This document shows, piece after piece, positions 1 through 64,000 of a stretch of 64,000 bases of DNA. Within the stretch, counting starts at the first letter, position 1, and each line of letters starts with the position of its first letter. Position numbers and translations under genes: made by a program. The notes below the pieces were generated by a model. It saw only the letters and a program-made list of their open reading frames with translations. It ran no database searches and was not told the DNA's origin. This DNA is from Azorinus chamasolen (taxonomy: Eukaryota; Mollusca; Bivalvia; Cardiida; Solecurtidae), in NCBI GenBank assembly GCA_963576725.1, contig OY755241.1:56110484-56174483 (forward strand), read 5' to 3'.

Positions 1-83
1 CTGGTTGCTTTTGACATTATATAGATCTGATTTTACACTTTTTGTAAAAAAAACCCCACCAATTCCCTCGATATTATATATTA

Positions 84-416
84 TAAAAAGAGGGCCAGTG
101 GGCACAATATATGCCTGTCGAGGTCTTGTTCAACATAAACTGAGGTTAAAATATTTGCTAAATGCAAAGTCCAATTATGCGACCAAGTTTCAAGGCTTTA
201 TCTCAAAGGGTTGTAAATAGGTGTACTTTAACTAAGTTAAAAAGGGCCATAGTTCTGTAAAAATACGTGACAGAGTTATGTACTCTTGCCTACAGGTGGA
301 GCTTGTGATGGTGAACAAGTGTTCCAAGTTTCAAAGCTTTATCTCAAAGGGTTATGCAAATAAGTGGACAGACAGCGCCATTCCACAATACGTCAGTTTT
401 TCAAATAGGCGTATAA
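84..416. mobile_element. Pearl/Helentron-like element, short copy
   Basis: Starts AAGAGGGCCAGTGGGCACAA and ends with the hairpin-like CGTCAGTTTTTCAAATAGGCG then TATAAAAA. The sequence TATAAAAA occurs on both flanks. One core unit (ACTCTTGCCTACAGGTGGAG..) is present, against several in the related copy at 45073-46616. It sits inside a TTAA-A element whose right end is at 417-488. Confidence 0.6.
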
Positions 417-488
417 AAACTGAGCAAATAAATATTCACGTTGTCATTATTTCTTTAATACATGAATACTGAACAGGAAAAGGGTTAA
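417..488. repeat. TTAA-A right end, split by the pearl-like insertion
   Basis: Ends GAACAGGAAAAGGGTTAA at 488; the internal part matches the TTAA-A arm with AATAAATATTCACG. The left half (positions 1-83, GTTGCTTTTGACATT..) precedes the pearl-like insertion. A short start of another copy (489-513) follows directly after the shared TTAA. Confidence 0.7.
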
Positions 489-570
489 CCCTTTACTCCA
501 TAAATACGCCTTTCTACTGGTGATGAGAGGAGATTTGGTGTCCAAACACTTATGATACAAAAAAGATTAC

Positions 571-655
571 CTTAGCTTCACTGGTCATTCTCAAGGTTGG
601 CATGGCGAGAGACTTGGTCTCACAGAAATATCTCTCACTGTCATCCCCACCCATC
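571..655 (-). CDS. DHX9: DHX9 coding exon 24 (residues 924-952), helicase-associated region
   Basis: Acceptor TTTTCAG and donor GTAATC bound an 85-nt exon. The first G completes an Arg codon from exon 23 (AG|G), then it reads MGGDDSERYFCETKSLAMPT and ends LRMTSEAK in phase 0. This matches human DHX9 around RMGGEEAEIRFCEHK, part of the HA2/ratchet region. It is the last exon in the window; no stop codon or poly(A) site belonging to this gene is visible to the left. Confidence 0.93.
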
Positions 656-780
656 CTGAAAATTATACATGTCCTTGATATATAGCTGTTAACACACTCA
701 GTTCTTTCGGATCCAGATAAGATGTATACATTAATATATTTTCAAGAATAACTTTTTTATTTCTCCACCAAACCCTCCTT

Positions 781-1024
781 CTTTCCCTCATATAAACGTG
801 TTTTCACGCATTTGCAAACAGAGTAGACCCAGATCAGACGGCTCCTATAGGAGCCGTCTGATCAGGGTCTGCTCTGTTTGCTAATATAATTTGATAGATC
901 TGTTTCTATACTTTCTAAAATGATTACAATGTTCCACCTTCCATATTTCATTTTAACTATTTTGTCAATGAATATTCAGTAGGTACTGAAATTTGGAATA
1001 AACATAGAACAGGGACAGAGTTAA
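781..1024. repeat. TTAA-A foldback element
   Basis: Hairpin GCAAACAGAGTAGACC .. GGTCTGCTCTGTTTGC with apex GCTCCTATAGGAGC at 841-854; long arm ends CATAGAACAGGGACAGAG then TTAA. It follows a left-half fragment of FB-C (about 710-777). Confidence 0.85.
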
Positions 1025-1066
1025 ATGTTCATATAAGAGAGATTTTACCTCTCTAATATAACGCAG

Positions 1067-1281
1067 TTAACCCTTTACTCCATAAATACGCCTTTCTATG
1101 CCTTTGCAAACACAGTAGACCCAGAACAGACAATTCCTATAGCAGCTGTCTTATTAGGATCTGTTCTGTTTGCTTATGAAATAATATAGATATGATTCTA
1201 TACTTCCTGCTATGGCCAAATTTTCCTGTGTTCATGTGTCATTATAAAATATTCATGAATGTTCATGGGATAAATGGTTAA
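1067..1281. repeat. TTAA-A element abutting the exon 23 splice donor
   Basis: TTAACCCTTTACTCCATAAA at the left, GGGATAAATGGTTAA at the right, degraded hairpin near 1136. Its right TTAA (1278-1281) covers positions +6 to +9 of the exon 23 donor (GTATATTAA on the minus strand). Confidence 0.85.
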
Positions 1282-1286
1282 TATAC

Positions 1287-1454
1287 CTGGCTTCCTCCCA
1301 CTGCTGAAAAGCATTAAGCAGGGCCACGTGATCACTATGTCGGTTCCCTGCTAGACTCTTGTGGGCCCAGCCTAGACGACGTCTGTCTGATGGTGTGATG
1401 AATGGCTCAGGAAATGTTGTACTGGCAGCAATGGTACAGGCTGCATCACCAACA
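1287..1454 (-). CDS. DHX9: DHX9 coding exon 23 (residues 868-923), HA2 region
   Basis: 168-nt exon with acceptor TTTCACAG and donor GTATAT. It encodes VGDAACTIAASTTFPEPFIT and, further on, HKSLAGNRHSDHVALLNAFQ, clear counterparts of the human winged-helix/ratchet segment. The TTAA boundary of a TTAA-A element (1067-1281) starts at position +6 of its donor, so the intron is element sequence almost from the splice site onward. Confidence 0.95.
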
Positions 1455-1510
1455 CTGTGAAAGATAACATTACAGAACCAGGTTGATGACTTAACTCCAT
1501 ATATTTGCCG

Positions 1511-1765
1511 TTCAACCCTTCGCTTGCTGAATTTTAAATTACAGTTCTCCTTCTTAACCCATGCCCTGTTGTATACTTACATATATCTTCTCTTCACTGT
1601 GTACAAGTATTTCGCTGTGAAATCACTGCTGTGGAGTGCACTGGTTGCACAATCAACTTGTAAATAGTGCAGACCCAGATGAGACAGCCCCTGCAGGAGC
1701 TGTCTCATCTGGGTCTTCACTATTTACAGGTAGGTATATTAACGTGAATAGCAAGCGAATGGTTG
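1511..1765. repeat. TTAA-E foldback element
   Basis: Ends AACCCTTCGCTTGCTG and AGCAAGCGAATGGTT; hairpin AAATAGTGCAGACCCAGATG with a GCAGGAGC apex. Terminal TTAAs are mutated. Confidence 0.8.
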
Positions 1766-1944
1766 ATATAAAGAAGACGAGGATCAGACAGCTCCTGTAG
1801 AAGCCTTCTGATCAGGGTCTGCTCCGTTTGCATATGGAATAATATAGCTCTGATTTTACAGTTTCGGCCATTATTAACATTCAGCAAATAAATATTCTTG
1901 ATGTCACCATTTCTTACATGATTATGCATGGAGTAAAGAGTTAA
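1766..1944. repeat. TTAA-A element, left-truncated
   Basis: Hairpin around GACAGCTCCTGTAGAAGCC and a long arm ending ATGGAGTAAAGAGTTAA. The left end is missing next to TTAA-E. Confidence 0.7.
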
Positions 1945-1994
1945 ATGAATGACTGCATTCAATGTGACTTTGACAGTGAATAGTCATCTGACTC

Positions 1995-2232
1995 TTAACC
2001 TTTTCCCTGTTCAGTATTCTTGTAAGAAATGATGACATTATGAATATTTATTAGCTGAAGTTTTATAGTGTAACCCTTTCAATGGAATTTTATTGCTTTG
2101 ACAAAAGCTGTGGAATCAAATCTATATCATGTCAAAAGCAAACAAAGCAGACCCTGGTCAGACAGCTCCTATGAGACGTCTGATCTGGGTCTTCTATGTT
2201 TGCAAATGCATTCATATGAAGGAGGGGATTAA
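1995..2232. repeat. TTAA-A foldback element
   Basis: TTAACCTTTTCCCTGTTCAG to GAAGGAGGGGATTAA; hairpin AAGCAAACAAAGCAGACC .. GGTCTTCTATGTTTGC. Shares its right TTAA with the next copy. Confidence 0.85.
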
Positions 2233-2427
2233 CCCTTTATGAATATTCATGCATGAAATAATGACATAATGAACACAGAAATGTACTGCTATAAATGAAA
2301 TGGTAGAAACTGATCCATATTATTCAATGAGCAAACAGAGCAGACCCTAATCAGACACCGTCTACAGGAGCCATCTGATCAGAGTCTGCTCTGTTTTCAA
2401 AGGTGTCCCTATCAAGGAAAGGGTCAA
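2229..2427. repeat. TTAA-A foldback element
   Basis: TTAACCCTTTATGAATATTC to CAAGGAAAGGGTCAA; hairpin GCAAACAGAGCAGACC .. GTCTGCTCTGTTTTC. Confidence 0.8.
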
Positions 2428-2699
2428 AATCCTGACCTTGACCTTGGATCCGAAGCAATGGGTTTTTGTACAAGACATATTATCTGCTACTCGTAGAAAT
2501 ATTTACACAAATTTGAAAATCTAATCAGGGTATGCTCTGTTTGCTTTTGACATGATATATTTACAATTGTTGTAAAAGCAAAAAATTCTCTTTACTCAAT
2601 GAATATTTATGTAAGAAATAATGGCATCATGAATATTAATAATTTTAATAATTACAAATGTGGGCCTTGACAGAAATTATAGAATCATAGCTGTATTGT

Positions 2700-2946
2700 T
2701 TAACCCATTCCCTCATAGGCTATAATGACATCATGAATATCCGTTAACTAAATTTTACTGAATATTTTTTAGCTGAATTTTTATAACAGTATTTCTGTCC
2801 AGATCTGTTTTGGTATTGGTACAAACTGTACAGTCAAATCTATTATATTTCAATAAGCAAACAGAGCAGATCAGGTTAGGAGTCTTCTGATCTGGGTATA
2901 ATCTGTTTGCAAAAGTAAATGATGTACTTATGGAGTAACGGGTTAA
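2700..2946. repeat. TTAA-A/B mosaic foldback element
   Basis: Left end TTAACCCATTCCCTCATAGG (B type) but body and hairpin of A type (GCAAACAGAGCAGATC); right end GGAGTAACGGGTTAA shared with the next element. Preceded by A fragments at about 2520-2700. Confidence 0.65.
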
Positions 2947-3172
2947 CCATTTCCTTCATATAATTGTATTTTCATGCATTTGCAAACAGAGTAGATCCAG
3001 ATCAGACGGCTCCTATAGGAGCCATCTGATCAGGGTCTGTTCTGTTTGCTAATGGAATTTGAAAGATTTGTTTCTTTATTTTCACCTTCCATATTTTGTT
3101 GTAATCATTCCTTCCATGAATATTCAGCAGGTATTGAAATTTGAAATAAACATAGAACAGGGAAAGGGTTAA
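2943..3172. repeat. TTAA-A foldback element, complete
   Basis: TTAACCATTTCCTTCATATA to ACAGGGAAAGGGTTAA, 230 bp. Hairpin arms GCAAACAGAGTAGATCC and GGTCTGTTCTGTTTGC around GCTCCTATAGGAGC. Confidence 0.9.
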
Positions 3173-3209
3173 CTTGTTTCCTGTATTCAAAATATTATTT
3201 GACACTTAC

Positions 3210-3321
3210 TAGAAGATGCATCCGTAAATGATCATCTTGCCCAGCCTTGGCTCAATGGGAAGACGAGCCAGAATTTTTCCCAATGGAGTGAGCTCATCGT
3301 TGGTATCCAAAGCTCGCATCT
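3210..3321 (-). CDS. DHX9: DHX9 coding exon 22 (residues 831-867)
   Basis: 112-nt exon, acceptor TTTTTTGCAG, donor GTAAGTGTC. After the two bases that complete a Glu codon it reads [20 protein letters not shown], then [17 protein letters not shown]. Human counterpart: [20 protein letters not shown]. It lies in the winged-helix domain that follows RecA2. A complete TTAA-A element (2943-3172) ends 38 bp inside the downstream intron. Confidence 0.95.
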
Positions 3322-3600
3322 CTGCAAAAAAACAATTGTAACATAATTTTTATCAGAGCTACAGATAAAGGTGCGAACCCAAATACTAAAATTGTCAATT
3401 CTACACTGAACACTACTATGACCACTCTTTAGAATCGTGTCGAAGAAAATTTACTCTATAGTTTAGCTACAGATGCAGACAAAAATATTTTCCTTAGGTT
3501 GTCCTAAGTTTAAAAATTCCTAAAGAGTTTTATGAATATGGGCCCTGATCCTATAGCTACTGCCTTGGCCAAACCAAACTGGCATGTCTTCCCTCCCTAC

Positions 3601-3761
3601 CTCTCAATAGTGCTTGGGCTTCAATGACAGCATCTATGGGAGGAGGCTCCACCGCCTTTGCCAGGAACTTGGATATTTCTCCAAGTCGAAGCAGCTTGAT
3701 AGACAAGGCTAACTCATGTAATGGAGTCCGATAAATCTCGGGTGTGGTGTGCTGATCCAGC
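3601..3761 (-). CDS. DHX9: DHX9 coding exon 21 (residues 777-830)
   Basis: 161-nt exon, acceptor GTCTTCAG, donor GTAGGG. It encodes [20 protein letters not shown], then [20 protein letters not shown] and [12 protein letters not shown]. This is the strongly conserved DEAH/RHA winged-helix stretch (human [20 protein letters not shown]). An open frame continues on both sides into intron, but the splice sites and exon phases set the borders. Confidence 0.95.
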
Positions 3762-3814
3762 CTGAAGACAATAAACAAATTGATCATATCTGGTATCTTT
3801 TTAAGAGATAACTG

Positions 3815-4236
3815 TTAACCAAATACTCCATATATACCCTTTTCTATGCCTACAGAGTAGACCCACATAAGACGGCTCCTACAGGAGCCAATTGATCAGG
3901 GTCTGCTCTGCTTACTTATAAAATAATATAAACATGATTCTACAGTTTCTACTATGGCCAAAACTTCCTGGGCTCATGCACCGTTATAAAAAATAAACTA
4001 CTTAATAATTAAGAATTTTGACGCCATGAATTACAACGTCATGAATATTTATTAGATTGTTATAATGACATATGAAAATGGGAAACGTTGACCATGACAG
4101 AAACCGTCCTAACTATAGTAATAAGTATTTCATAAGCAAACAGAGCAGACTGTTCAGACGGCTTCTACAGGAGCCATCCGATCTGGGTCTACTCTGTTGG
4201 CGAGAGCATGAAAAAGCATTTATATGAAGGAAATGG
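3815..4236. repeat. Two TTAA-A copies in opposite orientation
   Basis: One copy runs TTAACCAAATACTCC to about 3990 with hairpin GACGGCTCCTACAGGAGCC; the second, about 4000-4236, has hairpin GCAAACAGAGCAGACTG and ends TGAAGGAAATGGTTA. The junction between them is degraded. Confidence 0.65.
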
Positions 4237-4356
4237 TTATTTAACTTCTGAAAATGAACCACAACTGACACTAAAACCAGATATCCTTATACATTTTAAT
4301 CCATTTTAAATTCTTCCCCTATGAAAGACTATAAGAATAGAGTGACTTTATCTTAC

Positions 4357-4509
4357 TTGCTAAACCTGGCCCGGGAACACAGGTGGAAGGCAAATCCATC
4401 CTTCACTCGCCCAGCTCTGCCTCGTCTCTGTTCCAAGTTTGTTTTGGAGGCCCACACTGTTGCGTAGTTGGTCATGTTGTTGTGGGCTGTGAAGAGTTTC
4501 ATCTTGGCC
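4357..4509 (-). CDS. DHX9: DHX9 coding exon 20 (residues 726-776), helicase motif VI
   Basis: 153-nt exon, acceptor TTTGTTTCAG, donor GTAAGA. It reads [20 protein letters not shown], then [20 protein letters not shown] and [15 protein letters not shown] (753-760) is motif VI, carrying the arginine finger residues of RecA2. The stretch is nearly identical to human DHX9. A 750-bp inverted-terminal-repeat element begins about 20 bp upstream of the acceptor. Confidence 0.97.
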
Positions 4510-4531
4510 CTGAAACAAAGAATATATTTCA

Positions 4532-5283
4532 AGTCCAACCTGCTGTAAGCGGTAAGTCTAGAGAAGTGGCCACTTTGGCCGCTTACAACAGGTGAATACT
4601 AATTGATATTTATAAAGACCGCTCTGACCTAAAGTGCCCTTAATAATCGCAAGCCATTTTGTATTAATTGCCTTGTTTGTCGTTCTTCATCCTTTTTGTC
4701 CCTTATCTATTAGTGTCAGTTCTCTCTTTCGAGTAATACACATGCCAGTTGATATATGAAGTTTGCCTACGGGTCGAAACTTGTAAACGAAGTAGCAATG
4801 TTTGACACGACTGGTTTCACGAATATTCCGTTCACAAACATGTACTTGTAGAGCAGAAGTCAGGAACCAGCTATTTCACAAGTGATTTAGAATCTTGGGG
4901 AATTCCGAGGTGGGTAATCCCCAATTAATATAGTGTGAACAACCGACATGTTTTGTAAACTAACAAAAGAGACTGTGATAATTAAATAAGGGGTCCTAAT
5001 GGGCCATGACTGTTAGTTGTATGTATTCAAAGGTCTATTCAAAAATGTCTGTTGTTGCGGACTGATAACCATGAAAATTGTTTACACACTTTATATTTGT
5101 AGAACACCTGGTTGCTTACACCAGTGTGTATATGCCATTTGGGATGAAATAGACTGGCCGTGTTAGGCAAGTGACCATCTAAACCAGTTGTAATATATAG
5201 TGTTTTTCATTAGGAGGTTCCTGTAGTGGCCGCTAACAGCAATGTGGCTGCTGATACGAGGTGACGCTGAAGCAGGTTAGACT
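4532..5283. mobile_element. Unclassified element with terminal inverted repeats
   Basis: Left end AGTCCAACCTGCTGTAAGCG and right end GACGCTGAAGCAGGTTAGACT are imperfect inverted repeats of about 20-25 bp; subterminal GTGGCCGCT also recurs. No coding frame of note. The left end is about 20 bp from the exon 20 acceptor. The superfamily is uncertain. Confidence 0.5.
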
Positions 5284-5309
5284 GCAATCTATAGACCAGT
5301 GGTCTCGAT

Positions 5310-5552
5310 AAAATGTGTAAATTTAATCATTTTCAAAAATAACTTCTTTATTTTTTCACCAAACCCTATGTTGTGACCACTCTTTAGAATCGTCTCCAAG
5401 AGACGATTCTAAAGAGTGGTTACAACATAGGGTTTGGTGGAGAAATGACGATTTTAGTCTTTGAGACGATTCTAAAGAGTGGTCACAACATTAGGTTTGG
5501 TGGAGAAATGACGATTTCAGTACTTGAGTACGCACAAATATCTGTTGCTCTG
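5310..5552. repeat. FB-C foldback element with a duplicated arm
   Basis: ACCACTCTTTAGAATCGTCT is followed by the inverted arm GAGACGATTCTAAAGAGTGG twice (about 5399 and 5461), so it has three arms instead of two. Ends ATCTGTTGCTCTG. Confidence 0.8.
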
Positions 5553-5587
5553 GGTTATACTAGGGTTATACAATAATAACTACTCAC

Positions 5588-5661
5588 TTGCAAGAGTCTA
5601 TTACAAAAGACACATCATTGATGGTGATACTGGTCTCTGCAATGTTTGTAGACAGAATTAT
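5588..5661 (-). CDS. DHX9: DHX9 coding exon 19 (residues 702-725), helicase motif V
   Basis: 74-nt exon, acceptor CTTTTTCAG, donor GTGAGTA. Translation IILSTNIAETSITINDVSFV then IDSC, ending AA| to be completed as Lys by exon 20. TNIAETSIT (706-714) is motif V of DEAH/RHA helicases, which contacts nucleic acid and links it to ATP hydrolysis. Confidence 0.96.
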
Positions 5662-5684
5662 CTGAAAAAGAAAACATACATACG

Positions 5685-5800
5685 ATTTAACCCTCTGAAT
5701 GCAGGAAACCAGTTAAATGGCATTTGTAAATCGTGTAGACCCAGATCAGAGGGCTCTTCTAGGAGCCCTCTGATCTGGGTATGCACTGTTTGTAATTAAA
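5685..5800. repeat. TTAA-G-like hairpin fragment
   Basis: Arms GTAGACCCAGATCAGAGGGC and CCCTCTGATCTGGGTATGCA with apex GCTCTTCTAGGAGC (one mismatch from the shared apex). Confidence 0.65.
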
Positions 5801-5836
5801 ACTTCTCTACCTATTCCTACTGCCTGGACACTATTG

Positions 5837-6008
5837 TTAACCCTTTCCTCCATAAATACGCCTTTCTACGCCTCTGTAAAAGTCACTTTATGAAACCATT
5901 GGAGCAAATGCTCTACTTATCTCAATGGTTTCAAAACTACACAATTCTAACATTTTTTCTTTTCTCTAGTAAATGCTCCTTTTCGGTAGATTTATTCAAA
6001 GAGGTTAA
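5837..6008. repeat. TTAA-B element with a reduced hairpin
   Basis: TTAACCCTTTCCTCCATAAA start, then GGAGCAAATGCTCTACTTAT with most of the left arm missing. Body TGCTCCTTTTCGGTAGATTT is typical of B. Confidence 0.75.
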
Positions 6009-6165
6009 ACTGACAAGAGATTCCCAAATCTATGATTTCCATTCTGTATGAAAGCTTTAAACTTGTTAGAGAATTTCAAATGACAAAAAACATATTCATT
6101 CTCATCAGAACAAAAGCAGGTCTTATCACATTGGAATCTAGAGTATATATGTTAAAGATTTTATT

Positions 6166-6396
6166 TTAATCCTATCCTCCATGAAAATGCTTTTCTACGC
6201 CTCTGTAAAAGTCACTTTTTGAAACCATTGTGATAAATAGAACATTTGCTCCTTAGGAACAAAAGCTCTATTTATCACAATGGTTCCAAAACTACAAAAT
6301 TCTAAACTTTTCCTTTTCTCTAGTTAATACTCCTTTTCGGTAGATTTATTCAAAGCTGTTGGATCTAAATTTTTAGCCTATGAGGGAATGGGTTAA
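6166..6396. repeat. TTAA-B foldback element
   Basis: TTAATCCTATCCTCCATGAA to CTATGAGGGAATGGGTTAA, 231 bp; hairpin AAACCATTGTGATAAATAGA and its inverse. Confidence 0.85.
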
Positions 6397-6654
6397 CCTA
6401 ACTCAGGCACATTCTGATACAACCAAAGGAGGAAAAGTAAAAACTTTAGATATGGACCACCAAAAAAGAGATCTACCTCTTGGTCTTAAATTCAGGTGAA
6501 AGTCTAATACAGGAATGTTCTGTATCACTTTTGCCCCTCATTAAGCTCCCACCTGCTATTAAATACACCTTTGTTCATTTATACAATGGTTGCTTTACTG
6601 TACATGAAAATCTTGGCAGGTCCCTATCAGACCATTATCGGTTCATCTGGTTAC

Positions 6655-6749
6655 CTTGGTAACGCCAGGGGGTACAGTCTCAAACACTCGCTTCTGGTCG
6701 TCCCTCGGTATCTGTGAGTGTAGGGGCAGTAGGCGATAGTTTGGTCCAC
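6655..6749 (-). CDS. DHX9: DHX9 coding exon 18 (residues 670-701), RecA2
   Basis: 95-nt exon, acceptor TTTTCTTAG, donor GTAACC. After GT completes a Gly codon it reads GPNYRLLPLHSQIPRDDQKR, then VFETVPPGVTK. Human counterpart: RYQILPLHSQIPREEQRKVF. PLHS (677-680) is the conserved RecA2 motif. Confidence 0.95.
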
Positions 6750-6824
6750 CTAAGAAAAGGACAAACATGGGATATCAACCTTTTCTTCATACATATGCTT
6801 GATAAGTTAACTTTTTAACTGTTT

Positions 6825-7035
6825 ACAGATGCATACTCAAATACTAAAATCATAATTTCTCGAAGAAACGATTCTAAAAAGTGTCACAGTACAGGATTTG
6901 GTGGAGAAATAAAGGAGCTATCCTTGAAAATGTTTAGATTTATGCATCTTATCTTATTCTTCCAAACGATCCTAAAGAGTGGTCACAACATACGGTTTGT
7001 TTGAGAAATAAAGGATTTATTTCTTAAACAAATTT
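6825..7035. repeat. FB-C foldback element, degraded
   Basis: CAGATGCATACTCAAATACT start, GGATTTGGTGGAGAAATAAA internal, and a second CTAAAGAGTGGTCACAACAT arm. Hairpin symmetry is partly lost. Confidence 0.6.
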
Positions 7036-7038
7036 TAA

Positions 7039-7329
7039 TTAACACATTGTCCCCTAGTGACGCATATTTGCGCCTCTGTAAAATTCACATTGTGAAACCA
7101 TTGTGAAAAATAGAGCATTTGCTCCTATAGGAGCAAATGCTCTATTTATCACTGTGAAACCATTGTGAAAAATAGAGCATTTGCTCCTATAGGAGCAAAT
7201 GCTCTATTTATCACAATGGTTTCAAACTAAAAAATTCTAAAATTTTCCTTTTCTCTGGTTAATGCTCCTTTTCGGTAGATTAATTAAAAAAGGCTGGTTC
7301 TAAAAATAGCCTATGAGAGAATGAGTTAT
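7039..7329. repeat. TTAA-B element with a tandemly duplicated hairpin
   Basis: The complete hairpin AATAGAGCATTTGCTCC .. GGAGCAAATGCTCTATTTATC occurs twice in direct tandem (apexes at 7121-7134 and about 7180). Left TTAA intact, right end GAATGAGTTA mutated. Confidence 0.85.
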
Positions 7330-7349
7330 CTAGACCTCTGTTTACTTAC

Positions 7350-7464
7350 CAAATTCTGGATGCATCTCCAGATGCTTGTGTAGGGCAAAGATGAGATTCC
7401 ACCCTGGCAGGAAGATGAGAATTGCCCCCTCAATGTTCAGACTCTTGATGTACTTGATAAGGGC
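7350..7464 (-). CDS. DHX9: DHX9 coding exon 17 (residues 632-669), RecA2 start, motif IV
   Basis: 115-nt exon, acceptor GGTTTTTAG, donor GTAAGTAAA. Translation [20 protein letters not shown] then [18 protein letters not shown], matching human LLKYIETLNVPGAVLVFLPG. LIFLPGW (647-653) is the RecA2 motif IV region. A TTAA-B element with a duplicated hairpin (7039-7329) ends about 20 bp downstream of the donor. Confidence 0.95.
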
Positions 7465-7519
7465 CTAAAAACCAATAAAGACAAGATGTCATTGTAAAGG
7501 GATGTCCCGAAAATAAAAC

Positions 7520-7860
7520 AGACAATAGGTAGAGATGAGCAAAATCAAATATTTAAATTTCGACCAACCACAGGAAACCAATAGGTTACCATAGCAACCA
7601 AAACTTTTGAATAACCTGGTATTAAGTTTGGGTTACCCAAATACCCCTTCATATTAAGCAATATCCAATAATATCTAAATTGCGACCAATCAGACCCCAC
7701 CACTATGTACCATGGCAATAAACTCTTTCGAAACGCCAAAAATGCGTTCTGGGTTCCCAAATACCCCTACATACCAATTCTAGCAAAATTGAACAAATTT
7801 AAATTTCAGTTAACATGGCAACCAAAAGTCTTGGCAAAAAGTTTCCATGTTTAGGCACTA
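7520..7860. repeat. Tandem-like repeat, about 140-bp period
   Basis: Diverged units share AAATTT-CGACCAA.. , GGTTACCATAGCAACC / GTACCATGGCAATAA and GGGTTACCCAAATACCCCT / GGGTTCCCAAATACCCCTAC. Probably the core of a pearl-like element. No gene seen. Confidence 0.45.
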
Positions 7861-7927
7861 TTATAAAATCAAGTCAATAAATATTCCTGAAGTGATATTC
7901 TTGTACAGTTATGGGTTAAATGCTTCT

Positions 7928-8107
7928 CCCAGAGGAGCCGTCTGATCAGGGCCTGCTCTGTTTGCTAACAGAATTTGATAGGTCTGTTTATTTGCTTTCT
8001 AAAATGTCTACAATGTTCCACCTTTCATATTTCTTTATAATTATTTTGTTAATGAATATTCAGTAGGTATTGAAATTTGGAATAAACATAGAACAGGGAA
8101 AGGGTTA
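7928..8107. repeat. TTAA-A right half
   Basis: Only the right hairpin arm (GAGGAGCCGTCTGATCAGGG) and long arm to ATAGAACAGGGAAAGGGTTA remain. A second half fragment follows at 8112-8167. Confidence 0.75.
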
Positions 8108-8213
8108 TAACAAGATGACTCTGTTTGCAAAGGTGCTAAAAGGTGTATTTATCGAGTAAAAGATTAAAACAAGCTAAACCTCTGCAATGCAGATAAAACA
8201 AGCATGTACAAAC

Positions 8214-8312
8214 CTCTATCAATTCAAATGACGTCTCCTTCTCATTAAGCATGGCCATGGCTCGCTTGGTCTGCTCAGAGTAATCGCTGGAAATTATCAT
8301 GTTCAAGTTCTC
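8214..8312 (-). CDS. DHX9: DHX9 coding exon 16 (residues 599-631)
   Basis: 99-nt phase-0 exon, acceptor GTCTTTCAG, donor GTTTGT. Translation ENLNMIISSDYSEQTKRAMA, then MLNEKETSFELIE. Human counterpart: ANCNLICGDEYGPETRLSMS and LNEKETPFELIE. It lies between the acidic insert and RecA2. Confidence 0.94.
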
Positions 8313-8904
8313 CTGAAAGACACAGTCAAAGACATTAAATTTAAAGATTTATTATGCGCATTTTTCGTATTAATCAATCAACATCAGAAGCTGTACACAT
8401 ATACATACAACGAAATTAATGCTTACAACCCATTTTCCGACAGGATATATTTGTTCAGCTAAATATTATTGCTATCCATATACTACTAAATTCTTAAAAA
8501 GGAGCCTCCTTTTTAGAAACGGAGATTTTGTACAGAAATCAGCGGACATCTCCGGCCAAGTTCTGAATAACTCCGATTCTATTTCAGAACAGCCCTTTGA
8601 ATATGAATTAGGTTGTTATCACATGTACAATGACTGACACTGGTTTTTCGCCTACATACATATCGAATGATTATTTCCGGTATGTGAATTTGAATCTTAC
8701 TACAGATTCCGGCCAATGGCAAATGCTGTTCCGTTGGTTTCCGTAGCAATTCATTTTTCTTATTTTTTCGACACAAACCACCATTTACTAACCGTGCTGT
8801 TTAGTGTTAAATAGGTGTTAAGGTACATAGATTCCAATTCTGAAGTCAGTTTGAAACGCAAAATTTGCGGAAATCTGGATCCAAACTGTTTGCAAAGGTA
8901 ACCA
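8313..8904. other. Intron 15 segment with no recognised feature
   Basis: Nothing convincing on either strand. Short open frames of 65-72 codons occur but show no family features. A GGATCCAAACTGTTTGCAAA stretch near 8877 resembles one arm of TTAA-F. Confidence 0.4.
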
Positions 8905-9112
8905 TACAGTACAACCTCTCTATAACGGCCACAAAATTACATCAAGTATTTTGTGTTAAAGGCAGGTGGCTCCTTAAAGCAAGGTGAATGTAAAACAGAA
9001 CACTCCTATAGGAGCTTTCTGTTTTACTTTCACCTTGCTTTAAGCAGCCACCTGCCCTAAATACCAACTAATTAACTGAATTTAGTGGCCGTTATATAGA
9101 GGTTTTACGGTA
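8905..9112. repeat. TA-D2 pogo-like foldback element
   Basis: TA-CAGTACAACCTCTCTATAAC at the left and TTATATAGAGGTTTTACGG-TA at the right; internal GGCAGGTGGCT and AGCCACCTGCC arms; centre ACTCCTATAGGAGC. TA target duplication. Confidence 0.85.
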
Positions 9113-9128
9113 TATTCACTTCTACCAT

Positions 9129-9372
9129 GGGCTAACCGTTTCCTTCATATAAACATCTTTTCACGACTTTGCAAACAGAGCAGACCCAGATCAGACGGCT
9201 GCTATAGGATCTGTATGATCAGGGTCTGCCCTGTTTGCTTAGGGTATAATATGGATATGACTATTAGAGGAGCTTTCTGCATGACTTTCACCCTGCATTA
9301 AGCTTCCACCTGTCCCCAAGACCAATATTAACACTAATTTCTACGTCCACTTTAGAAGAGTTTTACTGTATA
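9129..9372. repeat. Chimera: TTAA-A left half fused to TA-D3 right half
   Basis: The left part (to about 9258) is A type with GCAAACAGAGCAGACCCAGA; the right part has AGAGGAGCTTTCTGCATGAC to AGAGTTTTACTGTATA, the D3 right arm. The fusion falls close to the hairpin arms. Confidence 0.7.
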
Positions 9373-9456
9373 ATGAATATTCCGTTATATCGAATGTCAT
9401 TATAACAACAGTTCACTGTACCCAACACTCTATACAGTCCACATACTCATACTTAC

Positions 9457-9566
9457 CTCTTGCTCCCCAATGTCATCATCATCATCTTTGTTTTCCTTTC
9501 TCTTCTTTCTATCATTGGGTTGAGGAATAAAGTTCAGCATCTGTACACAGTCCTCCAGGTAGTATT
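9457..9566 (-). CDS. DHX9: DHX9 coding exon 15 (residues 562-598), Lys/Asp-rich insert
   Basis: 110-nt exon, acceptor GTCTTGCAG, donor GTAAGT. Translation YYLEDCVQMLNFIPQPNDRK, then KRKENKDDDDDIGEQE. It follows the end of RecA1 and carries the basic run plus acidic tract seen in animal DHX9 (human has a KDKKKKDKDDDGG-type stretch here). The charged insert is the least conserved part of the core and is low in complexity, but phase and flanks fit. Confidence 0.93.
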
Positions 9567-9594
9567 CTGCAAGACAACCACAACAAATATACAC

Positions 9595-9823
9595 TTAACC
9601 CGTTCCCTCATATTGACACTATTTGACGCCTCTGTAAATGTTCACTCCTTGAAACCATTGTGATAAATAGAGCATTTGCTCCATAGGAGCAAATGCTCTA
9701 TTTACCGCAATGGTTTCAAAACTACACACTTCTAAAAGTTTCCTTTTCTCTAGTAAATGTTCCTTTTTGTAGATTTATTCAAAGACGTTGAGTCTAAAAA
9801 TAGCCTATGATGGAATAGGTTAA
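9595..9823. repeat. TTAA-B foldback element
   Basis: TTAACCCGTTCCCTCATATT to TATGATGGAATAGGTTAA, 229 bp. Followed directly by an A-type fragment (9820-9968) sharing the TTAA. Confidence 0.85.
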
Positions 9824-9968
9824 CGCATTATCTAATAAATATTCATGTACGACTATGACATCATCAATATCTATAAGATGAATTTTTGTAACTGCATATG
9901 AACACAGATAATTGTTGGACATGGCAGAAATGGTAGAATCAGATCTATACTATTTCATAAACAAACAG

Positions 9969-10835
9969 GATGTCACTGACCTTTGACCCTGAAGGATGAC
10001 CTTGACCTCTGACCAATAACAAAAAAAAACACTGATTAGACAGCTCTTGCAGAGGGATTTAAAGGCAAGTCTATCAGAAAAAAGGGTTTAAGATAATTTA
10101 TAGGAACATAGGGAAATTGTGTAGACCAAGACTACGCCCACCTAGACTCAGGATCAAGTAATAGGACTTAGGATCAAGATCAAGTAATAGGACTTAGGAT
10201 CAGGATCAAGTAATAGGACTTTGACTCAGGATCAAGTGATAGGACTTAGACTCAGGATCAAGTATTAGGACTTAGGACCAGGATCAAGTAATAGGGCTTA
10301 GGATCAGGATTAAGTGATTGTAAGCCCAGCAGGGTTAAGTGACTTGGCATAGGAGCAGGATCAAATTTGTACTCTCAAATTACTTTCACATGCTTTATTT
10401 ACGTCACAAAGAACTTGATCCTGAATGTAACAGTAATATCGTAAACAAGATGTGTTTGTGAAACACTATGCCCCCCTCAATTTGACATTTGACCCTGAAG
10501 AATGACCTTGACCTTGACATGTCACCCCTCAATATGTGCAGCTTCATGAGATACACATGCATGCCATATATCAAGTCTCTATCTGTAATGGTTGAAAAGT
10601 TATGGCCAATGCTAAAGTCCGTGATTTGACCTATATATTTGACCTCTGACCTTGAAAGATGACCTTGTGCAGCTTTATGAGATACATATGCATGCCAAAT
10701 ATCAAGTCTCTATCTGTACTGGCTCAAAAGTTATGACCAATGTTAAAGTTGGTGACAAACACAGACAGACAGGGCAAAAACAATTTGCCCAAACTGCATT
10801 GTTTTGTGAACAGAACACCACCCAGGTAGAACCAC
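9969..10835. repeat. Pearl-like dispersed repeat with tandem blocks
   Basis: Two diverged core copies: TGACCTTGACC.. GTGCAGCTTCATGAGATACA .. TATCAAGTCTCTATCTGTA (about 10490-10620 and 10620-10745), ending in ACAGACAGACAGGG. No gene seen. Confidence 0.55.
10140..10330. repeat. Short tandem repeat, about 28-32 bp unit
   Basis: Imperfect units built from GGATCAAGTAATAGGACTTA; at least six copies, some with GACTCAGGATCAAG variants. Confidence 0.75.
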
Positions 10836-10888
10836 CCACCCATCCATAATAAGCAAGATGGAAGGCTTCTTCTTAGAATCTAGATTAC

Positions 10889-11045
10889 CTTGAACAGGAA
10901 ACGTTCGTCCATAGACTTCTACCACTTTGCAGTTGTCAAAATACTCAGTGAAGAGTGTGGTATCCACTGTGGCCGACATGAGAACAACACGCAGGTTCGG
11001 GAAACTTCGGACCATATCCCGTAATAGAACCAGCAGGAAGTCGGT
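10889..11045 (-). CDS. DHX9: DHX9 coding exon 14 (residues 510-561), helicase motif III
   Basis: 157-nt exon, acceptor GTCTTTCAG, donor GTAATC. Translation [20 protein letters not shown], then [20 protein letters not shown] and [15 protein letters not shown] (533-535) is motif III, which couples ATPase and unwinding. Very close to human DHX9. An open frame extends past the donor, but those residues are intronic. Confidence 0.97.
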
Positions 11046-11160
11046 CTGAAAGACACAAACACAACTGTCTTACAAGTATTAAATCTTATTTATCCTCCCG
11101 TAGAAATTAACATCCACTCAATCTCTGATTTTATACTCATCTACTTCCAAATAGCAAGTA

Positions 11161-11406
11161 AAGTCCATTCCTTCATAAAGATGCCTTTTCACCTCTTTGC
11201 AAGCAGAATTGATCCAGATCAGACAAATCCTGTAGGAGCCATCCGAGCAGGCTCTGCTCTGATGGCATATAGAATAATATAGATCTGATTCTAGTTTCTA
11301 GCACGGCCAAAATTTCCTGCGTTCAAACACCATCATAAAAGTTCATCTAATTAATATTCATCATGTTATGATTTCTTACATGAATATTCATGAGGGAAAG
11401 GGGTAG
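11161..11406. repeat. TTAA-A element, ends eroded
   Basis: CCATTCCTTCATAAAGATGC start, hairpin near 11220 with GAAT mismatches, long arm ACATGAATATTCATGAGGGA. Confidence 0.7.
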
Positions 11407-11514
11407 GAGAGTTCTGGCATGGAAAAGTTGCATTACCTTTTACATTTGTACTTGATTTAAATCATCCTTCTTTTATGCAATTGCTATGTAGGAGTTGTCT
11501 GATCAGGGAAAGAG

Positions 11515-11764
11515 TTAACCCTTCTCTTGCTGAATTTTAAAATACATTTCTCCATCTTTACTCATGCCCTGTTGTATAATTAAGTATATCTTCACTGTGT
11601 ACACGTATTTCGCTGTGCAATCACTACTGTGGAATGCACTGGTTGCACAATCAACTTGTAAATAGTGCAGACCCTGATGAGACAGCTCCTGCAGGAGCTG
11701 TCTCATCTGGGTCTTCACTATTTACATGTATGTATATTGACGTGAATAGCAAGCGAAGGGTTAA
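11515..11764. repeat. TTAA-E foldback element, complete
   Basis: TTAACCCTTCTCTTGCTG to AGCAAGCGAAGGGTTAA, 250 bp; arms TAAATAGTGCAGACCCTGAT and its inverse; apex GCTCCTGCAGGAGC at 11685-11698. Confidence 0.9.
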
Positions 11765-11810
11765 CATTCATGATGTCATTAATTCTTACATGATTATTGA
11801 ACAGGTAAAT

Positions 11811-12065
11811 AACCCTTTCCTTCACATAAACACATTTTCATGCCTTTGAAAACAGAGTAGACCTAGATCAGGGTCCATGCTTATAAAACTTTTAGTTGAG
11901 TCTGAGTTCGTTCTCAAGTTTTTGATTGGTCAAATCTGACCAATCAAAAGCTTGAGAACGAACTCACTCAACTAAAAAGCTTTATAAGCATGGACCCAGG
12001 TGGCTCCTCTAGGACCTACGGTTTAAAAAGGCGTAGAAAGACGTGTATATGGAGTAAATGGTTAA
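11811..12065. repeat. TTAA-A element carrying a nested palindrome
   Basis: CCCTTTCCTTCACATAAACA start, hairpin arm AACAGAGTAGACCTAGATCA split by the palindrome at 11871-11997, then GGTGGCTCCTCTAGG, ending GTAAATGGTTAA. Confidence 0.75.
11871..11997. repeat. 127-bp palindromic element, GGGTCC family
   Basis: GGGTCCATGCTTATAAAAC and its inverse AAGCTTTATAAGCATGGACCC, with inner arms TTTGATTGGTCA / TGACCAATCAAA around AATC. It is inserted inside a TTAA-A hairpin arm. Half copies occur near 29620-29740 and 30145-30195. Confidence 0.8.
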
Positions 12066-12096
12066 TCACAATTTTATGTATGATATGAAGACTTAC

Positions 12097-12179
12097 ATTC
12101 AGATCTCTCTCGTGAATTTCATCCACGATAACATGAGATATTCCTCTGAGACCATTCTCAAGTCTGCGTAAAAATGTCC
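12097..12179 (-). CDS. DHX9: DHX9 coding exon 13 (residues 482-509), DEIH box
   Basis: 83-nt exon, acceptor ATATTTCAG, donor GTAAGT. Translation [20 protein letters not shown], then IHERDLN. DEIH (501-504) is the Walker B motif II that defines DEAH/RHA helicases. An open frame continues upstream past the acceptor into intron; splice site and phase give the start. A TTAA-A element carrying a nested 127-bp palindrome ends about 30 bp downstream. Confidence 0.97.
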
Positions 12180-12615
12180 CTGAAATATAAAACACAAATC
12201 TTGAGACATAGCACATGCAAAAGGGATTTAGTATTTACAATTTTCTCAATATATTCACCTTTTGTCTTTGGAAACATAATTAACCCTTTAGAAGCCATCT
12301 GATCAGGGTCTGCTCTGTTTTCTTATGAAACAATATTGATGCATATGCATTTAACTTTGTATTGTATCATGTTACTTGTGTATGGACTGGACGCCTAATT
12401 GCATAATAAAATATTGAATTGAATTGATCTGAATCTGAATATATAGTTAATTCCACTGTAAAAACATCCTGTGTTTGTTTATATGTCATATCAAAATTCA
12501 TCTATTAATTTAATATTTCTTACATGAATATTTGTGTTCCTGTGTCAAAATAGTTTCTTGAAATTGCAGATAGTGTAAAACCTACAATATATTTATAACA
12601 TAATTTCCATTAATT

Positions 12616-12788
12616 TAACCCCTTTTCCTGATCTATATTTATTCCAAATTTTAATTCCTACTGAATATTCATGGACAAAATTTCTGCCATGGTCGAATTT
12701 CCTTTATACGCCATTATAGAACAAATCAGCTAATAAATACTCATGATGTCATTATTTCTTACATGCAAATTCATGGAGTAAAGGGTTA
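12616..12788. repeat. TTAA-A recombinant lacking the hairpin
   Basis: TTAACCCCTTTTCCTGATCT (one long arm) joined to an arm ending ATTCATGGAGTAAAGGGTTAA; both ends are long-arm ends and the hairpin core is absent. Confidence 0.65.
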
Positions 12789-12802
12789 AATTGAAAAATT
12801 AG

Positions 12803-12890
12803 ACTGACATAGAAGCAAATAGTGTAGACCCTAATCAAACAGCTCCTTCAGGTCACAGTTTGTCTATGTTTGTCTGTTGGAACACTTTAA
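12803..12890. repeat. FB-H fragment
   Basis: GACATAGAAGCAAATAGTGT then AGACCCTAATCAAACAGCTC and TTTGTCTATGTTTGTCTGT. Similar units lie at 14067-14165, 26365-26450, 29260-29365 and 58813-58900. Confidence 0.6.
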
Positions 12891-12961
12891 TACTGTAACT
12901 GTGGTACATTTGACATCATTTGCAGATATTAGACCTCTTAATCTAGGTCAGCGCTACTTGC

Positions 12962-13210
12962 TTAACCCTTTCCTTCAAAGAAACGTGTTTTCACGCATTT
13001 GCAAACAGAGTAGACCCAGATCAGACGGCTCCTATAGGAGCCGTCTGATCATGGTCAGCTCTGTTTGCTAGTGGAATTTGAAATATCTGTTTCTTTACTT
13101 TCTGAAATGGCTACAATATTCCACCTTCCATATTTCATTATAACAATTCATCCATGAATATTCAACAGGTATTTAAATTTGGAGTAAATATAGAACAAGG
13201 AAAGGGTTAA
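12962..13210. repeat. TTAA-A foldback element, complete
   Basis: TTAACCCTTTCCTTCAAAGA to AACAAGGAAAGGGTTAA, 249 bp; arms TTTGCAAACAGAGTAGACCC / AGCTCTGTTTGC; apex GCTCCTATAGGAGC. Confidence 0.9.
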
Positions 13211-13240
13211 TTTGTCTGTCTGTGAAAAGTGGGTACCTAC

Positions 13241-13382
13241 CAACAGTACAGTACATGATGCCTCCATACGGTCGTGGCATGACTGTCTCAAACCTGACAC
13301 TGTAGCCCACACTGTTGCCAAGCATCTCTGCTCTCTCTACCGCTACACGCTCTGCTATAGATATAGCACTGATCCTCCGGGG
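13241..13382 (-). CDS. DHX9: DHX9 coding exon 12 (residues 435-481), motif Ia
   Basis: 142-nt exon, acceptor TAATGTACAG, donor GTAGGT. Translation [20 protein letters not shown], then [20 protein letters not shown] and GIMYCTV. With the preceding TQ it forms motif Ia (TQPRR). Human counterpart: PRRISAVSVAERVAFERGEE. A complete TTAA-A element (12962-13210) ends 30 bp downstream of the donor. Confidence 0.97.
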
Positions 13383-13420
13383 CTGTACATTAGAGAAAAA
13401 ACACAGAACAGTGAGTTCTC

Positions 13421-13649
13421 TTAACCCTTTCCTCAATAAAAACGCATTTCTACGCCTCTGTAAAAGTCCCTTTATGAAACCATTGTGATAAATAGAGCAT
13501 TTGCTCCTATAAGAGCAAATGCTCTATTTATCACAATGGTTTCAAACTAAAAAATTCTAAAACTTTCCTTTTCTCTAATTAATGCTCCTTTTCGGTAGAT
13601 TTATTCCAAGTGGTTGAATCTAAAAATAGCCTATGAGGGAATGGGTTAA
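13421..13649. repeat. TTAA-B foldback element, complete
   Basis: TTAACCCTTTCCTCAATAAA to TATGAGGGAATGGGTTAA, 229 bp; apex GCTCCTATAAGAGC. Confidence 0.9.
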
Positions 13650-13889
13650 ATCTTTTACCTGACAGAGACTTCTTTGTATACCTTTGCAAACAGACTAATT
13701 CGCTGAATGGATATTCTCAGCCAAAAAAGTGCTGGCAACATTTCATTATGCTACTAAACAGTTACACAAAGTTTCATAGAAAAAACTCTAAACTGTTTCT
13801 AAAAATATGAGTATGGACAAAAAGGTTAAGTTTTTGGCAAACAAAGGGCCATAATTCTGGTGTTCCACGGTCTATGTGAGTGATACTGG

Positions 13890-14060
13890 CATGGTCACAC
13901 TTATTTGCAAACAGAGTAAACGCAGATTAGACAGCTCCTGTAGGAGCTGGAGCTGTCTGATCAGGGTCTGCTCTATTTGCTTATGGCATGATATATATGA
14001 TTCTATAGTTTTTGTCAAAGCAAAAAAGCATAAATACATGTATGCAACAGGGAAAGATTA
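13890..14060. repeat. TTAA-A element, truncated
   Basis: Hairpin TTTGCAAACAGAGTAAACGC and GGTCTGCTCTATTTGC with a small duplication at the apex (GGAGCTGGAGCTG); right end GCAACAGGGAAAGATTAA. Pearl-core debris lies left of it (13760-13870). Confidence 0.65.
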
Positions 14061-14240
14061 ATGGAGTAGTAGCTAGTGTAGACCCCAATCAAACAACTCC
14101 CTCAGAATCAGTTGGATTTGGATCTACAATATCTTCCTCAGTTTGTCCTGCTGAATAACTTGGAAAAAAGATATAACAAGTCTTAGGATGTTTTAATGGA
14201 TACAATAATTCTTGGGGAGATGAAAGGGATAGACTCAAAC

Positions 14241-14312
14241 CTGTGTAATAAGTATATTGCATTCTGCCCCTCTTCCCATCTGAACGTACTGGTCCAATAT
14301 GAACTGTGGTAC
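14241..14312 (-). CDS. DHX9: DHX9 coding exon 11 (residues 411-434)
   Basis: 72-nt phase-0 exon, acceptor TTATTTTGCAG, donor GTTTGAG. Translation VPQFILDQYVQMGRGAECNI then LITQ, directly after the Walker A motif. Human counterpart: VPQFILDDFIQNDRAAECNI. It is too short to stand out as an open frame and was found by family match and splice sites. Confidence 0.95.
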
Positions 14313-14353
14313 CTGCAAAATAACAAGCAATGCTGTATGAGCTTGTGAAAAGT

Positions 14354-14586
14354 TTAACCCTTTCCCTGTTCTACGTTTGTTTCAGATTTCAATTCCTACT
14401 CCATATCTATGAACAAAATAGTTATAATGAAATAAGGAAAGTTGGATATTGTGGCCATTTTAGAAACTAGAGAACCAGATCTATCAAATTCTACCCTGAT
14501 CAGACGGCTCCTCTAGAGGCCGTCTGATCTGGGTCTACTCTGATTGCAAATGCATGAAAACACGTTTGTATGAGGGAAAGGGTTAA
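14354..14586. repeat. TTAA-A foldback element, complete, inverted
   Basis: TTAACCCTTTCCCTGTTCTA to ATGAGGGAAAGGGTTAA, 233 bp; centre GACGGCTCCTCTAGAGGCCG. Confidence 0.85.
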
Positions 14587-14687
14587 TAACTCTAGGTACA
14601 GTAAAACTCCTCTAAAATAAACATAGGCATCTTCAAAAGCAGGGGATTGCTTAATTCAGGAGTTTTCTGCATAACTTGTGAACTTCA

Positions 14688-14936
14688 TTAACCCTTTACT
14701 CCATAAGTATGCCTTTAAACGCCTTTGCAAACAGGGTAGACCCAGATTAGACGGCTTCTATGGGAGCCGTCTGATCAGGGTCTGTTATGTTTGCTTAAGA
14801 TATAATATAGATATGGGTCTATGGTTTCTGCTGTGGTCAAACCTTCCTGTGTCTGTGTGCAGTTTAACAATTAAACCTCATTAATATTCATGATGTCATT
14901 ATGTTTTACATGAATATTCATGGAGGAAAGGCTTAA
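14688..14936. repeat. TTAA-A foldback element, complete
   Basis: TTAACCCTTTACTCCATAAG to ATGGAGGAAAGGCTTAA, 249 bp. A TA-D remnant (14599-14686) precedes it. Confidence 0.85.
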
Positions 14937-14950
14937 GCTATCAATTGCCT

Positions 14951-15157
14951 TTAACCCATTACCTCATATGCTATTTTTAGAACCAACCTCTTTGAATAAA
15001 TCTACCAAAATTTTTTTAGAATTGTGTTCAATATTGAATCCATTGTGATAAATGGAGCATTTGCTCCTATGGAGCAAATGCTCTATTTATCACAATGGTT
15101 TCAACAAGTGACTTTTACAGAGCCGTCAAAAGGCGTCAATATGAGAGAATGGGTTAA
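14951..15157. repeat. TTAA-B foldback element, inverted
   Basis: TTAACCCATTACCTCATATG to ATGAGAGAATGGGTTAA; hairpin GAGCATTTGCTCCTATGGAG. Confidence 0.85.
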
Positions 15158-15490
15158 GAATGAATCCTTTTGATCTAAAGCCACCAGTGTACTACTAGTT
15201 GCATGGATAGGGTGTATGGACTGGTATGATTGGTTTAGATGCCGTATTTCCTGAGGTTATCACTAGTCAGAGCTCCTCTCCACACTCACTTAGATCTACC
15301 TATCTACTCTCTGTTACACTGATATGACACAGACACCATATTCTATGAATTACAATGATGATATTTAATGACGACATTGCTGAGCTCTGATGAATTTCGA
15401 AACGTACGGAGTTTAAATTGTAAAGAACAATCCAAATACACAACCGTATGCCACAAGACCTTCGGGCAAATATTGGTGGATGGACAGAAG

Positions 15491-15910
15491 CAGGGTTACC
15501 ACAAACCAGAAGAAACAAAATTCCCTGACATTTTCTTCACATAATTTCAAATTTCCTTCACTCTTTACATTGGGACATTTGGTCATATTTTATGTAACAT
15601 ATTTTAGGAAGCTTAACCCTTTCAAACCTGAATTATCATAGTGGAACAGTGGATTTTGCATAACAAACAGTGCAGACCTTGATCACTAGGCTCCTCTAGG
15701 AGCCCCATGATCTGGGTCTACACTGTTTACAAATAACAGTGCATGCATCTGCCAGGTTGAAAGGGTCTAAATTATTTTAATATATGCCCTTGAATCTCAT
15801 TTTTCCAAAATTCCCAGACAATTCCATATATTTTCAAAATTCCCTGACAATTCCCTGACCTTGAACAAATTTCAATTTCCTTGACTTTTCTCCGACGTAT
15901 GGCAACCCTG
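15491..15910. mobile_element. Possible hAT-like element interrupted by a TTAA-G insertion
   Basis: Left end CAGGGTTACCACAAACCAG, right end CCGACGTATGGCAACCCTG; AGAAG on both flanks; TTCCCTGACA motifs inside both ends. The foldback element at 15613-15770 lies within it. Superfamily assignment is tentative. Confidence 0.5.
15613..15770. repeat. TTAA-G foldback element
   Basis: TTAACCCTTTCAAACCTG and CAGGTTGAAAGGGTCTAA; arms AAACAGTGCAGACCTTGATC / GGGTCTACACTGTTT; apex GCTCCTCTAGGAGC at 15690-15703. Confidence 0.8.
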
Positions 15911-15974
15911 AGAAGACAACATGCACCCACCCACCATCTCTATACACAAATTTAACCAATATCTCTATACATAC

Positions 15975-16094
15975 TTGCGTTGTTTTTCCACACCCCGTTT
16001 CCCCACGGATGATCACTACAGGATGACTGTTGATTTCGTACATGATATGCTCCTGGGATTTCCAAATTGGCAGCTCCTGTCTGTCATGCAGCAT
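15975..16094 (-). CDS. DHX9: DHX9 coding exon 10 (residues 371-410), Walker A motif
   Basis: 120-nt phase-0 exon, acceptor GTTTATAG, donor GTATGT. Translation MLHDRQELPIWKSQEHIMYE, then INSHPVVIIRGETGCGKTTQ. GETGCGKT (401-408) is motif I, the ATP-phosphate-binding loop (human GATGCGKT). The Met at the exon start is internal, since exon 9 joins in phase. Confidence 0.97.
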
Positions 16095-16471
16095 CTATAA
16101 ACATATAAACACTCTCTATAGTAGATAAATTAAATTCTGAAAGAAGCAAATTCTTCTCAAGCAAACATAGCAATGTGGACTGATAAAGTTGCAGACTCAG
16201 TTTTATTGAGTCTGTTCATGAGCAGTTATTAAAAGTCTAACACCACTCATGCCCCTAGCACCTTTACCCCATAAATACGACTTTCTACACCTCAAATATA
16301 ATATTTCACTATAAGAACTTACTGAGCACCTGCTACCTAGTAGTATTACCCACAATCTAGGTAACTGTTCTAGTCATGTATGTTTTAGCCAGTAGTTTGC
16401 CACAGCTATAGCCATGTCTAGTCATTGTTTGTCACAGAGTTGACATTTTCTGTCATTTGAATCCAAGTTCT

Positions 16472-16691
16472 TTAACCCATTCCCTCATAGGCTATTTTTA
16501 GATACAACCTCTTTGAATAAATCTACCGAAAAGGAGCAGTAACTAGAGAAAAGGATTTTTTTTTTAATTTTGTAGTTTGAAACTATTGTGATAAATAGAG
16601 CAATTGCTCCTATAGGAGCAAATGCTCTATTTATCACAATGGTTTCACAAAGTGACTTTTACAGAGTCGTCAATATGAGGGAATGGGTTAC
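16472..16691. repeat. TTAA-B foldback element, inverted
   Basis: TTAACCCATTCCCTCATAGG to ATGAGGGAATGGGTTA; hairpin ATAAATAGAGCAATTGCTCC and inverse. Confidence 0.85.
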
Positions 16692-16834
16692 TTTTACTTT
16701 TACAATTACTTTTAAACAGTTTCATTCCACATTGTTTTGAGAGTCAAGTAAGTAGTACAACCTCTTCAGCAGAGTTGATTGTAATATTGTTGGCAGTCAT
16801 CATTACAGTATACGTATTCATATTCATGAAAAAA

Positions 16835-17001
16835 TACAGCAGAACCCCTCTAATGCGACCACTTAATGAATAAACATGGATGTCTTTATAAGCAGGTGGT
16901 TGCTTAATGCAGGACAAAAGTAATGCAGAAAGCTACCACCTGCATCTAGCACCCATAATTATACCTCTTCTAGGTGGTCGCATTAGCGGGGTTTTACTGT
17001 A
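16835..17001. repeat. TA-D1 pogo-like element with a partly deleted hairpin
   Basis: TA-CAGCAGAACCCCTCTAATGC to GCATTAGCGGGGTTTTACTG-TA; AGCAGGTGGTTGCTTAATGC arm present, apex region deleted at AAAGCTACCACCTGC. A C-run follows (17008-17021). Confidence 0.8.
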
Positions 17002-17189
17002 TTCATCCCCCCCCCCCCCCACCTTTTCCCCTATATTCATGATACGTATTATCATATTTTTCTCTTGGTGTATTCGTTACAGCCCTAGTTTCTAGAGCAT
17101 CCCTCTGATCAGGGTCTGCCCTGTTTGTCATTCAAAATCCTCTCACTAGTTATGCTATTTCATACTAGACGGACACTTATTATACATAC

Positions 17190-17267
17190 CCTCTGTAAGG
17201 TGGAATCATTGGCCTTCTGATTCTCAAACGAATTGTACAGGTCTTCCCCCACTGCCTCAAGAGATGT
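17190..17267 (-). CDS. DHX9: DHX9 coding exon 9 (residues 345-370)
   Basis: 78-nt phase-0 exon, acceptor GTCTGTTTCAG, donor GTATGT. Translation TSLEAVGEDLYNSFENQKAN then DSTLQR, corresponding to the human helical stretch before the core (EQISMDLKNELMYQLEQDHD). Conservation is weaker here; flanking exons and phase support it. Confidence 0.88.
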
Positions 17268-17318
17268 CTGAAACAGACAGAAGTCATCAATTACAATGCG
17301 TATGTTCAGATTTATCTG

Positions 17319-17555
17319 TTGAACCCTTTCCCTGTTCAATAATCATGTACGAAATGATGACATCATAAAAACATTTATTAGCTGTATTTTTATTATGATA
17401 TGTGTACACAGGATTGTTTGGTATGTGTAGAAACAGAAGAGTCAAATCTATAATAATATCATAAGCAAACAGAGCAGACCCTGAGGAGCCGTCTGATCTG
17501 GGTCTACACTGTTTGCAAATGCGTGAAAAGGTATTTACATAAGGGAAAGGGTTAA
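17319..17555. repeat. TTAA-A foldback element, inverted
   Basis: TTGAACCCTTTCCCTGTTCA to ATAAGGGAAAGGGTTAA; GCAAACAGAGCAGACCCTGA then AGGAGCCGTC, left arm shortened at the apex. Confidence 0.8.
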
Positions 17556-17654
17556 AATGAATTATCTTTACCCTTTACCTCATACAGACACCTTTTAATG
17601 CATTTGCATTTATCATAATGATTTCAGAAATTGACTTGCTGAGGTGTCAAAAAC

Positions 17655-17865
17655 CAATTACCTCATAGGCTATTTTTAGATACCTCTTTGAATAAATCTA
17701 CCGAAAAGGAGCATTAACTAGTGAAAAGGAACATTTTAGAATTTTGTAGTTTGAAACCATTGTGATAAAGAGAGCATTTGCTCCTATAGGAACAAATACT
17801 CTATTTATCACAATGGCTTCACAAAGTGACTTTGTCAAAGTCGTCAATATGAGGGAATGGGTTAA
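17655..17865. repeat. TTAA-B foldback element, inverted
   Basis: ACCAATTACCTCATAGGCTA to ATGAGGGAATGGGTTAA; hairpin GAGAGCATTTGCTCCTATAG. Confidence 0.8.
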
Positions 17866-17956
17866 AGTCTCATCATGGTTACAATCATATGAAGAAATAA
17901 ATCTACACATAAACCATGCAATTCATTTTTGAATTACAAGAGACTGACTATACATC

Positions 17957-17975
17957 ATACGAGGGAATGGGTTAA
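17957..17975. repeat. TTAA-B end fragment at the exon 8 splice donor
   Basis: ATACGAGGGAATGGGTTAA: only a terminal fragment of B. Its TTAA (17972-17975) occupies positions +6 to +9 of the exon 8 donor. Confidence 0.7.
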
Positions 17976-17980
17976 CTTAC

Positions 17981-18139
17981 CACAGATAGAGGTCCCTCGT
18001 CAATGTTACAGTTGGTCCATGGGTTCCAGTTTTGAGTAGGTGGTGCCCAAGAAACTGTTCCACTTGGGCGTTTGGGCGAAGGCTCAAACTCGTCCAGAAC
18101 TGTCTGGTTGATGAGAGAAATCTGACCATCCACGGCTTC
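17981..18139 (-). CDS. DHX9: DHX9 coding exon 8 (residues 292-344), linker before the core
   Basis: 159-nt phase-0 exon, acceptor TTGTTTAG, donor GTAAGT. It ends WAPPTQNWNPWTNCNIDEGP then LSV; the NWNPWT..NIDEGPL block matches human DHX9 closely. The donor reads GTAAG followed by TTAA, and that TTAA is the boundary of a TTAA-B end fragment (17957-17975), so foreign sequence begins at position +6. Confidence 0.94.
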
Positions 18140-18179
18140 CTAAACAATAGCAACAAAGTATGTGACATTTCAATGCTTG

Positions 18180-18373
18180 CAGAGGAACAGATAAAGATGC
18201 ACACTCAAATACTAAAATAGTCATTTCTCCATCAAACCCTATACTGTGACCACTCTTTAGAATCATCTCTTCAAGACGATTCTAAAGAGTGATCACAGTA
18301 TAAGGTTTGGCAGAGAAATAAATGGGCTATTCTTGAAGATGATTAATTTTTACTCATCTTGTCTGAACCTCTG
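18180..18373. repeat. FB-C foldback element, complete
   Basis: CAGAGGAACAGATAAAGATG to CATCTTGTCTGAACCTCTG, 194 bp; arms TGTGACCACTCTTTAGAATC and inverse. Confidence 0.85.
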
Positions 18374-18387
18374 CTACTTATCAACAG

Positions 18388-19257
18388 TAGGGGTGTAACA
18401 ATGGATCGATTTATCGACTTATCCATATAGCGGCTGCCTCAATGTTAATGCATCAATCCACAAATTAGAAACCAATACTATTGCCGTTAGTAAAACAAGT
18501 ATTGCGATAGTCACGATAGTTTAACAATGTTGAAGATAAAAAGCTCCTAAATAGCTCCTAAACGATACATTAATATTTCCCCGATTCGCCCCTTTGTATG
18601 TGAAACTAACAATATGGTGGAATGAAGTGTTGATTTGGGTCGAAATGGTTACAGTCCGAATTTTCGGGATCCGGCTTCATTTTCAAAATGACTTCTGTTT
18701 TCATCTGGTAGGTTGAGATTTTATAGCAATTAGTGAATTAACTGCCGTTTATTAGTTTATTTCAGTTTTGTATTAGTTGACACGTTATTTTTTAGTTTTC
18801 ATAGGAAGTTCGCTGAACTGATGTGAGTTTCATTGCGTTTCTAAGCAAACTGGAATTCGAGTCAGTAATGCTAGGAAGATAACGGTTGTTTAACTGCTTC
18901 ACAAGAAAAAAAAATGTTATTGTTTTCATCGAATCCTCATATTTACTGGTGGTCATGGTGTAGGAAAGCTGGCCAGCCCAAGTTGAACTGTAAAGTTTCC
19001 ATACAAAATATTGTATCAACGCTAAAATCTTAATTCTTACATTGTAGTTTATAATAATGGAAATAAATAGGCGAAAAATAAACAGAAATGAGCTTGAAAC
19101 CCCTATAATTTTACTATCGCAATACTATTGCAATAGTTTGTCAGTATTGCAATACCATCACAATATTAATTCTGACTATCGCAATACTATCGCAATAGTA
19201 ATTCTGACTATCGCAATACAATCGCAATGGTAAAATTGTACTCAATAGTCACCCCTA
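18388..19257. mobile_element. Nonautonomous hAT-like element, 870 bp
   Basis: Left end TAGGGGTGTAACAATGGAT and right end ACTCAATAGTCACCCCTA, flanked by the 8-bp duplication ATCAACAG (18380-18387 and 19258-19265). Several CTATCGCAATACTATCGCAA repeats lie near the right end. No transposase frame is visible. It is in intron 7, about 40 bp from the exon 7 donor. Confidence 0.85.
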
Positions 19258-19305
19258 ATCAACAGCTCTGTTTGGATGATAAAGACAATAAGTATTTGCG
19301 CTTAC

Positions 19306-19395
19306 TGGTATAAAGGCCTGGATGTTCCACTGGGCCAGAGTGTCGTCAATCATTCTTTCCAGGTCTGGTGAACATTTCACTTCAAAAGGTTCAAT
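19306..19395 (-). CDS. DHX9: DHX9 coding exon 7 (residues 262-291)
   Basis: 90-nt phase-0 exon, acceptor TATGTTTTCCAG, donor GTAAGC. Translation IEPFEVKCSPDLERMIDDTL then AQWNIQAFIP, matching human VEPYKVNLSQDLEHQLQNII. An 870-bp hAT-like insertion (18388-19257) with its target duplication ends about 40 bp from the donor. Confidence 0.93.
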
Positions 19396-19572
19396 CTGGA
19401 AAACATAAACAAAGCATTGCACACACTTTGCGTATATCGTTTTGTCATTAACCTTTGACCTGTTGAGCAACATTTTTCATGCAAAACTTTTTGTCAAATT
19501 TATTTTCTCCGTATTATAGGAATAAAGTGGTCTAATTCAGTAATAGCCAAATATTCCAATGCGTTCCCTTAT

Positions 19573-19732
19573 TTAACCCATTCCCTGTTCTATGTTTATT
19601 TTAAATTTCAATACCTACTGAATATTCATGTACAAATTTGTTATAATGAAACATGGAGGGTGGAACATTGTAGCCATTTTAGCAAGTATAGAAACAGATC
19701 TATCAAATTCCATTAGCAAACAGAGCAGACCC
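19573..19732. repeat. TTAA-A left part, truncated
   Basis: TTAACCCATTCCCTGTTCTA through GCAAACAGAGCAGACCC, where it stops at a pearl-type 3' end (19733-19796, ACGGACAAGGGTAAAACTAA with CGCCTAAAGGCGGGGGCAT hairpin). Confidence 0.75.
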
Positions 19733-19842
19733 AGAAGTACGGACAAGGGTAAAACTAAATGCCTCCATCGCCTAAAGGCGGGGGCATTAAAAGACTGTAA
19801 TTGATACTAATTTGAATAAATATTGACAAACTAATTCTATAC

Positions 19843-19979
19843 CTTATCACCTTCTTTTTTCTTCACTTGTCCCGTCCATGCCTCTATCACACCAAAGTGG
19901 TAGAGCTGTCTAACTAGGGACAAGGCACACGACTTGGAGGCTACCTGCTTGTTAGAGCCATGCTCTTTTGCCATCACAT
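19843..19979 (-). CDS. DHX9: DHX9 coding exon 6 (residues 216-261), end of dsRBD2
   Basis: 137-nt exon, acceptor TTATTATTTAG, donor GTATAG. Translation [20 protein letters not shown], then [20 protein letters not shown] and [23 protein letters not shown] is the diagnostic second half of dsRBD2, the RNA-binding loop and C-terminal helix (human [20 protein letters not shown]). Confidence 0.96.
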
Positions 19980-20167
19980 CTAAATAATAAAATAACAAAA
20001 CTTTGAATTGTTGGTCGAGACTAAATATCCAATATTGATTTTGATATGTAGATTATTATAAAGTCTTACATGAAGTTAAATTAATGTTTTAGCATGCTTA
20101 TGCATTTAGAGACTATGACATCAAACACATTCTATATATTCTATAACATCAAACTCCATTGTCTAAA

Positions 20168-20560
20168 TTCAACCCTTTACTCCAAAAATATGCCGTTCTA
20201 CACATTTGCAGAATAGATCCAGATCAGACAGCTCCTATGGGATCCATCTGATCAGGGTCTGCTCTGTTTGCTTATGGTATGATATAAATACAGTAAAACC
20301 TTTCTATAATGGCCACTGAATTACATCAAGCAAGGCAGGTGGCTGCTAAAGCAAAGTGAAAGTAAAACAGAACGCTCGTATAGGAGCGTTCTGTTTTACT
20401 TTCACCTTGCTTTAAGCGGCCACCTGCCCTAAATACCAATAATTAAAACAATTTAGTGGCCATTATAGAGAGGTTTTACTGTATGATTTTCAAAAGATCC
20501 TGTGTCCATTAAACCTGCAAGAGCTTTATGGATTTAAGACCTAGACTTATAATGTCTCTT
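20168..20560. repeat. TTAA-A element split by TA-D2
   Basis: Left half 20168-20288 (AACCCTTTACTCC.., hairpin GACAGCTCCTATGGGATCC) and continuation from 20484 (ATTTTCAAAAGATCCTGTGT). The TA-D2 copy inserted at a TA inside the A arm. Confidence 0.7.
20289..20483. repeat. TA-D2 pogo-like foldback element
   Basis: TA-CAGTAAAACCTTTCTATAAT to ATTATAGAGAGGTTTTACTG-TA; arms AAAACAGAACGCTCGTATAG and inverse; GGCAGGTGGCTGCT / AGCGGCCACCTGCC. Confidence 0.9.
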
Positions 20561-20654
20561 TTAGGTGGTTGTTTTACTGCAATGTGCAAGAGAACAAGGT
20601 GTCTAATAAGTCAAACTGACTAGCCTTTTCAGTATATGTCAGGGTGATGGTATA

Positions 20655-20910
20655 ATAACCCTTTCCCTGTTCTATGTTTATTCCAAATTTCAATACCTAC
20701 TGAATATTCATGGACAAAATAGTTATAATGAAATATGGAAACTGGAACATTGCAGCCATTTTAGAAAGTAGAGAAACAGATCTTTCAAAGTCCATTAGCA
20801 AACAGAGAAGACCCTGATCAGACGGCTCCTATAGGAGCCGTCTGATCTGGGTCTTCCCTGTTTGCAAATACGTGAAAACACATTTATATATATATGAGGA
20901 AAAGGGATAA
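20655..20910. repeat. TTAA-A foldback element, inverted
   Basis: ATAACCCTTTCCCTGTTCTA to ATGAGGAAAAGGGATAA; hairpin TAGCAAACAGAGAAGACCCT with apex GCTCCTATAGGAGC. Confidence 0.85.
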
Positions 20911-20914
20911 AGGG

Positions 20915-21057
20915 TTTTCCCTGACCCCTTTTTTCTATTGAAATGTCCCTTAAATTTTACAAATGACCCTCAAAATTACGAGGGTCTGTTCTTTACTTTA
21001 TAGAGAGGGGGTCAAGAGGACCCTCAAATTGGTCTTTTTGAAGGGGTCAAGGGAAAA
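20915..21057. repeat. Short inverted-repeat element, TTTTCCCTGACC type
   Basis: TTTTCCCTGACCCCTT and AAGGGGTCAAGGGAAAA at the ends, with ACCCTCAAAATTACGAGGGT inside. It ends about 20 bp from the exon 5 donor. Confidence 0.6.
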
Positions 21058-21079
21058 TCCTGCATCATATAATACTTAC

Positions 21080-21126
21080 TTTGTTTGATCTTGTTCACAA
21101 AGAACTTCATTTCAGCAACAAAACTC
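21080..21126 (-). CDS. DHX9: DHX9 coding exon 5 (residues 201-215), short exon in dsRBD2
   Basis: 47-nt exon, acceptor TGTTTTCAG, donor GTAAGTATT. With split codons on both sides it reads SFVAEMKFFVNKIKQ, matching human SFIAEMTIYIKQLGR in the beta strands of dsRBD2. The upstream intron is the longest in the locus (10,926 bp), so this small exon depends on splice sites isolated among many hairpins. Confidence 0.92.
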
Positions 21127-21253
21127 CTGAAAACACAAATGTAAGGTTATGTTCTGTAACACGTAGAGTTCTGAAAGTAGGAGATACTTTGAAAGCAAAA
21201 GCAGTAATTTGAAAAGAGAAAATTGCAAAACCCTTTTTCCATACATATACCTT

Positions 21254-21421
21254 TTAACCCATTCCCGCATACTGACGCCTTTTGACGCTTCTGTAATAGT
21301 CACTTTATGAAACCATTGTGATAAATAGAGCATTTGCTCCTGTAGAGCAAATGCTCTATTTATCACAATGGTTTCAAAAACTATATAGGTTAGGTCTAAA
21401 AATAGCCTTAGTGGGAATGGG
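21254..21421. repeat. TTAA-B foldback element, right end shortened
   Basis: TTAACCCATTCCCGCATACT, hairpin GAGCATTTGCTCCTGTAGAG, then AATAGCCTTAGTGGGAATGG joined directly to a TTAA-A hairpin fragment (to about 21500). Confidence 0.75.
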
Positions 21422-21675
21422 CAAACAGAGTAGACCCAGATCAGGCGGCTTCTGTAGAAACTGTCTGAACAGAGTCTGCTCTTTTTACTTATGGATTTGC
21501 AAAAAATGTCTGCTCTGTTTTGTTATGGATTTATGGATGACACAATTAAATACTTTTCAAGTTTTCAAATGTTTGAAACGCACATAAGTCAATATTATAG
21601 ATATTGCCCTGAGAATGTGACCCTTGTAATGATATAACAATTGCGTTAAGATTCTTGACAATACTTTCAAAGATA

Positions 21676-21915
21676 TTAACCCTTTACTCAAAGAAATCAA
21701 TGTCAGGAAAAATGAAATCATGAACTACTGTATAATGAATTGTAAATTTTATTTTTTATTATGGCACATGAATGGTTGGCCAAGGCAGAAACTGTAGAAT
21801 CATATCTATATTATTTCATAAGCAAACAGAGCAGACCATGATAAGAAGCCATCCGATCTGGGTCTACTCTGTTTTCAAAGGCATAGAAAGGTGCATTTAT
21901 GGAGTAAAAGGTTAA
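21676..21915. repeat. TTAA-A foldback element, inverted
   Basis: TTAACCCTTTACTCAAAGAA to ATGGAGTAAAAGGTTAA, 240 bp; hairpin shortened (GCAAACAGAGCAGACCATGA .. GCCATCCGATCTGGGTCTAC). Confidence 0.8.
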
Positions 21916-22029
21916 AAGCTACGGCCAAATATTTTTACAAATGCAATAAAAACAACAACAATTACGAAATTGTCAGAAGGAACATGTGTGTCACCTGCCA
22001 AAAGAAGTGCGATAGAAAGATAAAAAGAA

Positions 22030-22600
22030 ATATGTCCATGGGACATGGATGCCCCCACCAGGTTGTTTTTCTATATCTAAATATTCTAATTTTCGTCAAA
22101 CAGGAGGTGGACATGTGGCTGATTCGAAACTGTCTTACACAATACAGTTCTCCATACTAATGCTCTGTGCCCAATACAAATGTATCAGGAAGCTGGCCTG
22201 TGTGGTTCCTGAGAAAAATCTGACAGAAATTATTTGGTGACGACGTTGAAAAAGATGGACGACAGACCTGAAAAGGGGAGACACGGTACAACTCACTATG
22301 ATTATGCTTCAGACCAAATATCAAATCATTCTAGCATACACAAGTCAAGAAATCTTTGACGAAATATTGTACTTAGACAATCAGCAAAATTCAATCAAAA
22401 TGTTGGCAAACAGGAAATAGATGAACTACATACATGTACCTGAGAAGGGGAAACACAGTACAACTCACTATGATTATGCTTCAGGCCAAATATCAAATAA
22501 TTCCAGCATACACAAGCCAAGAAATATTTGACGAAAGTTTTACAGGACGAATCTACAGACAGACAGACAAGGGTTAAACTTAATGTCTCCATCGCATAAA
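22030..22600. repeat. Pearl-like dispersed repeat
   Basis: Two related units with ACACGGTACAACTCACTATG / ACACAGTACAACTCACTATG and TTCTAGCATACACAAGTCAAG / TTCCAGCATACACAAGCCAAG, then ACAGACAGACAGACAAGGGT and ATGTCTCCATCGCATAAAAT. No gene seen. Confidence 0.5.
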
Positions 22601-22791
22601 ATGTTCCAGACAGACAAATGAACAGCCGATGGTCAAGTGTTTCTTAAGTCTTACAAAAACCAAGGTACAACTTCGTTCTTCATTCCAAAATGAGCTACAT
22701 GTAATAGGAAAATCTTTGCTGCTTTCAACTTTTTTATATAACATATTAATCTTTGTTTCATTATGTTTCTTTGAGAATACAGTTAAGAACA

Positions 22792-23038
22792 TTAACCTCT
22801 TCCATCATAAACCCCTTTTCACACATTTGCAGAGAACACCCAGTTCAGATAGTTCATATAGCAGACATCTGATCTGGGTCAACTCTGTTTGCTTATGAAA
22901 TAATAACAGATCTGACTCTTCAGTTTCCACAAGTATCAAAAGAATCCTCTATACATGTGCCATTATAAAAAATCAGCTATTTAATATCCATGACATCATT
23001 ATTTCTTACATGAGTACTGAACAGGGAAAGAGGGTTAA
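22792..23038. repeat. TTAA-A foldback element
   Basis: TTAACCTCTTCCATCATAAA to ACAGGGAAAGAGGGTTAA; hairpin degraded. Shares its right TTAA with the next copy. Confidence 0.8.
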
Positions 23039-23170
23039 CCCTTTCCCTGTTCTATGTTTATACGCAAAAAGAGCAGACCCAGATCAGATGGCTCCTATAG
23101 GAGTCATCTGATCTGGGTCTACTCTGTTTGCAAATGCGTGAAAACACGTTTATATGAAGGAAAGGGTTAA
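23035..23170. repeat. TTAA-A deletion derivative, 136 bp
   Basis: Both TTAA ends and the full hairpin (AGACCCAGATCAGATGGCTC .. GGGTCTACTCTGTTTGC) are kept, but most of the long arm is gone: about the minimum this family can lose while keeping ends plus hairpin. Confidence 0.85.
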
Positions 23171-23371
23171 ACCAGTTGAGTAGTCGCACTACAATACTCT
23201 CATTTCCCTTAGTATTCAGACACAGACTTAGGCAAACTATTCATCAGGTAAAAGGATCACAGTATTTATGCCATAAATATATAAACACAGAATATAATTA
23301 TAAAAATTCCTGCTACAAAGAAGAATCATAATAAATTGAACTGTGTCATACAATAAACAATATAAAGTACT

Positions 23372-23616
23372 TTAACCCTTTACTCCATAAATACGCCTTT
23401 CTACGCCTACGCAAACAGGGTAGACCAACATCAGATGGCTCCTACAGGAGCTATCTGATCAGTATTTGCTCAGTTTGCTAATGATAAAATATAGATATGA
23501 TTCTACAGTTTCTGCCATGAAAAAAACCCACATTCCTGTGTCCATATGCTATTAATCTAATTAATATTCATGATGTCATTATTTCTTACTTGAATATTCA
23601 TGGAGTAAAGTGTTAA
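23372..23616. repeat. TTAA-A foldback element, complete
   Basis: TTAACCCTTTACTCCATAAA to ATGGAGTAAAGTGTTAA, 245 bp; centre GATGGCTCCTACAGGAGCTA. Confidence 0.85.
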
Positions 23617-24381
23617 GACTGGTTCTACTGCAGACAGTTTTGACAAGACAACAATCAAAATCTGCTCCCGGGAATAAAATTGTAGCGTGGATGGGCCAAA
23701 AGGGGATTTTTTTTCAATGATTGATGTATAACCTATTTGTGTTAAAATCTTAGCTTAGCATGTTAATATGGCCAAATAAGTATGGCTATAAGTAGCTCAA
23801 ATACAACCATTTACTTATTTCATAATTTATATTAACTAAGTCTAACTAACTATCATCCGGCAAGAGGAGAATTTTTTTTTTGAAGATAGGGGGGGAAAAA
23901 AAACATACTTTTCAGAGGGGGGATTGGGGCCTTATTTCTCCGTATAGTTCAATGGAAAAAAAACACTGCAAAGGGTTAAGAGTTTTACTGCATCAAGAAG
24001 TGCTGTTCAAAACTAGTTAAACTTACATCACTAAAGACTTACCTACCAATACATGGTGTTGATATTAAAGACATCATGGAAGGCTACTCATGATGGACCA
24101 GATACGATTCAAGGGAGGTAACCCTTTCCTCATCATTGGCACATCCCATTTCTCACTGCTAGGAATCAAACAACTTTAACAACATGAAAACTTGCTCTGG
24201 TAACTCTCATTGTGTAATTCATTAGCCAGCCAAGCACAATTTGGTTAGTAGAAAAAGCTATCTATTGTAATACCCCTTATAAACTTAGACTTTCAGTAAA
24301 GATGAATTTAGATCTTTTTATAAAGCAGGCTGCTGCCCAATGCTGATTGAAAGTTCACCCTGCAGTTATCTGCCAAATGCC
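23617..24381. other. Intron 4 segment with no recognised feature
   Basis: AT-rich sequence with poly-T/poly-A runs near 23700 and 23870. No foldback family, gene or RNA feature recognised, apart from scattered short matches. Confidence 0.4.
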
Positions 24382-24643
24382 TTAACCCTTTCCTCCATAA
24401 ATACGCCTTTCTATGTCTCTGTAAAAATCACCTGTTGAAACCATTGTGATAAATAGAGCATTTGCTCCATACGAGCAAATGCTCTATTTATTACAATGGT
24501 TTCAAATTACAAAATTCTATTAATCACAATGGTTTCAAACAACAAAATTCTAAAAATTTTCCTTTTCTCTAGTTAAAGCTCCTTTTCGGTAGATTTATTC
24601 AAAGTGGTTGGATCTAAAAATAGCCTATGAGGTAATGGGATAA
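24382..24643. repeat. TTAA-B element with a partial internal duplication
   Basis: TTAACCCTTTCCTCCATAAA to TATGAGGTAATGGGATAA; ATCACAATGGTTTCAAACAA segment present twice to the right of the hairpin. Confidence 0.8.
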
Positions 24644-24767
24644 GACAGGCGCTGACACTCATTTTGAAAGTCAGATTTTGAGAGGTTTTGCTGTACTTTT
24701 GATAAGTCTTGTACATTGTATTTCTTTCAAAAACGATGTCAAACAGTACGGACTCTAACAAGATAAA

Positions 24768-24922
24768 TTAACCCATAACTCCATAATTACGCCTTTCTAC
24801 GCCTCTGCAAACAGAGTACACAGTAGACCCAGACCATACGGTTCCTGTAGGAGCAGTCTTTGACCAGGGTCGGCTCTGTTTGAAAATGCGTGAAAAGGCG
24901 TTTATATGAAAGAAAGGGTTAA
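24768..24922. repeat. TTAA-A recombinant deletion derivative, 155 bp
   Basis: Left end TTAACCCATAACTCCATAAT (one subtype) and right end GCGTTTATATGAAAGAAAGG (other subtype): two short arms around one hairpin, with GTACACAGTAG duplicated in the left arm. Confidence 0.75.
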
Positions 24923-25239
24923 AAAACTTCATTCATATTCGTACAATCGATATATCTTACATACACAGTGAACAGATAAATGGCTATAAAGGATTTACTA
25001 TATTATATAACATCAATGCACAATAAATCTTCCAGAGCAAGTTTTCATGTAGGGAAGGTTATGCATGAACTATGGCAGACTCTAACACAGATTCACCCAT
25101 CGCTAGTATGGTGTCACCCACCACTGCAGCAATGTTCTCAAACATGCAATGCATGTAACTTGCGCGACACCTTGAGCATATAAAATGGTTGTGATATCTT
25201 GCAATTCTAATACGGGTTTAAGACTATTCCAATGCTCAT

Positions 25240-25492
25240 TTATTCTTCCTCTCATAAAAAGATTTTTTCATGTCTTTGCAAACAGAGTGCACCCAGATCA
25301 GACCGCTCCTGTAAGAGCCATCTGATCAGGGTCTGCTCTGTTTGCTTATGAAGTTATATAGATCTGATCCTACAGTGTTTTTTTTCAAAGAAAAATATTA
25401 TCTTGAAAATTTTCACCATATAAAAAATTAAGTTAATGAATATTCATGAAGTGATAAAATTATGCATAAATATTCATTAGGGAAAGGGTTAA
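25240..25492. repeat. TTAA-A foldback element
   Basis: CTTCCTCTCATAAAAAGATT to ATTAGGGAAAGGGTTAA; hairpin GCAAACAGAGTGCACCCAGA / GGTCTGCTCTGTTTGC around GCTCCTGTAAGAGC. Confidence 0.8.
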
Positions 25493-25502
25493 AGTTTGTC
25501 AT

Positions 25503-25729
25503 ATACAGTAAAACCCCTCTAAACCAGAATTCTGGTAGAGAAGAATTTAGAAACTTTTACATAGATGGCTGCAGCACTTAATGCTGGGTGACAGTCATGC
25601 AGAAAGTTCCTAGAGGAGCTTTCTGCATGACTGTCACCCTGCATTAAGCTGCCACCTGTCTCCAAGACATACAGCATTGAAGACATATTTATACTAAATT
25701 TAACGTCCGGTTTACAGGAGTTTTACTGT
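25503..25729. repeat. TA-D3 pogo-like foldback element
   Basis: TA-CAGTAAAACCCCTCTAAACC to GGTTTACAGGAGTTTTACTG; arms TCATGCAGAAAGTTCCTAGA / GGAGCTTTCTGCATGA. Confidence 0.85.
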
Positions 25730-25833
25730 TCTGTAATCTTTAATCTCCTAAATCTTTGGCCAGACAAACTAAGGCCCCAGAAGGAGCAATTTCACATGGT
25801 CCTACACTATTTGCCACTCCACATGTTTTCATT

Positions 25834-26043
25834 TTAACCTTTGCAAAGCTGATTTTTCAAATGAACTATTCCAACATTCAAACAGGTCAAGCTTACAGTG
25901 AATATTTAGGGATTTTATTTTCATAAAAAAGTGTAGCTCAACAAACAGTGCAGACCCTGATGAGAGTGCTGCTCTAGGAGCTCTCTCATCTGGGTCTATA
26001 CTGTTTGCAAACTTCAATGGTGACTTGTGTCCCACACTGTTAA
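25834..26043. repeat. TTAA-G-like foldback element
   Basis: TTAACCTTTGCAAAGCTGAT to GTCCCACACTGTTAA, 210 bp; arms CAAACAGTGCAGACCCTGAT / CTGGGTCTATACTGTTTG; centre TGCTGCTCTAGGAGCTC. A related copy is at 53615-53785. Confidence 0.75.
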
Positions 26044-26089
26044 AGCTACCCAGAAAGATACCTACATCACTGATTCAGCTGTTATTGAT

Positions 26090-26215
26090 AACACCCTATG
26101 TTGTGACCACTCTTTAGAATTCTCTTTGAGATGATTCTAAAGAGTGGTCACAACATTGGGTTCAATGGAGAAATAAATAATTCTTAAATTTATGCATTTT
26201 ATCCATAGCTCTGAT
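26090..26215. repeat. FB-C foldback element, truncated
   Basis: ACCCTATGTTGTGACCACTC and inverse arm AGAGTGGTCACAACATTGGG; right end ATCCATAGCTCTG. Confidence 0.7.
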
Positions 26216-26530
26216 AATAACCACAAGTAATATCAAATTCTAGATTCTTTTAAGAAATATGGTACTCAAATTACCCTACAGTAAACAATACTAAACATTT
26301 TGACACCAAGCACTGGCTTGTTAAGCTAAATAAGTCAATTTGGCACCATTTTTAATTACTTTAAATTAGACCGCCATAGTAGCAAATAGTGTAGACCCTG
26401 ATCAAACGGCATTTTTGCTATTTGCCCAAGTTTGTCTGTCCATATACTCTTGGTAATTAGGGGTAGGTAAAAGACAAAAGTTTTGCAGAATGCTCTTTTT
26501 TTTCTCTTTCAGCATTTCTGTCATTCTGCA

Positions 26531-26754
26531 TTAACCCATTCCCTCATATAAACACATTTTGATGCCGCTGTAAAAGTCACTTTTTGAAACCATTGTGATA
26601 AATAGAGCATTTGCTCCATAGGAGCAAATGCTCTATTAATCACAATGGTTTCAAAACAACACAATTCTAAGATTTTCCCATTTTTCTAATAAATGCTCCT
26701 TTTCGGTACATTTATTCAAAGGGTCGAAAAGTAGCCAATGAGGGAATGGGTTAA
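26531..26754. repeat. TTAA-B foldback element, complete
   Basis: TTAACCCATTCCCTCATATA to AATGAGGGAATGGGTTAA, 224 bp. Confidence 0.88.
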
Positions 26755-27240
26755 GCAACAATGTGCTTATAAATAAAAAAAATGTTGTCGTATTCTCCAT
26801 TAATTGGTTGCTTTTCAAAACATTAAATCTAACTTCAAACTCAAAGCATTTTTGTAAAAGATCAAAATCAAAACCCAAATACAATGAACAAAATGATAAA
26901 AATAAAAATTGTAATAAAAAAACAACATTAATGCGAAATTAATTTAAATGCTCGATTTCATATATATTCAGCACTTTCATCATAAAATCTCAGAAAATGG
27001 AATGTTCAACATAAAGTCTGCCATACTCACACATCTTTCAAACCAATGTTTCCTTCTACTGTAAGAAAACATCTGTTTGCGACCTTCAAGTTGTTTGATA
27101 CAGAACCATAGTTAAGAGGAGTATTGGTCTATCACAGGGCTTTTTTCAAATGATTTTATAGCTGTTATTGTGGCAAGAGGTGCATGGTTTTCTCCCATTT
27201 TGATTGAAAAATCCCAAATCAGAGGTAAAAGTGTTTAGTC
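26755..27240. other. Intron 4 segment with no recognised feature
   Basis: AT-rich, no foldback family or gene recognised. A short frame of 77 codons on the minus strand near 26651-26884 overlaps TTAA-B and is not credible as a gene. Confidence 0.4.
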
Positions 27241-27270
27241 AGATAATTCAGTCAGACCAAAACTTCTAAA

Positions 27271-27348
27271 TCCATAAACAAACAGCAGACCCAGATCAGA
27301 CAGCTCCTACAGGAGCTGTCTGGTCTGGGTCTGCTGTTTGTTTATGGA
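27271..27348. repeat. Near-perfect 78-bp palindrome with the shared apex
   Basis: TCCATAAACAAACAGCAGAC and GTCTGCTGTTTGTTTATGGA arms around GCTCCTACAGGAGC (27303-27316). Followed by a scrambled FB-C piece to about 27460. No family ends are visible. Confidence 0.8.
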
Positions 27349-27477
27349 CTTTAGATATCTCTTATTTCTCCGCCAAACCCTATCTTGCTGGGAATCGTCA
27401 GAATCATCTCAAAGTGGCAACTCAAATGAGTACCAACAAGATATGGATCATCAGAGAAATATAGAAAAATGTTTTAC

Positions 27478-27708
27478 TTAACCCTTTACTCCATGAATAT
27501 TCATGTAAGAAATAATGAATTTATGAATATTAATTTGATAACATTTTATAATGGCACATGAAGATTTAGTCATGGCAGATATTATTGAATCATATATATA
27601 CTAATAAATAAGCAAAAACAGCTGACCCTGATCAGACGGCTCCTATTGGAGCCGTCTGATCTGGGTCTGCTCTTTTTGCAAAGGCGTATTAATGGAGTAA
27701 AGTGTTAA
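27478..27708. repeat. TTAA-A foldback element, complete, inverted
   Basis: TTAACCCTTTACTCCATGAA to ATGGAGTAAAGTGTTAA, 231 bp; centre GGCTCCTATTGGAGCC. Confidence 0.88.
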
Positions 27709-28338
27709 CGTTCCTATCTATCTACTCCTCTTTTCTACAGTTCATATTTGATTGCAGTGTCATAAAACAAGCTGAAATTTTGACATTTTCAAAATTGCAA
27801 CTCATTCACATCTTAATCTATATGTACATGTTGTCATAGAAACCCATTTTTTATTTTACTAAAGACAAAACCTTAAACATGATTTCATAAATTTCATGAT
27901 TTCATCTTTATGTCAATGAAAACTAGCATTGATATGCTCATGATTACTCAAATAAAATAACATGACTACCTACATCAAAATACATTTTTTTTTAAATTTC
28001 TAAACAATTTCCAAACAGTTTGGTTAATTATATGATCTTCATACACAAAATTTGCAAATTTAAAAAAATTTCTAAATTTTGGGTTTCCATGACAACCGAC
28101 CTATTGGTCTCACATATCTTGAAGGTCAAATACTGAAGTAGACAAAGCCTGCCTTAAATCACAGGCTATAAGCTACCTCAATAATCAATACAAAGTTTGT
28201 GTTACATCAGTACTATAGATACATATTGTACTGTTCAAGATAATTTAAGATATACCACATGGTCTCCAATAAACATTCCCAGTGGGTTACAAAGTGGTTT
28301 TAAAAGGAACTTCTAGCATTTTATACACAGGTGATTGC
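27709..28338. other. Intron 4 segment with no recognised feature
   Basis: AT-rich unique-looking sequence. I see no gene, RNA or repeat family in it. Confidence 0.4.
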
Positions 28339-28529
28339 TTAACCCATTCCCTCATATTGACGACTTTTGACGACTCTGTAAAACCATTGTGATAAATAGA
28401 GCATTTGATCCTATAGGAGCAAATGCTCTATTTATCACAATGGTTTCAAGCTACAAAATTCATGCTCCTTTTCGGTAGATTTATTCAAAGAAGTTGTATC
28501 TGAAAATAGCCTATGAAGTAAAGGGTTAA
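28339..28529. repeat. TTAA-B foldback element, shortened
   Basis: TTAACCCATTCCCTCATATT to CTATGAAGTAAAGGGTTAA; hairpin GAGCATTTGATCCTATAGGA. A TA-D remnant follows to about 28600. Confidence 0.85.
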
Positions 28530-28784
28530 TGTCGAATGAAAACATGGATGAAAGCTCCCCTAGGAGCTTCTTGCATTGCTTTCAGTCTGCATTATAAAAC
28601 CTAATGGTTATAATAAAGGGTTTAAGTTTATTGGTGCTCTTTAGTTTCCTCGTAAAATACTAGAGTGGGATCATTTATTAGGGAGAACATGGTATGCGTT
28701 ATTTCTCAACTACGCTAAGTATTTGGAAATTCAGTCTGGCCTCTCTTCTGCTTTGTATGCTGAGTGATTTCATTCGGTACCATT

Positions 28785-29242
28785 TTAACCCTTTCCCTGT
28801 TCAATATTCAATCATGTAAGAATTATGACATGAATATCTATTAGCTGAAATTTTTATCCAGTAAAACCTCTCTATAACGGCCACTAAATTACATCAAGTA
28901 TTTTTGTCAAAGGCAGGAGGCTGCTTAAAGCAAGGTCAAAGTAAAACAGAACGCTCCTTTAGGAGCGTTCTGTTTAACTTTCACCTTGCTTTGAGCCGCC
29001 ACCTGCCCTAAATACCAACTAATTAACAGAATTTAGGGGCTGTTATAGAGAGGTTTTACTGTAAAGGCGAAATTGTGTACAACGGATAATTTGCTTCAGG
29101 CAGAAACTGCTGAATCAGATCAATATCAGACTACAGCAAACAGAGCAGACCCTGATCAGACGGCTCCTATAGGAGCAATCTGATCTGCGTCTTCTCTGTT
29201 TGCCCAGACCTGAAAAGACGTTTATATGAAGGAAAGGGTTAA
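28785..29242. repeat. TTAA-A element split by TA-D2
   Basis: TTAACCCTTTCCCTGTTCAA at the left, ATGAAGGAAAGGGTTAA at the right, hairpin near 29165 (GACGGCTCCTATAGGAGCAA). Interrupted at 28859-29063. Confidence 0.8.
28859..29063. repeat. TA-D2 pogo-like foldback element nested in TTAA-A
   Basis: CAGTAAAACCTCTCTATAAC to TTATAGAGAGGTTTTACTG-TA; apex GCTCCTTTAGGAGC at 28953-28966. Confidence 0.88.
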
Positions 29243-29891
29243 TAACATAGTATTATAATATTGACATAGTAGCAAATAGTGTAGATGCAGATCAAAATGG
29301 CCCTTTCAGGATGTATTCTGTTTGGGTCTGCAATATTTGTCTATGTTTGTCTGTCCAAATACTTAGGGTAATTATGATGAAGCCTATCTCGTTAGTACTC
29401 ATTAGCAGATTTTTTCGTTGGTGTCCTAAATGCAACTTTACTATGAAGCAATGTCACGGGTACCTGTAATATATATATAAGAAATGTAACAAAAACAATT
29501 TTGTCATTTATAAGTAAAACATAAGTTTGTCACCAACATCAAAGAACAGGCTAAAAGTTTGACAGGAAGCAACATATATGTATATAAGAATATTCTTGAA
29601 TTTTAGTCTTAAGACCTGGACCCAAGGTAATAAAGCTTTCAAGTTTTGGCTTCAGTCTGAGATCATTCTCAAGCAAATGATTAATCAGATTTTAAGCAGG
29701 CTCAAATCTGACCAATCAAACTTATGTATTCAAGAATATAAATTAGCTTAATATTTGTAAACAGATCCATATAATTCCATAAGCAAAAACCACTAGACCG
29801 TGATTAGACAGCTCCTACAAGAGCCGTCTGATTTTGGTCTTCTCTGTTCTCAAAGGCGTAACAAATATATCAATAGTGTAAAGGCTTAAAC

Positions 29892-30141
29892 ATAACCCTT
29901 CGCTTGCTATTCACATCAATATACCTACCTGTAAATAGTGAAGACCCAGATGAGACAGCTCCTGCAGGAGCTGTCTCATCAGGGTCTGCACTATTTACAA
30001 GTTGATTGTGCAACCAGTGCACTCCACAGCAGTGATTTCACAGCGAAATACTTGTAGACAGTGAAGATATATGTAATTATATAATAGGGCATGGGTAAAG
30101 AAGGAGAAATGAATTTTAAAATTCAGCAAGAGAAGGGTTAA
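29892..30141. repeat. TTAA-E foldback element, complete, inverted
   Basis: ATAACCCTTCGCTTGCTATT to AGCAAGAGAAGGGTTAA, 250 bp, same length as the copy at 11515-11764; apex GCTCCTGCAGGAGC. Confidence 0.9.
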
Positions 30142-30199
30142 CAATCAGATACTTGAGAATGAACTCACACTCAAGCATGCTTTATACTCTGGGATTCTA

Positions 30200-30669
30200 A
30201 GTTTACACATGGAAATGGAAATATTAATAACATCATGAATACATATCAGCTTATTTTTTATATTTTTTATGTCCATATGATATACAGAGCTCAAGATAAG
30301 ATGTGTATATTTAAACATTTTCATGAATAACTCCTTTGTTTTTCCACCAAACCCTATACTGTGACCACTCTTTAGAATTGTCTCTTTGAGACGATTCTAA
30401 ATAGTGGTCACAGTATAGGGTTTGGTGGTGAAATGACGATTTTAGTATTTGGGTACGCACATTTTTATCAGATTTTAGTATTTGGGTACGCACCTTTATC
30501 TGTAGCTCTGGACACAGGTACTGGTAGACAGAAACTGTAGAGTCAGATCTATTATAATTCCATACATAGAGCAGACCATGATCAGACAACCCCCTCAGAG
30601 GCTATTTAATCTGGGTCTACTCTGTTTGCAAAAGGCTTGAAAACAAATTTCTATGAGTGAAAGGGTTAA
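30200..30669. repeat. TTAA-A element split by FB-C
   Basis: Left arm ATATTAATAACATCATGAAT .. GTCCATATGA, FB-C at 30295-30510, then GACACAGGTACTGGTAGACA .. hairpin and GTGAAAGGGTTAA. Confidence 0.7.
30295..30510. repeat. FB-C foldback element, complete, nested
   Basis: CAGAGCTCAAGATAAGATGT to CTTTATCTGTAGCTCTG; CTCTTTAGAATTGTCTCTTT hairpin; ATTTTAGTATTTGGGTACGC duplicated near the right end. Confidence 0.85.
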
Positions 30670-30945
30670 GCAACCATGCAACTTGTAAAATAATAAGAAC
30701 ATCCCTGTTAGACTATGAGTAAGAAAATAAGTGCTCCACATGTGGATGCCAAAGTTCAATTATAGCCTTAGTAATGGTGAAGAATGTGTAAAGTTTCATA
30801 AGATTTGCATGAATAGTAAAGAAGTAATAGCCAATGTTAAATGACAAGGCGAAAACCAGAGTAATGACAATAGCTTGTATTTTTTTCTTTGAAAAAAAAA
30901 AGACAAGCTATCTGTCAAAAAAGAAGATAATTGTATCAAACAATT

Positions 30946-31154
30946 TACAGTAAAATCCCTCTAATGCGACCACCTAAAAAGAGGTATAATTTTGGGTTGT
31001 AGAGGCAGGTGGTAGCTTAATGAAGGACAAAAGTAATGCAGAAAGCTCCTAGAGGAGCTTTCTGCATTATTTTTGTCCTGTATTAAGCAACCACCAGCTT
31101 ATAAAGTCAGATATGTTTATCATTAAGTGGTCGCATTCGAGGGGTTCTACTGTA
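30946..31154. repeat. TA-D1 pogo-like foldback element, complete
   Basis: TA-CAGTAAAATCCCTCTAATGC to GCATTCGAGGGGTTCTACTG-TA, 209 bp; apex GCTCCTAGAGGAGC at 31045-31058. Confidence 0.92.
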
Positions 31155-31215
31155 CTTTGTTTCAATCTCTGTATTTTTTTTTAACCAATCAGCCATTTAC
31201 CTGATATAGACATCT

Positions 31216-31446
31216 TTAACCCTTTCCTCCATAGGCTATTTTTAGATCCAACCACTTTGAATAAATCTACCGAAAAGGAGCATTAACAAGAGAAAAGATT
31301 TTTTTTCAAATTTTGTACTTTGAAACCATTGTGATAAATAGAGCATTTGCTCCTATAGGAGCAAATGCTCTATTTATCACAATGGTTTCAATAGGTAATT
31401 TTTACAGAGGCATAGAAAGGCGTATTTATGGGAAAAAAAAGGTTAA
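31216..31446. repeat. TTAA-B foldback element, complete, inverted
   Basis: TTAACCCTTTCCTCCATAGG to TATGGGAAAAAAAAGGTTAA, 231 bp. An A-type element starts in the same TTAA. Confidence 0.88.
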
Positions 31447-31506
31447 ATGCCTTTACAAAGTAGACCCACATTAGACTGCCCCTCTAGGTCCAGCTATGGT
31501 CTGCTT

Positions 31507-31762
31507 TGTTTGCTATAGATCTGATCCTATTGAAATTTTGATAGATCTATGCTGTTTGTTATAGATTTGATTCTACAGTTTCTTCTTTAGATTTGGATTG
31601 ATGCTGCTTGTTATAGATTTGTTTCTATTTAAATTTGGATAGATACTGTTTACTATAGATTTGATTCTATTTACATTTTGACAGATACTGTTTGCTATAG
31701 ATTTGATTCTATTTAAATTTTGATAGATGCTGTTCGTTATAGATCTGATTCTGCAGTTTCTT
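31507..31762. repeat. Tandem array grown from a TTAA-A arm
   Basis: About five units of 55-60 bp based on TTTGCTATAGATTTGATTCT and AAATTTTGATAGATACTG. The unit is the first part of the TTAA-A long arm (TTTGCTATAGATCTGATTCT), so the array arose by expansion inside an element. The repeating frame gives a 71-codon open frame that is not a gene. Confidence 0.75.
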
Positions 31763-32052
31763 TCAATGAAAACTTTAATTTCATTCAATTAATGAACATT
31801 TATGCAGTCATGAATAACTCATGATGTAAACAGAGCAGACACAGGATCTGCCCTGTTTGCTTATGAAAGTGTAATAGACCGGACTCTACAGTTTCTACCA
31901 ATACCAAAATCTCCTGTGTACATATGCCATTATAAAAATTAAGCCAATAAATTTTCATGATGCCACTGTCAAGTAAAGGATTATACCATCATATTTTCTT
32001 ATATAAATAAATACTGGTATTTATTCTGATCAAGCGGGTTTTCGTCCCTTAC

Positions 32053-32192
32053 CTGTTGTGGTCCGGCCCGACTATTTTGTATGTGTAGTCACACTGTATC
32101 TTGTGGGTCTGCAGGAACTGGTGCAAACGGCTCTTGGCATTCTCCAGAGTCCAGTTGCCATGGATATCAGCTCGGAAGTCAACATCTTCAGA
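32053..32192 (-). CDS. DHX9: DHX9 coding exon 4 (residues 154-200), start of dsRBD2
   Basis: 140-nt exon, acceptor TTGCTCTTTAAG, donor GTAAGG. Translation [20 protein letters not shown], then [20 protein letters not shown] and [19 protein letters not shown] is the first helix of dsRBD2 (human [20 protein letters not shown]). The two final bases join exon 5 to give Arg. Confidence 0.96.
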
Positions 32193-32346
32193 CTTAAAGA
32201 GCAAAGAAGCAAACCTTAGACTCTTGTGAGGTTTTTAGGAAATTTATGATAAATGTTTTCTCCATCAAATTCTACCTCGCTGGAACTCACCAGCATTGTC
32301 TCAACAACATGTTTCTGTTAAGATTTAATCTTCCTTTCAGCCCTGT

Positions 32347-32583
32347 TTTACCCTTTCCCTGTTCTATATTTATTACAAATTTCAATACCTACTGAATATT
32401 CATGGAAAAAATAGTTATATTGAAATATGGAAGGTGGAACATTGTAGCCATTTTAGAAAGTAAAGAGACAGATCTGTCAAATTCCATTAGCAAACAGAGC
32501 AGACTCTGATCAGAAGACGTCTGATCTGGGTCTACTCTGTTTGCAGATGCGTGAAAACATGTTTATATGAGGGAAAGGGTTAA
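32347..32583. repeat. TTAA-A foldback element, inverted
   Basis: TACCCTTTCCCTGTTCTATA to ATGAGGGAAAGGGTTAA; hairpin apex shortened (GATCAGAAGACGTCTGATC). Confidence 0.85.
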
Positions 32584-32810
32584 CTTTTGATAAAATCAAA
32601 GGTTCAGATTTCTGAGAAAGTCATTTAACCACAAATGCCCAACTAGTTAACAACTGCATCAGAATAGCAAACTGTAGTTTCTGACCATTATTTGAAAACC
32701 AAATTATATAGATCTGTTCCTACTGTTTTGCCCAAGCCAACTTTCTTTCATAATTTTACATTACAAAATTTAAGTCAACAATTCATGTATAAATATTCAT
32801 TAAGGAAAGG

Positions 32811-33075
32811 GCTAGCCCTTTCCCTTTTCTATATATTTACTATTTAGTCCAATGTTCAATACCTACTGAACATTCACTGATAAAATACATGTAGTTATAA
32901 ACAAATATGGAACACCGATTATATTGTAGCCATTTTTAAATCTTAAGAAACAGACCTATGAAATTCCATTTGCAAACAGAGCAGACCCTGATCAGACGGC
33001 TCTTGAATCCTGATCTGATCTGCGTTTTCTCTGTTTGCAAATGTGTGAACAATGTTTATATGAAGGAAGGGTTAA
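32811..33075. repeat. TTAA-A foldback element, inverted
   Basis: CTAGCCCTTTCCCTTTTCTA to ATGAAGGAAGGGTTAA; hairpin GACGGCTCTTGAATCCTGAT. It ends 36 bp from the exon 3 donor. Confidence 0.75.
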
Positions 33076-33110
33076 AGAAAACTTTCAAATCTGGTATTTG
33101 CAGATCACAC

Positions 33111-33317
33111 CTCTTCAAGTTGTCTCTTCTCTGCTACCCTTTCTAAATAGCTTAGCGGTGGTCCTTGTTCATATGGAGGAAATTCCCTCATCTGTTGATC
33201 CCCAAATGGTGGCTCTGCCCCTCCCACCTGAAGCTTCTGGTGAGGAGCCTGGACCCCTGGCAGCTGAGAGAACTGCCTCTCCTGCTCCATGCCAGCTTCC
33301 CCTGTCTCCTGATCAGG
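33111..33317 (-). CDS. DHX9: DHX9 coding exon 3 (residues 85-153), linker between dsRBDs
   Basis: 207-nt phase-0 exon, acceptor ATTCTTATATTCAG, donor GTGTGA. It is rich in Gln, Glu, Pro and Gly (PDQETGEAGMEQERQFSQLP ... PPYEQGPPLSYLERVAEKRQ, LEE). This is the low-conservation linker between dsRBD1 and dsRBD2; similarity to the human linker is weak, so support comes from splice sites, phase and an open frame. Frames open on the opposite strand here are shadows. Confidence 0.88.
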
Positions 33318-33364
33318 CTGAATATAAGAATCACAAAATATGTTAAGTAACAATCTTATCAATA

Positions 33365-33575
33365 TACAGTAAAACCCCTCTAAACCGGAATTCTAGTAGA
33401 GAACTATTAAGATACTTTTAGGCAGTTGGCTGCTTAATGCAGGGTGAAAGTCATTCAGAAAGGTCCTACAGGAGCTTTCTTCATGACTTTCACCCTGCAT
33501 TAATAAAACTGAAACCTGTCTCCAAGACCAATATTTTAGTAAATTGAACATATGCTTTAGAGGGGTTTTACTTTA
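33365..33575. repeat. TA-D3 pogo-like foldback element
   Basis: TA-CAGTAAAACCCCTCTAAACC to GCTTTAGAGGGGTTTTACT; GCAGTTGGCTGCTTAATGCA arm; centre GGTCCTACAGGAGC. Confidence 0.85.
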
Positions 33576-33625
33576 CTGTATTATTGGGGAATATATGTCT
33601 CAAAACAAACTTAATGCTTTAGAGC

Positions 33626-33877
33626 CAGGCCTTTTTCTGGTAATTTTCAGGGTAATGCATTTTAATAAATGGGCATTTTTGTGCATAAAACTCAATGATT
33701 TGGAAACATTTTGGTCCCATTTTTACTTATTTTGCATTTTTGATAGCATTTTAATCAAAGTTTGTCTCTATTGGGATTTTTTTCCCAAAATTGGGAAAAA
33801 TGATACAAATGATACCTATTTTGTATTGGGATTTGGGTTCTTTTAACTGACCCATGTTGACGCCAGAAAAAGGCTTG
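33626..33877. mobile_element. Possible short inverted-repeat element
   Basis: CAGGCCTTTTTCTGG and CCAGAAAAAGGCTTG are 15-bp imperfect inverted ends. The interior is T-rich and gives a spurious open frame. Target duplication unclear. Confidence 0.4.
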
Positions 33878-34057
33878 AGAGTATGATAAAGAAAGGGTTG
33901 TTTGTATAAAAAATGAGGTAATTTGATTGATATATGGAATCAAGGGTAGACACATTAGCCATTCACCGTGATCTGTCATAAATACCATGTATTGAAAATA
34001 TCATTTGGTATGTGTACTGAACGTATTATTTGGATACATGTACAAGTATTTAACTAT

Positions 34058-34290
34058 TTAACCCTTAACTCCATAAATACGCTTTTCTACGCATTTGCAA
34101 ACATAGAAGACCCAGATCTGATCAGACGGCTCCTGTAGGAGCTGTCTGATCAGGGCCCACTCTGTTTGCTCATATTATATAGATCCTGTTCTTCAATTTC
34201 TGCCATGGTCAAAATTTCCTGTGTTCATGTACCTGTATAAGCAATAACCTAATTAATATTCATAATGTCATTATTTCTTACATGAATATT
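34058..34290. repeat. TTAA-A element cut by the next TTAA-B
   Basis: TTAACCCTTAACTCCATAAA, hairpin GACGGCTCCTGTAGGAGCTG, arm to TTACATGAATATTAA where a B element begins. Confidence 0.8.
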
Positions 34291-34690
34291 AACACATTTC
34301 TGCATATTGACGACTTTTGACGCTTCTGTCACTTTGTGAGTGACAGAGTGAGCTGGGTTTTACGTCCGACCAACAGTATTTCAGTTATTTGCAGACTGTA
34401 TCCGCATGAGACAAGTTATAGTGCTGCATAGTGCCGCAGGTACATGGCAAGGGCTCCCCACCCAGTCACATTATCCTGACACCGGGCCGACCAGTCCTAG
34501 AACTACACCTTTAATGTCGAGCGTAGACAAGGGAGCTACTAGTACCAACTTTTAACGACTTTTGGTCTGTCGCGGCCGGGGATCGAACCCACGACCTTCC
34601 GTACCGCAGGCGTATGCTCTACCACTGAGCCACGCGGCCGGTGTCACTTTGTGAAACCATTGTGATAAATAGAGCATTTGCTCATATACG
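34289..34690. repeat. TTAA-B element broken by a SINE
   Basis: Left part 34289-34339 (TTAACACATTTCTGCATATT.. CTTCTGTCACTTTGTGA), SINE, then AACCATTGTGATAAATAGAG to about 34683; the rest of B is lost. Confidence 0.75.
34340..34641 (-). mobile_element. tRNA-derived SINE
   Basis: On the minus strand the head reads GGCCGCGTGGCTCAGTGGTA (A box, 34609-34632) and GGTTCGATCCCC (B box, 34579-34590), followed by a non-tRNA body ending GGACGTAAAACCCAGCTC. It is flanked by the 13-bp duplication TGTCACTTTGTGA (34327-34339 and 34642-34654). It is inserted in a TTAA-B element. Confidence 0.9.
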
Positions 34691-34728
34691 GTTATTAGTG
34701 CATGCTTATGAAAAGAAAGAAATTTACA

Positions 34729-34956
34729 TTAACCCTTCCTCCATAAATACACCTTTCTACGCCTCTGTAAAGGTGACCTGTTGAAACCATTGTGATAAAT
34801 AGAGCATTTGCTCCATAGGAGCAAATGCTCTATTTATCACAATGGTTTCAATACTACATAATTCTAAAAAAAATCCTTTTCCCTAGTAAATGGTCCTTTT
34901 GGTAGATACATTCATAGAGGATGGATCTAAAAATAGCCTATGAGGGAATGGGTTAA
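34729..34956. repeat. TTAA-B foldback element, complete
   Basis: TTAACCCTTCCTCCATAAAT to TATGAGGGAATGGGTTAA, 228 bp. About 40 bp to its left (ACGGTTATTAG.. AAGAAAGAAATTTACAT) also precedes the B copy at 47514. Confidence 0.88.
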
Positions 34957-35030
34957 TGGAGTAAAGGATTAAGTAAAGGGTTGAGTGGCAATATGGTTAA
35001 AATATTCCTAGGTAACTTTATGCAAAGGTC

Positions 35031-35219
35031 CAGAACATTAAAACATTTTCAAAAATAACTTATTTATTTCTCCACAAACCCTATGTTGTGACCACTCCTC
35101 AGAATTGCCTCGAAGTCAGAATCGTCTCTTTGAGACCATTCTAAAGAGTGGTCATGACATAGGGTTTGTTGGAGAAATGACGGTTTATTATCTGAGAACA
35201 CACATTTATCTGTGACTCT
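35031..35219. repeat. FB-C foldback element
   Basis: AAACATTTTCAAAAATAACT to TTTATCTGTGACTCTG; hairpin partly rearranged (CTCGAAGTCAGAATCGTCTC). Confidence 0.75.
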
Positions 35220-35245
35220 GCTCATGAATATGGCTCCCTACTCAC

Positions 35246-35386
35246 CACATTGCTTGGGACCTCCTCCTGTTTTATCTGACCAAGCCTGACAAGATAGTTG
35301 ACCATATCTCTTGCTGCATTAGCCTGTGCATCTTTCTTGCTGGTCGAGTTTCCCACTGCCATGTAGTCATAGCCTTGTATGTGACA
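35246..35386 (-). CDS. DHX9: DHX9 coding exon 2 (residues 38-84), dsRBD1
   Basis: 141-nt phase-0 exon, acceptor GTTTGTCTTGCAG, donor GTGAGT. Translation CHIQGYDYMAVGNSTSKKDA, then QANAARDMVNYLVRLGQIKQ and EEVPSNV. GNST.KKDAQ.NAARD.VNYLVR is the dsRBD1 signature (human GNSTNKKDAQSNAARDFVNY). Foldback element FB-C flanks it on both sides (35031-35219 and 35412-35584). Confidence 0.97.
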
Positions 35387-35411
35387 CTGCAAGACAAACA
35401 CAGACAGAGGC

Positions 35412-35584
35412 ATAAAGTAAAACATTTTCAAGAGTAACTTCCTTATTTCTCCACCAAACCCTATGTTGTCACCACTCTTTAGAATCGTCTCGTGGAGACG
35501 ATTCTAAAGAGTGGTCACAATTTAGTATTTGCTGGAGAAATGACGATTTTAGTACTTAAGAACGCACATTTATCTGTTGCTCTG
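35412..35584. repeat. FB-C foldback element
   Basis: AAACATTTTCAAGAGTAACT to TTTATCTGTTGCTCTG; CTCTTTAGAATCGTCTCGTG hairpin. Confidence 0.8.
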
Positions 35585-35611
35585 ACAGATTAAGCCATTA
35601 CCACATATAGA

Positions 35612-35820
35612 TACAGTAAAAAACCCTCTAAACCGGACATTCAATTTAGTGTAAATAAAGTGTCTTGGAGACAGGTGGCAGCTTAATGCAGGGTAAAAGT
35701 CATGCAGAAAGCTCCAAGAGGAGCTGTCTGCATGGCTTTCACCCAGCATTAAGCAGCCACCTGCCTAAAAATATTGAAATTCTTCTCAACTAGAATTTAG
35801 GTTTAGAGTGTTCTACTGTA
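35612..35820. repeat. TA-D3 pogo-like foldback element, complete
   Basis: TA-CAGTAAAAAACCCTCTAAAC to GGTTTAGAGTGTTCTACTG-TA, 209 bp; centre GCTCCAAGAGGAGC. Confidence 0.88.
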
Positions 35821-36226
35821 ACTTTTCGAACGCTTGCAAACAGAGTTGAAGCTGTCAGATCATTCAGAATCTACTCCATTTTAATAATATAGAATTACAT
35901 AGATCTTATTCTGTTATGGTTCATACACCATTATAAAAATTCAGCTTTTAAATATTCATGATGTCATAATTTCTTACATAAATAGTTACGAAGAAAAGGG
36001 TTATGCCATACATTAAGCCAATAACATTAACTTTTAACATCGACTCCTACAAGAGCCATCTGATCTGGGTCTTCTCTGTCTGCAAAGGCATGAAAAAGCA
36101 TTTATATGAGGGACCAGGGTTAACATTTAGTTTTTAATCTGTTCTGTTAAATTCTATTCATTTTGAAACATAGAGCATTCAGTAAGTCATCTAGTTCAGT
36201 TGAGATAGTAACAAGAGGCTTAATCT

Positions 36227-36600
36227 ATAACAAGAGGGCCATTGGCCCTATATCGCTCACCTGAGTTACAGTAATACATGTATATTGACATGTTAATTTT
36301 TCAGTGGACAACATTTCTAGCAGATGAAATAAGCTTAGTGCACTGCTTTCACCCTTTAACTGCTGAATAAACTTTAACTGAATTCAGAACTAATACCAAG
36401 TGACTGGTTGACCAAGATCTAAACTGTTTACAACTTGTGCCATTTTTGCCTTAGCTCAAAATGCCTAAAACTGGTCTTTGAGAAATTCAAATGACTTCAA
36501 TAAAGCTATGCAATTATACCTTGACCCAGGTATATAGGCAAATAGAGTGCTAGGCAGTACATAATGCCAGTTTTTCTGTGAAATGACCAATAAGAATATC
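36227..36600. repeat. Pearl-like 5' part
   Basis: ACAAGAGGGCCATTGGCCCT then TATCGCTCACCTGAG, the start seen again at 43035. The matching 3' part may be at 38150-38706, with TTAA and other elements in between. Confidence 0.5.
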
Positions 36601-36612
36601 TTTAAAAATCGT

Positions 36613-37010
36613 TTAACCCTTTCCCTCATATAAAGCTGTTTTTATGCATTAGCAAACAGAGTAGACTCAGATCAGACGACTCCTACGGAAGCTGTCTGAT
36701 CTGGGTCTTCTCTGTTTCTTTTGACACAATATAGATCGGATTCTACAGTTTTTGTCAAAGCAAAAACTTCTCTTCAGAGAAATAATGTGTTTTACACATT
36801 AAAAATAAGAGTAGACTAGATCAGACGGCTGCTATAGAAGCTGTCTGATCAGGGTCTGCTCTTTTTACATTTGACAAGATATAGATTTGATTTTACAGTT
36901 TTTTTTCAAAGCTAAAACTTCTATTTATGGCAATAACAATTTTTTTAAGCATTAGCAAACAAGAGTAGTCCCAGATCAATTTTTGTCAAAGCAAACAGGT
37001 TAAGGGTTAA
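36613..37010. repeat. TTAA-A element with tandem duplicated interior
   Basis: TTAACCCTTTCCCTCATATA start; hairpin plus TTTTGACA..ATATAGAT and TTTTGTCAAAGC arm repeated about two and a half times; ends GGTTAAGGGTTAA. Confidence 0.75.
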
Positions 37011-37540
37011 TAGGTGTTTAGAAATAATTCTAGCTCTAGGTGTGAATATCTGATGATAATTCAATTAAACGGGTCATTAGTATTTTTAACAATTGAAATT
37101 GAGAAGAGTTAAGTCTACTGTTATAATGAAGTTATATTTACTCAGTTATTTCATTAATATCATACAAGATTCAGACATTATAGAACTTTTTAATGTGTTG
37201 TCATCAAATTTTATAAAAAAAAGTTATATTTAAGATGCTTTTTGGGGCAGCAGACTTAATCCACAGTAGTAAGTTTAACACCTATCATTGTTAAGGGGGG
37301 GGGGGGGGGGGGGGGGGGGGAGGGATTATCATGTTTTCTTAAGAATTACCATGACTTATATCAGTTGGGCCATTGCATAATCATGTTTTCACAGTTTTCT
37401 TAAACATTACCATGACTTACATCAGTTGGGTTTGGACCCAGATCAAAAGTCTAGATGGTGATCATTTTCCTATATCTCTCACATCTAACTTGAGAGACAT
37501 TGGAAGACACCATGTAACATCACTCACACTACACACTGGG
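37011..37540. other. Intron 1 segment with a poly-G tract
   Basis: Nothing recognised except an unbroken run of Gs of more than 20 bases at about 37296-37320, plus a local duplication of TTTTCTTAA..TTACCATGACTTA (about 37332-37425). Confidence 0.6.
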
Positions 37541-37560
37541 GTTAATGGGTCAAAATGCCT

Positions 37561-37762
37561 TTAATGTTTCGTCTGCAACAAAAAGTTATTGTCATCTGCT
37601 TCAATTCTTAAAATAAACTTACTTTCATTTTCTTGCAAAAATATGGTTAAGATGACAAACAGTTTGGATCCTGATGAGACGCCACAGTATGCGGCCTCTC
37701 ATCTGGATCCAAACTGTTTGCATAGGTAATCACAGTTTCACCACTAGCATGCAAAGAGTTAA
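37561..37762. repeat. TTAA-F foldback element
   Basis: Right end CTAGCATGCAAAGAGTTAA; arms GACAAACAGTTTGGATCC and GGATCCAAACTGTTTGC. Related to the complete copy at 61943-62133. Confidence 0.75.
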
Positions 37763-37850
37763 GAGTCATGCATTGACCTGGAGAGATTTTACTGCCCAGC
37801 AGCTGTAACCTTTGAACTGCTGCTAGTCTGCAGATCTGGAGTTGTTTATT

Positions 37851-38038
37851 TAACCCTTAATTTCTCTCATATAAACTTGTTTTCATGCATCTGCAAACAG
37901 AGTAGACCCAGATAAGGTGGCTCCTATAGGATCAAGGTCTGTTATTTGCTAATGGAATTTGATAGATGTTTCTATGCCTTCTAAAACAGCTACACTGATT
38001 CACCTTCAACATTTTATTATAAATAGTTATAAATAGAA
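37851..38038. repeat. TTAA-A element, truncated
   Basis: TTAACCCTTAATTTCTCTCA start, reduced hairpin GTGGCTCCTATAGGATCAAG, arm to TTATTATAAATAG. Confidence 0.7.
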
Positions 38039-38149
38039 TGATACTAGCACTCCAATGCAGTTATCTCCCTTTGTCCCTTATGGCTATGCTAATGGGACAA
38101 GGGAAATAACTGTGAGGAAATTACCTTTTAAGTGTTACAGATTCTGATG

Positions 38150-38706
38150 TTAAGTAGCATAAAACCCCAGGGTGAGACCATTTATGGCCCAGGTGTCATT
38201 ATTTGAACACACCTGGTAGTGGTATATTAGGCGATGCTTCATACCAAATATCTTAGCTCTAGATTATGTGGTTTCAGACAAAAAGATTTTTAAAGGTTTC
38301 CCTATATAAGTCTATGTAAAAACTACAAGCCCCAGGGCAGGGCCATTTTTGGCCCGGGGGTCATCATTTTAACAAACTTGGTAAAGGACCATTAGATGAT
38401 GCTATGTACCAAATATCAAAGCTCTAGAAATTGTGGTTTCAGAGAAGAAGATTTTTAAAGATTTAAAAAAAAAACCTGTAAAAGTAGTGGGGCGGGGCCA
38501 TTTTTTGCCCGGGGGTCATGATTTTAACAAAACTGATAGAGGGCATCCTAAGGTACATTTCTGTGAAATTTGGTTGAAATCCTCCCAGTGGTTTAGGAGA
38601 AGAAGTCATTTGAAATAAAAGTGAACGGACAGACGGACGGACAGACGGACGACGGACGACAGGCGGTCACAATAGCTCACCTTGAGCCTTTGGCTCAGGT
38701 GAGCTA
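38150..38706. repeat. Pearl-like core and 3' end
   Basis: Three diverged units of about 160 bp (CCCCAGGG.GAGACCATTTATGG, GGGCAGGGCCATTTTTGG, GGGCGGGGCCATTTTTTGCC) followed by ACGGACAGACGGACGGACAG and the hairpin AGCTCACCTTGAGCC / GGCTCAGGTGAGCT. Confidence 0.65.
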
Positions 38707-38829
38707 AAAACAGTTTTGCTCCAGATGACTGAGATGAGACACCCGTAATGCAGCATCTCATCAGGATCCAAACTGACAATATATATACTTTGATCATATT
38801 TTTTGCAAAAGAAATGACAGAAATTTTAT

Positions 38830-39068
38830 TATAACCTTTACCTTCATATAAACGGGTTTTCACACATCTGCAAACAGAGTAGACCCAAATCAGACAGCTC
38901 CTATAGAAGCCATCTGATCAGGGTCTGCTGTTTGCTAATGGAATTTCAAAGACATGTTGCTTTACTTTCCAAAAATGGCTACGATATTCCACCTTCTATA
39001 TTTAATTATATCTTTTTTGTTCAGTAGGTATTGAAATTTGAAACAAACATAGAACAGGAAAGGGTTAA
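38830..39068. repeat. TTAA-A foldback element
   Basis: ATAACCTTTACCTTCATATA to ATAGAACAGGAAAGGGTTAA; hairpin GACAGCTCCTATAGAAGCCA. Confidence 0.85.
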
Positions 39069-39172
39069 GAATTGAAGCATACAACAATTGTTGCCGACAA
39101 AAAAAACTTAGCGTGCAACCGGTTAATAATTATAAACTGACCGTTACATACTGTCAGAAATCAATTTCTTAC

Positions 39173-39283
39173 CTCACATTTAAACCTTGGTCTGTGTTTG
39201 GCTCCAGTCTGACTGAAGTCATAGTTGGGTGTTGCCTTGTTTTTCCCACACCAGGCATACAAAAACTGCTTGATGTCTCCCAT
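39173..39283 (-). CDS. DHX9: DHX9 coding exon 1 (residues 1-37), start codon and dsRBD1
   Basis: The 111-nt coding part begins at ATG 39283-39281 and reads MGDIKQFLYAWCGKNKATPN, then YDFSQTGAKHRPRFKCE, aligning residue for residue with the human N-terminus (MGDVKNFLYAWCGKRK). Donor GTAAGAAATT. TTGTAG precedes AGATG, so an acceptor probably sits 2 nt before the start codon with a noncoding 5' exon further right, as in mammals; that exon could not be placed securely. Confidence 0.96.
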
Positions 39284-39451
39284 CTCTACAACATGATAAA
39301 AATACAAGTTTTAAGACTAAGCAAACCCTTCATAAATTTACATTTGTAAACAGTCATCTACCTACGGTTACTGACTAGTACCCCTCTTTCGAGTGTTACA
39401 GTCATGTATTTAGTCCTGGTGAAATGCAAGGTTACTTAGGTATCTCCACTT

Positions 39452-39620
39452 TTAACCCTTTCCCTCATATAAATGTCTTTTCATGCATTTGCAGACAGAT
39501 TGGACCCAGATCAGACGGCTCCAATAGGAGGGTCTGCTCTGTTTGCCTTTGACATGATGTAGATCTGATTCTACAGTTTTTGTCAAAGCAAAAAATTCCC
39601 TTGAGAAATAATTAGTAATA
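39452..39620. repeat. TTAA-A element, right-truncated
   Basis: TTAACCCTTTCCCTCATATA start, GACGGCTCCAATAGGAGG, then TTTGACATGATGTAGATCTG. Short tandem TTGTCAGGTAGATTT units lie further right (39786-39850). Confidence 0.7.
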
Positions 39621-40329
39621 GTATAGAACAAACATCTTCTTTCAAATGTTAATGTCCAGGAATAGCATATCTCATCTGGATCAACATCCATCCCAGATAT
39701 TAATTTACCCTAGTTCTACAATATAAAAGTTCTGTATTTCAAAATATAACATAATTATACATGTCATACATGTGATAACCTGTTGAAGCACGTCAGGTAG
39801 ATTTTGGAAATTTGTCAGGTAGATTTGATTTTTGTCAGGTAGATTTTACCGACACGACGAAATATATGGAGATGAAAAAATTATCTTCTGGATACTTACG
39901 TTTTTTATACCTTTTCACATAATCATTCATACCTTACCATAAAAACTGTTACGGTATTATCCACATACCATGCCATTATAAACCTTACACTACACACATA
40001 ACATTTACACACACTTTCCCTCATATCAACGCCTTTTCATGCATAGGAGCTATCTTGTCAGGGTCTGCTCTGTTTTCTTATGATATTGAAATGATTCCAC
40101 ACTTTCTGGCTTGGCCCAACAAAATAAAATGTCCATGTGCTGTTATAATAATAAATCTACCTTTACAAACCATACATTATACAGACTACATCTATACACA
40201 GCCATGGCATCATCTCCAACCCTTACAATGCCTAGACATCAATAACCCCATTAACCCTTTCCTTCATATAAACATGTTTCACTGATTTGCAAACAGAATA
40301 GACCCAGATCAGACAGCTCCCATAATTAA

Positions 40330-42760
40330 ATAATCATTAATGCCATGAAAAAATCGAGACTTATTACTGTTTTATCATAATGATAAATATATTCCATTTT
40401 ATCTTATTTTTTTTACAGTTTCAGTGCTTTATAGGCTTATTTTCTAGCCCTTATTCGGCTATATTCCCAATGGCAAAAAAGTGTGTTTTCTCCAATTTTT
40501 TGAGGAAAATTCGCAACCTCAAGTCAAAAAAATCTATGAAAAAAACGTTATAAACCTCGATTTATTCAGTACAATCGGTCTGGGGACGAATCTTTCGTAC
40601 TTTTTGGTATTGCCGGTTTGCTGAATAAAACTAAACTGTTTATCGTTCAGAATATTCGGATATTCTTTACTTGTTGTTAACGGTCGGAGTGCATACTGCT
40701 TTTTGAAGCTATGATAACGTCATTCCCCTCGTCTTAATTTGTCTCCTCGCTTGAGTAATAATAATGCGTGCCGCATGTGTATTTGTGGACAACGTCGCCT
40801 ATATCAGAGTTTATTCTGGACTCAGTGACAGGTGGGCTAGTGAAGAAATGTAATAAAGTACTGCCCTCGATTTCAGTCTTTCTTTCGGACATAACTGCTT
40901 CGTTTTCGTGTAGAAAGTCCAGATAATCACATTTGTTAACAAAATGTTTTTCACTTTCGTTTTCGACTCGCGCGAGAGACTATGTGATTTTGATATATAA
41001 ATTAACCAATCAAATCGCGTAAAAACCTTCACACCAGATGCTGTATCTGGGGGACGTCACTACCGGAAATAAATTTGCAGTCTCCAAGCAACAAGTAGCG
41101 ACTCTCTTTCGCAACCGTGAAACGAAAACAAGACATCCCGATTTGAATTTAGATTAAATTATCTATTTAGGGAGGGGATTTGTGCAGAAGCATTGCCTTA
41201 GGATGGAATTCTGTCTGATTTGTATGCGTGCATCCCGCAAAGGCGCATGCCGCCGTTTGCATGTTGACACGACTGGTTCCCGAAATTTTTTTTGTTAACT
41301 CCAGTACAGCGCAAACGGGAACCAACTTGTGATTACATAATGCGGATGTTCTCCGCGGGGGAACAATACCAAAACAGGCCAATCGTGGATCACAGCATGC
41401 TAAAGGGGGTTTGTGTGTGTAGAGAACTAACAGATAATCTAACGCAGGGAGGAAAATATAGGTCACTAAAAAAAATGCCGTAGCAGAAACGGTAAAACGG
41501 TAGAAACGTCCATTGAATCGGTAGAACGGTAGACCACCTCTGAAAACGGTAGAATTCACCTACCGTCGGTAGTTATCACATGTATGACATGTAGTTCGTC
41601 ATCTGACACGTTTTTATACTTTAATAACTGATTTAAAATTCTATTTTTTAATAACTCTCTTCATTTTTATCATTCCCTGATGAAGGCTTTTGTAAAGCCA
41701 AAACCTTGGTCTGATTAAAGATTTGTCTACACCATAGCTGAAGATCGTTCGTTCTCTTTGAGAAGTACCTTTTATTTTATCATTCCTGCAAAATATGAAC
41801 CAGCAAACAAAACTTAATATGATAAAAAAAAGAATGTTAATGGAATGAAAAATAAGCTTACGTAACTGTCAAATTATTTGGACTATAATTTACCCGTGCT
41901 TCTAAGAACAGCCGATAAATGGGTTAGCCCCAAATTAAGACTTCAATGCCATTTCAATCAACAGTCGGCAAAATTCCAAAATTCTGTGCTACAAATCTGT
42001 GACTGTTAGCCTAACATAGCAGGCCTAATGTCAGTAAGCAAATCATTATCATATTTAGCATAGTCTAGATCTCAAATAAATGAGTCCGACGTCGGTTAGA
42101 AACTTGATTTAAGCTTTGAATTCAAAATGAAATATTTGAAACATGCACACTACTATGTTTCCCAGTTAGACTGGGTAGCAACCACAAATTTTCATAACGA
42201 CACACGTATAGACTATTCGGCCACAATAATCAGCTATTGATTGTAAGCCGGTAGAAGATCGTTGTGGTCGTGGTCCGAATATCGATCGACACTTGTCCAA
42301 TTTCAATATTATCGCCAGAGAACGATTCCGCTTTTAAAATAACCTTTGCTGTAGCTTTGAGCAAATGCATTAGAACAGTATTTTTAAGAATATACATTAC
42401 CTTCTTAAGCACGCATGACAGAAAAGAAATTTAATTTGGAATAAAATTTCTAAATATCACCAACGTGAATCGTTTGGGTGCCCCGGTGTCGTATATTTTA
42501 CGAAAACGTTACAATTACACAAACTAGATATCTAAGGATATTATTAATTTTCTTAGCTCTTTTATATTATATGGCATATTCATACAACTTTCTTTATGAA
42601 TAGGTGAATTTTCATTTGTTAGTTCTCATATACTCATTTTCATCTCTATTCAAATATATACCCTCTGCCCGATTTTTATGACATATATAATGAACAAAGA
42701 ATTTTTTTTACCATGCCAGAAACTGCAGAATCAAATATATTATTTATATACATGTACAAC
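40330..42760 (-). promoter_or_regulatory. Repeat-free island with candidate DHX9 promoter
   Basis: About 2.4 kb with none of the foldback families that fill the rest of the window. It contains a CRE-like GACGTCAC (41053-41060) beside an ETS-like ACCGGAAAT (41062-41070), a second half CRE in ATAACGTCAT near 40712, and local CpG-rich stretches (ACTCGCGCGAGAG near 40968). It lies upstream of the DHX9 start. Possible 5'-exon donors on the minus strand include CAACAA|GTAAAG at 40680 and AAC|GTAAGTATC at 39901 (just outside the island). I cannot choose between them. Promoter status is inference. Confidence 0.4.
41480..41580. repeat. Cluster of ACGGTAG motifs
   Basis: AACGGTAGAAACG, GAACGGTAGACC, AACGGTAGAATTC and CTACCGTCGGTAG occur within 100 bp in the repeat-poor island. 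Function unknown. Confidence 0.5.
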
Positions 42761-42960
42761 AAATTGTAAAAATAACAAATAGCAAGCTGTATCAGTAGAG
42801 TGTGTTTTTTTTCCATTAGTTCATTGCACCTTTTCAAACAGCTTAGACCTTGATCAATTGACTCCTGTAGGGTACTTCATTTAATGCCATTGCAAACAGA
42901 GTAGATCTACATTACTATGGGAACAGTCTGACTAAAAATATTTTCACTTTGCTTATATGA

Positions 42961-44287
42961 TGATATAGATCTGATTCTACATATGAAGTTTCTATTATAG
43001 CATTAACATTCATTGTTCAAATACCACTATAAACAAGAGGTCCAAGATGGCTCTATATCGCTCACCTGAGACTTTGTGACACTAGTCAACAAATTTCACA
43101 ACTGAACACAAGAGGGCCAGTGTGGCCCTACATATATCGCACAACACTGAGAATGAAGTACGGGGTGACTTTTTACAGCCGCCACACAAGCACTTAACAC
43201 CTGGTGTTTTGAAGTAAATATAGTCTGAAAGTGGGAGATCCTTTGAATGCGAAAAGAGAAGATCTCAAGTCTCCAAAAAGCTCACCTTGAGCACAGCTCA
43301 GATAAGTTAAAACAAGAGCATGGATTGCAGGTGCAAACGATCATCTGTTCAAATGAGTTCATAATGGGGCATAATTTGGTTAAAAAAATGACTTACGGAA
43401 TTATGGCCCTTGGACAGATTGTAGCCCTCGTAACAAGTGTGGAAGTTTCTTTCTTAAGACTTGCTTGAATAGTCTTAAAACAATAGCCAATGTTAATGTT
43501 TCTTGTTAGAGTTTTAAAAAAGTTCAAATATCAACATCACAAGTCAAAAAACATTAATGTCTAGGCCTTGTCACAAGGAAATATGAGAGCCCCACTAGTT
43601 ATGGTTTCAAAATGACAGACATCTTAATAAGGGATATAATTTTGTAAAAAGCCTCACAGGGTTACGGCCTTTGATCAGATTGTAGCCCTTCTGATGTGAA
43701 CAAGTGTGTGGAGTTTCATAAGAATTGCATGAATATAGTAAAAGCCAATGCTAAAGTTTCTGCACTACAACGATGACGATAATGATGAAAATGCGGACGT
43801 CAATTGTTATTTGTTTGTGTTGATTAACATATCATTTTCTGATCACTATGGGCTAACTGGACGCCCCACAGAGAGAGAGGGGAGAGGAAACAGAGAATCC
43901 AGAGTGCGATGCCCTACTCCTATTATCAATAGTTTCTCTGGTTCTGTTAGATGCCCAGTGTAAAGCTCTGATACATCAGACCTTGGTTTACAGTCTCGTC
44001 CAAAGTTACAGCAACAGCTTATAATATAGTTAGTAATTTCAGAATTTGTAATTTATCCATCAGGAGAGGTAAAGGGTTAACAAAAGAGTGTTTAAATGCA
44101 GGTGGGAGGACAAAAGACCAATATCAATGCTTCTTGGAAAGCTGGTATTCAATTTATTTTCACAATTAATATATACATTTTATGCAACCATTTCTGAAAA
44201 ACATCAAATTTCAGCTCAGCACAAATATATGCAAACATAACATAGATTCAGTGTGAACAAAATAGATCGACCCAATATACAGATGGC
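42961..44287. repeat. Pearl-like fragments
   Basis: ACAAGAGGTCCAAGATGGCT .. TATCGCTCACCTGAG at 43035 and ACAAGAGGGCCAGTGTGGCC at 43109 are two element starts; diverged core units follow (GGTTACGGCC, AGTTTCATAAGAATTGCAT). No gene seen. Confidence 0.5.
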
Positions 44288-44565
44288 TTAACCCTTTCCT
44301 TCCTATACACATGCTTTTACACATTCGTAAACTGAGAAGACCCAGATCAGACGGCTTCTATAGGAGCTGTCTGATCAGGGTCTGCTCTGTTTGCTAATGG
44401 AATTTGAAAGATTATTTTGCTAATGGAATTTGAAAGATTATTTTTCTGTACTTTCTAAAATGGCTACAAACTTTCCTTCTTCCATATTTAGTTATAACCA
44501 TTTTTTTCATGAATATTCAGAAGGTATCGAGATTTGGAATAAACATAGAACAGGGAAAGGGTTAA
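44288..44565. repeat. TTAA-A element with a 26-bp internal duplication
   Basis: TTAACCCTTTCCTTCCTATA to ACAGGGAAAGGGTTAA; GCTAATGGAATTTGAAAGAT occurs twice right of the hairpin. Confidence 0.88.
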
Positions 44566-44651
44566 GTATATTTTAACATTTTGTACACTAGCAGAGAATT
44601 ATGTGATTACTTAGACAAACAGTATGGACCCAGACATCTAGGTGTACAGTC

Positions 44652-44888
44652 TTAACACTTTCCCTTATACAAAAGTGTTTTCACGCATTTGCAAACAGAG
44701 TAGACCCAGATCAGACGGCTCCTAGAGGAGCCGTCTGATCAGGGTCTGCTCTGTTTGCTAATATAATTTGATAGATCTGGTTCTTTAGTTTCCAAAATGG
44801 CTACAATATATATCCAACCTTCACCATGTCCATAAATAGTCAGTAGGTATTGAAATCTGGAATAAACATAGAACAGAGAAAGGGTCAA
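44652..44888. repeat. TTAA-A foldback element, complete
   Basis: TTAACACTTTCCCTTATACA to ACAGAGAAAGGGTCAA; apex GCTCCTAGAGGAGC. Confidence 0.88.
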
Positions 44889-45039
44889 CACTCTCATCCA
44901 TGAATATTCATGTAAGAAATAATGACATCATGAATATTTTATTAGCCGAAAATTTAAATTGTAAATTTTTCAATGAAAGTTTTTGTTTGGGTAAAAGCTG
45001 TAGAATCAGATTTATATCATGTTCAAAGCAAACTGAGCG

Positions 45040-46788
45040 GTACTTACTGAATATTCATGGACAAAACAGTTATAACAAGAGTGCCAGTAGACACAATATA
45101 CGCCCGTCGGGGTCTTGTTCAACATAAACTGGGGTTAACGTATTTGCTGAACTCAAATTCTAAGCCCAATTTTGCGACCAAGTTTCAAGGTTGTAAATAG
45201 GCATACTTTAACAAAAAACCTTAACCAAAAATTCTAAATTGAAAAGTGCCATAATTGTGTCTAAATGCTTGACAGAGTTGCATTGTATTTACTCTTGCCT
45301 ACAGATGAAGCTTCTGATGGTGAACAAATGTTTCAAGTTTAAAAGCTTTATCTGAAAGGGTTATGTAAATAAGTGGACTTTAACTAAAACCTTAACCAAA
45401 AATTCCAAGCTAAAAAGCGTCATAATCATGTCAAAATGTTAGACAGAGTTATGTACTCTTGCCTACAGGTGAAGCTTGTGATGGTGAACAAGTGTTCCAA
45501 GTTTAAAAGCTTTATCTCAAAGGGTTATGTAAATAAGTGGACTTTAACCAAAACCTTGACAAAAAATTCTAAGTTAAAAAGGGGCATAATTCGGTCAAAA
45601 TGCTTGACAGAGTTATTTACTCTTGCCTACAGGTGCAAGTTGTGAAGGTAAACAAGTGTTCCAAGTTTAAAGGATTTATTTCAAAGGGTTATGTAAATAA
45701 ATGGACTTTAACAAAGCCTCAACCAAAAATTCTAAGTTAAAAAGGGGCATAATTCGGTCAAAATACTTGACAGAGTTATGTACTCTTGCCTACAGGTAAA
45801 GGTAGTGAGGGTGAACAAGTGTTCCAAGTTTAAAACCTTTATCTCAAAGGGTAATGTAAATAAATGGACTTTATCAAAGCCTTTATCAAAGCCTTAACCA
45901 AAAATTCTAAGTTAAAAAGGGGCATAATTCGGTCAAAATGCTTGACAGAGTTATTTACTCTTGTCTACAGGTGAAGGTTGTGATGGTGAACAAGTGTTCC
46001 AAGTTTAAAAGCTTTATCTCAAAGGGTTATGTAAATAAATGGACTTTAACAAAGCCTTAACCAAAAATTCTAAGTTAAAAAGGAGCATAATTCAGTCAAA
46101 ATGCTTGACAGAGTTATTTACTCTTGCCTACAGGTGAAGGTTGTGACGGTGAACAAGTGTTCCAAGTTTCAAAGCTTTATCTCAAAGTGTTATGTAGATA
46201 AGTGGACTTGTTCCACATAAATTGAGGTTAACATTTTTGCTTAACGCAAATGCTAAACGCAAATTCTAAGTCCAATTAAGTGACCTTGACCTTGGATAAA
46301 CGAGCCGGGACTTGGCAGGCTACTGTAGCATGTCTAGATATACATGATGATTAAATTTGGGAAGGATCCACCAAGCGGAACTTGAGTTAGAGATGTTACA
46401 GACAGACAGACCGGTTAAATTTTTTGACCTTGACCTTGGATAAACAAACCGGGACTTGGCAGGCAACTGTAGAATGTCTAGATAAACATTGTGTTAAAAT
46501 TTGAGAAGGATCCACCAAGCGGAACTTGAGTTAGAGATGTTACAGACGGACAGACGGACAGACACACAGACAGCGCCATTCCATAATACGTCCCGTTTTT
46601 TCAAACGGGCGTATAATAAAAAGTGGAAGGTGGAGCATTGTAGTCATTTTAGAAATAGAAATGGATCTATCAAATTCCATTACCCAAACAGAAGACCCTG
46701 ATCAGACGGCTCATACAGGAGTCATCTGATCTGGGTCTACTCTGTTTGCAAATGCATGAAAGGGCGTTTAAATGAAGGAAAGGGTTAA
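45040..46788. repeat. TTAA-A element split by a long pearl-like insertion
   Basis: Left piece TACTGAATATTCATGGACAA to GTTATAA at about 45073; right piece from 46617 (AAGTGGAAGGTGGAGCATTG) through a hairpin to AAGGAAAGGGTTAA. The pieces join to a normal A arm. Confidence 0.75.
45073..46616. mobile_element. Pearl/Helentron-like element with several core units
   Basis: Starts ACAAGAGTGCCAGTAGACAC and ends GGGCGTATAATA after a CCCGTTTTTTCAAACGGG hairpin. Direct repeats TATAA flank it. The interior is a tandem array of about six or seven units of roughly 165 bp (ACTCTTGCCTACAGGTGAAG .. TCAAAGGGTTATGTAAATAA), then two AGGATCCACCAAGCGGAACT units and ACAGACGGACAGACGG. It has the same ends as the one-unit copy at 84-416. 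Confidence 0.75.
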
Positions 46789-46943
46789 GCGACCTTATAC
46801 TGGTGTTCGATCAGGACTCTTAAAAACAGGTGGTTGCTTAATGCAGGGCAAAAGTAATGCAGACAGCTCCTAAAGAGCTTTTTGCATTGTTTTTGAGTTG
46901 CATTAAGTAACCACCTGTCTTACAGACCCTTAATTAGACCCCT

Positions 46944-47097
46944 TTAACCCTTTCCCTGTTCTATGTTTATCTCAAATTTCAATACCTACTGAATATTCAT
47001 GGACAAAATAGTTACAATTAAATATGGAAGGTGGAACATTGTAGCAATTTTAGAAGCTAAAGGAACAGATCTATTAAATTCCATTAGCGAACAGAGT
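46944..47097. repeat. TTAA-A left part fused to an FB-C fragment
   Basis: TTAACCCTTTCCCTGTTCTA to TTAGCGAACAGAG, then AGTGGTCACAGCATAGTG of FB-C. A TA-D1 remnant (46795-46943) precedes it. Confidence 0.7.
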
Positions 47098-47112
47098 GGT
47101 CACAGCATAGTG

Positions 47113-47342
47113 TTAACCCTTTCCTCCATAGGCTATTTTTAGACACAACCTCTTTGAATCAATCTACCGAAAAGGAGCATTTATCAGAGAAAAGGAAAAG
47201 TTTAAAAGTGTGTAGATTTGAAACAATTGTGATAAATAGAGCATTTGCTCCTATAGGAGCAAATGATCTATTTATCACAATGGTTTCATAAAGTGAATTT
47301 TACAGAGGCGTAGAAAGGCATATTTATGGAGGAAAGGGTTAA
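47113..47342. repeat. TTAA-B element nested in FB-C
   Basis: TTAACCCTTTCCTCCATAGG to ATGGAGGAAAGGGTTAA, 230 bp. FB-C sequence flanks both sides (CACAGCATAGTG and ATGGAGAAATGATGATTTTA). Confidence 0.88.
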
Positions 47343-47513
47343 ATGGAGAAATGATGATTTTAGCATTTGAGTCTGCACCTTAATCTGTTGCTCTGTTATA
47401 ATGTAGATTTATAGGAGCTATTTGATCTGGGTATGCACTATAAGCATAAGTTTGTCGGATTACTTACGGTTATTAGGGTGTGCTTATGAAAAGAAAGAAA
47501 TTTACATAAATGA

Positions 47514-47742
47514 TTAACCCTTTCCTACATAAATACACCTTTCTACGACTCTGTAAAGGTCCCCTGTTGAAACCATTGTGATAAATAGAGCATTAGCTCC
47601 TAAAGGAGCAAATGCTCTAATTATCACAATGGTTTCAAACAACAAAATTCTAAAATTTTCTTTTTCTCTAGTTAACGCTCCTTTTTTGGTAGATTTATTC
47701 AAAGTGGTTGGATCTAAAAATAGCCTATGAGGTAATTGGTTA
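47514..47742. repeat. TTAA-B foldback element
   Basis: TTAACCCTTTCCTACATAAA to TATGAGGTAATTGGTTA; the left flank is shared with the copy at 34729. Confidence 0.85.
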
Positions 47743-48062
47743 GGAATTAAAGCAGACGACATTGAATGGGCCTACTTTTCATCATCATATCATCAAAATA
47801 CTAAATCTATGCATGCAAAACAATTCATTTACAAACAGCATTCAATAATAATGAACAAATTATACATTCTTTGAAATTCATTTACAACCAACATTTCACC
47901 TAACATATAAACATACATTATATACAAAACAAACGCCTCAGCACAGATTGCGATTTGGTGCCATCAGAAATACGTTGCTAGATTTGCAAATTGTGTAAAC
48001 CTAAACTGCTGCATTAAAAGGCAGAGTATGATCAGGATCCACTCAGCAAAATTTTCAACTTG

Positions 48063-48254
48063 CAGAGCTACAGATAACAGTGCATACTCATATACTAAAA
48101 TCGCCATTTCTCCACTAAACCCTACGTTGTGACCACTCTTTAGAATCGTCTCAAAGAGACGATTCCAAAGAATGGTCACAACATAGGGTTTGGTCGAAAA
48201 AGAAGAAGTTATATTTGAAAATATTTTAATATACGCATCTTATCTGGAGCGCTG
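48063..48254. repeat. FB-C foldback element, complete
   Basis: CAGAGCTACAGATAACAGTG to CATCTTATCTGGAGCGCTG, 192 bp. Confidence 0.85.
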
Positions 48255-48429
48255 CACTTGTCTGAAACTACAGTAAAAACCTCTATACAAAATTTTATTC
48301 TGGGTCATAGGTCAAATGTGGTAGCTTGACCCTTTACCTCATAGAGATGACCTTTAAAGTTTTAATGGGTTACTGCGCCAAGATTTCCAATGGACTATTC
48401 TAAAATTCAAACAGGTAAAGCTTATGGTG

Positions 48430-48654
48430 AATATTAAGTACTTTTTAGTACTGAATATTTTTGGACAAAATGTTATAATGAAATATGGAAGTTGGAACAT
48501 TGTAGCCATTTTAGAAACTAAAGAAACAGAGCTATCAAATTCCACTAGCAAACAGAGCAGACCCTGATCAGATGGCTCCTATAGGAGCCATCTCATCTTG
48601 GTCTACTCTATTTGCAAATGCGTGAAAAGGCTTTTATATGACAGAAAGGGTTAA
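48430..48654. repeat. TTAA-A foldback element, inverted, left end eroded
   Basis: Hairpin GCAAACAGAGCAGACCCTGA with GCTCCTATAGGAGC; right end ATGACAGAAAGGGTTAA. Confidence 0.8.
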
Positions 48655-48708
48655 CAAGCAAATTCACTAAATTGATATTCCCCACCAAACAAGTGCTGGC
48701 CACAGTAT

Positions 48709-48921
48709 TTAACCCTTTCCTCCAGAAATACACCTTTCTACGCCCCTGTAAAATCACCTATTGAAACCATTGTGATAAATAGAGCATTAAATTTTGCTCC
48801 TATAGTTTCAATGGTTTCAAACTACATGTACAAATTTTCCTTTTCTCTAGTTAATGTTCCTTTTTGATAGATTTAATCAAAGAGGTTTGATCTAAAAATA
48901 GTCTATGGAAGAAAGGGTTTA
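48709..48921. repeat. TTAA-B element with a damaged hairpin
   Basis: TTAACCCTTTCCTCCAGAAA to TATGGAAGAAAGGGTTTA; ATAGAGCATTAAATTTTGCTC shows the arm broken by a small insertion. Confidence 0.75.
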
Positions 48922-49086
48922 GTTATTGCCCTAATAGACAAAAGGTCAAGTGAAAATTCGAATAATCGAGGTTTTACTGTATATAATTTCATAAGTGAAT
49001 AGAGCAGATCCTCATCAGATGGCTCCTACCCGAGCCGTCTGATCTGGGTCTACTGTGTTTGGAAAGTGTGAAAAAGGCATCTCAAT

Positions 49087-49399
49087 TACAGTTGAACTTC
49101 GATATCTCGATCTCGGATAATTCAAACTTCAGGATAACTCGAATAAAAAGTTCAGTCCTTCCAAAACATAATTGCTCTAAAATGTATCGCTACAGATATC
49201 TGGAAACACATGTGACAGCTTAATACAGGTCTAAAGTAATGCTGAAGCTCTTACAGGAGCTTTTAGCATTACTTCAGACCTGTATTAAGCTGTGGCATTG
49301 AGAAATTGTTCAGATTTGAAATCGGATGACTCGAACTTCTGTTATCTCGAACTAATTTGTATGGTCCCTTCAAGTTTGAGTTATCGAAGTTCAACTGTA
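49087..49399. repeat. TA-D4 pogo-like foldback element, 313 bp
   Basis: TA-CAGTTGAACTTCGATATCTC to GAGTTATCGAAGTTCAACTG-TA, inverted ends of about 25 bp; inner arms ACAGCTTAATACAGGT / ACCTGTATTAAGCTGT; centre GCTCTTACAGGAGC. Inserted in a TTAA-A remnant (48979-49085). Confidence 0.88.
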
Positions 49400-49477
49400 G
49401 TTAAAGTGCAAGAAGCAGGTAGTCCTTTACATCATACAAACACTCATTCAAGCCTTTGTCAATAGGGTAGACCCAGG

Positions 49478-49698
49478 TTAACCATTTACTTCATAGGCTA
49501 TTTTTAGATCCAACCTCTTTGAATAAATCTACCAAAAAGGAGCATTAACTAGAGAAAAGGAACATTTTTTCAAATTTTGTAGTTCGAAACCATTGTGATA
49601 AATAGAGCATTTGCTCCTATAGGAGCAAATGCTTTATTTATCACAATGGTTTCACAAAGTGGCCTTTACAGAGTCGTCAATATGAGGGAATGGGTTAA
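49478..49698. repeat. TTAA-B foldback element, complete, inverted
   Basis: TTAACCATTTACTTCATAGG to ATGAGGGAATGGGTTAA, 221 bp; apex GCTCCTATAGGAGC. Confidence 0.88.
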
Positions 49699-49764
49699 GA
49701 CATGAACGTTTGTGTACTAAATTATGATATCTTGAAAATTGATTACATTAATTATTGCAATAGC

Positions 49765-50035
49765 ACAGACACATGACTAGTTGGTAGAAACTGTAGAATC
49801 ATGTCTATATTATGTCCATATCTGTATTATGTCATGAGCAAACAGAGATGACCCTGATCAGGCGGCTCCTATAGGAGTCGTCTGATCTGGGTCTACTCCG
49901 TTTGCAAAGGTGTATTTATGGAGTAAAAGGATTAAAACATCTATAGGAGCCGTCTGATCATGGTCTGCTCTATTTGCTTATGGATTGTATAGATGTGATT
50001 TTGCAGTTTCTGCCGTGGCAAAAAACCCTGATTCA
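49765..50035. repeat. Two truncated TTAA-A copies
   Basis: 49765-49935 holds a full hairpin (GGCGGCTCCTATAGGAGTCG) and ends GGAGTAAAAGGATTAA; 49936-50035 is a right half starting in the hairpin. Confidence 0.7.
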
Positions 50036-50155
50036 ACCTTCCTCTGAAGCATTCGGCCAGGCAAATTTACACAACTAATGAAGAAGCAGTTTGATCTGCG
50101 AGTACACCATTTGCAACTTCAATAGAGTCTGACATTTAAGATGGTGTAGAATTGA

Positions 50156-50387
50156 TTAATCCCTTTCTTCCATAAATACGCCTTTCTACACCTTCGCAGG
50201 GTTGACCCAGATCAGGCGGCTCCTATAGGAGCCGTCTGATCAGGGTCTGCTGTGTTTGCTGATGAAAATAATATATACCATTCTACAGTTTCTGCCATGG
50301 CCAAAAATTATTGCATCCATGCGAACTAATGTAATTAATATTCATGATGTTATTTCTTAAATGAATATTCATAGAGTAAAGGGTTAA
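50156..50387. repeat. TTAA-A foldback element, complete
   Basis: TTAATCCCTTTCTTCCATAA to ATAGAGTAAAGGGTTAA, 232 bp; apex GCTCCTATAGGAGC. Confidence 0.88.
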
Positions 50388-50633
50388 ATAGCTTTACAAA
50401 CTGGTTGCGCAGGCAGATTTGGTGTCTTAGTATAATTATAGGGTTAACACTTTCCTTCATATTAACGTGTTTTCATGCATTTGCAAACAGAGTAGACCAA
50501 GATCAGACAGCTCTACTGTTTGCTAGAGCAATTTGATAGATCTGTTTCTTTACTTTCTAAAATGGCTAAAATGTTCCACCTTCCATATTTCATTTTTTTT
50601 GTCATAATTTCTCATAGATTGTATTTGTAGCTC

Positions 50634-50833
50634 TTAATCCTTTCCTCCATAAATACGCCTTTCTACAAGTCACCTGTTGAAATCATTGTGATAAATAGAG
50701 CATTTGCATTTTATCACAATGCTTTCAAAACTACAAAATTCTAAAAAAATAATCTTTTGTCTAGTTAATGCTCCTTTTCGGTAGATTCATTCAGAGAGGT
50801 TGGGTCTAAAAATAGCCAGAGGGAAAGGGTTAA
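50634..50833. repeat. TTAA-B element with a shortened hairpin
   Basis: TTAATCCTTTCCTCCATAAA to AGAGGGAAAGGGTTAA; GAGCATTTGCATTTTATCAC shows one arm deleted. A TTAA-A copy (50444-50610) precedes it. Confidence 0.8.
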
Positions 50834-50849
50834 TTCCTTATTTCATTAA

Positions 50850-51075
50850 TACAGTAAAACCCCCGCTAATGCGACCACTTAATAAAGAGCCACTGGCGTC
50901 GTTTAAAGCAGGTGGGTGCTTAATGCAGGACAAAAGTTATGCAGAAAGCTCCTTATGCAGAAAGCTCCTATACGAGCTTTCTGCATAACTTTCGACCTGC
51001 ATTAAGCAACCACTTGTCTCTGCCACCCATAATAATGCCTATTTTTGGTGGTTGCATTAGCGGGGTTTTACTGTA
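50850..51075. repeat. TA-D1 pogo-like foldback element
   Basis: TA-CAGTAAAACCCCCGCTAATG to CATTAGCGGGGTTTTACTG-TA; TTATGCAGAAAGCTCC duplicated at the left of the apex. Confidence 0.9.
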
Positions 51076-51340
51076 TTCATATAATGAAATAGCGACAAAA
51101 TGCATTTTTTTTATTAGCTGTATTTTATAATAGCTTTATGTGAATTTTTGATAATGGCAGAATGTGCAGAAACGGATCTATATTATTTCATAAGCTAACA
51201 GAGCAGACCCAGATCAGACAGCTCCTACATCTAAGTCATGTATATGAGGTTGATGCCTCGTTCATTATCATGTAATATTTCGATTTCATTTCATCTCTAT
51301 TTGCAGTGGTAAGGAAAGGTGTTTCTCTCTTGTCAAGTGT

Positions 51341-51591
51341 TATCCCGTTCCCTGTTCTAGGTTTATTACAAAACCCAGTACCTACTGAATATTCAAGGAA
51401 AACATAGTTATAATGAATTATGGAAGGTGGTATATTGTAACCATTTTAGAAAGTGAAGAAACAAGATCTATCAAATTCTATTAGCAAACAGAGTGGACCC
51501 TGATCAGACGGCTCCTCTAGAGAGCCGTCTGATCAGGGTCTACTCTGTTTGCAAATGTGTGAAAACACGTTTATATGAGGGAAAGGGTTAT
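51341..51591. repeat. TTAA-A foldback element, inverted
   Basis: TTATCCCGTTCCCTGTTCTA to ATGAGGGAAAGGGTTA; hairpin GACGGCTCCTCTAGAGAGCC. Confidence 0.85.
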
Positions 51592-51929
51592 TATCTGGTA
51601 GGAATCCAAAAACAAAATCACTTGGATGGCTACTTGAAATTTTATTGTAGATCTCGATCTGTACACGAAAATAAGTCAGTATTTGCAAAATATTTGTACA
51701 GAATGGAAAATTCATCATTTTTTAAAAATATACTTCTAGAAAATAATATTGGTGGCAGTAAACAACATGTTATAATGTTAATTCTCTATCTAACCTGATA
51801 GAGACATATTTTGACACATTGTGACCAGAGAAGACCCAGATTAGACAACTGTAGGAGTCATCTGATCAGGGCAACTGTTTGCTAATATAATATGATTCTA
51901 CACTTTATGCCATAATCTAATAATTAATT

Positions 51930-52123
51930 CAGAGCTCCAGATAAGATGTGTCAATTTAAACATTTTCAAGTATAACTCACTTTATCTCTCCACCAAAACC
52001 CTATATTGTGACCTCTCTTTAGATTGTCTCTTCAAGGCGATTCTAAAGAGTGGTTACAGTATAGGGTTTGGTGGAGAAATGACGATTTTAGTATTTGGGT
52101 ATGCACCTTTGTCTGTAGCTCTG
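51930..52123. repeat. FB-C foldback element, complete
   Basis: CAGAGCTCCAGATAAGATGT to CTTTGTCTGTAGCTCTG, 194 bp. Confidence 0.88.
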
Positions 52124-52140
52124 TGATTGTTCATACAAAA

Positions 52141-52388
52141 TTAACCCTTTACTCCATGACTATTCATGCAAGAAATAATGACATCATGAATATTAATTAG
52201 ATTATTTGTTACAATACCATATAGACACTTGGATTTTTGGCTATAACAGAAACTGTACAATCAGATCTATATCATATCATAAGCAAACAGAGCAGACCAT
52301 GATCAGAGGGCTGCTATAGGAGCTGTCTGATTTGGGTCTATTCTGTTTGTAAGGCGTAGAAAGGCATAATTATGGAATAAAGTGATAA
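52141..52388. repeat. TTAA-A foldback element, inverted
   Basis: TTAACCCTTTACTCCATGAC to ATGGAATAAAGTGATAA; hairpin GAGGGCTGCTATAGGAGCTG. Confidence 0.85.
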
Positions 52389-52497
52389 GCTAATAACTAT
52401 TCATAAATCCAGCATTTCTTCATGAATATTCATCAGGGAAAGTGTTAAACAACCAGGTTGATATCCTGAAAATTATCTCCAACAAACTAAGCCTTTA

Positions 52498-52673
52498 CCC
52501 CTTTACTCCGTGAATAATCCTGCAAGAAATAACGACATCATGGACATTGATTTGATTAATTTTTATAATAGCACATCAACACAGGCCATGGCATAGCAGT
52601 AGAATCAGATCTGTATCATGTCATAAGCAAAGAGACAGATGTTAAAACGTGTATTTATGGAGTAAAGAGTTAA
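52498..52673. repeat. TTAA-A element lacking the hairpin
   Basis: CCCTTTACTCCGTGAATAAT to ATGGAGTAAAGAGTTAA with AAGCAAAGAGACAGATG where the hairpin should be. Confidence 0.75.
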
Positions 52674-52828
52674 CCCTTTGAAAACTTTATTTTCAAAGTG
52701 GAATGGCCCATTCTGTATTAAAGGGTATAATTTGCAAGTGGAGTTTGAAGGACAAATGGTGAAAACTCTGATCCTCGATCTGATATGGGTCTTCACTGTT
52801 TGAAAATGCTAGTACTCTCTTTTCCTGC

Positions 52829-53054
52829 ACTCATTCTCTCCTAGGCTATATTTAGACCCAACCTCTTCGAACAGATCTACTATAAGGAGCATTAACTATA
52901 GAAAAGGAGAGTTTTAGAATTGTGTAGTCTTGAAACCATTGTGATAAATAGAGCATTTGCTCCTATGGAGCAAATGCTCTATTTATCACAATGGTTATAA
53001 AATGTGAATTTCATGGAGGCGCAAAAATGCGTCACTAGGGGGAAATGTGTTGAC
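52829..53054. repeat. TTAA-B foldback element, inverted, ends mutated
   Basis: CACTCATTCTCTCCTAGGCT to TAGGGGGAAATGTGTTGA; hairpin GAGCATTTGCTCCTATGGAG. Confidence 0.75.
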
Positions 53055-53160
53055 TCAAAGGGTCTATTGGTAACTTCACATACATCTGTAAGAAAAATTG
53101 AAGAAACTCCATGGCCAACCAGACTCAGAGGCTATAAAACTCCAGAGTCTAAGTTCATTC

Positions 53161-53409
53161 TTAACCCTATCCCTCATACAAACGTGTTTTCACGCATTTG
53201 CAAACAGAGTAGACCCAGATCAGACGGCTCCTAGAGGAGCCGTCTGATCAGGGTCTGCTCTGTTTGCTAATAGAATTTGATAAATCTGTTTCTTTGCTTT
53301 CTAAAATGTCTGCAATGTTCCAAGTGCCATATATTTCTTAACAATTTTGTTAATGAATATTCAGTAGTCTTTTAAATTTGGCCTAAACTTAGAACAGGGA
53401 AAGGGTTAA
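53161..53409. repeat. TTAA-A foldback element, complete
   Basis: TTAACCCTATCCCTCATACA to ACAGGGAAAGGGTTAA, 249 bp; apex GCTCCTAGAGGAGC. Confidence 0.9.
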
Positions 53410-53789
53410 GTATCTGATTGGTCAAATGCTTTAGAATCCACCTCGATAAAGCAAAATGTTTATAACCCCAGGGAAGGATAAAATTTGAAATTTTTATCAT
53501 GGTTTAAATTACCTTTCTTTAATATGAAATAAAGAAATGAAGAAAAATGAAATAATACGAGTAAACATAATGAAATGAAACATAATGTTTTGTATATATG
53601 CCATTTATAGCGGAAACGCTAAGACAAAATTCAAACAGGTGAGGCTTATCAGTTATGGTGAATATTTGGAGAACATGACAAACAGTGCAGTCCCTGATGA
53701 GAGGGCACCTCTATGAGTCCTCTCATCTGGGTCTACACTGTTTGCAAAGGACATTAGTGACTCATGTCCCACACTGTAAGGGTTAGCCT

Positions 53790-54035
53790 TTTACCTCATA
53801 GATATGCCATTGACACCTTTGCAAATAGAGGAGAGCATGATCACAGTTCCCGTAGAAACCATCTGATCAGGATCTGCCTTGTTTATTTGAAAAAATAAAT
53901 CTGATTCTACAACTTCTGCCATCATCCATGTCTAATAATTTTGGTGGTCTTCATAACTCTCTATGAAAATTCAATATAAATAATGTTCATGATAACAATG
54001 CTTTTCACGTGCATATTCGACAAGTAAAGGATTAA
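53790..54035. repeat. TTAA-A element, first of a chain of three
   Basis: GTTAGCCTTTTACCTCATAG to GACAAGTAAAGGATTAA; hairpin degraded. Confidence 0.75.
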
Positions 54036-54260
54036 CCCATTCCCTGATATTGACGACTTTTGACGACTCTGTAAAAGTCACTTTGTGAAAACATTGTGAT
54101 AAATAGAGCATTTGCTCCTATAGGAGCAAATGCTCTATTTATCACAATGGTTTCAAACAACAAAATTCTAAAATGTTCCTTTTCACTAGTTAATGCTCCT
54201 TTTCGGTAGATTTATTCAAAGAGGTTGTATCTAAAAATAGCCTATGAGGGAATGGGTTAA
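54032..54260. repeat. TTAA-B element, second of a chain of three
   Basis: TTAACCCATTCCCTGATATT to TATGAGGGAATGGGTTAA, 229 bp, sharing a TTAA with both neighbours. Confidence 0.9.
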
Positions 54261-54507
54261 CCCATTCTCTCATATAAATGCCTTTTCACTCCTTTGTGAA
54301 AAGAGTAGACCCAAACCAGTCAGCTCCTGTAGGTGCCATCTGATCAGGGCCTGCTGTATTATTTGCTTATGAAATTTATAATAAATCTGACTGCAGTTTC
54401 TAGAAATATTAAAAAAATCCTATGTTTGTATACCATTTTAATATTCAGCTAATAAATATTCATGATGCCATTATTTCTTACATGAATATTCTACAGGGAA
54501 AGGGTTA
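54257..54507. repeat. TTAA-A element, third of a chain of three
   Basis: TTAACCCATTCTCTCATATA to ACAGGGAAAGGGTTAA; hairpin GTCAGCTCCTGTAGGTGCCA. Confidence 0.88.
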
Positions 54508-54682
54508 ACTCTCTAGCATGTCTTTGTGTTCACCTAAGCAAACTAATTTGGATACAGAGTGGAAGCTGAATAACTTCGACATCTCATCAGGACCATCAGA
54601 ACCAAATCTGTTTTAACCCTTCGCTTGCTGAATTTTAAAATACATTTCTCCTTCTTTACCCATGCCCTGTTGTATAATTACA

Positions 54683-55964
54683 ATTATAACTAGAGGTTTT
54701 TGTCAAAAAAACGGATGTCTCCCCTCTAATAAAAACAATATGTAAAGGGAAATCACTAAAAATGTTATGGTCTTGACGAATGATACTTCCCCTCATTATG
54801 CGTTTTCCACACTACATTTTTCAAGAAGAAAATGATAACAGCTAATAACTCCAAAAATACTGATACCAGATTTATGGCCCTTGTGCATGACACTTACTTT
54901 CATCATGCTCTTTCCAAAAATAAAATGTCATTCCAATAGCATCAGTCAATAGGAGTTATTGATCGGCCAAAAAATGTAACAAAGGGCAATAACTCCAAAA
55001 GTATTGAAGCCAGAATTATGGCCCTTGTTCATGACACTTTCTCTCATCATGCTCTTTCCATATATGAAGTTTCAATACGATGGCAAGAGCCATGTAGGAG
55101 TTATCGTCCGGACAAGAAAGAATTAAACAAATGTACAAGGGGCAATAACTCTAAATTTATTGAAGCTGGAGTTAAGGATCTTATGCATGACACTTTCTCT
55201 CGTTATGATCTTTCCATATATGAAGTTTCAATCCAATGGCATCAGGCATATTGAAGTTATTGTCCGGACAAAAAATTATAATATTTTTTACAAAGGGCAA
55301 TAACTCCAATATTAGTGAAGCCAGAGTTATGGACCTTATGCATGACACTTCCTCTCATTATGCTCTTTCCATATATGAAGTTTAAATCCAATGGCATCAG
55401 GCATGTAGGAGTTATCGTCCGGACAAAAAAGTGTGATTTTTTTTTACAAAGGGCAATAACTCCAATATTAGTGAAGCCAGAGTTATGGACCTTGTGCATG
55501 ACACTTCCTCTCATTATGCTCTTTCCATATATGAAGTTTCAATCAACTGGCATCAGGCATATTGAAGTTATCGTCCGGACAAAAAGTGTGACAGACAGAC
55601 GGACAGACGGACGTACTAACAAATGGGTAGTTGTGTGACTTTTTCCTTTGATCTTTTCTTGTGTGACTAGTCCCACAAGAAAAACTATTTTTGGCTCTAA
55701 CTTTGGAAAAGAATGATCTGGAAGCTAACCCTAACCCTAACCCTATGTCCCACAACTGGCCAGGTTAATGTCACAAGAAATGGCCAGGTTAATGTCACAA
55801 GAGATGGCCAGGTTAATGATTTTACTTGTGGGACTAGTTAGAAAAAGTCACACAACTACCCTTTGGTGAGTGCGGACAGACAGACAGACGGACAGACGGA
55901 CAGACAGACAACTCTCACGAAAACAATATGTCTCCCCCATATAAATATGGGGGGAGACATAATT
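54683..55964. mobile_element. Pearl/Helentron-like element with tandem core
   Basis: Flanked by ATAATTA on both sides. Core units of about 130-160 bp (AAAGGGCAATAACTCCAA .. AGTTATGG.CCTT .. GAAGTTTCAAT .. AGTTATCGTCCGGACAAA), at least five copies, then ACAGACGGACAGACGGAC and the 3' hairpin GTCTCCCCCATA / TATGGGGGGAGAC. It carries a further insertion at 55625-55861. Confidence 0.8.
55625..55861. mobile_element. Inverted-repeat element containing telomere-like repeats
   Basis: GGGTAGTTGTGTGACTTTTT and its exact inverse at 55842-55861 bound the element; GACTAGTCCCACAAG / CTTGTGGGACTAGT is an inner pair. It contains TAACCCTAACCCTAACCCT (55726-55744) and three ATGGCCAGGTTAATG units. It sits inside the pearl-like element's microsatellite (GACGGACG on the left, GACAGACAGACGG on the right). 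Confidence 0.7.
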
Positions 55965-56176
55965 AGCTTCACTGTGTACAAGTATTTCGCTGTGCAATCA
56001 CTGTTGTGGAGTGCACTGGTTGCACAATCAACTTGTAAATAGTGCAGACCCTGATGAGACAGCTCCTGCAGGAGCTGTCTCATCTGGGTCTTCACTATTT
56101 ACAGGTAGGTATATTGACGTGAATAGCAAGCAAAGGGTTAACACCAATTGCATTTATGATGAGAAAGGAAGAAAAA

Positions 56177-56417
56177 TTAACCCTTTCCTTGTTGAATATT
56201 CAAGTAAGAAATAATAATACCATGAATATTTATTGGCTGAAGTTTCATAATGTAAACTTTTTTTGCTTTGACAAAAACTATAGAATCAGATCTATATCAT
56301 GTCAAAAGCAAACAGAGTAGACACGGATCAGACAGCTCCTATAGGAGCTGTCTGATCTGGGTCTATTCTGTTTGTAAATGCATGAAAATGTGTTTAATAC
56401 ATGTAGGAAAGGGTTAA
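56177..56417. repeat. TTAA-A foldback element, complete, inverted
   Basis: TTAACCCTTTCCTTGTTGAA to TGTAGGAAAGGGTTAA, 241 bp; apex GCTCCTATAGGAGC. Confidence 0.9.
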
Positions 56418-56664
56418 CTGTCAGAATTGCAGTTAAGTTAGAAGTAAAATCTAAAAAATTAATACATCAGGTTCGACTGCCTATCAACAGCGGGGAGATT
56501 TCAAATATATCTGAATACTGACTAGCATATTCAAACAACCTCAAACACAAATTATCATGCCCCAACAAATCTGTCAGATCCAGATCACCAACAGACATAG
56601 TGTAATTGCTCAAATATGTATTAAATTCCTACTAAATTTTACATCAATATTCATTCAAAGGCAC

Positions 56665-56790
56665 CCTTTACCTCATGTCAAAAGCAAACAGAGCAGACCC
56701 TGATCAGACGGCTCCAATAGGAGCCGTCTGATCTGGGTCTAATCTGTTTGCCAATGTGTGAAAACGTGTTTATGTGAAGGAAAGGGTTAA
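56665..56790. repeat. TTAA-A deletion derivative
   Basis: CCCTTTACCTCATGTCAAAA joined directly to the hairpin (GACGGCTCCAATAGGAGCCG), right end GAAGGAAAGGGTTAA; the long arm is missing. Confidence 0.8.
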
Positions 56791-56925
56791 GGATGGGAAA
56801 TGAAAACAGGATATTTTGGCCATGGCAGAAACTATAGAATCAGATCTATATAATTCTGTAAGAAAACAGACAAGACCCCACCCAGATGACTCCTGCAATG
56901 CAAGGCATCTCTATCAGGTAACACA

Positions 56926-57145
56926 TTAACCCTTTACTCCATTAATACGTCTTTGCAGAGTAGACCTATAGCAGATAGCATTTGATCATGGTCTGCTCTG
57001 TTTACTTACGATACATGTATATGGATATGATTCTACTGTTTCTACAATGGCCAAACATTCCTGTGTCGATGCGCTGTTATTAGAATTAATTGAATATTCA
57101 TGATGTCATTATTTCTCAAAGGAATATTCATGGAGTAAAGGGTTA
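56926..57145. repeat. TTAA-A foldback element
   Basis: TTAACCCTTTACTCCATTAA to ATGGAGTAAAGGGTTAA, 220 bp; hairpin eroded. Confidence 0.85.
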
Positions 57146-57189
57146 AAGGTCTGCTACTCTATAAAAACCTGTCTCAATAAAATTCATGG

Positions 57190-57467
57190 ACAACAAGAGC
57201 TGTCACAGTCTCATGACAAATGCCCCCCCCCCCCCCCCCCCCCCCCAAAAATGTATCCTGTGATCTTGACCTTTGACCCATGAACCAGGGAGTTGAACGC
57301 GACACATGGTCTTTGTGTGGTGAACATTTGTGCCAGGTTATTTTGAAATCCATTCACAGGTAAAATTAAAAGATTATAGAAGGGACACAAAATTTGTGAC
57401 GGACGGATGGAAGGACAGATGAACGGACAATGCGATTACAATATGCCCACCATTGGGGGCATAAAAA
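57190..57467. mobile_element. Pearl-like element, single unit
   Basis: ACAACAAGAGCTGTCACAGT start, C-run of more than 20 bases (about 57224-57246), ACGGACGGATGGAAGGACAG microsatellite and 3' hairpin TATGCCCACCATTGGGGGCATA. Confidence 0.7.
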
Positions 57468-57692
57468 TCACAATTTTCCTTCATATAGACTTGGCACTAT
57501 TACAGAGTAGACCCAGATCAGACAGCTCTTTTAAGCAGTCTACTTTGTTTTCTTAAAAGATACTAGAGATCTGATTCTAGAGTTTCTGAAATTTAAAAAA
57601 AAAAAAGTTTTCATTGATCAATATACAAATACAGTTAATGGATATTCTCGAAGTCACACAAGTTCTTGTATAAATATTCATGAGGGATAGGG

Positions 57693-57916
57693 TTAACCCT
57701 TTCCCTCATATAAACACATTTTCACGCACTTGCAAACAGAGTAGACCTAGATCCGTCTGATCAGGGTCTGCTCTGTTTGATAATGGAATTTGATAGACCC
57801 GTTTCTTTACTTTCTAAATTCGTTAGAATGTTCCACTTTCCATATGTCATTATAACTGTTGTTTTGTCCATGAGGTATTCAAATTTAGAATAGACACAAA
57901 ACTGGGATAGGGCTAA
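57693..57916. repeat. TTAA-A element with a deleted left hairpin arm
   Basis: TTAACCCTTTCCCTCATATA to AACTGGGATAGGGCTAA; AGACCTAGATCCGTCTGATC shows the apex deletion. Another A copy (57468-57696) shares its left TTAA. Confidence 0.8.
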
Positions 57917-58151
57917 TAGTCATAAAAATATTCCATTGCAGGATACAACATTCCATTGCAGGATACAACAAAGAAAATTTATAAGGAGAATTTACAGTCA
58001 ACCCTGGATAATTTGATTGAAAATTTAATTTCTGTACAAAATAGTTCACATTAAATGCATTATATATAACATGTGGTGAAAGATTGAACAAAGTTCTGCA
58101 ACAAACTTTGTTTTGACATTTGTTAATCAAGCAATACCATGTGAAAAAAAA

Positions 58152-58465
58152 TCCTTTACCTGATGAATATTCATGCAAGAATTAACCCATTCCCTCCTAC
58201 CGACGCCTTTTTACGCCTCTGTAAAACTAAAAGAGGCTGGGCCTAAAAATAGTCTAGGAGGGAATGGGTTAATGACATCATAATCATCATATTGATTAGA
58301 TGAATTTTTATTACGTCAAAATGAACACAGGATTTTTGGTAATGGCAGAAACAGGACAATTTGTCCCATTATAAAACAGAGCAGACACTGATCAGATGGC
58401 TCCTGTATGAACTGTCTGATCTTGGTCTACTCTTTGCAAGACATCTGTACCAGGTGAAGGGTTAA
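58152..58465. repeat. TTAA-A element, host of a TTAA-B insertion
   Basis: CCTTTACCTGATGAATATTC .. GCAAGAA, insertion, TGACATCATAATCATC .. hairpin GATGGCTCCTGTATGAACTG .. GGTGAAGGGTTAA. Confidence 0.8.
58182..58272. repeat. TTAA-B minimal derivative, 91 bp, nested
   Basis: TTAACCCATTCCCTCCTACC to TAGGAGGGAATGGGTTAA with the hairpin deleted. Both flanks belong to one TTAA-A arm (GCAAGAA and TGACATC), so the TTAA duplication is directly visible. Confidence 0.9.
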
Positions 58466-58546
58466 TTGACGTACCATATCGACCCGATATAATAGGGCAT
58501 TCCCCACTCTCCATTAGTGTGTAAATTTGAATACATGTATTAACTA

Positions 58547-58768
58547 TTGACTTCATAAATACGCGTTTCTATACCTTTGCAAACAGAGTAGATCCAGACA
58601 GGAATCATCTGATCAGAGTGTTCCATTTGCTTATGATATAATATAGAAATGATTTTACAGTTTCTGCCATGGCCGAAAACTACTGTGTCTGTGTGGTATT
58701 ATAACAGTTAATCTAATTGATATTCATGATGTCATTATTTTTTACATATAATATTCATGGACTAAACA
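58547..58768. repeat. TTAA-A element, ends eroded
   Basis: TTGACTTCATAAATACGCGT, GCAAACAGAGTAGATCCAGA with the left arm joined to GGAATCATCTGATC, long arm to ATTCATGGACTAAA. Confidence 0.7.
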
Positions 58769-58900
58769 TCAATTACACAGGGCTTTGATAACTATTAATG
58801 GAACTATTTGAGAATCAAATAGTGTAGACCCTGCTCATATTGCTTTTCAGCAGCTTGTTTATCTGGGTCTAAACTATTGCCCTCAGTTTGTCCAAACATA

Positions 58901-59107
58901 TACAGTAAAATCCCTCTAATGCGACCACCTAAAAGATGTATAATTCTGGGTGGTAGAGGCAGGTGGCTGCTTAATGCAGGGCAAAAGTAATGCAGAAAGC
59001 TCCTCTAGGAGCTTTCTGCATTACTTGTCCTGCATTAAGCAACCACCTGATTATAAATACCGCCATGTTTATTCATTAAGTGGTCACATTAGAGGGGGTC
59101 TACTTTA
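58901..59107. repeat. TA-D1 pogo-like foldback element
   Basis: TA-CAGTAAAATCCCTCTAATGC to CACATTAGAGGGGGTCTACT; apex GCTCCTCTAGGAGC. Confidence 0.88.
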
Positions 59108-59228
59108 TTTTGCTTTTGTAATAATATAGATACCATTCTAATGATTCTATATTTTCTGCCATGGCCAATAATTCTGGAGATCATGATTATGTAAACAGCA
59201 AGCCAATCAATATTCATGCATACTGTAT

Positions 59229-59479
59229 TTAACCGTTTCCCTGTTCTATGTTTATTACAAACTTCAATACCTACTTAATATTCATGGACAAATTAGTAGA
59301 CAAATGAAATATGGAAGGTGGAACATTGTAACCATTTTAGAAGTATAAAAACAGATCTATCAAATTCCATTAGCAAACAGAGCAGACCCTGATCAGACGG
59401 CTCCTCTAGGAGCTGTCTGATCTGGGTCACCTCTGTTTTCAGATGCGTGAAAACACGTTTATATGAGGGAAAGGGTTAA
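59229..59479. repeat. TTAA-A foldback element, complete, inverted
   Basis: TTAACCGTTTCCCTGTTCTA to ATGAGGGAAAGGGTTAA, 251 bp; apex GCTCCTCTAGGAGC. Confidence 0.9.
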
Positions 59480-59489
59480 TGCATGAAAT

Positions 59490-59628
59490 ATGTGTATTCA
59501 AGTACAAAAATCGTCATGTCTCCACCAAACCCTGTGTAGTCTTAAGGAGTGGTCACAACATGGGGTTTGGTGGAGAAATAAAGTAGTTATTCATGAAAAT
59601 AATTTTAATTTACGATTCTTATCTGAAC
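59490..59628. repeat. FB-C element lacking the hairpin
   Basis: GTGTATTCAAGTACAAAAAT .. CTCCACCAAACCCTGTGTAG then AGGAGTGGTCACAACATGGG; the central arms are gone. Confidence 0.75.
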
Positions 59629-60084
59629 ATATGCATGAATAATTGTTGAGTAAAGGCTTATTCACGGGATAAAGAAATCAGTACAGTCCAAGAGCAGCTG
59701 TTGCATTTCTAGTGCAGTTTTAATCAGAATCAACAATACTTTACAACACATAGCGATATATACAGCACTTATTCACTGACCTTGACAATGCTGACCTTGA
59801 CCATGTCACCATGGAAACACTGTAAACTGCATGCAAATATGTATTTTGTCATGCATGACTCGTTTCACAAAATAAAAAAGGTTTATCTCCCTTTCGACAG
59901 AAACAAGAGTTATGTTTCTTTGAGACTTATTACGCAAACAGCTTTCCAGGGATGTTTCATCCAGTTATTATTGACATGTTAACCCGTAACTACATATATA
60001 CGCACATATTTAGGCCAAGATCTGACAGCTCCTGAGGGATCTGTCTGACCAAGGTCTGTTCGGTTTGCTTATGGAAAAATACAG

Positions 60085-60310
60085 CAGAGCTACAGATAAT
60101 GGTGCATACTCGAATACTAAAATTAACGGTGCATACTCGAATACTAAAATCGTCATTTCTCCACCAAACCCTATGTTGTGACCACTCTTTAGAATCGTCT
60201 CAAACTCGAAGAGACGATTCTAAAGAGTGGTCACAACATAGGGTTTGGCGGAGAAATACAGAAGTTATTCTTGAAGATGTTTTAATTTATCCATCTTATC
60301 TGGAGCTCTG
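60085..60310. repeat. FB-C foldback element, complete
   Basis: CAGAGCTACAGATAATGGTG to CATCTTATCTGGAGCTCTG; GGTGCATACTCGAATACTAA duplicated near the left end. Inserted beside a TTAA-A half (59979-60082). Confidence 0.88.
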
Positions 60311-60359
60311 CATGTCAGATAGCTACACAAACGTCTTTGTTATTAACACTCCACATGAT

Positions 60360-60564
60360 AAGAATACCTTTTCAAACAGAGTAGGTCCAGATCAGACTGA
60401 TCCCGATCTGGATATTCTCTGTTTGCTAATAGAATTGTATATACCCGATTCTACAGTTTTTGCCATTTCCAAAACATCACGTGTTCATAAACTATGGTAA
60501 CTATTCAGCTTATAAATATTCATGATGTCATTCTTTCTTACATGAACATGAGGTAAAGGGTTAA
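60360..60564. repeat. TTAA-A element, left end eroded
   Basis: AACAGAGTAGGTCCAGATCA hairpin with a shortened apex, long arm to ACATGAGGTAAAGGGTTAA. Confidence 0.7.
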
Positions 60565-60586
60565 GCATGTCATAAAATAGTTATCT

Positions 60587-60749
60587 GAGCTCCAGATAAG
60601 ATGTGTAAATTTAAACATTTTCAAAAATAGCTCCTTCATTTCTCCACCAAACCCTATACTGTGACCACTCTTTAGAATTGTCTCTTCAACACGGTATAAG
60701 GATTGGTGGAGAAATTTTGATTTTAGTACGCACCTTTATCTGTAGCTCT
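60587..60749. repeat. FB-C element with a deleted right arm
   Basis: GAGCTCCAGATAAGATGTGT to TTTATCTGTAGCTCT; CTCTTTAGAATTGTCTCTTC then ACACGGTATAAGG. Confidence 0.8.
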
Positions 60750-61005
60750 ACAAAGCATTTTGTAACGTTAAAAAAATATCAACTGTTAGCAGAAAATTTT
60801 GCTTAAATGTTTATCAAAGACCTAAAACCCTTCACTCTCTATAGACAAGCATTATCTCCCTTTATACATATTTTCCTGAGCTGTTTAAACCTTTAACACA
60901 ATGACTACATTATAATCTGCAGAACCCTTCACTCCATAAATACGCCATTAGTACAGAGCCTGCATCTAATCAATATACACGATTTCATTTTTTCTTACAT
61001 GAAAA

Positions 61006-61223
61006 TTAACCCATTCCCTCATATTGACGACTGTAAAAGTCACTTTGTGAAACCATGGTGATAAATAAAGCATTTGCTCCTGTAGGAGCAAATGCTTTAT
61101 TTATCACAATGGTTTCAAACTACAACATTCTAAAAACATTCCTTTTCTCTAGTTAATGCTCCTTTTGGGTAGATTTATTCAAAGAGGTCGTATCTAAAAA
61201 TAGCCTATGAGGGAATGGGTTAT
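61006..61223. repeat. TTAA-B element nested in a TTAA-A remnant
   Basis: TTAACCCATTCCCTCATATT to TATGAGGGAATGGGTTA; the flanks TTTCTTACATGAAAA and TGGAGTAAAGGGTCAA are two parts of one A end. Confidence 0.85.
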
Positions 61224-61526
61224 TGGAGTAAAGGGTCAAAATGCTATTTATATTCTCGCCACAAAATTATAATTTAATTGTCAAACAGGAAAGCCCACAC
61301 TTCATCCTCAGTAACCAGGCACTTCAAGCAGATCCAAAACGTTTTGAGCGCCCATTAATACAATGTGTAATTCTGTTACTTTAGGCAAGTAGTAGCTTAA
61401 AGCAGGACAAAAGAAATGCAAAAAACTCCCAATGAAGCTTTCTGCATTCCTTTAAACCTGCATTAAGCAACCACCTGCTTTTTTTTTTACTTGCATGTGT
61501 AATCAGTCAGGTTTCTTAATAATTCA

Positions 61527-61946
61527 CCCCATAGATATATATTTTGTAAACAGAGTAGACCCATAGCAGATAACTAAGTAATCTTATTAGAGTCTGCTGT
61601 TTGCTCATCAGTGAAACGGATAAATGTGCATACTCAAGATACTAAAATTATCCATTCTCCACTAAACACTATGCTGTGACCACTCTTTAGATTCGTCTCT
61701 TCGAGATGATTCTAAAGAGTGTTCACAACATAAGGTTTGGTAGAGAAATAAAGGAGTTATTCTTGAAAATGTTTTAATTTATATATCTTATCTGGACCTC
61801 TGCTTAATATGAAATAAGATAGATCTGATTCTATAAATTCTGAAATGGTACAAAATCCATACTTCATACCTTTATTGAAATTCATACAATTAATATTCAA
61901 GATATCACTATATTTTACATGAATAAATCACCAGGTGAGGGATTAA
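61527..61946. repeat. TTAA-A element split by FB-C
   Basis: Left hairpin part GTAAACAGAGTAGACCCATA to GCTGTTTGCTCAT, FB-C at 61608-61803, then AATATGAAATAAGATAGATC .. GGTGAGGGATTAA. Confidence 0.7.
61608..61803. repeat. FB-C foldback element nested in TTAA-A
   Basis: CAGTGAAACGGATAAATGTG to TATCTTATCTGGACCTCTG; CTCTTTAGATTCGTCTCTTC hairpin. Confidence 0.8.
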
Positions 61947-62133
61947 CTCTTTGCACACTAAGTAATTTTTCATCTGCAACAATTGTCGTCTGCTTTAATT
62001 CTTAAAATAAACTTTCTCTAATTTCTTTGTGAAAATATGATCAAGATGACAAACAGTTTGGATCCTGATGCATCTGGATCCAAACTGTTTGCATAGGTAA
62101 TCACAGTTTCGCCGCTAGCGTGCAAGGAGTTAA
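61943..62133. repeat. TTAA-F foldback element, complete
   Basis: TTAACTCTTTGCACACTAAG to CGCTAGCGTGCAAGGAGTTAA, 191 bp; arms GACAAACAGTTTGGATCC / GGATCCAAACTGTTTGC around TGATGCATCT. It lacks the GCTCCT apex. Confidence 0.88.
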
Positions 62134-62284
62134 AACAGGTTTGTCTATAGTACTTTAGAGGTTGAAAGCAACATTTCCTAAGCTGTATCTACTATTTAAT
62201 ACATTCAATTTCAGGTCTGTTTTACATATATATATATAAAAAAAATTACACATTCAAGTTTAAAGAAATGGAATTCTTACTTCA

Positions 62285-62530
62285 TTACAACTGCAAGATA
62301 CTGTGTAAATCAGCAATTTCCTTGCATATTGATAGTTCCGATTCAAAAGTAGCACATTCTTCATAAAGTGAAGTCCCAGTAAGACGCCATATGACAGTCT
62401 CGACCGACATCATTGTGAAGTCAAATACATGTACATCACATTCACTGTTTACAGCATTAAGTGTCGATTTAAGATGACCTTTGCATTCAATATGGGCTCT
62501 GGATGAGACGCTGAGAAACTTATCAATCAT
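62285..62530 (-). other. 81-codon open frame, unrecognised
   Basis: ATG at 62530 to TAA at 62285, encoding MIDKFLSVSSRAHIECKGHL and later TSLYEECATFESELSICKEI. I do not recognise a family. The sequence is outside the foldback families and lies between the two genes, so it could be a small gene, an exon or debris of one. No clear splice sites or poly(A) signal were found. Confidence 0.2.
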
Positions 62531-62544
62531 GATTAGGATGAACT

Positions 62545-62737
62545 CAGAGCTCCAGATAAGATGCGTAAATTAAATGATTTTCAGGAGTAACTTCTTTATT
62601 TCTCCACCAAACCCAATATTGTGACCACTCTTTAGAATCGTCTCTTCGAGACGATTCTAAAGAGTGGTCACAGTATAGGGTTTGGTGGAGAAATAACGAT
62701 TTTAGGATTTGAGTACGCACCATTATCTGTAGCTCTG
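62545..62737. repeat. FB-C foldback element, complete, with a direct repeat
   Basis: CAGAGCTCCAGATAAGATGC to CATTATCTGTAGCTCTG, 193 bp; TGAACT occurs immediately on both sides (62539-62544 and 62738-62743). Hairpin CTCTTTAGAATCGTCTCTTC and inverse. Confidence 0.9.
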
Positions 62738-62882
62738 TGAACTGTTAAATATTTTGAGATATGAGCGCAAAAAAACTATTTACAACCTATGAGGCCAACT
62801 CATGATGATCTTTGCAAACAGTTATCCAGATGAGACAATTTTGTCAATTTTAGGAAAATATTATTTTAAATGATTATATGGG

Positions 62883-63139
62883 TTAAGCCTTTACTTCCTG
62901 AATAGTTCTGTAAGAAATGATGGCATCATAAATATTAAATTTTTTTATTAATTAGATATTTCTATATAATGGCACATGATCACAGGAATAGTTAGCCATT
63001 GCAGAAACCGTAGAATCATATCTTTATTATGTCAAAAGGAAACAGAGCAGACCCTGATCAGAAAGCTCCTTGAGTTCTGATCTGGATCTACTCTGATTGC
63101 AGAGGCATAGAAAGGCGTATTTATGGAGTAAATGGTTAA
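62883..63139. repeat. TTAA-A foldback element, inverted
   Basis: TTAAGCCTTTACTTCCTGAA to ATGGAGTAAATGGTTAA, 257 bp; hairpin GAAAGCTCCTTGAGTTCTGA. Confidence 0.85.
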
Positions 63140-63160
63140 ATAATATAGTTACTACAGTGT

Positions 63161-63617
63161 TAAGCCTTTCCTTCATATAAACTCTTTTTCATGCATTTGC
63201 CTCTATACGCCTTTGCAAACAAAGTAGACCAAGATCAGATGGCTCCAGTAGGAGCCGTCTGATCATGGTCTGCTCTGATTATATAGATCTGATTCTGTAC
63301 TCTCTGCCAGTCAAAAATTCCTTTGTTAACCCTTTTCCGCATATTGACGACTTTTGACGACTCTGTAGAAGTCACTTTATGAAACCATTGTGATAAATAG
63401 AGCATTTGCTCCTATAGGAGCAAATGCTCTATTTATCACAATGGTTTCAAACTACAAAATTCTAAAATTTTCCTTTTCTTTAGTTAATGATCCTTTTCGG
63501 TAGATTTATTCAAAGAGGTTGTATCTAAAAATAGCCTATACGGTAAAGGGTTAATAATGCTTGAAAATAGTTTGGCTCATTAATATTCATGACATCCTTA
63601 TTTCTTTTACGAATAAT
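63161..63617. repeat. TTAA-A element split by TTAA-B
   Basis: TTAAGCCTTTCCTTCATATA .. hairpin GATGGCTCCAGTAGGAGCCG .. AAAAATTCCTTTG, B at 63326-63553, then CATTAATATTCATGACATCC. Confidence 0.75.
63326..63553. repeat. TTAA-B foldback element, complete, nested
   Basis: TTAACCCTTTTCCGCATATT to TATACGGTAAAGGGTTAA, 228 bp; apex GCTCCTATAGGAGC. Confidence 0.9.
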
Positions 63618-63633
63618 AAAGCCAGAGTTATCC

Positions 63634-63733
63634 AGTGCCCCATCTAGAACCCCAATTGAGTGCCCCATCTAGAACCCCAATTGAGTGCCCCACCTAGAAC
63701 CTCAATTGAGTGCCCCATCTAGAACCTCAATTG
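63634..63733. repeat. 25-bp tandem repeat, four copies
   Basis: Unit AGTGCCCCATCTAGAACCCC plus AATTG, four copies with few changes, starting 63 bp past the stop codon of the G9a/GLP-type exon, in its probable 3' UTR. Confidence 0.9.
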
Positions 63734-63795
63734 CTTGCAAAGGTTGTCATAAATACACCCATAGTGTGATAAAAGTTACATGTCCAAACATTCTA

Positions 63796-63952
63796 TCACT
63801 CTGGAACAATTTCTGCCTCTTCTTCATGGCGTTGCCGATACTCTTCGAGGGTTTTCTGTATTGTCTCTGTCGAGTATCGGCACTTGGCGGAACCACACGT
63901 ACACGTAAACTGTTTCCATTTAATAATCCAAAACTTCTCCCCATAGTCAAAT
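63796..63952 (-). CDS. Last coding exon of a G9a/GLP-type H3K9 methyltransferase
   Basis: 157-nt exon, acceptor TTTCTCTTGCAG, stop TGA at 63796-63798. In the A|TTT frame it reads [20 protein letters not shown], then [20 protein letters not shown] and [15 protein letters not shown] is the end of the SET domain with the conserved Tyr, and CTCGSAKC is the post-SET CxCx4C zinc site (human G9a: [20 protein letters not shown]). The tail beyond post-SET is short and charged. EHMT1/EHMT2 ortholog is most likely; another SUV39-class enzyme is possible because only about 51 residues are in the window. The protein is a nuclear chromatin silencer. A 25-bp tandem repeat (63634-63733) lies in the probable 3' UTR. 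Confidence 0.85.
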
Positions 63953-64000
63953 CTGCAAGAGAAAGAATAAACAAACATTATCTGCCAGTTAACCAGTGTT

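Follow-up and report, generated by a model that had tools for sequence, protein, structure and literature searches.

GCTCCTNNAGGAGC, a palindrome tip shared by TTAA- and TA-flanked miniature transposons of Azorinus chamasolen, is a candidate docking site for a protein dimer

In the genome of the bivalve Azorinus chamasolen, the 14-letter palindrome GCTCCTNNAGGAGC (6-bp half tips and two central bases) forms the centre of longer palindromes that fall into three differing sets and lie in two kinds of miniature transposons (MITEs): piggyBac-type elements flanked by TTAA and pogo-like elements flanked by TA. We propose that GCTCCTNNAGGAGC is a shared and exchangeable tip that may act as a docking site for a putative protein dimer, and that this docking would aid the multiplication of both kinds of MITE. 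We give this reading a probability of about 0.4. The two-fold symmetric tip would be read by a dimeric protein, and selection would act on copies that are still transposing, so the tip would be kept and inserted copies would decay evenly. Since this tip is found with element ends of two types, its reader would probably be a host factor or a cross-acting factor.

We examined the tip in a stretch of 64,000 nucleotides (the window) and in the genome that contains it (1,723,440,353 bases in 137 contigs; the window is in contig 7). The window has 33 exact GCTCCTNNAGGAGC sites, versus 0.00075 expected from its base composition, and the genome has 389,419, versus 58 for the same pattern reversed, which served as a control. 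These counts already refute chance or an assembly artefact as the source of the tip. A previous sequence-only reading of the window listed seven exact sites and, in TA-D4, one with a single mismatch. All of them are present and each is at the dyad of a palindrome, so those sites are real; the list was incomplete, given the 33 exact sites and the 82 that are found once decayed copies are counted (up to 2 mismatches, or 3 if the flanks are palindromic). The window contains 75 strong dyads, and three base shuffles of it contain none. The tip, with at most 4 mismatches, is in 51 of these dyads and is absent from 24, several of which are class B palindromes whose centre is 13 nt long or class A palindromes with central deletions (these classes are described below). 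Rfam gave no matches. Exact-pattern scans did not find the tip in viral contigs (viral_contigs), and scans of genome_contigs gave no matches in one case and a single match, in a bacterial contig, in the other, which we took to be chance. In the open-licence PMC literature, we found neither GCTCCTATAGGAGC and six arm sequences nor any description of palindromic piggyBac MITEs of bivalves; words that begin with "palindrom" are absent from the main text of a bivalve transposable element survey (PMC10294476).

Table 1. Features of the window, and loci of the transposase-bearing elements. TTAA-A to TTAA-G, orphan and FB-C are names from the sequence-only reading; percentages are matches between copies.
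Feature	Position or loci	Strand	Remarks
Tip T1 (GCTCCTATAGGAGC), class A palindrome (TTAA-A)	841..854		arms about 816-879
Tip T1, one mismatch, element H	5753..5766		palindrome 41 bp from TTAA of H
Tip T1, class B (TTAA-B)	7121..7134		tandem second copy 7183-7196
Class B palindrome, 13-nt centre GCTCCATAGGAGC	9653..9715
E element (TTAA-E)	11515..11764	-	tip 11685-11698; palindrome 41 bp from right-hand TTAA
Complete A1 element TTAA...TTAA, 249 bp	12962..13210	+	tip 13028-13041; palindrome begins 41 bp from left end
B2 element, class B palindrome	13421..13649	+	tip 13503-13516, one mismatch
A2 element	14688..14936	+	end and right interior differ from A1; consensus palindrome and distance equal; here the tip differs by 2 mismatches
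Tip T1, class A variant (TTAA-G)	15690..15703
Tip T1, one mismatch, in D3 element	25606..25619		TACAGTAAAACCCCTCTAAACC end
Tip T1 of orphan	27303..27316		class A arms; 2-bp deletion common to both sides
Tip T1 in D2 element	28953..28966		CAGTAAAACCTCTCTATAAC-type ends
Tip T1 in D1 element	31045..31058		TACAGTAAAATCCCTCTAATGCGACC end
Class A (F type) arms (TTAA-F)	37662..37714		tip degenerate, different
Tip with one mismatch, D4	49247..49260
B1 element	54032..54260	+	tip 54114-54127
FB-C palindrome	62588..62704		other arms and tip; family without T1
Transposase, 529-aa type	L032/L034/L035		94-99% over most of length
Transposase, 511-aa type	L033, L036+L038, L037+L039		about 99% (98.7-99.6%)
Transposase, intron-bearing type	L030/L040		99%
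Transposase, 621-aa type	L041/L042		99%

Three classes of arms account for all of the exact sites, both in the window (33/33; A 20, B 10, D 3) and in a genome sample of twenty 10-kb stretches at round coordinates on thirteen contigs (57/57; A 31, B 11, D 15; 200,000 bases including 4,104 N). Class A is TTAA-flanked and piggyBac-type, class B is TTAA-flanked, and class D is TA-flanked with pogo-like ends. Class A takes in TTAA-A, TTAA-E, TTAA-G and the orphan, which had been described as unrelated families, and class D takes in TA-D1 to TA-D4. The arms of A, E, and G agree at 21-23 of 25 positions and have left/right asymmetries in common, so these are not unrelated families, and the orphan scores as class A by its arms. 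Similarly, TA-D1 to D4 are a single arm class rather than separate families, with D4 in a shifted register. Judged by their arms, the palindromes within class A (A, E, G, and the orphan) share descent, as do those within class D. FB-C does lack the tip, as had been noted, and has other arms and another tip. TTAA-F also lacks it, yet its arms are class A, and intact relatives in the sample have a different symmetric tip. Besides the palindrome in Table 1, FB-C has eight further dyads in the window, with their own arms and tip, and a rarer palindrome class, also with its own arms and tip, occurs at position 11934 of the window, at L015:4042, and at L016:4989.

Between classes, arms match at 5-12 of 25 positions, and the lowest p among 19 such comparisons is 0.0445. 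The arms of A and B match at 5/25, which is the chance level, right next to an identical 6-bp half tip. A and D arms show a weak likeness (12/25, p about 0.06), and both consensus arms have CAGA two bases outside the tip. As far as these alignments go, the tip is the sole clear match between arm classes. The weak A-D likeness may reflect partial common descent of the two palindromes. A whole palindrome that was the ancestor of all classes was dropped as a candidate, given the cross-class matches of 5-12/25, and so was the origin of class D by nested TTAA insertion, since no empty site was seen among the loci searched. The sequence-only reading had noted that its proposal would fail if the families descended from one palindromic ancestor. 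This is the case for several families, which are one palindrome by descent, but across classes the tip alone is clearly shared. Its broader statements, that a common tip lies under different ends and target sites (TTAA and TA) and that this points to a common function or origin, are supported.

Class A and B elements run from TTAA to TTAA over about 220-250 bp, and their ends are CCCTTTCC, CCCTTTAC, or CCCATTCC. Using a scan that itself required TTAA-like starts (with one mismatch allowed), we found TTAA at both ends in 50 convergent pairs of TTAACCC-like ends, 49 of which fall in two similarity clusters. The terminal inverted repeats (TIRs) begin with CC[C/T]T in A (CCCTTTCC / CCCTTTAC) and in B (CCCTTTCC or CCCATTCC), except that the B1 TIR begins with CCCA, which deviates at the fourth base. 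Ends and palindromes appear in different combinations. Beyond TTAACCC, the ends of A1 and A2 match at 24/34 positions and their consensus palindromes at 64/64; the consensus ends of A2 and B2 match at 31/34 and their palindromes at 26/64; and for A1 and E, the values are 17/34 and 53/64. Going by these comparisons, ends and palindromes have been shuffled among A and B elements.

Such shuffling suggests another explanation, which we consider rather unlikely as a whole but serious: one palindromic core was passed among co-mobilised MITE families by recombination, and the tip is a remnant without function. The A1/A2 and A2/B2 combinations fit this explanation, as do the single lineage formed by A, E, and G (by their arms and shared asymmetries), the CAGA and the 12/25 match that link A to D, and the similar decay of tip and arms within A and B that is described below. 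But the A-B arms are at chance while the 6-bp half tip is identical, which excludes uniform divergence. Furthermore, the core would have to pass from elements of one target type (TTAA or TA) to the other, and in class D, the symmetric changes hit the arms and spare the tip.

The spacing between palindrome and end is mostly fixed. (Class A spacing, symmetric changes in arm and tip cells, polarity, and tip types were counted in the window and in loci L010-L029.) In class A elements with T1, the arm begins 41 bp from the TTAA in 51/86 copies with an end found, and in class D, the tip begins 96-99 bp from the end in 26/33 ends found. Spacing is looser in class B, where the distance from TTAA to dyad ranges from about 75 to 94 bp, with several copies at 89 bp. 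Class D has a TA target and CAGT-type TIRs, and there are several kinds of TA-CAGTA ends. By exact motif, 10/52 D palindromes have both ends, and the remainder have one or none; 11/52 are units of tandem arrays. Satellite-like arrays of D-type palindromes with the tip are at L025:4740-5108 (8 units, mostly 52 bp apart) and at L016:4074-4158 (3 units, 42 bp apart).

We then compared the tip with the arms. Among window copies, conservation of the tip does not exceed that of the arms in A (34 copies, p = 0.56) or B (13 copies, p = 0.29); in E, it is slightly less conserved (4 copies, p = 0.97); and for seven pooled D copies, p = 0.03. So the sequence-only reading's own test, that the tip should be more conserved than the arms, finds no difference within A and B. 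Equal conservation inside families is expected for neutral decay of inserted copies.

Changes that affect both halves of the palindrome give a different picture. Between subfamily consensuses, symmetric and one-sided changes number 4:1 for A-E, 2:0 for A-G, 4:1 for E-G, 6:0 for D2-D3, 8:0 for D2-D1, and 4:0 for D3-D1. The six comparisons, which are not independent of each other, sum to 28 symmetric and 2 one-sided changes, and the sets used for subfamily consensuses and arm asymmetry include overlapping or repeated loci (L002-L009; L030/L040). In class D copies, which were picked by their arms alone, one-sided changes are alike in the arms (150/1000 cells) and the tip (33/240 cells), whereas symmetric changes are in 106/1000 arm cells versus 1/240 tip cells. 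In class A, symmetric changes are in 143/3650 arm cells and 15/876 tip cells, and there is a minor symmetric tip variant (6/146). A position-level permutation gives p = 0.017 for the tip's deficit of symmetric changes in D and p = 0.23 in A. For A and D together, symmetric variants at about 5% of copies or more are found at 18/50 arm positions versus 0/12 tip positions (Fisher p = 0.0098), where the threshold of about 5% was our choice and the arm positions include position 24 of class A, at which the arms already differ. The lists of arm pairs contain some chance pairs, and they required at least 15/25 arm matches, which works against finding symmetric changes in the arms. These patterns suggest, moderately in D and weakly in A, that the tip is constrained in the copies that found new subfamilies.

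The arms of class A have a polarity. At position 17 from the dyad, the end-proximal arm has A and the distal arm has T in 63/70 oriented T1 copies, as well as in 4/4 copies with tip T2 and 2/2 with tip T3 (all counted in copies with an end 36-46 bp away). The A, E, and G consensuses have this asymmetry in common, which suggests that the three are of common descent. Copying of one arm onto the other would erase the polarity, so it is unlikely that new class A palindromes or tips arise in this way. A preferred template-switch point, which had been suggested as the origin of the palindromes, is therefore disfavoured for class A; it may hold for B and D, where the two arms of the consensus are symmetric. 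A possible exception is the palindrome at 27303, where both arms have the same 2-bp deletion and which is possibly a single case of fold-back copying. We also considered ongoing arm-to-arm correction in inserted copies and dropped it: class A copies in the window have 10 symmetric changes versus 8.1 expected. In a larger, partly overlapping set, symmetric changes exceed expectation (A 21 versus 8.3, E 4 versus 0.6, D3 9 versus 2.2, D1 15 versus 4.6), which we tentatively read as subfamilies that were not separated.

The tip varies as a unit. Among 217 class A arm pairs, 131 have T1, 17 have T2 (CCGAGTNACTCGG), and 4 have T3 (CCGCCTTTTCAAGGCGG), each with at most 4 mismatches, and the others have other or damaged centres. 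T1 is found on A, B, and D arms, and T2 is also found inside a transposase-bearing element. Since A-class arms also bear two other tips, and since ends and palindromes are shuffled, the tip behaves as a separable module in these alignments. The numerous A-class elements with other tips or damaged centres imply that T1 is not indispensable.

The exchange of whole tips could also be explained by structure: the palindromes may form hairpins or cruciforms that exchange or rebuild their tips as caps, in which case it is a structure, rather than a protein site, that spreads. We consider this improbable, more so than descent without function, although it too remains a serious contender. It would account for T1, T2, and T3 differing as whole symmetric units on similar class A arms, and for the central two bases being more variable than the arms in the window (0.221 versus 0.100 in A, 0.077 versus 0.032 in B, 0.357 versus 0.163 in D). 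It is also consistent with the varying centre length in class B, the slippage-like duplications that touch the tip (50970 and 13940), and the shortened centres, which are common. On the other hand, a structural cap has no need for one specific 12-bp sequence, the central bases of E are invariant (4 copies in the window), and the class A arms remain mismatched at positions 17 and 24, although hairpin repair should remove such differences. The first of these is a tandem duplication of 16 bp in a D1 copy (50912-50970); its end is in the tip, and it resembles slippage at the dyad.

The central two bases also bear on the proposal that the tip is a symmetric site of the recombinase type, whose central overlap would be 2 bp. 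The dyad symmetry and the variable central dinucleotide are what such a site would have. However, the centre is not always two bases: in 20/59 class B arm pairs, the centre is 13 nt, and 12 of these 20 are GCTCCATAGGAGC or its complement. In its arm context (TTTGCTCCATAGGAGCAAA), the 13-nt form has 23,824 exact copies across the genome. Because 14-nt and 13-nt centres are both abundant in class B, a recombinase with a fixed overlap fits poorly, and we consider it very improbable.

If the tip is a protein site, transposase-bearing relatives of the MITEs are of interest. The genome has at least 110 matches to PF13843, a piggyBac-type transposase domain. We took flanking DNA for five transposase groups, of which four had near-identical copies for comparing ends (Table 1) and one (L031) was represented by a single copy. 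Proteins of the 529-aa and 511-aa types match DDE_Tnp_1_7 in Pfam, and the 511-aa type also has sequence matches to two solved chains, 9c0f (piggyBat) and 6x67. The 511-aa-type element has the ends TTAACCCTTTCCCTG.../...ACAGGGAAAGGGTTAA, its terminal 20 bp are identical to the right end of A1, and it holds A1-like internal pieces. Its near-identical copies, along with an open 509-aa frame in L033, suggest that it was recently active. The end of the 529-aa-type element matches A1 at 23/34 positions beyond TTAACCC, and its target site is TGAA or GTAA (two copies seen). By their ends, then, the TTAA MITEs appear to have a transposase-bearing partner in the same genome.

The 529-aa-type elements also carry many copies of TAGACCCAGATCAGA, the core of the class A arm. 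There are 15 matches in the 4.0-kb L032 (versus 0.94 in shuffles) and 19 in the 5.4-kb L034 element, of which two overlap others. Some of these copies are arranged as inverted pairs that flank other centres. In the intron-bearing type, the TAGACCCAGATCAGA motif is found within tandem repeats, and the 621-aa-type element has no such motif between its ends. Class A arms thus resemble an inverted pair of a repeat motif that transposase-bearing piggyBac-type elements carry multiply, and because of this resemblance, the arms and the tip of class A may be one composite site. Among the elements whose ends were read, we did not find T1 as a native part. Both copies of L030/L040 have a one-mismatch tip in what appears to be a decayed, nested A2 MITE, and the other tips near transposase-bearing elements fall outside the element ends. 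Beside the transposon in L036+L038 (C7), at about 7794-8722 of the joined stretch, class B-like palindromes alternate with A1-like ends.

Of the three suggestions in the sequence-only reading (a protein site, a template-switch point, or a recombinase site), a protein site seems to fit best. A symmetric sequence with a variable centre, in several arm contexts, with mostly fixed spacing, even decay, and few symmetric changes, is what we would expect of a cis site for a symmetric protein. Counting against a docking site are the numerous A elements with other tips or damaged centres, the 13-nt centre of class B, and the looser spacing in B. The same holds for the failure to find T1 as a native part of the transposase-bearing elements whose ends were read, for the slightly lower conservation of the tip in E, for the minor symmetric tip variant of class A, and for the weak A-D arm likeness. 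A stronger form of the docking-site proposal is that a single dimeric protein, either a host factor or a cross-acting one, recognises the tip in MITEs of two transposase superfamilies and decides which MITEs amplify, which would have led to about 390,000 copies with intact tips. We think that this form is unlikely, somewhat more so than descent without function. If it were true, both kinds of MITE would rely for their amplification not only on their own transposase but also on a shared factor.

The nearest precedent that we found, by analogy, is the coral CMITEs, which also have a conserved core under different ends. The CMITEs of Acropora are described as piggyBac/TTAA MITEs whose families have different TIRs (CCCTTTCCC..., CCCTTTAAG...) and have in common an internal region whose conservation exceeds that of the ends; the paper terms its origin a mystery, suspects a role in transposition, and estimates about 1,600 copies for A. 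millepora (PMC2872659). In A. chamasolen, too, the core is more conserved than the ends, as in the A1-E and A1-A2 comparisons. In contrast, the published 60-bp CMITE core lacks GCTCC and GGAGC (the two words that we checked), and words that begin with "palindrom" are absent from the main text of that paper (PMC2872659). Also unlike the CMITEs, the core described here is palindromic and modular, has alternative tips and TA-flanked carriers, and has a different copy number.

PiggyBat and piggyBac are TTAA elements. Their transposases are reported to bind palindromes in their ends, unrelated in sequence, via paired C-terminal Cys-rich domains; these symmetric sites are near the element end, as here, and are 12-19 bp (PMC11707139), versus a palindrome of at least 64 bp with a separable tip, which also occurs in TA elements. 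Since the palindromes of these two systems are unrelated to each other, tips could likewise differ with their reader.

With its TA target and CAGTAAAACC-type ends, class D resembles pogo/Tigger-like MITEs, which is the family that we take it to belong to; it differs in having several end types on one palindromic core with T1. Internal sequence of Stowaway MITEs reportedly enhances their transposition. The predicted role of the tip would be analogous, as a cis enhancer inside a MITE, except that the core here is symmetric and modular. A study of MITE internal sequence that enhances transposition is mentioned in the coral CMITE paper (PMC2872659), and a mosquito element paper reports subterminal palindromes in some ATons (PMC3422177).

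It has long been asked why a few MITE families reach explosive copy numbers, and the work on coral CMITEs did not explain what role a conserved core plays. In A. chamasolen, the ends, arms, and tip are combined in several ways (A2/B2, A1/A2, T1/T2/T3), which provide natural contrasts for transposition or binding assays.

The window has other repeats as well. At 7091-7235, a whole class B palindrome is duplicated head-to-tail with a 62-bp unit (100% match). A 91-bp TTAA mini-element with B-like ends and without a palindrome is at 58182-58272. Long tandem repeats with 163- and 156-bp units are at 45205-46209 and 54979-55585, respectively.
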